Assembly: GCA_013287965.1 (NCBI GenBank)
Contig: JABDCU010000005.1
Location: 1 to 33,747 of the forward strand
DNA from: Candidatus Omnitrophota bacterium
GTDB lineage: Bacteria > Omnitrophota > Gorgyraeia > Zapsychrales > Fredricksoniimonadaceae
Direction of reading: 5' to 3'
DNA length: 33,747 bases
Shown: positions 1 through 33,747 of the stretch, piece by piece
Layout: each line of letters opens with the position of its first letter
Position numbering within the stretch: position 1 is the first letter of the stretch
Translations under genes and position numbers: made by a program
The notes under the pieces: generated by a model
Databases searched by the model: none
What the model was told of the DNA's origin: nothing
The model's input: only the letters and a program-made list of their open reading frames with translations

Positions 1-581
1 GGGCCGTTAAAAAAATATTCCTTCCCTAATAAAAGAGTGACTGCCAAAAATACCCAGCCGGTCCGCTGCCATTTCACAGACCCTGCCTGGCAAACAGCAA
101 TGACAACTAAGGCAAGATACGTCCACCAGTACCAGATCATCATGGCCTTAAAAAATAAAATACCCGCAGCCAGCAAGGCCAACGCTGTCAGCACCTTGCG
201 GGGGACCCTGGCCTTTTGATAGAACACATAGCCAAAAACAGCGAAGACCGGATAATAAAAAAGCGCCGCGTTGCGAAGTGCCAGCGGCCCATCATGATGG
301 TAACTGATCAATGCCCGTGCTCCCACCCAGGCGAAATAAAGGCCCAGTAAAAACATTGTCCGCCTGGTAAATAATTTCCCGTCCTTACAGGCTGCGGCCA
401 GCAAGAGAATGCATAGGACCATCACGATCTCACCGATAAAGATGGGAAAACGCAGAAAGCCTAATGACAAATGGATTTGGGCAAAATAAGATGAGAATAT
501 TGATGCCGGCAGGCAATAGCCAAAGATCAGCCCCAGGCCGATACGGCTCGACCAAATATCTAAATTGGCATTACTTTTCAT
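1..581 (-). CDS. O-antigen ligase/polymerase-like membrane protein, N-terminal part (runs off the left edge); paralog of the next gene
   Basis: Not in the ORF track because it has no stop inside the window. Translating the minus strand from ATG at 579-581 gives MKSNANLDIWSSRIGLGLIFGYCLPASIFSSYFAQIHLSLGFLRFPIFIGEIVMVLCILLLAAACKDGKLFTRRT..., open to position 1 and colinear with the N-terminus of the 571-2121 product. Start overlaps the upstream stop (ATGAAAAGTAA). Confidence 0.88.
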   Translation of the reverse strand, partial: MKSNANLDIWSSRIGLGLIFGYCLPASIFSSYFAQIHLSLGFLRFPIFIGEIVMVLCILLLAAACKDGKLFTRRTMFLLGLYFAWVGARALISYHHDGPLALRNAALFYYPVFAVFGYVFYQKARVPRKVLTALALLAAGILFFKAMMIWYWWTYLALVVIAVCQAGSVKWQRTGWVFLAVTLLLGKEYFFNG

Positions 582-2121
582 GGTCCCTCTGTTTAAGCCC
601 GTCACGATAAGCCAGGGTGATGCCGAACAAAGACCAAAACACAATGGCATTGTAAGGAAACTCTAAAATGACAAAAAAATTAGATGCTATCAGCCAATAA
701 ACCAGGGCCCCGACCAGGAAACCGCCCTCGATGGAATTTAAATTAAAAAAATCCGCGACGATCCTGTACAGTATCGAAAACAAGATGCCGATCAAAAAAA
801 CGCCCAGGATACCGGCACGGTAAATGATGTGAAAAAATGAATTATGCGGAGTGATCCAGCCGTCCCGGGACCATTGCGGTTTTGCCCAGCCAAGCACTTC
901 CAGGGACCTTGACCGTTGAGGATGGCCAAAACTAAAACCCCACCATGCTTGTCTTTCAATAAGCTCACGGGCCATGTCCCGCCAAACAAAGAGGCGAAAA
1001 ACAATATTAATTTCATTCAACGCAAGTGAACGCTTCTCTATGACCGGGCTGTGTTGGACGTTTTTCAGCCAATACGACAGCACATCTGTCCCTTTGTCCT
1101 TGGCAGCAGCGGGAGCCGCAACCGGAGATACTGCTGGTGGGAATATCGCCAGTTGAGGTTCTTCAGGGTGATTGGTTGCCGCCCCGGTTGCCCCGGATGT
1201 TGTGCCTGGTGAAGATGGGTAAACATCGGCGATATTTTTAGGGTTGTAAAGACGAACCGGAAGCTTTTGAGGCGCAAACCTCGCTTGCTTGAGTTGATAG
1301 CGAAAATCGAATCCTTGATAGGTATCGATCATTTTTTGTATAGACATTACTGAAAAAGCAGCATTTCGATTTGAAAAAACAATAAAACCTATGATAAAAA
1401 AAAGAAAACTGATCAATAAAACCCTTAAAACAATAAGATCACGGCGTTTGGCCAATACGGCCCCAAAATAAAATACCAGAAAAACACCCGAACCAAATAT
1501 ACTTACAAAATGGGCCCGCGGGCCGTTAAAAAGATAGTCCTTCCCTAATAAAACAATGGCTGCCAAAAACACCCAGCCGAGCCAACGCCATTGCGCGGAC
1601 TTCGTTTGGCAAAGAGCAATGGCAAATAAAGAGACATATGTCCACCAGTACCAGATCATCATGAACTTAAAAAGCAGGACACCCGCAGCCAATAAGGCCA
1701 GCGCTGTCAATACATTCCGGGGAAGCTTGGATTTTTGATAAAACACATAGCCAAAAACAGCAAAGACCGGATAATAAAAAAGCGCCGCATTGCGCAAAGC
1801 CAGCGGCCCATCATGGTGGTAATCAACCAATGCGCGTACCCCCACCCAGCCAAAATAAAGGCCCAGTAAAAGCGTTGTCCGACGGGTAAATGATCGCCCG
1901 TCCTTACAGGCAACGGACAACAACAGCACGCATAGGCCCATGACGATCTCACCGATAAAGATGGGAAAATGCAGAAAACTCAGTGATAAATGGATCTGGG
2001 CAAAATAAGAATAAAATATCGATGCCAACAGGCAATAGCCAAAGACCAGCCCCAGGCCGATACGGCTTGACCAGCGGATCAAACAGCTTGAAAAGGTGAA
2101 CGGAACAGTTGATTGGTCCAT
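571..2121 (-). CDS. O-antigen ligase/polymerase (Wzy_C/WaaL-like) multi-pass membrane protein
   Basis: 516 aa, many hydrophobic segments, and a conserved ligase-type motif GWITPHNSFFHIIYRAGILGVFLIG. The start is uncertain: ATG at 2121 overlaps the GT2 gene by 43 bp; a TTG forming a TTGA overlap near 2082 would match the paralog N-terminus better. Confidence 0.8.
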   Translation of the reverse strand: MDQSTVPFTFSSCLIRWSSRIGLGLVFGYCLLASIFYSYFAQIHLSLSFLHFPIFIGEIVMGLCVLLLSVACKDGRSFTRRTTLLLGLYFGWVGVRALVDYHHDGPLALRNAALFYYPVFAVFGYVFYQKSKLPRNVLTALALLAAGVLLFKFMMIWYWWTYVSLFAIALCQTKSAQWRWLGWVFLAAIVLLGKDYLFNGPRAHFVSIFGSGVFLVFYFGAVLAKRRDLIVLRVLLISFLFFIIGFIVFSNRNAAFSVMSIQKMIDTYQGFDFRYQLKQARFAPQKLPVRLYNPKNIADVYPSSPGTTSGATGAATNHPEEPQLAIFPPAVSPVAAPAAAKDKGTDVLSYWLKNVQHSPVIEKRSLALNEINIVFRLFVWRDMARELIERQAWWGFSFGHPQRSRSLEVLGWAKPQWSRDGWITPHNSFFHIIYRAGILGVFLIGILFSILYRIVADFFNLNSIEGGFLVGALVYWLIASNFFVILEFPYNAIVFWSLFGITLAYRDGLKQRDHEK

Positions 2122-2966
2122 AAAACATCCGGATTGGCCGCAAGCGCGGACAATATCTTTGTTAAACCTAAAAAAGCCTTTCCGCTCCTGAACATGGCCA
2201 GGCCGCAGCGGATCTCATATTTGGCGACAGCAGAACGGTTCATGCGACGGGCTTTCTTGCTTAAAGGAAGCTTTTCCCCCGCGTATTTTGTCAAACGCAA
2301 ACCTTCAACAGCAACATCCATCGCATGCTTGGATGAATGGGACATATTACCAGAATAGACCCTAAGTTTACAAAGATATTTTCCGATGACCGCTAACTTG
2401 CCGTATTGCGCCAGCGCTAAAATAAGCGCGAAATCCTGCGCGTAAACATAATCTTGCGGAAATCCCCCCACGGCCAAAGCTGCTTTACGGCGGAACATCG
2501 CTGAAGAATTGACAATGGGATCGATCCACCCCAAACATTCATGGAGGGCCCGCGGGTCTGTCGGAGGTTCCCATGTCTTAAACACACGGCCCTTCTCATC
2601 CATCTGCTGGACCCATGATGCCACTAACACCGTCTCAGGGTCTTTGTCCAGGAATTCAACCTGTTGGCTAAACCGCTGGGGATGGGCTGTATCGTCCGCG
2701 TCAAGAATGGCGATATATTCACCCTGGACCTGGCCCAAGGCAAAGGCAAGCGCCGGTGTACGCCCGATATTTTTAGGAAATGAAAAAACCCGTATCCTGG
2801 GGTCCTGATAGCTTGCCAGGATCGCCGGTGACTCGTCCCTTGAGCCATTTTCTACAGCGATCAATTCCCAATCAGGAAAACTTTGCGCAATCAAACTGTC
2901 AATACTTTCACGCAAGAACGGTGCCGCGTTATAAATGGTCATCAACACTGAAACGCGCGCTTTCAT
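2079..2966 (-). CDS. Glycosyltransferase family 2
   Basis: MKARVSVLMTIYNAAPFLRESIDSLIAQSFPDWELIAVENGSRDES...ILDADDTAHPQRF: GT-A fold with a DAD-type DxD motif. ATGA overlap with the upstream gene (2963-2966). Confidence 0.93.
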   Translation of the reverse strand: MKARVSVLMTIYNAAPFLRESIDSLIAQSFPDWELIAVENGSRDESPAILASYQDPRIRVFSFPKNIGRTPALAFALGQVQGEYIAILDADDTAHPQRFSQQVEFLDKDPETVLVASWVQQMDEKGRVFKTWEPPTDPRALHECLGWIDPIVNSSAMFRRKAALAVGGFPQDYVYAQDFALILALAQYGKLAVIGKYLCKLRVYSGNMSHSSKHAMDVAVEGLRLTKYAGEKLPLSKKARRMNRSAVAKYEIRCGLAMFRSGKAFLGLTKILSALAANPDVLWTNQLFRSPFQAV

Positions 2967-3943
2967 GCCTTTGCACCCTGCTGCATTGACGCGCAGATCT
3001 TCAGCGTTTGTTTGATCTCCTCATCCATAAGACCCATGAGGACAAAACCCGTCTGTTTTAATTTACTGATATCATAATTTAGATCTGCCGCGCTTTCGTT
3101 GACACCCGGCTGCGGCCTGATCAGTTCCGGCTTATACCCCAGAGTTTCCTGGGACAATTTAATGATCCGCTCTGCCATGGCCAATACGCTCATCGAAGAT
3201 TCACCGCCGGCATTGAACAGGCCATCCGCCGCCTTCACGCGGGGCAAATTTAAAAAATGAGAAGCTGCGCGGCCGACATCATGCAAGGTGATAAAATCAC
3301 GCTGTTGTATCCCGCTGGAACGCAGGACAAGCTTCTTGTCACGCACGGCTTGCATGCAAAGATCATTGACCAGCAGCATCCAGCAATCCGGCCCGCTGTG
3401 GGCCGGCGCGCCAAAACCATTGGACAGGCGCAGCACAATGCCTTGGATACTGGCCTTGTCATGGGCGGCAAGTACAAATTCTTCAGCAGCATGGTGCGTG
3501 ATGGCGTAAGGATGAATGGGCCTGGGAAGCGAGCGTTCGGTAATATGCCCGGCCAGCGGTGCGCCGTAAACATGCGCGGTAGAAAAATAAATAAAACGCT
3601 CAACCCCCGCGCTAATAGCGGCGTTTAACAAACGCGCGGTGCCCAAGGTGTTGACCTCAACAGCCCTGTCAGGATGACTGCGGCATTCCGCTTCATTAAT
3701 AGCTGCCAAGTGTATGACTGTGCGTACTTCCTTTAACGCGCTGTCAAATGTCGCAGGTTTTAATAGATCGAGAGGAGTTGTTTGGGCCTCAGGAAGCCAT
3801 GACGGAGAAGTTAAATGGCGACGGCTGGCCAGGCGCACTTGCCAGGAGGTCTGCCGCGCAATATCAAGCGCGATGCGCCCTCCCAAATACCCAAAACCGC
3901 CTGTGATCAAGACCCGATCGCTCACTATTTTTTCAACTCCCAT
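2963..3943 (-). CDS. NAD(P)-dependent epimerase/dehydratase (extended SDR), probable nucleotide-sugar reductase/epimerase
   Basis: VLITGGFGYLGGRIALDIA (GxxGxxG), HLAAINEAE, STAHVYG...YAITHHAAEE (the usual YxxxK lysine appears replaced by H). A GTG start at 3925 is also possible. Confidence 0.85.
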   Translation of the reverse strand: MGVEKIVSDRVLITGGFGYLGGRIALDIARQTSWQVRLASRRHLTSPSWLPEAQTTPLDLLKPATFDSALKEVRTVIHLAAINEAECRSHPDRAVEVNTLGTARLLNAAISAGVERFIYFSTAHVYGAPLAGHITERSLPRPIHPYAITHHAAEEFVLAAHDKASIQGIVLRLSNGFGAPAHSGPDCWMLLVNDLCMQAVRDKKLVLRSSGIQQRDFITLHDVGRAASHFLNLPRVKAADGLFNAGGESSMSVLAMAERIIKLSQETLGYKPELIRPQPGVNESAADLNYDISKLKQTGFVLMGLMDEEIKQTLKICASMQQGAKA

Positions 3944-4371
3944 TGATACGGGATGGACTTATCAAACGGATCTTTCCGTTGTGATTCTTGAGGATCATGG
4001 GGTATTGACGCGCAATTGGCCACGATCGCCATTTCACTCCCCATTCCCTGAAAACCGCTCCAGATCATCGCAGGCACTGTCACCAGGCAATAGTTATTAT
4101 CGCCCAAAAGGACCTCCATCACCTGCCCTCGTGTCTTGCTCTGCGGCCTGTCATCATAAAGCACGAATTTAATTTGTCCGTAAGGCACGGCATAATTGAG
4201 CACCATCTTCTGATGGAAATGCCAGCCCTTGACAGCGCCGGGATAAACACAGGAAAAATAGATCTCCCCGAAACCCTTGAACACCGGCGCGTCACTGCGC
4301 AGCATGTGCATCACCTTGCCGCGCTCATCAGCCATTTGCTTTAAGGGGGTGATCACCACACCGTCGATCAT
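3925..4371 (-). CDS. RmlC-like cupin, dTDP-4-dehydrorhamnose 3,5-epimerase family
   Basis: MIDGVVITPLKQMADERGKVMHMLRSD...VKGWHFHQKMVLNYAVPYGQIKFVLYDDR. The track ORF runs to 4452, but ATG at 4371 gives a 4-bp ATGA overlap with rfbG and matches the family N-terminus. Confidence 0.82.
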   Translation of the reverse strand: MIDGVVITPLKQMADERGKVMHMLRSDAPVFKGFGEIYFSCVYPGAVKGWHFHQKMVLNYAVPYGQIKFVLYDDRPQSKTRGQVMEVLLGDNNYCLVTVPAMIWSGFQGMGSEMAIVANCASIPHDPQESQRKDPFDKSIPYQWELKK

Positions 4372-5435
4372 CCTGCCGCCTCCATATAACTTTTGATCTG
4401 CTCCCGGGTCTTGGCCATGGCTGCCTTGCCGCCTAAAACTTCTTTGTACCATGTGATCGTTTCAACAATGGTCCTGTCAAAATCCCACAACGGATACCAG
4501 CTTAAGCATTGATAGGCCTTATCGCAATTTAAATGCAAGAGCCCATCCTCGTGTGGAGCATTGGCCTCAGGAGATACTTGGGACTTGCCCTTCCCCCACG
4601 CTAAAATGGAACGGTCGACCAATTCTTTGACGGTCTTGATAGACTGCACCCTAGGCCCGAAATTATAAGACCCTGAGAATTTCTTTGGGTCTTCTAAAAG
4701 TTTTGCCGCGAGGGTCAGATATCCTGAAAGAGGTGCCAGCACATGCTGCCAAGGCCTCGTCGATGAAGGGTTCCTGATCAATACCGGTGTGCCTTCCTTT
4801 AAAGAACGCACACAATCCGGGATGATCCGGTTTTTGGCCCAATCCCCTCCGCCGATGACATTTCCGGCCCGGGCAGAGGCAATGCCGAAATTCTTCTTCG
4901 AACCCAAAAAGGAATCATGATACGCCGCAAAAACCATCTCCGCAGCAGCTTTTGAAGCGCTGTAAGGATCATGCCCTCCCAACGGATCATTCTCACGGTA
5001 TCCCCATACCCATTCATTGTTCTTATAACATTTATCAGACGTGATATAGACAACGGCTTTTAAAGAATCACTTGTACGCACGGCTTCCAGAATATTGACC
5101 GAGCCGCCGACATTGGTATCAAAGGTGCGTTTGGGTTCTTGATAAGAAACCCGAACAATGGCCTGCGCGGCAAGATGGAACATGATCTCAGGTTTAAACC
5201 CATCAACAATGGCCTGCACCTGTTTTAAGTCGCGAATATCCCCGTCCACATGGCGGATGATCGTGCCTAATTTAAGAAGGCTGTAGTGGCTATCATCTGT
5301 TTCCGGCGGCAGGGCAAAACCGCAGACCTCTGCGCCAAGCTCATGAAGCCATAAGCTCAACCATGAACCCTTAAACCCGGTGTCTCCGGTGACAAGCACT
5401 TTTTTGCCTTTGAATGCACGCTGCAATACGTTCAT
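4368..5435 (-). CDS. rfbG: CDP-glucose 4,6-dehydratase
   Basis: VLVTGDTGFKGSWLSLWLHELGAEVCGFALPPET and YITSDKCYKNNEWVWGYRENDPLGGHDPYSASKAAAE are hallmark RfbG sequences. The track start is 5450; ATG at 5435 (MNVLQRAFKGKKVLVTG) makes an ATGA overlap with rfbF. Confidence 0.96.
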   Translation of the reverse strand: MNVLQRAFKGKKVLVTGDTGFKGSWLSLWLHELGAEVCGFALPPETDDSHYSLLKLGTIIRHVDGDIRDLKQVQAIVDGFKPEIMFHLAAQAIVRVSYQEPKRTFDTNVGGSVNILEAVRTSDSLKAVVYITSDKCYKNNEWVWGYRENDPLGGHDPYSASKAAAEMVFAAYHDSFLGSKKNFGIASARAGNVIGGGDWAKNRIIPDCVRSLKEGTPVLIRNPSSTRPWQHVLAPLSGYLTLAAKLLEDPKKFSGSYNFGPRVQSIKTVKELVDRSILAWGKGKSQVSPEANAPHEDGLLHLNCDKAYQCLSWYPLWDFDRTIVETITWYKEVLGGKAAMAKTREQIKSYMEAAG

Positions 5436-6217
5436 TTCCATATGACCCATGGCGCCTTTCCTTCATTAAATAAGGAGTTCAATAATAAATAATCCCGGGA
5501 AGTATCCATCGGCTGCCAAAACCCCTTATGTTCATAAACCATCATCTGGCCTTTTTTGACAAGCTCCTGGATGGGGCCCAGCTCAAAAGCCAGGTCTTCT
5601 TTATCATTAAGGTATTTAAAGAAATCTTTGCGGCAGACAAAAAAACCTCCGGAGATCAGCCCCGCGGCAGCCTGGGTCTTTTCATTGAATTCAATGACCT
5701 GGCCCTTGCCATCGCTCATCAATTCCCCAAACCTTCCCGGAGGCCTGACACCGGAAACAGTAAGGACCTTGCCATGGGACAGATGAAAATTAACCAGCTT
5801 TTTGATATCAATGTTCCCCACACCGTCGCCATAGGTCAGCAGGAAATGGTCTTCTCCCGCGACATACTTTTGGATCTTTTTGACCCTGGCCCCGGTCATC
5901 GCGTTTGCCCCGGTTTCCGCTAACGTGATCTTCCAATCCAGCTCCTGATGTTTATTATGGAAGGTGACCGGCTTTTTAGCGTTGAGGGCCACGGTGATAT
6001 CATTGGTATTCACTTCGTAATTAAGGAAGAAATTCTTGATGACATGGCTTTTATACCCTAAACACAGGACAAATTCATGATGGCCGAAAGAAGCGTAATA
6101 CTTCATGATATGCCACAGGATTGGGTATCCACCGACAGGGATCATGGGTTTAGGGATATCATCCGCAACGTCACGGATCCTGGTCCCATGCCCGCCGCAC
6201 AATATAACAACTTTCAT
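5432..6217 (-). CDS. rfbF: Glucose-1-phosphate cytidylyltransferase
   Basis: MKVVILCGGHGTRIRDVADDIPKPMIPVGGYPILWHIMKYYASFGHHEFVLCLGYK is the RfbF signature. Strong Shine-Dalgarno AAGGAGGA just upstream in the minus-strand gap 6218-6234. Confidence 0.96.
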   Translation of the reverse strand: MKVVILCGGHGTRIRDVADDIPKPMIPVGGYPILWHIMKYYASFGHHEFVLCLGYKSHVIKNFFLNYEVNTNDITVALNAKKPVTFHNKHQELDWKITLAETGANAMTGARVKKIQKYVAGEDHFLLTYGDGVGNIDIKKLVNFHLSHGKVLTVSGVRPPGRFGELMSDGKGQVIEFNEKTQAAAGLISGGFFVCRKDFFKYLNDKEDLAFELGPIQELVKKGQMMVYEHKGFWQPMDTSRDYLLLNSLFNEGKAPWVIWK

Positions 6218-6234
6218 GAGCAGTCCTCCTTAAA

Positions 6235-6966
6235 TTAAAGAGCTGTTTTTTTCTTCAACCACCCTTTAAGGTGGTTGAGCAAGATCTTTCTCCTGGGCAA
6301 AAAAGATTCCGGTATTTCCTGCTTACCGGTCTTCAAATGGAACGGCTTTTCTATGGGCCTCTTCTCAATGACAAGGATGCTGTCATAATAATGCAATGAA
6401 TGGACTGATTTGGTGAATTCCGTTACGCGTAATCTTCTCTGACGGGAATGCCAGGCATTGATATGATCGATAAAATTCTTGCTGTAATTGATAAAGGTAT
6501 TGCTTTTCTTATAGCCTCCCCCGTACTCCGGCCAATAACTGGTATGCAGGTCTTCGCAAAGGTACACGCCATTGTCACTGATGCAGAAAAACAATTCTTC
6601 ATAAGTGTTTATTTGCTGTTTCATGGTATGGCCGCCGTCGTCGATCAGGATATCTATCCGCGGGACCTTGTTCTTTAAAGACCGCAGGAATTTCCTGTCC
6701 TGCTGGTCTCCGATGAGTATTTCAATTTGTTCTTCTTCCAGCTTTTTGCATAGGGGATTGATATCTACCCCGAATATTTTTGCCTTAGGCCCGAAATATT
6801 CCTTCCACATCTGCAAAGAGCCCCCCTGGAACACGCCGAATTCAACAACGTGGACATCCGTGCCCCGAAAACGCGCAAAGTGCCGGTCATAGATCTCAAA
6901 ATAATGTTTCCATTTATGGATCATCCTGCCTGTATTTTCCGTAAAATGCTTTTCCAGATCATTCAT
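6235..6966 (-). CDS. Class I SAM-dependent methyltransferase (macrocin/TylE-like sugar O-methyltransferase type)
   Basis: HVVEFGVFQGGSLQMWKEYFGPKAKIFGVDINP...IDILIDDGGHTMKQQINTYEELF. Confidence 0.78.
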   Translation of the reverse strand: MNDLEKHFTENTGRMIHKWKHYFEIYDRHFARFRGTDVHVVEFGVFQGGSLQMWKEYFGPKAKIFGVDINPLCKKLEEEQIEILIGDQQDRKFLRSLKNKVPRIDILIDDGGHTMKQQINTYEELFFCISDNGVYLCEDLHTSYWPEYGGGYKKSNTFINYSKNFIDHINAWHSRQRRLRVTEFTKSVHSLHYYDSILVIEKRPIEKPFHLKTGKQEIPESFLPRRKILLNHLKGWLKKKTAL

Positions 6967-6985
6967 GGTTAAGACCTTTCCCCAA

Positions 6986-7660
6986 TCAAGACTTATGAAG
7001 TCTGCGCGTGGTTTTCCGTTCCGTGTCCTTCTCCAAGACTAAATAATACTGATATGTCACGAAATCTTCCAGTAAATTAAAGCTCATCGCGTGCGCTATC
7101 TTTAAGATATTGGTGGCATCTATATTACGGCCAATGGCCTTGATCTTAAAACCGGTCTCAGCGAACATTTCTTTCATGCCTATAAAAGTAAAGAACCTCA
7201 AATGGGTCTTATCAAGGATGCCCTGTTGCGTGTAATCCCAATATCCGGTCAACAGCTGATAAATGACCCTGTAATGCCTGACATTAGGGATACTCACCAC
7301 CCAAACGCCATGGTCGTCCAGCAAGGGGCGCAATTTTTTTATCGTTTGCCATGGGTCCGCCAGATGCTCCAGCAGATCCAGGGTAATGATACAGTCAAAA
7401 TATTTATTATCAAAGGGCAGATTTAAAATATCAATGTTGCCTTCAATGACTTTATTGATGCGTTGCCTTGCTATTTGGGCGGATGCCTTGTCCATTTCAA
7501 CACCGGTGTATTCCACATCAGGATTTCTTTCCTTGATGGCTTTTCCAAAATTAGCTTCACCGCAGCCGATCTCAAGTATCTTTTTGGCGGAAGGCGGAAC
7601 AAGTGCCAACAGGTCCTTCCTTTCATATTGATAATACTGCCTGCCCTTTTCCAAGCTCAT
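6986..7660 (-). CDS. Class I SAM-dependent methyltransferase (methyltransf_11/23 type)
   Basis: ILEIGCGEANFGKAIKERNPDVEYTGVEMDK...FDCIITLDLLEHLADPW. ATG at 7660 (MSLEKGRQYY) gives an ATGA overlap with rfbB; the track start at 7711 is probably too long. Confidence 0.88.
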   Translation of the reverse strand: MSLEKGRQYYQYERKDLLALVPPSAKKILEIGCGEANFGKAIKERNPDVEYTGVEMDKASAQIARQRINKVIEGNIDILNLPFDNKYFDCIITLDLLEHLADPWQTIKKLRPLLDDHGVWVVSIPNVRHYRVIYQLLTGYWDYTQQGILDKTHLRFFTFIGMKEMFAETGFKIKAIGRNIDATNILKIAHAMSFNLLEDFVTYQYYLVLEKDTERKTTRRLHKS

Positions 7661-8652
7661 CTGCCGCCCCCCTGTTGACGATACGCGCCGCTCTTGGTCC
7701 GGGATATCCACTCAGGATGATCAACGTACCATTTGATCGTGCGTTTGATCCCGTCCGCGAAAGTGACCGCCGGCTCCCAGCCGAGTTCATTCTTGATCTT
7801 TACCGCGTCAATAGCATAGCGCCGGTCATGGCCCGGGCGGTCCTGTACAAAATTGATGAGACTCTCCGGCTTGCCTAATTCCTTGAGTATAAGCTTAACA
7901 ATATCAATATTACACCACTCATTATTGCCGCCGATATTATACACTTCCCCTATCTTGCCGTGATGAAGGACACGATCAATGGCAGCGCAATGGTCCTGCA
8001 CATAAAGCCAATCGCGCACATTTTTCCCGTCACCATAGACCGGCAAAGGCTTACCCGCAAGCGCGTTGACTATCATGAGAGGAACAAGCTTCTCGGGGAA
8101 TTGATACGCCCCATAATTATTAGAACAGCGCGTGATGATCGCCGGAAAACCGAATGTATGGTGATACGCATGCACCAAAAGATCTGCGCCTGCCTTGCTG
8201 GCTGAATAAGGGCTGTTAGGGGCAAGCGGCGAGTCTTCTGTGAAATAACCTGTGTCTCCCAAGTCCCCATAAACTTCATCCGTGGAAACATGGATAAAAC
8301 GTTCGATCCCGCAAGCCCTGGCATGGTCTAACAAAACCTGGGTACCTAAAGTGTTTGTCCTGGTAAAAACTTCCGGGCCTTCAATGCTGCGGTCCACATG
8401 CGATTCAGCCGCGAAGTGCACGACCTTTTGCGCCCGTTTCATCACTGCGGACACATCCGCGGCCGATGTAATGTCGCCACGGACGAATTCATAACGCCCA
8501 TTAGAAGCAATATCCTCAAGATTATCAGGATTACCCGCGTAAGTAAGCGCGTCAAAATTGATCACCCGGTAATCAGGATATTTATTAAGGACATGCCTGA
8601 TGAAATTCGTCCCGATAAACCCGCAGCCGCCTGTAACAAGAAGTTTATTCAT
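7657..8652 (-). CDS. rfbB: dTDP-glucose 4,6-dehydratase
   Basis: MNKLLVTGGCGFIGTNFIRHVLNKYPDYRVINFDALTYAGNPDNL, HVSTDEVYGDLG, SPYSASKAGAD. ATG at 8652 overlaps the rfbD stop (ATGA). Confidence 0.97.
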   Translation of the reverse strand: MNKLLVTGGCGFIGTNFIRHVLNKYPDYRVINFDALTYAGNPDNLEDIASNGRYEFVRGDITSAADVSAVMKRAQKVVHFAAESHVDRSIEGPEVFTRTNTLGTQVLLDHARACGIERFIHVSTDEVYGDLGDTGYFTEDSPLAPNSPYSASKAGADLLVHAYHHTFGFPAIITRCSNNYGAYQFPEKLVPLMIVNALAGKPLPVYGDGKNVRDWLYVQDHCAAIDRVLHHGKIGEVYNIGGNNEWCNIDIVKLILKELGKPESLINFVQDRPGHDRRYAIDAVKIKNELGWEPAVTFADGIKRTIKWYVDHPEWISRTKSGAYRQQGGGR

Positions 8653-9494
8653 AGAGATTGTGCCGCAAAAAATTCCAAATCTTCTTCCCACCTCGGGATA
8701 TCAAGCCCCAAGGTCTTGCCCAGAAGGCTACTGGACATCACCGAATAGCCGGGACGTTTGGTCTTAAGACCAAAAGAAAGCCGCGGCACAGGTATCACTG
8801 TTTTACCTTTGATCCCCTTCGCCTTCAAATAAGCAACAGTCAGTTCATAACGCGAGGCCTGGCCTGAATTCGTCAAATGGTATAATCCTTTAAGCCCTGT
8901 TTTTAAAGCACGATAAGACGTCTTGACGATGGTATCTGTGAATGTTGGGACAGATATCTCATCCTCCGCTATCTTCAACGTGTCAGATTTTTGGGCCCAT
9001 TGGTCAATATTATGCAAAAAGTTGCGCACCCCCCGGCCAAAGACCCAGCTTGTCCTGAAAACTAAATGATCAGCACTGGCTTGCAAGACTGCCTTTTCTC
9101 CCTCAAGTTTGCTTGCCCCGTACACGTTCAAAGGTCCGGTGAGGTCACCTTCCACATAAGGCGCGCCTTTGCGGCCATCAAACACATAATCTGTACTGAA
9201 ATGGACCATCCTGATCTTACGCTCTGCGCATATACCGGCGATCAAACGCGGGGCATCCCCATTAACAGCAAAGGCCAGCGAAGAATTATCTTCAGCTGCA
9301 TCCACCAAATTATACGCCGCGCAATTGATGATAAGGTCCGGCCGTACATCCTCTATGACTGCCCTTAAAGAATCCACTGAGGTAATATCACAGCCCTTAT
9401 GGTCCAAGGCCTGGCATGAAATGCCTTCCTGCTTAAAATAACGGACGAATGCCTCACCCAATTGTCCGCCGGAACCAAAAACAAGGATTTTCAT
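8649..9494 (-). CDS. rfbD: dTDP-4-dehydrorhamnose reductase
   Basis: MKILVFGSGGQLGEAFVRYF...DLIINCAAYNLVDAAEDN...FSTDYVFDG...YGASKLEGE. The track N-terminal extension (to 9575) encodes the palindromic repeat (VIPAKAGIHHR), so ATG at 9494 is preferred. Confidence 0.95.
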   Translation of the reverse strand: MKILVFGSGGQLGEAFVRYFKQEGISCQALDHKGCDITSVDSLRAVIEDVRPDLIINCAAYNLVDAAEDNSSLAFAVNGDAPRLIAGICAERKIRMVHFSTDYVFDGRKGAPYVEGDLTGPLNVYGASKLEGEKAVLQASADHLVFRTSWVFGRGVRNFLHNIDQWAQKSDTLKIAEDEISVPTFTDTIVKTSYRALKTGLKGLYHLTNSGQASRYELTVAYLKAKGIKGKTVIPVPRLSFGLKTKRPGYSVMSSSLLGKTLGLDIPRWEEDLEFFAAQSL

Positions 9495-9495
9495 T

Positions 9496-10086
9496 CTATG
9501 ATGGATTCCCGCTTTCGCGGGAATGACAATTTTTATAAAAGAAATTATTATCGGCAAGTTCCAATAATTTGCCATTCAAATCGCGCGGGGACAATACCGG
9601 GTCCTTTATAGGCCAATCAATATTGATCACGGGATCGTTCCATATGATATTGCGTTCCAATTCCGGCGCGTACTCCCGGGAACAGTAATACACAAATTCC
9701 GCCTCATCCGAAAGCACGCAATAACCATGGGCAAACCCGGCCGGGATAAAAAGCATGTGCCTGTTTTCCGCTGAAAGACGCTCTGCCACCCAATGCCCGA
9801 AGCTCGGGGACCCTTTGCGGATGTCCACCACCACATCAAAGATCTCGCCTTTCAATACAAAAACCAGCTTGTCCTGCGCTTTGGGGTCCATCTGATAATG
9901 CAGGCCCCTCAAGACGTTTTTCTTTGACATTGAACGGTTGACCTGAAGGAACGCGCCATTAATGCCGTTGGCTTTAAACTCGGATTCTTTATAAAGTTCG
10001 GAAAAAAATCCCCGCTCGTCGATAAATATTTTCGGCTCGATCAGGACAATGTCAGGGAGCCTGGTCTTTTTGAATTGAAAAGGCAT
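9496..10086 (-). CDS. rfbC: dTDP-4-dehydrorhamnose 3,5-epimerase
   Basis: FKKTRLPDIVLIEPKIFIDERGFFSELYKESEF...VLRGLHYQ...FIPAGFAHGYCVLSDEAEFVYYCSREYAPE...DLNGKLLELADNN. The last ~10 aa (CHSRESGNPS) come from the embedded repeat. Confidence 0.96.
   Translation of the reverse strand: MPFQFKKTRLPDIVLIEPKIFIDERGFFSELYKESEFKANGINGAFLQVNRSMSKKNVLRGLHYQMDPKAQDKLVFVLKGEIFDVVVDIRKGSPSFGHWVAERLSAENRHMLFIPAGFAHGYCVLSDEAEFVYYCSREYAPELERNIIWNDPVINIDWPIKDPVLSPRDLNGKLLELADNNFFYKNCHSRESGNPS
9503..9530. repeat. Short palindromic dispersed-repeat-like element (ATTCCCGC-TTTC-GCGGGAAT core)
   Basis: Perfect 8-bp inverted repeat at 9505-9512 / 9517-9524 with a 4-nt loop (GAAA on the minus strand). Its translations give the recognisable peptides VIPAKAGIH and CHSRESGNP, often seen at ORF ends in many genomes. 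Confidence 0.88.
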
Positions 10087-10087
10087 C

Positions 10088-10951
10088 TTATTCCTCAGCT
10101 ATCTTTTGCAAATATTCACCATAGGAAGTCTCGATCGCGCGCCCCAATAAACGCAGTTGTGCGCGGTCGATGTATTTCATCGTGTACGCGATCTCTTCAA
10201 TGCTGGCGACCTTAAGCCCCTGACGCTCTTCCACCGTCTTGATAAAAATAGACGCGTCGATCAGCGACTCAAAGGTCCCTGTATCGAGCCAGGCATACCC
10301 GCGGCCAAGACGTTCAACGTTCAATTTCCCTTGACGGAGATATTCATTATTAATGTCCGTGATCTCGATCTCCCCGCGGGCAGAGGGCTTGACCCCCTTG
10401 GCGATCTTAACGACCTTATTATCATAAAAATACAACCCCGTGACCGCCCAATTGGAACGGGGCGCTTTAGGTTTCTCCTCGATGGAAAGGGCCCTGCCTT
10501 TCGCGTCAAACTCAACAACGCCGTAACGCTGGGGATCTTTGACATAATAGCCAAAGACACAGGCCCCGTCCTTGAGTTTTGCGGCCTGTTGAAGTTTCTC
10601 CGAAAGCCCATGTCCAAAAAAGATATTGTCCCCCAACACCAGGGCGACACTGTCCTTGCCGATGAACGACTCTCCTACCATAAACGCGTCGGCAAGGCCG
10701 CGGGGCTTGGGCTGTTGGGCATAACTGATCTTCAGGCCAATACTGCTGCCGTCATGGAATAATTCCTTGAACTGCGCCAAAGCCTGGGGGGTGGAAATGA
10801 TCAGGATCTCGCGGATGCCTGCCAGCATTAATACCGACAAAGGATAATAGATCATCGGCTTATCATAAACCGGCAATAATTGTTTAGAAACAGCCTTAGT
10901 GATCGGGAACAACCTTTTGGCAGTCCCGCCGGCTAAAATGATCCCCTTCAT
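10088..10951 (-). CDS. rfbA: Glucose-1-phosphate thymidylyltransferase
   Basis: [56 protein letters not shown], full-length 287 aa. Confidence 0.97.
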
Positions 10952-10952
10952 A

Positions 10953-11900
10953 TCAAACCCTCCCCATCATGCGTTCTGTGCCCCTCTTCATAAAGGCAAG
11001 TATCAAATATACTAAACTCAACTTATCATATTGCAAGCTTTGCCGCCAAATCAACGGGAAACTCTTCCACCAGGCCCCTGGCGCGTTTTTCCTATACCGG
11101 CCCCAAATAACACCGATATTGACCCTGAAACTGACTTGTTGGCAAAAAGTCAATTTAGCTTTGCGGGACGCCGCATACAAGAGCTCCATGATCTCGGTCA
11201 TCGGCAATTGTATGCCTGAGAGGCTGCGGACTGTTGTCCCATGCGCCCTGAAATTATTCAAAGGTGCCGTCAAATAATAAAAATCCCCGTGTTGGGAAAT
11301 GCGGCACCAAAAATCCCAATCCGCGCATGCCCTATAATAAGGCGAAAACCCGCCGGCAAGATCAAAATATTTCCTTCTTATCAAAGCGGCACTCATATTA
11401 GGAATAATACAAGAAAACAGGAAAAAACGCTGGGCCAAACGCTGAGGCACCAGGCTGTCCTTAGAACATGCCTCCTTAAAAGACCGGTCCCTATGGTTAA
11501 AATCTTCATCAAATACTTTGCCCTGGACATCCACCATCAAACTTCGACAAAAGGCGACCCCTATTTGTTCATTGCCTGCCATCGCTTGATGCAGCAGTTC
11601 AATATGCGTGGGGGCGTTATAATCATCACACTCAGCAAACATGATAAATTGGCCGTGCGACAAACTGACGCCCAGGTTACAAGCATCGGCATAACCGCCA
11701 TTTTTTTCCAAAGCTATTATTTTAACATGGCCGCGGTTTTTATACTTGGCCAGGACATCACGGCTATTGTCCGTCGAACAATCATCAATAACAATGATCT
11801 CAAGATTTGAGTACGTCTGGTTTAAAAGACTTTCCATCCGCTGGTCCAAATATTCCGCGTGGTTATAGCTGGTGACAATGACGCTGATCAGCTCTGCCAT
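10953..11900 (-). CDS. Glycosyltransferase family 2
   Basis: [46 protein letters not shown]...[10 protein letters not shown]. Confidence 0.93.
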
Positions 11901-11901
11901 A

Positions 11902-13698
11902 TCAAGGACCCAATGCCCCTCTCAAAACCCCGCCCCACTCCTTTTCCCATTGGTCTGTTACGCGGCCAAACTCGGACAAAAACAACCTGCTGGCCTCCTG
12001 GCGTTGGGGCTGCTGCCACCAATCATCAACGCTTTCATAGATCTCTTCGATTTTCTTTGAAGCCTCCAGGGGACCATCATGGGCTATGCCAACGGCTTTA
12101 AGCCTGTTCCAATTTACCGCTGCCCTTTGATTAAAACGGTTCGCGGCAAAACGCGGGTTGGCAAAAAGAATGGCCGGCCTGTTATTGACCAATGATTCGA
12201 TAAAGGTTGTCGCGTAACAAGGATGGTCGCAAACCAAAAGGCCATAATCCCTTTCGCTAAAAGGCTTGGCCCATGTTTCAACCCTTACATCGGGAATAAT
12301 GTCCCTGTAGCGCTCTTTGTAGTCCATGCCGCCGTCTTCCCGATGCGGGCGTATCACCAAACGTTCTTTGACACCATTGGATAAATGGGACAGGAACAGG
12401 GACTGTTGGTCTGAATAATCCTTCCAGAAATCCGTGCTTATCGGATAACTCAACATGAACCTGTAAAAAATATTAGTCACATAAAGGATGTCATTTGACC
12501 CTTCATGGCCCTTGCTGTGCTTTTCTTTGATCAGTTTTGTCGCGGAAACAGCCTCGATCTTTGCATGGCAGTCATTCCTCGTCCACCCCCAGGAAAAAAA
12601 TTTATCAGTAAGGCCCAATTCATGTTCTTCCTGAAAGGAATATTCCAACATCCCATACGAGCCTCCATGCTGCACGCCCAGCAAAACAGTCTTGCTTTCA
12701 GCAGACTCTGCCGCGAACATCTTGAATCCCTCATCATAATACCACCCGACCGCGCTCATAATGGCCCTGGGAGGATGCATGCATTTTCGCCTGATATTGG
12801 CCCTATTGGCGGCAAACCCTTCCAGCATGGATTTAGGCAGACCCGAACTGATCATCGGCATCAGTATCTTTTCAAATTCAGTGTCACCAAATTTAATACC
12901 GGCAATCTTCTTGCGCATATCCTGGTTCACCGCAAGGCTTACGGGCATCTGCCCTTCTCTAATATAAGGTAAAAATTGCCCTTTCATTTTAAGTATTAAC
13001 TTAAGCAAGGCGGGTTTCTGGAAATAAATGCTTTCAAAAATAATTTTTTTTCTCTTCAAGGTCACCCTGTCAAGCAGCTCAACGATCAGGCAAGCTAACC
13101 GGGTGGCCATTTTTTTTTGTTTTGAAGAATAGACCATTTCAATATCTTGATCGTACTTGACCGCTGTTTTGGCCGTAGGGAATCTATACCCCAGAAAACC
13201 GAATAATTGGCTGTAGAGCTGAAGATTATACGGGTCACCTTTCATGAAATTGACAAACATGAGCGTGTCATCGGGAGCCACAAAACAACTTTCATCAAGG
13301 CAAGTGGTGGTGAAATCAGGATACCTTTGTTTTAAACTGATGACCTGGCTGTATTTGTCATGCAGGATGTGCAAATAATACAGGAACCAGGGGCCCAGCA
13401 CAATACGCCAATAGCGGGTTGAAAAATTTAACCCGTGAACATCGTTGAGAGCACCGGCCAATACCGGCAATAATTTTTCATAAACTTCCTGTAAATAATG
13501 GATGGTCTCAAATATTCTCTCCTCTTGTATCGCCGACGGGAGTGTTATGCCTGCCAACGGCCCCCAATAAGACCTTCGGGAATACCGTTTGCACCATTCC
13601 CCCAAAAACACCATCGGACGAGAAGTGTCCCAAAATCCTTCCAGGGCGGTGGTGGCAGCAAAATGTCCGGAAACCTTTTTTTTATGGTCAGCGTTCAA
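11902..13698 (-). CDS. LIC12162-family surface-carbohydrate transferase-like protein
   Basis: 598 aa; N-terminus LEGFWDTSRPMVFLGEWCKRYSRRSYWGPLAG and C-terminus DYGLLVCDHPCYATTFIESLVNNRPAILFANPRFA resemble the LIC12162 family found in spirochete-type surface glycan loci. TTG start with an 11-bp overlap of the upstream gene. Confidence 0.75.
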   Translation of the reverse strand: MNADHKKKVSGHFAATTALEGFWDTSRPMVFLGEWCKRYSRRSYWGPLAGITLPSAIQEERIFETIHYLQEVYEKLLPVLAGALNDVHGLNFSTRYWRIVLGPWFLYYLHILHDKYSQVISLKQRYPDFTTTCLDESCFVAPDDTLMFVNFMKGDPYNLQLYSQLFGFLGYRFPTAKTAVKYDQDIEMVYSSKQKKMATRLACLIVELLDRVTLKRKKIIFESIYFQKPALLKLILKMKGQFLPYIREGQMPVSLAVNQDMRKKIAGIKFGDTEFEKILMPMISSGLPKSMLEGFAANRANIRRKCMHPPRAIMSAVGWYYDEGFKMFAAESAESKTVLLGVQHGGSYGMLEYSFQEEHELGLTDKFFSWGWTRNDCHAKIEAVSATKLIKEKHSKGHEGSNDILYVTNIFYRFMLSYPISTDFWKDYSDQQSLFLSHLSNGVKERLVIRPHREDGGMDYKERYRDIIPDVRVETWAKPFSERDYGLLVCDHPCYATTFIESLVNNRPAILFANPRFAANRFNQRAAVNWNRLKAVGIAHDGPLEASKKIEEIYESVDDWWQQPQRQEASRLFLSEFGRVTDQWEKEWGGVLRGALGP

Positions 13699-14854
13699 AG
13701 GGCGCGTCCAATTGTTTTAAGACCAGTTCCCTGGCAAATTCATGAGGCGGTCTTGAATCATTATTCATCATATACGCGGCCGTGTCCTTTGTCTGACGGC
13801 GATACTCCTCATCGTCCATGGCCCTCAAATAGTCCAATTTCTCTTTAAACAGCCCATAGTTTTGTTCATTGATGGACCAAAACCCCGGACATGGAAAATC
13901 GAATTGGGCGTCCCCTGAAAGATTACAAGACATCACCTTTGCTCCCCACCCAAAGGCCTCGCGGGCAAGGGTCGAATAAAAAGAGACTGTCACCGCGCTA
14001 CGGTCCACCGCGTCATAAGATGTCATCCGTTCCCTATTGCCTTTGATAAGGGTGACCTGATCACCGTATTGGTTTAAAAAATATTTTCCTTCTTTCTTAT
14101 TATCGTAACGCAGGGCAACGCAAAGGCTTACCTTTTCCTCTTTAATATAACGGTTGAGAAAATGGTCAAGGACAATAATGCCCTGCCTGGAGGTGGGCAT
14201 GATCTTGCCTGAAAGGATCTTCTCATCCCATTCTGAGATCAAACATAGATCAAATTCACGCTTCGGCGCTGCCTTTGATACAACCGATTTATAATACCTG
14301 GCCTTCAGGGAACCCCGCGGATAATACTTGTCAATGGTGTGTCCGCACGCGCTGAATAGATCAGCATCAAATTGGCCAAAACAGATCAGCATGGGCATGG
14401 AAATAATGCTGCCCGGCTGAGGCACCGGCGGAAGATACTCTGTGATGCTTGCCCGGTTGCGCGCGCCATTTTGAATGGCGATGAATTGCGCGTCCTTATG
14501 GATCCGGCTGATCAATTGAAAAGGATAGCTGTTATCGATCAAGGTGATCACGACCAGGGGCCGCATATTCTGAAGGCAGGCCAATAAATAAACACGGTAC
14601 AAGCTGCCCAATAATTGCCTTAAAAATTTTATTAAATGGCGGCTGGTCTGGCCATGACGCATTGCCTTCATATATTTCAGATTTTTCAAGGTACAGGACA
14701 CTATCTGGGGCGTTATATAAAACATTTCGTACCTGGAATGAAGGACAGCATGGTCAAGGCCCCTCAAGACCATTTTTTCAAGGACTTCACTGCCGGCGTT
14801 ATCAAATATAACAAGCCGGTTTTGAGGGGGATTGGTGAATTTGATATTGATCAT
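13688..14854 (-). CDS. Surface carbohydrate biosynthesis protein (possible GT-B-like); paralog of 19048-20205
   Basis: 388 aa; clearly homologous along its length to the 385-aa product of 19048-20205 (MINIKFTNPPQNRLVIFDNAGSEVLEKMVL vs MASIKFTNPKKSQVVIFDTTGSEALGKMVL; YSTLAREAFGWGAKVMSCNLSGDAQFDFPCPGFWS vs FSTLAREAFGWGAKVLSCNFSGDAQFDFPCQGFWS). Confidence 0.7.
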   Translation of the reverse strand: MINIKFTNPPQNRLVIFDNAGSEVLEKMVLRGLDHAVLHSRYEMFYITPQIVSCTLKNLKYMKAMRHGQTSRHLIKFLRQLLGSLYRVYLLACLQNMRPLVVITLIDNSYPFQLISRIHKDAQFIAIQNGARNRASITEYLPPVPQPGSIISMPMLICFGQFDADLFSACGHTIDKYYPRGSLKARYYKSVVSKAAPKREFDLCLISEWDEKILSGKIMPTSRQGIIVLDHFLNRYIKEEKVSLCVALRYDNKKEGKYFLNQYGDQVTLIKGNRERMTSYDAVDRSAVTVSFYSTLAREAFGWGAKVMSCNLSGDAQFDFPCPGFWSINEQNYGLFKEKLDYLRAMDDEEYRRQTKDTAAYMMNNDSRPPHEFARELVLKQLDAPFER

Positions 14855-15630
14855 GTTTGCCCGCCGTCAACAACCAACTCTGATCCCGTTATGAATCCTG
14901 CGCGACGAGAAGCTAAATAGACGACCGCTGACCCGATATCTTCCGGCGTACCGAATTTCCTTAAAGGGACTTCATGGTCAAGCATGGCTTTGACCTGCAT
15001 TTCAGCAGTCTTTAATTTTTGCTCCCATACAGAACCCGGAAAAATAATATTCCCCGGAGACACCACATTGATCCTGATCCCATCATGGGCCAAGGGTGCT
15101 GCCAAATTCCGGGCATAATGGACAAGGGCTGCCTTGGCTGCCGCGTACGCGGCAGGACAACCCAGCACCTGACGTCCGCAGATAGACCCGATCAGGGTGA
15201 TCGTCGCCATCCCCTGACCAAAAGGGGGTTCCCGGCGCAGCAAAGGACGGAAACAATGGATCGCCTGGGCCGCATGGAAAAAATTAATGTCCATCATCCG
15301 GCGCACTTCGGCCATGTCTTCCTGTCCTGCCGCCACCGACCTTCCGCTGCCGACATTACAGACCAGATGGTCCAACGCGCTAAACTGATGGCTGACCATT
15401 TTATGCAAGGCGTCAATACCGCCTTCTTTGAGAACATCTACCTGATAAGACAAAACACTGCCGGCATTAAAATTTTTCAACTGCGCCGCCGCGCTCTCAA
15501 GGTCAGCCGTAGTGCGGCCGCTGATAATGACATCCGCCCCTTCCCGGACAAAACTCTCCGCGATCCCCAAACCTATCCCGCGCGAAGAACCGATGACCAA
15601 AACTTTATTTTTTTTCAGGCCAGTATCCAT
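14851..15630 (-). CDS. SDR family oxidoreductase
   Basis: VLVIGSSRGIGLGIAESFVREGADVIISGR, NVGSG, YAAAKAAL, PGNIIFPG, ITGSELVVDGGQ: classical SDR. Confidence 0.9.
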   Translation of the reverse strand: MDTGLKKNKVLVIGSSRGIGLGIAESFVREGADVIISGRTTADLESAAAQLKNFNAGSVLSYQVDVLKEGGIDALHKMVSHQFSALDHLVCNVGSGRSVAAGQEDMAEVRRMMDINFFHAAQAIHCFRPLLRREPPFGQGMATITLIGSICGRQVLGCPAAYAAAKAALVHYARNLAAPLAHDGIRINVVSPGNIIFPGSVWEQKLKTAEMQVKAMLDHEVPLRKFGTPEDIGSAVVYLASRRAGFITGSELVVDGGQT

Positions 15631-16473
15631 TTAAGTCTCCATATGATCCCACACCATGTCCCTGTACCGGCAAAGCACCTCAACATGCCTGCCTTCCTGA
15701 CTGCGCGCGGTTTGAAGTATGTAATTACCTTTATACCCCTCTTTTTCCAATAGACGGATAACACCGCCGATGTCCGCATTCCCCTGCCCTAAAGGGACCG
15801 TTGTCCCGCCAAGAGGCCTGTCTTTGACATGGACGTTCATCACGCGTGTCCCGTATGCCTTTAATTCCTGACGATAGTCATACCCCAAGGCCGCGCTATT
15901 GCCGATATCGTAATTGATCGCGAATAAATCCTCGGGTAACGGCTTGATGAAAGCCCCTGCCTCTTGAGGAGGCATGTCCACTTCAAAACAAATCTGTACA
16001 TTGTTCTTCGCGAGCGTTGTGCCGGCTTTTTTTAAATACGCCGCCAAGATCTCCCGCTGTTCATTGTTTTCAAGCCGGCCATTATCTACTAAAGGAAATA
16101 TGATCTTCCCGATCCCATTGGCCCCGCAGGCATCCACCACCTTCAGGAACAAACCAAACAAAGCTTCGCGCTCTTGGCCCCAGGACTTAAAAAAAGGCCT
16201 TTGCATTAAAAAATCCCCTGTCAACGACGGGACCCTTACTCCGTATTGTTCACACAACCCCTTGATCTGCTTTTGCCCTTGCGGCGTCATCAATGGGTTT
16301 TCTTCAAGACGATCGTGGTCCAGCGTCCATTCCATCAAGGACAATCCCTGTTCATTGGCCAGGCGCAGCTCATCCTGCCAATGCTCCCAGGGAAAAGCCT
16401 GTATCTTGCCGTCCACAACGGTCGAAAGCCTGCCCTGCATGAATCCTATGCGATCAGAAACCATGGTCATCAT
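15631..16473 (-). CDS. Sugar phosphate isomerase/epimerase (xylose isomerase-like TIM barrel)
   Basis: IGFMQGRLSTVVDGKIQAFPWEHWQDELRLANEQGLSLMEWTLD...ICFEVDMPP...NYDIGNSAALGYD...NVHVKDRPLGGTTVPLGQGNADI. Confidence 0.85.
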   Translation of the reverse strand: MMTMVSDRIGFMQGRLSTVVDGKIQAFPWEHWQDELRLANEQGLSLMEWTLDHDRLEENPLMTPQGQKQIKGLCEQYGVRVPSLTGDFLMQRPFFKSWGQEREALFGLFLKVVDACGANGIGKIIFPLVDNGRLENNEQREILAAYLKKAGTTLAKNNVQICFEVDMPPQEAGAFIKPLPEDLFAINYDIGNSAALGYDYRQELKAYGTRVMNVHVKDRPLGGTTVPLGQGNADIGGVIRLLEKEGYKGNYILQTARSQEGRHVEVLCRYRDMVWDHMET

Positions 16474-17435
16474 TTAAATTTATAGGGAGTCGCGCCGCTG
16501 CCGCTTTCCTTGATCTCATTATTAAAACCCTTTATCTGCTCAATGATATTGACCCCTATTTCCTTGCTCCATGTGCTAAGCAGGCTTTGTGTTACTTGGC
16601 CCATACGGCCGTCCCCGATAGCAACACTATTTAAACCGGTGACAGGAAGGATGCAAAACGGCGTTCCCGTCATAAAAGCCTCATCCGCCGTATAAACATC
16701 ATAGGGTTCTATATTACGCTCGACACAGGAAAGGCCTAATTTCTTCGCCAGTTCAAAAACAGTGTCCCTGGTAATGCCCCGGAGGATGTTCCTTCCCTCC
16801 GGCGTGATGATCTGTGAATCCTTCACAATAAAAAAATTGTCCCCTGTCCCCTCGGCGACAAAACCATCCGGGTCGAGCAAGAGCGCCCAATTATTGTCCC
16901 CCTTAAACTGCGACGCCTCAATATTGGCCATTTGATAATGGATGCGGCTGCGATTCTTTATTTTAGGGTCCAATAAAGAAGCAGGAATGGCCCTTTGGGA
17001 TGTGATCACCGCGTTGATCCCCGTGTCAAAGAGCTTGCCCATACCAACAACAGTCCACTTCAGCGGAAAATCAGCAATGACAACCGTTGGCTCCGATTTG
17101 CCGTCAAAAACTTGCGCGTAGATGCCCAAGGGGCCGCGGCTGACATTGATCATCAACCGGTGCTCATCCGTCGCTGAAAAAAACGGGTCATTGCGGCGGA
17201 CTGTTTCATGGCAAGCTTCTTCCAATTGGCCGATCGTCATCTTTAACGGGATGCGCAGGATCTTCACCCCTGCCATCAGGCGTTCCAAATGTTCACGCAG
17301 CTTATATTGTTTCTTGTTGAAAGAACGTGTCATTTCAAAGACCATGTCCCCAAACATCAACGCGGAATCAAAAATGGATATCTTGGCTTCTTTTTCAGGG
17401 ACAAACTGCCCGTTCATATAGACAAGTCTTGACAT
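16470..17435 (-). CDS. PLP class IV aminotransferase (branched-chain/D-amino-acid aminotransferase-like)
   Basis: MSRLVYMNGQFVPEKEAKISIFDSALMFGDMVFEMTRSFNKKQYKLREHLERL...DGFVAEGTGDNFFIVKDSQIITPEGRNILRGITRDTVFELA. Confidence 0.88.
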   Translation of the reverse strand: MSRLVYMNGQFVPEKEAKISIFDSALMFGDMVFEMTRSFNKKQYKLREHLERLMAGVKILRIPLKMTIGQLEEACHETVRRNDPFFSATDEHRLMINVSRGPLGIYAQVFDGKSEPTVVIADFPLKWTVVGMGKLFDTGINAVITSQRAIPASLLDPKIKNRSRIHYQMANIEASQFKGDNNWALLLDPDGFVAEGTGDNFFIVKDSQIITPEGRNILRGITRDTVFELAKKLGLSCVERNIEPYDVYTADEAFMTGTPFCILPVTGLNSVAIGDGRMGQVTQSLLSTWSKEIGVNIIEQIKGFNNEIKESGSGATPYKFK

Positions 17436-17453
17436 CGTATTCTCCCGTTTTAA

Positions 17454-18320
17454 TTAATATTTGATCTTCATTTTCTTGAGCTTCCTGACCACTTCTTTAT
17501 CACGCAGCAGGGACCGGGCATACCGGTTGTAATTCTTGACACTCTCGTTGAACAGCTTATTGGCATCTTCCTTGGTAACAAAGGACTTCTTTTTGGCCTC
17601 AATGATCAGCGAAACCAACGGGTCACGGTCAAAACCGGTCACGTTAAAATTGATCTCATACTTGCCATTGACCAGCCGGTGGACCAATTTGTTCCTGGCA
17701 TAAAATTTTTGGTTGAAATTCTGCCACACACCGGGCAAATGGGAGACATGCAAGGGTTCCTGCATTTCCTTAACGCAAGACCCATTAAAAGGGCTGCGGA
17801 CACAGCTAAAACCGATCTTCTTTAACATTGTTGAGAGCATTTCATAATCATAAGAATAAAGATGGGCATAGCCCCCGATAAATTCCTTCATTCCCCGGTC
17901 AAGCAAAATAGTGTCCTGCCCCGGAGAAACAATGAAATTCATCAGCATCCCGCCTAATCCCAGGTCATTGCGCAAGGACTCATCTTCTTCTTTGGCTTTG
18001 CGAAAAAAATCTTTGTCACGGCCCACATAAGCCTTGCAGGCAATTTCCAGGTCGGGCGTCAATACCCGGAATATCCCTCCGGGCATCAAGACACGGTTGA
18101 CCTCGGCAATGACCATCGGAAGTTTACAATGCGGGATATGTTCCAGCACATGCGAGCAAAAAACAATGGCACAGCTGTTATCAGGAAGGTCCATGTTCAT
18201 CGCGTCTCCCGCGATGGCATTGTCCGTCGAGCGTTTCAGCTTATGGTCAAGCGCCACCCAGCCTTCTTTTCTCCAGATCGGGCTGGCACCCAAATTCAGC
18301 TTTATTTTTTCCTTTGTCAT
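17454..18320 (-). CDS. SAM-dependent methyltransferase-like protein
   Basis: KLNLGASPIWRKEGWVALDHKL...MDLPDNSCAIVFCSHVLEHIPHCKLPMVIAEVNRVLMPGGIFRVLTPDLE. Confidence 0.82.
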   Translation of the reverse strand: MTKEKIKLNLGASPIWRKEGWVALDHKLKRSTDNAIAGDAMNMDLPDNSCAIVFCSHVLEHIPHCKLPMVIAEVNRVLMPGGIFRVLTPDLEIACKAYVGRDKDFFRKAKEEDESLRNDLGLGGMLMNFIVSPGQDTILLDRGMKEFIGGYAHLYSYDYEMLSTMLKKIGFSCVRSPFNGSCVKEMQEPLHVSHLPGVWQNFNQKFYARNKLVHRLVNGKYEINFNVTGFDRDPLVSLIIEAKKKSFVTKEDANKLFNESVKNYNRYARSLLRDKEVVRKLKKMKIKY

Positions 18321-18335
18321 TGACTTCTTGCCCCC

Positions 18336-19040
18336 TTATTTTCTTTTCGGACCACCTAATATTTTTTTCTTCATAAAATAGCCGCACAATTCCACATCCG
18401 GCATTTCATCTATCTCATAAGACTGCCAAAACGGCATCACGTACGCCGCGATCTTGCCTCCCAGGCGGTTACGGGACTTTCTTAACACTGATGGTTTAAA
18501 AACATAGATCGAACCATTCTCCAGGAATAACGGGTCCCGCTCCTGGCGGCGGCCGCGGTTGCGGTAATCAAAGGTCAGACTTTCCAATTTACTTCCCTTT
18601 TTTTTCCACAAACAAAAATCCCCCAAGACAGCCGCGGAAAACAATGAATCGGCTTTTTGGGAAATAAGCGCCTTAATGGCCCCATCAATGTCCCCGGATG
18701 TCCTTAAAGGCGATGTCGCCTGTAAAAAAACCATCAGGTCAACTTTTTTGCGCTGACCGGCTTCGATCTCATCCAAGGCATGCAGCAAGGCATCTTCCGA
18801 CGAGGCCTTGTCCCCCGCGATCGCCTTGGGCCTAAGAATGGCCTTGGCCCCGGCCTTTTGGGCGACACTCAAGATCTCATCACTGTCCGATGACACAAAA
18901 ACACTGCTAATGGACCGGCTTTGCCTGGCTTGTTGGATCGACCAAACTAACAAGGGTTTCCCGCAAAAATCAATAAGGTTTTTGCGCGGGATCACCTTGG
19001 ACCCGCCCCGCGCCGGAATAATAGCCACGATATTCATCAT
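18336..19040 (-). CDS. neuA: Acylneuraminate (CMP-nonulosonate) cytidylyltransferase
   Basis: MNIVAIIPARGGSKVIPRKNLIDFCGKPLLVWSIQQA...VSSDSDEIL...FLQATSPLRTSGDIDGAI...LENGSIYVF. Symbol denotes family; exact substrate unknown. Confidence 0.9.
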   Translation of the reverse strand: MMNIVAIIPARGGSKVIPRKNLIDFCGKPLLVWSIQQARQSRSISSVFVSSDSDEILSVAQKAGAKAILRPKAIAGDKASSEDALLHALDEIEAGQRKKVDLMVFLQATSPLRTSGDIDGAIKALISQKADSLFSAAVLGDFCLWKKKGSKLESLTFDYRNRGRRQERDPLFLENGSIYVFKPSVLRKSRNRLGGKIAAYVMPFWQSYEIDEMPDVELCGYFMKKKILGGPKRK

Positions 19041-19047
19041 GCCCCTC

Positions 19048-20205
19048 TCAATGAGCGTCCAATTGTTTTAAGACCAGTTCCCTGACAAATTCGTACGAAG
19101 GCTTGGCCCTATTATTCATGATATACTCCGCGCAGGCCTTTGTCTGACGGAGATACTCCTCATGGCCCATGGTCCTGATATGGTCCAACTTTTTTTTGAA
19201 CGATCCGTATTCACATTCATCCATGGACCAAAACCCCTGGCATGGAAAATCAAATTGGGCGTCCCCTGAGAAATTACAGGACAAGACCTTGGCCCCCCAT
19301 CCAAAGGCCTCACGGGCAAGGGTCGAGAAAAAAGCGACCGTTACCCCGCTGCGGTCCACCGCGCCATAAGAGGACATCTGTTCCCTGTTGGCCTTGATCA
19401 GGGTGATCCGGTCACCGTATTTATTTAAAAAATATTCTTCTTCCTTTTTATTATCGTAACGCAGGGCAACGCAAAGGCTGGTCTTTTGTTCCTTGACATA
19501 ACGGCTGAGAAAATCATCCAAGGTCACCATGGCTTTCCTGACACTGTGCATCTGTTTTCCCGAAAGGGTCTCTTCATCCCATTCTGAGATCAAACACAGG
19601 TCAAATTCAGACCCAAGATTTTGTTTGGATAAAAAAGATTTATAATACCTGGCCTTCAGTGAACCTCCGGGATAGTAAGTGTCAATTTGATGGGCATGCT
19701 CTTTGAACAGCTCCACATCATTCATGCCGAAACAGACCAGCAAGGGCATGGATATAATACTGCCCGGCTGGGGGAACGGCGGCCGGGAATCTTTCAGGCA
19801 GTCCCGGATCCGTGAGCCGTTTTGGATGGCGATGAATTGCGCGTCCTTATAGATCCTGCTGATCAATTGGAAAGGATAACTATTATCGACAAAGGTGATC
19901 ACGGCTTTAGGATGCATATACTGGATACAAGCCAGTAAATAAAGACGGTACAAGCTTCCCAATAATTTCTTTAAAGATTTTACCGGGTCGCGATCGGTCT
20001 GCCCATAACGCATCGCTTTGATATGCTTTAAATTGCTTAAAATACCGAATAATATCCGGGGCGTTATATACAGCACTTCGCGCCTGGAATGAAGGACAAC
20101 ATGGTCAATGCCTTCCAGGACCATTTTGCCAAGGGCCTCACTGCCGGTGGTGTCAAATATGACGACCTGGCTTTTCTTGGGATTAGTGAATTTGATGCTG
20201 GCCAT
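19048..20205 (-). CDS. Surface carbohydrate biosynthesis protein (possible GT-B-like); paralog of 13688-14854
   Basis: 385 aa, colinear with the 13688-14854 product; DNA similarity is also evident (e.g. 13903-13985 vs 19248-19330). Confidence 0.7.
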   Translation of the reverse strand: MASIKFTNPKKSQVVIFDTTGSEALGKMVLEGIDHVVLHSRREVLYITPRILFGILSNLKHIKAMRYGQTDRDPVKSLKKLLGSLYRLYLLACIQYMHPKAVITFVDNSYPFQLISRIYKDAQFIAIQNGSRIRDCLKDSRPPFPQPGSIISMPLLVCFGMNDVELFKEHAHQIDTYYPGGSLKARYYKSFLSKQNLGSEFDLCLISEWDEETLSGKQMHSVRKAMVTLDDFLSRYVKEQKTSLCVALRYDNKKEEEYFLNKYGDRITLIKANREQMSSYGAVDRSGVTVAFFSTLAREAFGWGAKVLSCNFSGDAQFDFPCQGFWSMDECEYGSFKKKLDHIRTMGHEEYLRQTKACAEYIMNNRAKPSYEFVRELVLKQLDAH

Positions 20206-20207
20206 GT

Positions 20208-22058
20208 TTATTTTTTGATCTCCTGCTCTAAAATGTGATTAAGCTCCCGGATCAGATGGCCAACGGACTTTTCATTTAAACCGTGGAACCTGGCCCCTTG
20301 AATGATGTTTTCCTGATACCCTTTGTTACAACTGCCGCAATATAACCCATACCGCCTTAAAACATGTTCCACATGGTCATTCTTATCGATCAGGTCGGCA
20401 ATGCTGGTGTTCTTATTGATCGGTAAAAGGCCCGCGGCGCGTAAAGAGGGCATCTGTTTTTTATAATAAGGGGCCTGTAAAAGGCGCCAAAAGGCGGCAT
20501 GAAAGACATCCGGGTCGCGGTCGAATTCACACCAGTAGCCGATGGTGGCCTCGTCCCATGAGAGATCATCCTGTATCAAATGGCCCAAGACTTGCCGGGG
20601 AATAATAATATGGAGATTGGCCTTGGAGCCGGCATCAATAAGGTCCAAACGGCCGTCCTGTATCTTAAAATCAAGAGAAAACATTTCTTTTCCCTGATAC
20701 TCCTGTAAAACAGTCATCCTGACACAAATGTTTTCACAAAAAATGATCTCAGGGACGTCATTAAACTTTAACAAATAATCGCGGAGCTGTTTTTCATTGA
20801 CCGTGCGGCCGACCGGATAAAACCGATCAAATATCTCTTGTTTATAAACAGCATCGATATATTCCCTGACCACCTCGGGCCGGTAAAGCATCCGACGTTT
20901 GGAAACGGAATAATTCCTGTGAAAACGTCCTGTTTGGCTCTTCCAGGATTCCCCTGGCAGCAGATCAATGACCAGGAATTTTTCTTTCCGGAACTCATCT
21001 TTAATTTCCATGACACTATTTTCATGCACGGACCTATCGTACTGTCGGTGCTGAGGGTGCCATAACCTGAAATGTGAGGCAAAGGGCAGCAGGGCCTTGG
21101 CCCTGTAAAGCTTGACGGCCTTCTTCATCATTAATTTCACGCCGCTTTTCGATCTCTCATAAAAAGCATCCTTTTGCTCAGGGGTCAAATGCCGCCAGGT
21201 CAGCGGATAACCCGATGCATTGATAGAAAATCCGCTCATCAGGACATCAATGGGCGGCAGTAATTTAGCGATCTTATTATTAACGCCCGCGTCATTGATA
21301 TTAAGGACATGAAAATCATGGATGCTTATCAAAACAATGGAATCATTCCAAAGGCTTTCCGGCTCATAAACAGTCAGGGAAACAGCGTCATTGAATTTGT
21401 ACGTTTGACCAAACGCCAATGGACGAAGATCTGTAAACCCTGATTTTTTTAAAATTCTGGATATTCTTTGGTTGGGGAAAGCAGGGAATAAGATCGGGGT
21501 TGAACGGTCAAAGTGTTTCAAGGTATTTTCATGCAAATGATCGGAATGTTCATGGGATATCCAAATAGCTGACGGGTGAAGGTCCTCTATTTTCCCTTGA
21601 AATCCCGGATACTGCAGCCAAGCCCCCATGAATGCCGGACCCAAAAGCCATGGGTCTGTAAGGATTGAAAAATCCTCATGACGAATCTCCACACAAGCAT
21701 GAGAATGCAAAATAAACTCAACGGCCCTGTCCATTTTCTGCTGACTTTCAAAATCCGAGTTAGCTGTGGGAAATAAAGCCATATCAACGAATAATTCATT
21801 GTCTTTAATGACGACCGGCATCCCTTTAAGCCCTTGTCCCTTGATATTAACGGCCTGGCCATTCAAATGAAACTTCCATCCATGCGCGGGACACTCAAAA
21901 TGGTCCCCTGCCAGGGCCACATCTCCCCCCATGTGAGGGCAGATATTGGACAGCAAAGAGTATTGCTCACCCTCTTTGACCAAAAAATATTCCGATTTAT
22001 CCAACCGGATGGGCGCGGGCAGACGTTTAAAATTGTTAATGTTCCCTAAAGACCGCAT
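20208..22058 (-). CDS. CMP-N-acetylneuraminate hydroxylase (CMAH)-like Rieske/metallo-beta-lactamase-fold oxygenase with a C-terminal CxxC (DUF1858-like) domain
   Basis: Rieske motif CPHMGGDVALAGDHFECPAHGWKF; MBL motif SHEHSDHL; CMAH-like blocks DPWLLGPAFMGAW, ASGYPLTW and LSWDEATIGYWCEFDRDPDVFHAAFW; C-terminus NTSIADLIDKNDHVEHVLRRYGLYCGSCNKGYQENIIQGARFHGL resembles DUF1858 redox-disulfide domains. Confidence 0.85.
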   Translation of the reverse strand: MRSLGNINNFKRLPAPIRLDKSEYFLVKEGEQYSLLSNICPHMGGDVALAGDHFECPAHGWKFHLNGQAVNIKGQGLKGMPVVIKDNELFVDMALFPTANSDFESQQKMDRAVEFILHSHACVEIRHEDFSILTDPWLLGPAFMGAWLQYPGFQGKIEDLHPSAIWISHEHSDHLHENTLKHFDRSTPILFPAFPNQRISRILKKSGFTDLRPLAFGQTYKFNDAVSLTVYEPESLWNDSIVLISIHDFHVLNINDAGVNNKIAKLLPPIDVLMSGFSINASGYPLTWRHLTPEQKDAFYERSKSGVKLMMKKAVKLYRAKALLPFASHFRLWHPQHRQYDRSVHENSVMEIKDEFRKEKFLVIDLLPGESWKSQTGRFHRNYSVSKRRMLYRPEVVREYIDAVYKQEIFDRFYPVGRTVNEKQLRDYLLKFNDVPEIIFCENICVRMTVLQEYQGKEMFSLDFKIQDGRLDLIDAGSKANLHIIIPRQVLGHLIQDDLSWDEATIGYWCEFDRDPDVFHAAFWRLLQAPYYKKQMPSLRAAGLLPINKNTSIADLIDKNDHVEHVLRRYGLYCGSCNKGYQENIIQGARFHGLNEKSVGHLIRELNHILEQEIKK

Positions 22059-22078
22059 TCGTTATTAGCTCCCCATGC

Positions 22079-23038
22079 CTAACAGCCCTGACACGCCAAA
22101 CACATCGGGTTTCTGTCATGCAGCAGGTCGTCCCGGACCTTGATCATCTTGTCCCCTGCCCAAGCCTCTGCCAGCGACATTGTTTCAAAGTTCCCGAGTT
22201 TAAGCATTTTCCCGTAAAAAGTGCAGCAAGGCAGGATGTCCCTGTTGGCAAAAATGGCCAGCCGGCGGAAAGGGTCATTGCAATTGAACTGTTTTGGTTT
22301 TTTCCCGCCGGTAAAATCCTGGAAATGTTTGCGCAGGTGCATGTCAACAATTTCAACCCTCTCTTGCCAAAACGCTAAAAAATCTTTTTCTTCATGTTTA
22401 TTCCCATCCATCTCAACGAAGGAAACCCGCATGATAGGAAGGAGGCTCTTGCGCCGCTGTTTCTCCTTTAAGATCAAAAGCACATTATCCACGACCTTTT
22501 GGTATAATCCGTTTCCCCTCAACGCCAGATAGGTCTCTTTGGAGAAAGCATCGATCGAAGTAAAAAGATGCACCAGGCCGGAATCAAAGATCTCATCAAC
22601 ATATTTATGCAATAACAGGCCGTTGGTAATGACGCGGGAATCCATCCCGCCTATCGCGTGGAATTCCTTGATGACAGGGAAACAACGGTTGTCCAACAGC
22701 GGTTCTCCGATCGATATGTTGATGGACGGCAAAGCCATTTCTTTGGCTTCCCTAAAGAATTTTTCCAATATAGTATCGGACAACTTCGCTTTGGTGTTGA
22801 TCGTGTAAGGAAGGTCGGGATGTTCCTCCGTGTTCCGCGGGCAAAAAACGCAGGACTCATTGCAGGAATCAACCAACTCCAGATCCACATGCAAAGGGGC
22901 CGTTAACAGATGGTCCGGCCCTGCTTTAGTCCAGGATTCCCGGTATTCCCTATAACGTTTCCCGAAAGTTTCAGCCAAGCGCTCTTCCAAATCATCAGCC
23001 TGGTTACGGATCACACCGCCTGACATTATTTTTTCCAT
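22079..23038 (-). CDS. Radical SAM protein with SPASM-like C-terminus
   Basis: LELVDSCNESCVFCPRNTEEHPDLPY contains CxxxCxxC; C-terminal cysteines ILPCCTFYGKMLKLGNF...NPMCLACQGC fit an auxiliary cluster region. Confidence 0.88.
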   Translation of the reverse strand: MEKIMSGGVIRNQADDLEERLAETFGKRYREYRESWTKAGPDHLLTAPLHVDLELVDSCNESCVFCPRNTEEHPDLPYTINTKAKLSDTILEKFFREAKEMALPSINISIGEPLLDNRCFPVIKEFHAIGGMDSRVITNGLLLHKYVDEIFDSGLVHLFTSIDAFSKETYLALRGNGLYQKVVDNVLLILKEKQRRKSLLPIMRVSFVEMDGNKHEEKDFLAFWQERVEIVDMHLRKHFQDFTGGKKPKQFNCNDPFRRLAIFANRDILPCCTFYGKMLKLGNFETMSLAEAWAGDKMIKVRDDLLHDRNPMCLACQGC

Positions 23039-23050
23039 ATATCCTCTCCT

Positions 23051-23533
23051 TTAAAAAACTTTACGAAGTTCCATGAGGGTAAAATAACCGTCCCCATGTT
23101 TCTCTCTGCCAACCGGACAAAACCCGGTACTTTCAAAGCAGCGCAAAGAAGCTTTATTGTCTTCTTTAATTAGGGCCTTTAAAACTTTTACTTCGGGCAA
23201 AAAAAAGATCTTTTGACTTGTTTGCTTAAGCGCCTGGGCACCCAGGCCTTTGCCCCGATGGCCGTCATTAATGGCCATGCTCACCAAGGCACCATCATGC
23301 TTTAGATCATAACGCACCTGGCCGACGGGAACACCGTTGTCCAAGATGATAAAAAGCTTCACGTCATTGCGCTGCAATGTCTCTTTAAACCACTCCAAAT
23401 GCTCCTGGCGCCCGACACTGCGCGCCTGGATAGATTGGGAACAGACCAAAGGATCATTACGCAATGACAAAAGAAATTCCGCGTCTTCCCAAACGGCAGA
23501 GCGCAATGTGATCTGCGCCGGCAATTTATTCAT
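23051..23533 (-). CDS. GNAT N-acetyltransferase, PseH-like
   Basis: MNKLPAQITLRSAVWEDAEFLLSLRNDPLVCSQSIQ...HLEWFKETLQRNDVKLFIILDNGVPVGQVRYD...VSMAINDGHRGKGLGAQALK...NKASLRCFESTGF. ATG at 23533 overlaps the pseI stop by 8 bp (ATGAATAA). Confidence 0.85.
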   Translation of the reverse strand: MNKLPAQITLRSAVWEDAEFLLSLRNDPLVCSQSIQARSVGRQEHLEWFKETLQRNDVKLFIILDNGVPVGQVRYDLKHDGALVSMAINDGHRGKGLGAQALKQTSQKIFFLPEVKVLKALIKEDNKASLRCFESTGFCPVGREKHGDGYFTLMELRKVF

Positions 23534-24575
23534 CAATGATGCCCCATGTGACCGGCTCTCCGCGGCCAACCGCTTTCTTTAACCTTTTACCTAACACCTT
23601 TCCTATTTCTTTGGGTGCCAGGCCATGGCCTGGCCTGATAACACGGATATTTTCCGCGGTAACAACATCCCCTTGCCTCATTTCTTTAACAAAAAATAAT
23701 GACCTACGGAATTTTAAACTGCCCTTCTCCGATGCTGCTGGGCCATAAGAGGCCTGTCCTATGGAGGACTCCGCCAAACGGATATCATTGACCAATCTAT
23801 GCAACTGCCCTGATGATAAAGAAAACGCCGCGTCAGGGCTTTGGTCTGTATCAGAAGATTTAAAATGTTTTTCAATGATATTGGCACCTAAGGCGACCGC
23901 AGCAATGGATGAGACGCTGTCAGTGGTATGGTCTGAGAGGCCTGTCACCACATCAAACTGCCTGCGCATGTCCATGATCTGTGCCAAGTTCATCTCTTGC
24001 GGTTTCGCCGGATACGCGCTCACACAATGAAGAAGGGCCAAATTTTTGGTCCCATGCCCGCGTAATACATCCACCGCGTGGCGTATCTCCTGCAAGGAAG
24101 CCATGCCGGTGGACATGATCACCGGCTTTCCCGTCTGCGCGACCTTTTTTAACAAAGGATCATCCACTAATTCAAATGAAGCAATTTTATACGCGGGGAC
24201 ATCCAATGTTTCCAAGAAGTCTACCGCCGTCTCATCAAAAGGCGTTGAAAAAAAGTGCAGGCCTATCCTTTCCGCATCTTCTTTTAAAGGCTTGTGCCAT
24301 TCCCAGGGGGTTTGAGCTTGCTTGTACAACTGATACAAGGTCTTGTCCTTCCAAAGAGGATGGTCTATATGAAAATATTCATTATTGCAATCAATGGTCA
24401 TGGTGTCCGGCGTATACGTCTGGAGCTTAATGGCATCAGCCCCTGCTTCTTTGGCAGACCTCACCATGGCCATTGCTTTTTCAAAAGACCCGCCATGGTT
24501 CGCGGACATCTCCGCGATCACATAACAAGGCTGCCCCGTGCCGATGGCCCTATTTTTTATTTTAAACTCCGGCAT
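23526..24575 (-). CDS. pseI: Pseudaminic acid synthase (NeuB family with SAF domain)
   Basis: CYVIAEMSANHGGSFEKAMAMVRSAKEAGADAIKLQTYTPDTMTIDC...FSTPFDETAVDFLE...KIASFELVDDPLL; C-terminal SAF-type segment RRSLFFVKEMRQGDVVTAENIRVIRPGHGL. Confidence 0.94.
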   Translation of the reverse strand: MPEFKIKNRAIGTGQPCYVIAEMSANHGGSFEKAMAMVRSAKEAGADAIKLQTYTPDTMTIDCNNEYFHIDHPLWKDKTLYQLYKQAQTPWEWHKPLKEDAERIGLHFFSTPFDETAVDFLETLDVPAYKIASFELVDDPLLKKVAQTGKPVIMSTGMASLQEIRHAVDVLRGHGTKNLALLHCVSAYPAKPQEMNLAQIMDMRRQFDVVTGLSDHTTDSVSSIAAVALGANIIEKHFKSSDTDQSPDAAFSLSSGQLHRLVNDIRLAESSIGQASYGPAASEKGSLKFRRSLFFVKEMRQGDVVTAENIRVIRPGHGLAPKEIGKVLGKRLKKAVGRGEPVTWGIIDE

Positions 24576-25332
24576 ATGCCCTCAACTTTTGCACATCCAC
24601 CACAAAATCATCCAACGAATCCTGGCGGTCTTTGTTTGTTTCCAGGGAGACAGGCTTGCCCTCATCGATCATTTGGACCAAGAACGGCAAGTCAAATTCT
24701 CCCGAGCCCAAATGCGCATGCGCGTCTTTGGGCGAAAAAAACCCGTCACATAAATGGTACATCGACGGCTTGAGTTTCAGGAATTCGGCCAATACCTTTT
24801 TCCAATCTTTTCCCGCTGCCACCGAATAGCAGATCGCATGCCCGAAATCCAGGCAGAACCCGCGCCCCGTACTTTCAAGCAACCCCTGCACATCTTCAGG
24901 AGAAGCCCCTAAACAAGTCTCTCCGTGAAGCCCGATCAATGGCTTATTTTCAATGACAACCTTTGCGTACATGCCCGGAAACTTTTGTGCCCAAGACTTG
25001 AATTGGGCAATCGACTCTGACAGATCTCCTTTGACGCCCGGATGAAAAATAACATAGGCAGGCGACAAAGCATCAAAAAACCTTTCAACCTGCCTGACCA
25101 ATTCCATATTGGCACCCCTATCGGCAGCGACAGACGGATCAAGCCCCGCGTAACTGTGCGGCGCATGAATGATGTAAGGGATGTCCAACTGCTTCCAGCA
25201 AGCGAGGGTATCCAATGACCCCTGGACCGCGAATAATTCTATGTAATCAAAGATCTTCCTGGCAAACAGCTCTTGGGCTATCGGAGCATACTGCAAATTT
25301 GTTGACCAGATCTTCAGCCCGATCTTAGGCAT
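24562..25332 (-). CDS. Sugar phosphate isomerase/epimerase-like TIM barrel (AP endonuclease 2 superfamily)
   Basis: FDYIELFAVQ...IIHAPHSYAGLDPS...VIENKP...FCLDFGHAICYSV...MYHLCDGF...HLGSGEFDLPFLVQMI: metal-site-like H/E/D residues. Confidence 0.82.
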   Translation of the reverse strand: MPKIGLKIWSTNLQYAPIAQELFARKIFDYIELFAVQGSLDTLACWKQLDIPYIIHAPHSYAGLDPSVAADRGANMELVRQVERFFDALSPAYVIFHPGVKGDLSESIAQFKSWAQKFPGMYAKVVIENKPLIGLHGETCLGASPEDVQGLLESTGRGFCLDFGHAICYSVAAGKDWKKVLAEFLKLKPSMYHLCDGFFSPKDAHAHLGSGEFDLPFLVQMIDEGKPVSLETNKDRQDSLDDFVVDVQKLRAYAGV

Positions 25333-26097
25333 CTAAAGCGTCCTTCCGTCATTGGCCAATGACTTCTGATATCCCTCATTACGCGCAGTGCCCGCGTTCA
25401 TTCCATCGATTTCCGGATGGGCCTGTAAAAACTGCATGACGTCCTTCATATGAAAGAATGCATCTTTCTGGTAAAGCGCATCAAAGATGGCGGACAATTT
25501 CTGATAGTCTTGAGGGCCATCCAATGTCCATCGGCAATGCCCCCAATTCGTTTCATGGCGAATATTGATTTTCTTAAAAATATCACTTTTATAAATATAA
25601 GGTGTTACATGCTCGCGCTCGGAGGGCGCCTTGGCTTCATGCCAGGCCCTGCTTAATGCGTCAAAAGAAAAAACTTCAACATCTTCTCCGTCAGGATATG
25701 TTGCCTCTAAAGCATTCGACGTGTAATCAACACCTGATCCAAAATATTTTTCAACGACACGGTCTATGACATCCGGATCGATCATTGGACAATCCCCGGT
25801 AATGCGGACAATATGCTTAAGGCCGTAGGCCATTGCCGTCTGATAATACCGGTCCAGGACATCATTCACTGGGCCTCGAAAAACTTCAACCCCTAAACTA
25901 GCCGCAAGGTCCGCCACCGCCAAGTCTTGGGGATCCACCGTCGTTGCCACAATGACCCTGTCCACCAATCGGGCATGTTGACAACGGCGTATCACGTGTT
26001 CCAGCACAGGCCTTCCCGCTAAAGGCATCAGCACTTTACCAGGTAAGCGGGAGGCACCCATACGGGCTTGGATAATAACAGCACCTTTGTTCATCAC
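25333..26097 (-). CDS. SpsF/KdsB-like cytidylyltransferase (likely CMP-pseudaminate-type synthase)
   Basis: AVIIQARMGASRLPGKVLMPLAGRPVLEHVIRRCQHARLVDRVIVATTVDPQDLAVADLAASLGVEVFRGPVNDVLDRYYQTA...ITGDCPMIDPDVID. Confidence 0.87.
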   Translation of the reverse strand: MMNKGAVIIQARMGASRLPGKVLMPLAGRPVLEHVIRRCQHARLVDRVIVATTVDPQDLAVADLAASLGVEVFRGPVNDVLDRYYQTAMAYGLKHIVRITGDCPMIDPDVIDRVVEKYFGSGVDYTSNALEATYPDGEDVEVFSFDALSRAWHEAKAPSEREHVTPYIYKSDIFKKINIRHETNWGHCRWTLDGPQDYQKLSAIFDALYQKDAFFHMKDVMQFLQAHPEIDGMNAGTARNEGYQKSLANDGRTL

Positions 26098-26098
26098 A

Positions 26099-26746
26099 TT
26101 AATGGTCCAAATACATTTGCTGTTTTTTCAACAAGACCACGGTACACCCATTATCTGCGTTAACATCCGGCCCCATGGTATGGGTATCATCATTATACCG
26201 CAGTTTGGCCAATTCCATATACCCTCCGGATTGAAGGAACAGCTGTTCATACGCCATTTTCCAAGTGTGCATATTCGCGTCTTTTAAATGATGGTATTTA
26301 CGTTTTAAAAAACAGTCCGGACCAAAATCCCCGATGATCAAATTCCCTTGGTCTTTGACCAGCCGGTCGATCTTCCCGATACACTGGTAAAGCGCGTCAC
26401 GCTCGATCCAGTGCAATACAAAATTGACAATGATCAGGTCAAAAGTCCCGGACAAAGGACAATCTTCCAAGGTGCTATGGATAAATTTTACCGATGGGAA
26501 CTTCTTGCGGCCGTCTTCAACCGCTTTTTTGGACGGCTCAACAGCGGTGGTGTCTGCACCGTATTTTTGATGGATCGCCCCCAGCCTCCAGCCATTGCTG
26601 GCCCCTATTTCCAAAACGCTTTTTGGCTTGAGACCATACAAATCCATCATCAGCAACGGGAAATCCTGGGCCTGGGCTTTTCCCAGATGGTGCTTATTGC
26701 GTTCATACCAGTTATCTCCCTCTGAGTCTAACCAGACATGGTTCAT
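26099..26746 (-). CDS. Class I SAM-dependent methyltransferase
   Basis: KSVLEIGASNGWRLGAIHQKYGADTTAVEPSKKAVEDGRKKFPSVKFIHSTLEDCPLSGTFDLIIVNFVLHWIER. Confidence 0.88.
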   Translation of the reverse strand: MNHVWLDSEGDNWYERNKHHLGKAQAQDFPLLMMDLYGLKPKSVLEIGASNGWRLGAIHQKYGADTTAVEPSKKAVEDGRKKFPSVKFIHSTLEDCPLSGTFDLIIVNFVLHWIERDALYQCIGKIDRLVKDQGNLIIGDFGPDCFLKRKYHHLKDANMHTWKMAYEQLFLQSGGYMELAKLRYNDDTHTMGPDVNADNGCTVVLLKKQQMYLDH

Positions 26747-26747
26747 G

Positions 26748-27638
26748 TCAATCTCCTGATTTAGGCCAAAGCATTGGATTTAAAATATTTTCCGGTACGC
26801 TCTTAAAAATATTGTCATCGAACTTAAAAACCGTTTTTGAAGAAAAACCCTTCACATTATCTAAAACCTGCCTGCTATTCTCCGCACCGAACAGGACAAA
26901 AGAACCTGGCCACTGCCGGGCCGCGTAGCCCAGCACCAGCTCTTGACGGGTCAAGTTCATGGCAGAGGCCATCTCTTCTATCTGCCGCAAAAAGGGCTGC
27001 GCATACTTCATCGATGCCGGGAGCTGATCAAGCGGCATCAGTAAAAGGCCCTGAAGAAAAATACTGCGCACAAATATCTTTTTATTGCGTTCTTGGGCCT
27101 TTTTAAAAACCCCGGCGTCTTCAAACCGCCGGTCCAAAATATTCGCCGGCACCTGGACCATATCAATGGCCTCGATATCCAATGCTGCTAAAGCTTTTTG
27201 AGGCGTATAAAATGAAACCCCTATTGACTTTATTTTACCTTGAGTGACCAGTCCCTTCAGGGCGTCCCCCAAACCTTTGTCCCAAAAAGAAAGCTGGTCT
27301 TCATGATGCAATAACAAACCTTCCAGCTGTTTTAACCCAAGCTTGCGCAAAGAACTTTCAACCGATCTTTGGACAGCTTCCGGATCACAACAATCAAGCT
27401 GAGGATGCAATTTGCTATAAACCTTGGAATCACTGCCTATCTTCAGCTTATCAAAGACCGACCCCAACACTTCTTCACTGTCCCCGTACGCCTGGGCCGT
27501 ATCAAAGCGCGTAATGCCTTGATCAAAAGCTGTTTTAACTATGTCACAGGCACTGTTAAGGTCCGGTTTACCGGTCTTATTGCTGATGCCGTAAGGCATC
27601 CCAAGCCCCGCAGTGCCCAGAACTATCCTGTCCGTCAT
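26748..27638 (-). CDS. Aldo/keto reductase
   Basis: VLGTAGLGMPYG...FDTAQAYGDSEEVLGSVF...LLHHEDQL...IGVSFYTPQKALAAL. Confidence 0.9.
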   Translation of the reverse strand: MTDRIVLGTAGLGMPYGISNKTGKPDLNSACDIVKTAFDQGITRFDTAQAYGDSEEVLGSVFDKLKIGSDSKVYSKLHPQLDCCDPEAVQRSVESSLRKLGLKQLEGLLLHHEDQLSFWDKGLGDALKGLVTQGKIKSIGVSFYTPQKALAALDIEAIDMVQVPANILDRRFEDAGVFKKAQERNKKIFVRSIFLQGLLLMPLDQLPASMKYAQPFLRQIEEMASAMNLTRQELVLGYAARQWPGSFVLFGAENSRQVLDNVKGFSSKTVFKFDDNIFKSVPENILNPMLWPKSGD

Positions 27639-28973
27639 TTATGCGATCCGTTTAAATCCCGACGCGGATGGCTCGCCTTTAAGCGAGCCCCTCAAGCTGC
27701 CGTTGTCTTTGGACAGCTTGATGCGCCCGAATACATCATCCACCGCGGCTAAATAAGCGCTGACGTTTTCCCTGCTATGCGCAAACATGGAATAAAAAAG
27801 ATTCGACGCTAAAAACCCTTCTGCCAGCATTTCCTGCACGAAAAAGGCTTTCATGACCAAATGATCAGGGTCATCAAAAACAAAATGGCTTAGCGGATAT
27901 ATCCCTGAAACCTTGACCGCCAGGCCATGGCGCTGGCCTGCTTGCTGCCAGCCTTCCTGAACCAATTTTCCGATCGCCATCAGGTGCTCGTGGGCCCTGA
28001 CCGCTTGAAATTTTTTGATCATGGCCAGCGCTGCCGCCGGGCCGATGCTCTCCGTCCACATGGTACTGCTGATAAAAGTTTTTTGCGCTGACTCCATGAC
28101 AGCAGAACGGCCGATAATAGCGGCAATAGGATAGCCATTGCCTAACGACTTGGAAAAGACCGCGATGTCAGGGTCAACCCCGTAAAGAAGATGCGCCCCA
28201 CCGCAATTCATGCGAAAGGCCGATGATATCTCATCGAAAATGAGCACAGCACCTGCCTCATCCGCCAGTTTACGCACGCCCTGCAAAAATCCCGCGACAG
28301 GCTGGGCATTGCGTACCGGCTCCATGACAATGGCCGCGATCTTGGTTTTATTTGCTGCTGCTATTTTTTGCAAACCAGCAAGGTCATTATAACTAAAAAC
28401 CAGGGTCGTCCCTTTAAGTGCCTGCGGCACACCCGCCGGGCTTAAGCCGGGGATAAGATGCTCACCCAAAGCATTCTCAGTGCCGACATTCGCGGCTAAA
28501 TACCAGTCATGCCAGCCGTGATAGCCGCAGACCACCACGAGATCGCGATCGGTATGCGCCCGCGCGATGCGCACCGCGATGGCCATGGACTCACCTCCGC
28601 CGCGCGCAAAACGCGCCATCTGTCCCCAAGGATGCAAACGGCATAATTCTTCTGCCAACTCCACCTCAAAGGGAGAGTTCAATGAACAGCTCGAGCCATT
28701 GCGAACAGCCTGCATCACCGCCGCATCCACATCAGCATCAGCGTAGCCAAGCACATTGGCCCCGATACCGCCGATACTCATATCAATATAAACATTGCCG
28801 TCCAAATCCCAAACTTTTACACCTTGGGCTTTGCTGTAATACGACGGCCATACCCCCAACGAGAACATGTCCGGACGCTTGGACAAAAGCTGTGCCATGC
28901 CCGGAATGAATTGCCTGGCTTTTTTTTGCATCAGCTGTGATTTACTATTTTCCATTAAATATCCTTGGGTCAC
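27639..28973 (-). CDS. Class III PLP aminotransferase, glutamate-1-semialdehyde 2,1-aminomutase-like
   Basis: MARFARGGGESMAIAVRIARAHTDRDLVVVCGYHGWHDWYLA...LIFDEISSAFR...VFSKSLGNGYPIAAIIGR (PLP lysine region). GTG start with a GTGA overlap, or ATG at 28955. Confidence 0.9.
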   Translation of the reverse strand: MTQGYLMENSKSQLMQKKARQFIPGMAQLLSKRPDMFSLGVWPSYYSKAQGVKVWDLDGNVYIDMSIGGIGANVLGYADADVDAAVMQAVRNGSSCSLNSPFEVELAEELCRLHPWGQMARFARGGGESMAIAVRIARAHTDRDLVVVCGYHGWHDWYLAANVGTENALGEHLIPGLSPAGVPQALKGTTLVFSYNDLAGLQKIAAANKTKIAAIVMEPVRNAQPVAGFLQGVRKLADEAGAVLIFDEISSAFRMNCGGAHLLYGVDPDIAVFSKSLGNGYPIAAIIGRSAVMESAQKTFISSTMWTESIGPAAALAMIKKFQAVRAHEHLMAIGKLVQEGWQQAGQRHGLAVKVSGIYPLSHFVFDDPDHLVMKAFFVQEMLAEGFLASNLFYSMFAHSRENVSAYLAAVDDVFGRIKLSKDNGSLRGSLKGEPSASGFKRIA

Positions 28974-30121
28974 CCTAAAACAGCGGCGATCACTTTCTCA
29001 ACATCCTTATCTTTCATCGCCGGAAAAAGAGGCAGGGAAAGGCACTGCTCATAATATTTTTCCGCCTGGGGAAATGCTCTTCCCGCGACCTTAAAATTCC
29101 GGGAATAAAAAGGCTGGCGGTAAACCGGTATATAATGCACCTGTGACCCGACGCCTAAGGCAGCCAAGCTTTCCATGAACACCCGACGGGACATCCGCAA
29201 TTTCTTAAAGTCTATCCGGACAACATACAAATGATGCGCGCATGAAGGACCATCACCTGCCAGGGGCCGCAGCCAGGAAAGCCCCTTAAAAGCTTTATTG
29301 TACCTGGCAACGATCGCCCTGCGGCGAAGAAGAAAGCGGCCTATTTTTTTTAATTGGCTAAGCCCCAAGGCCGCCTGGATGTCCGTCAAACGGTAATTAA
29401 ACCCAAGTTCCTGCATTTCGTAATACCATGGGCCCGGAACATTTTTCATTAACGCAGGACCGCGTACAATACCATGTGAACGCAGTGAACACAACCGGTC
29501 GTAAAGCCCCTTATCATTGGTCATCACCGCTCCACCCTCACCGGTGGTGATCATCTTGACAGGATGGAAAGAAAAGGTGGTCATGTCAGCATAAGCGCAA
29601 TTGCCGACACGCCCGCCGTCAGGATAACGGCTGCCGATGGCGTGCGCGGCATCTTCGATGACAAAGGACTTTTTGCTTGCGGCGATGGCAGCTATTTCTT
29701 TCATGGCCGCCGAACGTCCCGCAAAATGCACAGGAATGATGACCCGTGTGTCCTTGCCGACCGCGCGGGCCAACGCTGCTAAAGACATATTGGCCGTGAC
29801 TGGATCAATGTCCGCGAAAACAGGTTTGATCCCGTTATAAACCAAGGCATTGGCCGATGCCACAAAGGTGATGGGCGATGTGATGCCGCTGCTGCCTTTT
29901 TTAAGTCCCAACGCCGCCACCGCCAGATGGAGTGCTGCCGTGCCGTTGGCCACTGCCACGGCGTATTTAGCACCCGTATATGTGCATAAGGCGCGCTCAA
30001 ATTCTGCAACTAAAGGTCCCTGCGTTAAAAAAGGGCTTCTTAATGCCCGCGTCACCGCCGCTACGTCGCTGTCATCAATGCTCTGCCTGCCATAGGGCAA
30101 TGTCCCTGACTTTTTAACCAT
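28970..30121 (-). CDS. pseC: UDP-4-amino-4,6-dideoxy-N-acetyl-beta-L-altrosamine transaminase-like DegT/DnrJ/EryC1 aminotransferase
   Basis: LPYGRQSIDDSDVAAVTRALRSPFLTQGPLVAEFERALCTYTGAKYAVAVANGTAALHLAVAALG...ITSPITFVASANALVYNG...FSFHPVKMITTGEGG. ATG at 30121 overlaps the pseB stop by 8 bp (ATGGTTAA). Confidence 0.94.
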   Translation of the reverse strand: MVKKSGTLPYGRQSIDDSDVAAVTRALRSPFLTQGPLVAEFERALCTYTGAKYAVAVANGTAALHLAVAALGLKKGSSGITSPITFVASANALVYNGIKPVFADIDPVTANMSLAALARAVGKDTRVIIPVHFAGRSAAMKEIAAIAASKKSFVIEDAAHAIGSRYPDGGRVGNCAYADMTTFSFHPVKMITTGEGGAVMTNDKGLYDRLCSLRSHGIVRGPALMKNVPGPWYYEMQELGFNYRLTDIQAALGLSQLKKIGRFLLRRRAIVARYNKAFKGLSWLRPLAGDGPSCAHHLYVVRIDFKKLRMSRRVFMESLAALGVGSQVHYIPVYRQPFYSRNFKVAGRAFPQAEKYYEQCLSLPLFPAMKDKDVEKVIAAVLG

Positions 30122-31127
30122 ACTTAATGTCCTGCGCACCCGGAGCTTTGATCATGGCACGCAATTGTTCTATGGTCAGCTGCTCCTTGTTAAGATCACT
30201 GCGGTACACAAAACCATCCGGCAGTCCCGGCACATCTTTATATTTATTCCCCGCGAAATTCCCGACACTGGCGAATTGGGGAAGGACGATATAATGCTTG
30301 GGGAATTCGACTGACTTGCGCGCCTCATCTTCAGAGACCAGGGTCTCGTGGATCTTTTCACCCGGCCGGATCCCGACATGCTTAAAAGTGCAGTTCGGCT
30401 CTATGGCGCGGGCCAGGTCAGTCACGCGCATGGAAGGGATCTTGGGGATAAAGATCTCCCCGCCCACCCCATCAGCCAATGCCTTAAGCACCAGCTCAAC
30501 GCCCTGGTCCAGGGTTATCCAGAAACGCGTCATGCGTTCATCGGTGATGGGAAATTCCTTGAGGCCCTTGTGCTTTAATTCCATGAAAAAAGGCACAACG
30601 CTTCCCCGGGAACCGACCACGTTGCCGTAACGCACGGCGGAAAATTTTGTCCGCCCACCGCCGTAAGCATTGGCCGCGATAAAAAGTTTTTCAGCCACCA
30701 GCTTAGTGGCGCCATAAAGATTGGCCGGACTGACTGCCTTGTCCGTTGACAACGCGATCAATTTCTTGATCCCCACGTCAATGGCCGCGTCAACGACATT
30801 GTTCGCTCCGTCAACATTCGTACGGACCGCTTCCGTCGGGTTATATTCCAGCGCGGGAACCTGTTTGAGGGCCGCGGCGTGCACCACATAATCAACACCT
30901 TCAAAAGCCCGATGCAGGCGGCCCTTGTCACGGACATCACCGATAAAATAACGTATCGCCGGGTATTCTTTTTCAGAGAAGAGCTTGGACATTTCATGCT
31001 GTTTGTATTCGTCACGGCTGAAAATGATCAGCCGCTGGGGCTTATAGGATTTGAACACCATTTCCGTGAACTTATGCCCGAAAGAACCTGTGCCGCCGGT
31101 GACCAGGATAGATTTCCCGTTAAGCAT
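30114..31127 (-). CDS. pseB: UDP-N-acetylglucosamine 4,6-dehydratase (inverting)
   Basis: MLNGKSILVTGGTGSFGHKFTEMVFKSYKPQRLIIFSRDEYKQHEMS...HAAALKQVPALEYNPTEAVRTNVDGANNV...STDKAVSPANLYGATKL. ATG at 31127 (8-bp overlap ATGCTTAA); the track N-terminal extension to 31331 reads through the HAD gene in another frame. Confidence 0.96.
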   Translation of the reverse strand: MLNGKSILVTGGTGSFGHKFTEMVFKSYKPQRLIIFSRDEYKQHEMSKLFSEKEYPAIRYFIGDVRDKGRLHRAFEGVDYVVHAAALKQVPALEYNPTEAVRTNVDGANNVVDAAIDVGIKKLIALSTDKAVSPANLYGATKLVAEKLFIAANAYGGGRTKFSAVRYGNVVGSRGSVVPFFMELKHKGLKEFPITDERMTRFWITLDQGVELVLKALADGVGGEIFIPKIPSMRVTDLARAIEPNCTFKHVGIRPGEKIHETLVSEDEARKSVEFPKHYIVLPQFASVGNFAGNKYKDVPGLPDGFVYRSDLNKEQLTIEQLRAMIKAPGAQDIKYG

Positions 31128-31431
31128 TGCTCCCCCCCTTAAAAAATTCGTCCGCGTTTTTGGATTTGTCGTCAATATGGATATCGTACATCGGCTTGCC
31201 GAAATGCAATTCATGGTAAAGGGCCCCCCATTGTTGCAATTGCTTTTGGGTGGTCTCTTTCCAGTCGATGCCGGTCGTGGATCCCCGGGCCGTAAAAAAT
31301 AAGATCGTATGGCCTTGTTGGTACAATGCATTGACCTCTTTTATACGTTTTAAAAACGGCTGGGCCAAATGGTACTCACCTTCCGTGTTCGTACAGATCG
31401 TCCCATCAATGTCAAAACAATATCTCACCAA
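31120..31431 (-). CDS. Small HAD-superfamily protein (capsule biosynthesis type phosphatase)
   Basis: 103 aa: YCFDIDGTICTN (motif I), ILFFTARGS (motif II), HFGKPMYDIHIDDKS (motifs III/IV). Start TTG at 31431 or GTG at 31428 (GTGA overlap). Confidence 0.85.
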   Translation of the reverse strand: MVRYCFDIDGTICTNTEGEYHLAQPFLKRIKEVNALYQQGHTILFFTARGSTTGIDWKETTQKQLQQWGALYHELHFGKPMYDIHIDDKSKNADEFFKGGSNA

Positions 31432-32237
31432 ACACTCCTGCCGCCATCCATGATCAAATTCTGGCCGGTCATGTATTTTGAAGCATCAGAACATAAAAAG
31501 ATCATGGCCTTCCTGTATTCGGAAATCTCGGCCATGCGCCCCATCGGGACCAGGTCAGTCAAACGCTTGACAAAGGCCTGCGGCTGGCCCGTATAAATCC
31601 CCCCCGGAGACAAAGCATTGACCCTGACATTCCGATGGGCCCAATACGTTGCCAGATAACGTGTCAATCCCAACAAGCCGGTCTTGATCACGGAGTAAGT
31701 GACTGGCTTGACCGGCTGATCGCTCTCTTTCAAACCAGCTTGTGCGTAGATCCTTTGATCAGGCGCAATGACGGAAAGGTCTGAGGCTATATTCACGATA
31801 ACGCCTGATCTTTGTTGGGCCATTTGAGCGCCAAAAATTTTGCAGCATAAAAAAGAACCCCTTAATCCCACAGCACAATCTGCTTCCCACTGTTCAAGCG
31901 GAAAATGTTCAAATCTTGAAAAATGACTGTTGACGCCCTTCTTGACCTTGGGATCATTGGCCGCGTTATTAATAAGGACATCGATCCTTCCAAAATGCCG
32001 CAGGATCATTTGGTGCGCCTTGCGAATATTTTCTTCATTGGTGATGTCCACCTGTACGGCCAAACAACGGCCCTGGTATTTTTTCTTTAAACGTTTTTCC
32101 TGGGACTTTAAAGCCTTGTCATTGATGTCCAAAAGACCTACCCTCGCCCCGGCTTCAAGCAAGGCCTCGGCAAAGCCTGAACCCAGCAATCCCGCTGCAC
32201 CAGTCACCAGACAGACCTTGTTCTTTAGGACGGCCAT
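31425..32237 (-). CDS. SDR family oxidoreductase
   Basis: KVCLVTGAAGLLGSGFAEALLEAGARVGLLDIND...NNAANDP...YSVIKTGLLGLTRYLA...YMTGQNLIMDGG. Confidence 0.92.
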   Translation of the reverse strand: MAVLKNKVCLVTGAAGLLGSGFAEALLEAGARVGLLDINDKALKSQEKRLKKKYQGRCLAVQVDITNEENIRKAHQMILRHFGRIDVLINNAANDPKVKKGVNSHFSRFEHFPLEQWEADCAVGLRGSFLCCKIFGAQMAQQRSGVIVNIASDLSVIAPDQRIYAQAGLKESDQPVKPVTYSVIKTGLLGLTRYLATYWAHRNVRVNALSPGGIYTGQPQAFVKRLTDLVPMGRMAEISEYRKAMIFLCSDASKYMTGQNLIMDGGRSVW

Positions 32238-32240
32238 GCC

Positions 32241-33104
32241 TCAACCCTTTCCGATCACTTTTTTATGTTCCCCGCCGATATGGGCCCGCAGTTTCTGGCT
32301 GATGGACACTTCTTTTTCATGAAAACCAAGGACACCGTTACCCATGGCTTTTTCGATCTTACGGACCGCTCCCACCAGCATCCGTAAGCCGGAGGGTTCC
32401 AAAGAAGCGGCCTGGTCAGAACCATACATGGCCCGGGAGAGTGTGATGTGCCTCTCCAATGAAGTGATCCCGAGTGCTGCCGCGGCATAGGAAACAGCAA
32501 TGCCCACTTCATGCCCGCTGTAACCGACATCGCATTTATACCTGTCCTTTAACGTTTTGATACAATTCAAATTCGCGTCCTCATCTTCCATGGGGTACAC
32601 GGAAACACAATGCATCAGTTCATACGGGCATTTGGCTTCCTTGAAAATGGCAACCGCCTCGTCGATATGTTCAGGTTCAGTCATGCCCGTGGAAATAAAC
32701 GTGTGCCGGCCTTCGGAAGCGATCTCCTTAAGCAAGGCCTTGTCAACGATCATGGCTGAAGCCACCTTGTTATATTTCAGTTTAAATTGACGCAAGAACT
32801 TCTGGCTGGGAATGTCCCAGGCGGAGGCCAGCCATTCTATCCCGATCTGGCGGCAATACCGGTCTATTTCCTCATATTCCTTTTGGCCGAATTCCAGCCC
32901 TTCTTTTTGCTGCCGCTGGGTCGTGCCCCAAGGGCTTTCGCGGGGAGAATCAAGGAGTTCCTTGGAATAAACCACGTCAATGGTCCTCTTCTGGAACTTG
33001 ACCGCGTCACAGCCGGCTTCTTTGGCCACGTCGATCAATTGCTTGGCGATATCCATCTGGCCGTTGTGATTGATCCCGATCTCCGCGATAAAAAAAATTG
33101 CCAT
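32241..33104 (-). CDS. NeuB-family nonulosonate synthase lacking the C-terminal SAF domain
   Basis: FFIAEIGINHNGQMDIAKQLIDVAKEAGCDAVKFQKRTIDVVY...LASAWDIPSQKFLRQFKLKYNKVASAMI...YSGHEVGIAVSYAAAALGITSLERHITLSRAMYGSDQAASLEP; 287 aa, ending shortly after the barrel. Strong SD (AGGAGGG) upstream at 33105-33118. Confidence 0.92.
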   Translation of the reverse strand: MAIFFIAEIGINHNGQMDIAKQLIDVAKEAGCDAVKFQKRTIDVVYSKELLDSPRESPWGTTQRQQKEGLEFGQKEYEEIDRYCRQIGIEWLASAWDIPSQKFLRQFKLKYNKVASAMIVDKALLKEIASEGRHTFISTGMTEPEHIDEAVAIFKEAKCPYELMHCVSVYPMEDEDANLNCIKTLKDRYKCDVGYSGHEVGIAVSYAAAALGITSLERHITLSRAMYGSDQAASLEPSGLRMLVGAVRKIEKAMGNGVLGFHEKEVSISQKLRAHIGGEHKKVIGKG

Positions 33105-33114
33105 TTGATCCCTC

Positions 33115-33747
33115 CTATTTGAGTTGCGATTTTAAATAATACCAAAATTGTCTTCTTTCAGTCCAAAGAAGCACCGGTACTTGACGCCAAAAACAAAAAC
33201 TGGTCCCCGCATCCTTCAATAATTTCAGGGCAGCCTTGAAACGGAAAAAATATAAACTGACCACAAACCAATAGCTCACCGCCCCATAGATATTTTCCAA
33301 TATCCTTCGCACCACATATCGGGCGGTGTCTTTTCCAAAAACCTGCCAGCGTTCTTCGATCTGCCAATCTTTGATCAATTCAACAGTTTCCCGCAACCCC
33401 TGCCAACCTGTCAGCGCTGTAAATTTGTTTGTTTGGTCCTTATGACGTCTCCAATAAAGAATAGCTGCTTCATCAAAACCAGTCGTACCAAAAGGGACTA
33501 TCCCATACAAATGGCTGGATTCCATAGCCTCCTGATATCCCCCTGCCTTAACTAAATCCTCTCTCTTAAAAGCAAAAACAGTCCCTGGCGCGCTGAACAT
33601 GACTTCGTTCCCATATTCACCTTTACAGAGCGTATTGAGCGCCAATAAATGTCCCGGCATATAACGAGGGCGATAATTAACAGTCCGGGAGCCTTTATCA
33701 AGCATCTGTCCTTGCGCATCTATGTGTTTTATTATACCCGCGGCACT
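33115..33747 (-). CDS. Glycosyltransferase family 2-like protein, C-terminal part (runs off the right edge)
   Basis: The frame stays open upstream of the track ATG (SAAGIIKHIDAQGQMLDKGSRTVNYRPRYMPGHLLAL...APGTVFAFKREDLVKAGGYQEAMESSHLYGIVPFGTTGFDEAAILYWRR), so 33705 is probably not the real start. Confidence 0.75.
   Translation of the reverse strand, partial: SAAGIIKHIDAQGQMLDKGSRTVNYRPRYMPGHLLALNTLCKGEYGNEVMFSAPGTVFAFKREDLVKAGGYQEAMESSHLYGIVPFGTTGFDEAAILYWRRHKDQTNKFTALTGWQGLRETVELIKDWQIEERWQVFGKDTARYVVRRILENIYGAVSYWFVVSLYFFRFKAALKLLKDAGTSFCFWRQVPVLLWTERRQFWYYLKSQLK

Follow-up and report, generated by a model that had tools for sequence, protein, structure and literature searches.

A CMAH-like Rieske/MBL protein with an added DUF1858 domain in a pseudaminic acid operon of a Candidatus Omnitrophota bacterium

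The window analysed here, a 33,747-nucleotide stretch of contig JABDCU010000005.1 from a Candidatus Omnitrophota bacterium, outlines a locus that belongs to a long surface-polysaccharide cluster and includes a pseudaminic acid operon. Its core genes, all on the reverse strand, encode the PseB 4,6-dehydratase (30114-31331; TIGR03589, 493.8 bits, cut-off 407.75), the PseC aminotransferase (28970-30139; TIGR03588, 493.7 bits, cut-off 423.5) and the pseudaminic acid synthase PseI (23526-24575; TIGR03586, 467.6 bits, cut-off 340.25). The synthase gene lies three genes upstream of the gene under study (20208-22058, reverse strand). The two genes between them, also on the reverse strand, encode a PseH-like GNAT acetyltransferase (23051-23569; TIGR03585, E 6e-10, below cut-off) and, directly upstream of the gene under study, a radical SAM/SPASM protein without a specific family above cut-off (22079-23038). 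Downstream on the same strand are genes for an LA_1612-family O-antigen biosynthesis protein (19048-20205; TIGR04441, E 8e-22, below cut-off) and for a PseF-like cytidylyltransferase involved in CMP activation (18336-19040; TIGR03584, E 8e-37, below cut-off; Pfam CTP_transf_3). The latter is the neuA-like gene that the original prediction had placed two genes downstream, and all these genes are closely packed. Synthase and cytidylyltransferase genes bear out the predicted nonulosonate operon, with the refinement that it is of pseudaminic and not of neuraminic type, PseB, PseC and PseI all scoring above their curated cut-offs. In this genome, which is about 70% complete, PseG returned only weak partial matches below cut-off and NeuC returned no match.

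Several other genes were observed in the same locus. They include a second NeuB-family synthase (32241-33104, reverse strand), nearer to NeuB_NnaB than to PseI and below cut-off, two methyltransferases, a LIC12162-family transferase above cut-off (11902-13698), a paralogue of the aforementioned LA_1612-family protein (13688-14854, reverse strand), likewise below cut-off, and a set of dTDP-rhamnose-type genes of the NTP transferase, dehydratase, epimerase and reductase families (7657-10951, reverse strand).

The gene at 20208-22058 is a complete open reading frame with an ATG start and a plausible ribosome-binding sequence (GGGGAG) upstream, and it encodes a protein of 616 aa presenting, from N- to C-terminus, a Rieske, an MBL and a DUF1858/TIGR03980 domain. 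The Rieske [2Fe-2S] domain (aa 14-75, positions 21834-22019; Pfam PF00355, E 1.4e-9, with Rieske matches in PDB) retains all four ligands intact (C40, H42, C56 and H59, in the motif C40-P-H42...C56-P-A-H59). The UlaG/CmlA-like MBL domain (aa 118-274, positions 21237-21707; Pfam Lactamase_B_3, PF13483, E 1.7e-7) contains a DPW motif, the SHxHxDH motif (residues 168-174), D239 and an N-x-N-D256 motif. Both the CPH...CPAH and SHEHSDHL (residues 168-175) motifs on which the original prediction drew are hence present, as is the redox-type domain it described as added. This domain lies at the C-terminus (aa 547-607, positions 20238-20420), carries a CGSC instance of the CxxC motif and matches the solved DUF1858 protein 2k5e in PDB (E 2.5e-5). 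The Pfam protein scan located DUF1858 at aa 547-595 with an E-value of 1.2e-6 and a score of 28.9 bits, below the Pfam cut-off of 32.2, which the 33.0 bits obtained in a genome-wide search exceed; the latter search returned this domain as the sole DUF1858 match of the genome. The TIGR03980 redox disulfide model also matched it (E 1.2e-8), yet below its own cut-off. AlphaFold2, run on the single sequence with no alignment, gave no informative model of the protein (pLDDT 35).

The original prediction also identified several blocks resembling animal CMP-Neu5Ac hydroxylase (CMAH). Searches of prokaryote, phage and plasmid collections and of PDB did not return any CMAH sequence, and the reference used for comparison was not a database entry, so that the match reported here is a checked lead and not a database match. 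The reference sequence was checked at three published positions only, and for its length. Cat P122 and codon 90 (c.268T>A) (PMC4865243) and dog R185 (PMC6842231) all fit it with the same constant offset of two, and its length agrees with the published length of the chimpanzee enzyme (590 aa); cat V48 found no clean match. Against this reference, the 616-aa protein aligned collinearly over residues 23-528 (about 506 residues) with 24% identity, 111 bits and a pairwise E-value of 4e-30. In the comparison with shuffled sequences it scored 118 bits, far above chance, as the maximum over 200 shuffles was 23.5 bits. Separate matches were obtained for the Rieske (31.6 bits), MBL (77.0 bits) and C-terminal (40.4 bits) parts, the last of these corresponding to a block at aa 490-528 (positions 20475-20591) that holds LSWDEATIGY...DRDPDVFHAAFW and scores 13.5 bits against the N-acetylmuramic acid hydroxylase NamH. 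The resemblance to animal CMAH thus extends along the protein and includes the C-terminal block, and in a comparison of 15 family members the two proteins are each other's best match. Taken by itself, the MBL part lacks specificity for CMAH, since an MBL-only relative (L002) scores 84.0 bits against the 77.0 of CMAH. The C-terminal block was likewise rejected as a feature unique to CMAH, as similar blocks can be seen by eye in MBL-only relatives.

In a tree built with the Rieske part removed, the 616-aa protein paired with the reference CMAH with support values of 87/93, which are not decisive given that both branches are long, and NamH grouped with sequences from Halolamina, L004, L009 and L016. 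Forced groupings of the 616-aa protein with NamH (p-AU 0.032) and with L002 (p-AU 0.026) were both disfavoured, and a joint clade of the protein, CMAH and NamH was not rejected (p-AU 0.104). When CMAH was omitted, the tree did not resolve the placement of the protein.

Conservation of the active site was assessed across 13 relatives, in which D135, P136, W137, S168, H169, H171, D173, H174, D239, N255 and D256 are invariant. All of these except N255 are shared with the reference CMAH, and D239 is a putative metal ligand. The 616-aa protein retains all of its Rieske ligands and of the family-invariant putative metal ligands, and it has its Rieske and MBL ligands in common with CMAH. In PDB searches with the family profile, the diiron MBL monooxygenases CmlA (E 5e-15) and 8A90 (E 1e-14) ranked first, above hydrolases (2e-9 or worse). 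The ligand set of MBL oxidoreductases, such as flavo-diiron proteins, has been described as more acidic (PMC7785958).

No second Rieske-MBL protein was detected in 82 other genomes of the order, and samples of the phylum and of the class returned MBL-only relatives but no Rieske-MBL protein. Searches with the 616-aa protein did not return any relative in a collection of genome contigs, and none was found in viral contigs or phages; in plasmids the matches were limited to MBL-only proteins and NamH. A Rieske-pattern scan with the 616-aa protein and CMAH pointed to two loci (L013 and L014), in which the matches do not reach into any MBL domain. A distant MBL-only relative of the CMAH/NamH MBL domain (L009) was located at L037:7097-8392 on the reverse strand, in another genome of the phylum, inside a pseudaminic operon containing PseB, PseC, PseG, PseI, an aminotransferase and an aldo/keto reductase; used as a query against a sample of the phylum, it returned one further genome only. 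No Rieske motif was detected in the ORFs neighbouring the L037 gene, so that in that operon the MBL family might serve a function other than redox chemistry. Further MBL-only relatives have DegT aminotransferase and Gfo/Idh oxidoreductase genes nearby (L034 and L036), and one on a haloarchaeal plasmid (L012:4983-6326) lies near sugar genes (DUF354 and a nucleotide sugar dehydrogenase). The CMAH-like gene may have been gained horizontally together with the surface-sugar locus.

On balance, we favour by a modest degree a CMAH-type, O2-dependent hydroxylase whose target is an N-acyl group carried by an activated sugar of pseudaminic type, and we regard oxygenase chemistry in general as more likely than the exact substrate. 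Such sugars have two N-acyl positions, at C5 and C7. The narrower proposal of a bacterial CMP-pseudaminic acid N-acyl hydroxylase yielding N-glycolyl pseudaminic acid, with the built-in CxxC domain supplying or gating electrons, is put forward more tentatively. Under the favoured reading, a CMAH-type oxygenase would have been recruited into the pseudaminic acid operon. The Rieske [2Fe-2S] cluster, possibly with help from the CxxC domain at the C-terminus, would be the entry point for electrons and would pass them to a putative non-heme iron centre within the MBL domain, where O2 would be activated and the methyl of the N-acyl group hydroxylated. The likeliest substrate would be CMP-Pse5Ac7Ac, and the presumed order of steps would lead to an N-glycolyl derivative (+16 Da) that would then be moved onto a surface glycan. 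O2 chemistry is plausible in this organism, because its genome holds a COX1 gene (438.5 bits) that resembles the one for subunit I of cytochrome c oxidase. CMP-Neu5Ac, the substrate of the animal enzyme, is unlikely here given that the operon is for pseudaminic acid and that no NeuC was found in the roughly 70% complete genome. The original interpretation hence retains its CMAH-type architecture and homology, its added redox domain and its nonulosonate operon, with the sugar corrected to a pseudaminic type.

A Rieske-MBL oxygenase of the same pathway might alternatively act elsewhere than on the N-acyl methyl of CMP-Pse, whether on a UDP-sugar that precedes the PseI step, on a carbon of the ring, or on the other nonulosonate made with the second NeuB-like synthase, and to this we assign a minor share of the probability. 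The second NeuB-like gene (32241-33104) and both methyltransferases share the locus, and NamH, whose substrate is a peptidoglycan amino sugar, illustrates that the family can also act on sugars without CMP; against this, N-acetyl methyls are the targets of both CMAH and NamH, and pseI and the pseF-like gene lie on either side of the CMAH-like gene. It is improbable that the MBL domain performs a hydrolase or other non-redox step, for instance replacing a missing PseG, with the Rieske domain in a structural or regulatory role. The lack of a PseG above cut-off in the incomplete genome and the MBL-only relative in another Pse operon are in line with such a role, but the L037 operon carries a PseG of its own, the family profile favours diiron oxygenases over hydrolases, and intact Rieske ligands accompany a second redox domain. 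A NamH-like muramic acid hydroxylase found by chance in a surface-sugar locus is very improbable, and plain NamH identity was rejected, since the shared domain families and the 60.5 bits to Rhodococcus NamH are set against an opposite domain order, the disfavoured forced grouping and an operon for nonulosonate rather than peptidoglycan.

Homologues of CMAH have already been reported from algae and from bacteria (PMC8227644), so the mere presence of a CMAH-like gene in a bacterium is no novelty. Neu5Gc has been stated not to be naturally synthesised by prokaryotes (PMC7845648), and N-glycolyl groups have been described as rare, with Neu5Gc and N-glycolylmuramic acid as the main examples (PMC6481270). 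A limited literature search did not return any description of N-glycolyl pseudaminic acid, nor of a Rieske-MBL protein in a pseudaminic acid operon or combined with DUF1858. If the enzyme works as proposed, its product would extend the known N-glycolyl sugars by a third class, based on a sialic-acid-like sugar that bacteria make, and the protein would bear on the origin of CMAH; the pseudaminic operon, moreover, points to a concrete, testable substrate.

The two characterised enzymes of this type, CMAH (PMC4819959) and NamH (PMC10050696), both convert an N-acetyl into an N-glycolyl group on an amino sugar. CMAH presents an N-terminal Rieske domain followed by the MBL domain and the C-terminal block, the same order as in the 616-aa protein, which differs in its additional C-terminal DUF1858 domain and in residing in a pseudaminic rather than a neuraminic operon, in a genome without a NeuC match. 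NamH, the mycobacterial N-acetylmuramic acid hydroxylase, is a bacterial MBL and Rieske enzyme (PMC10050696) that shares both domain families with the 616-aa protein and is 31% identical to it over 158 aligned positions of the MBL domain; its order is reversed, with the MBL domain N-terminal and the Rieske domain C-terminal, it falls on a separate part of the tree, and it functions in the synthesis of peptidoglycan. In the MBL domain, the PDB entries that the family profile matches best are CmlA and other diiron monooxygenases of the MBL fold; no Rieske domain is noted for these, unlike for the 616-aa protein, and the substrates of CmlA and FrsH are carrier-bound amino acids (PMC7794379). Lastly, the DUF1858/TIGR03980 proteins 2k5e and 2k53 have the CxxC motif and its flanking sequence in common with the C-terminal domain described here, which, unlike them, is fused to a Rieske-MBL protein.
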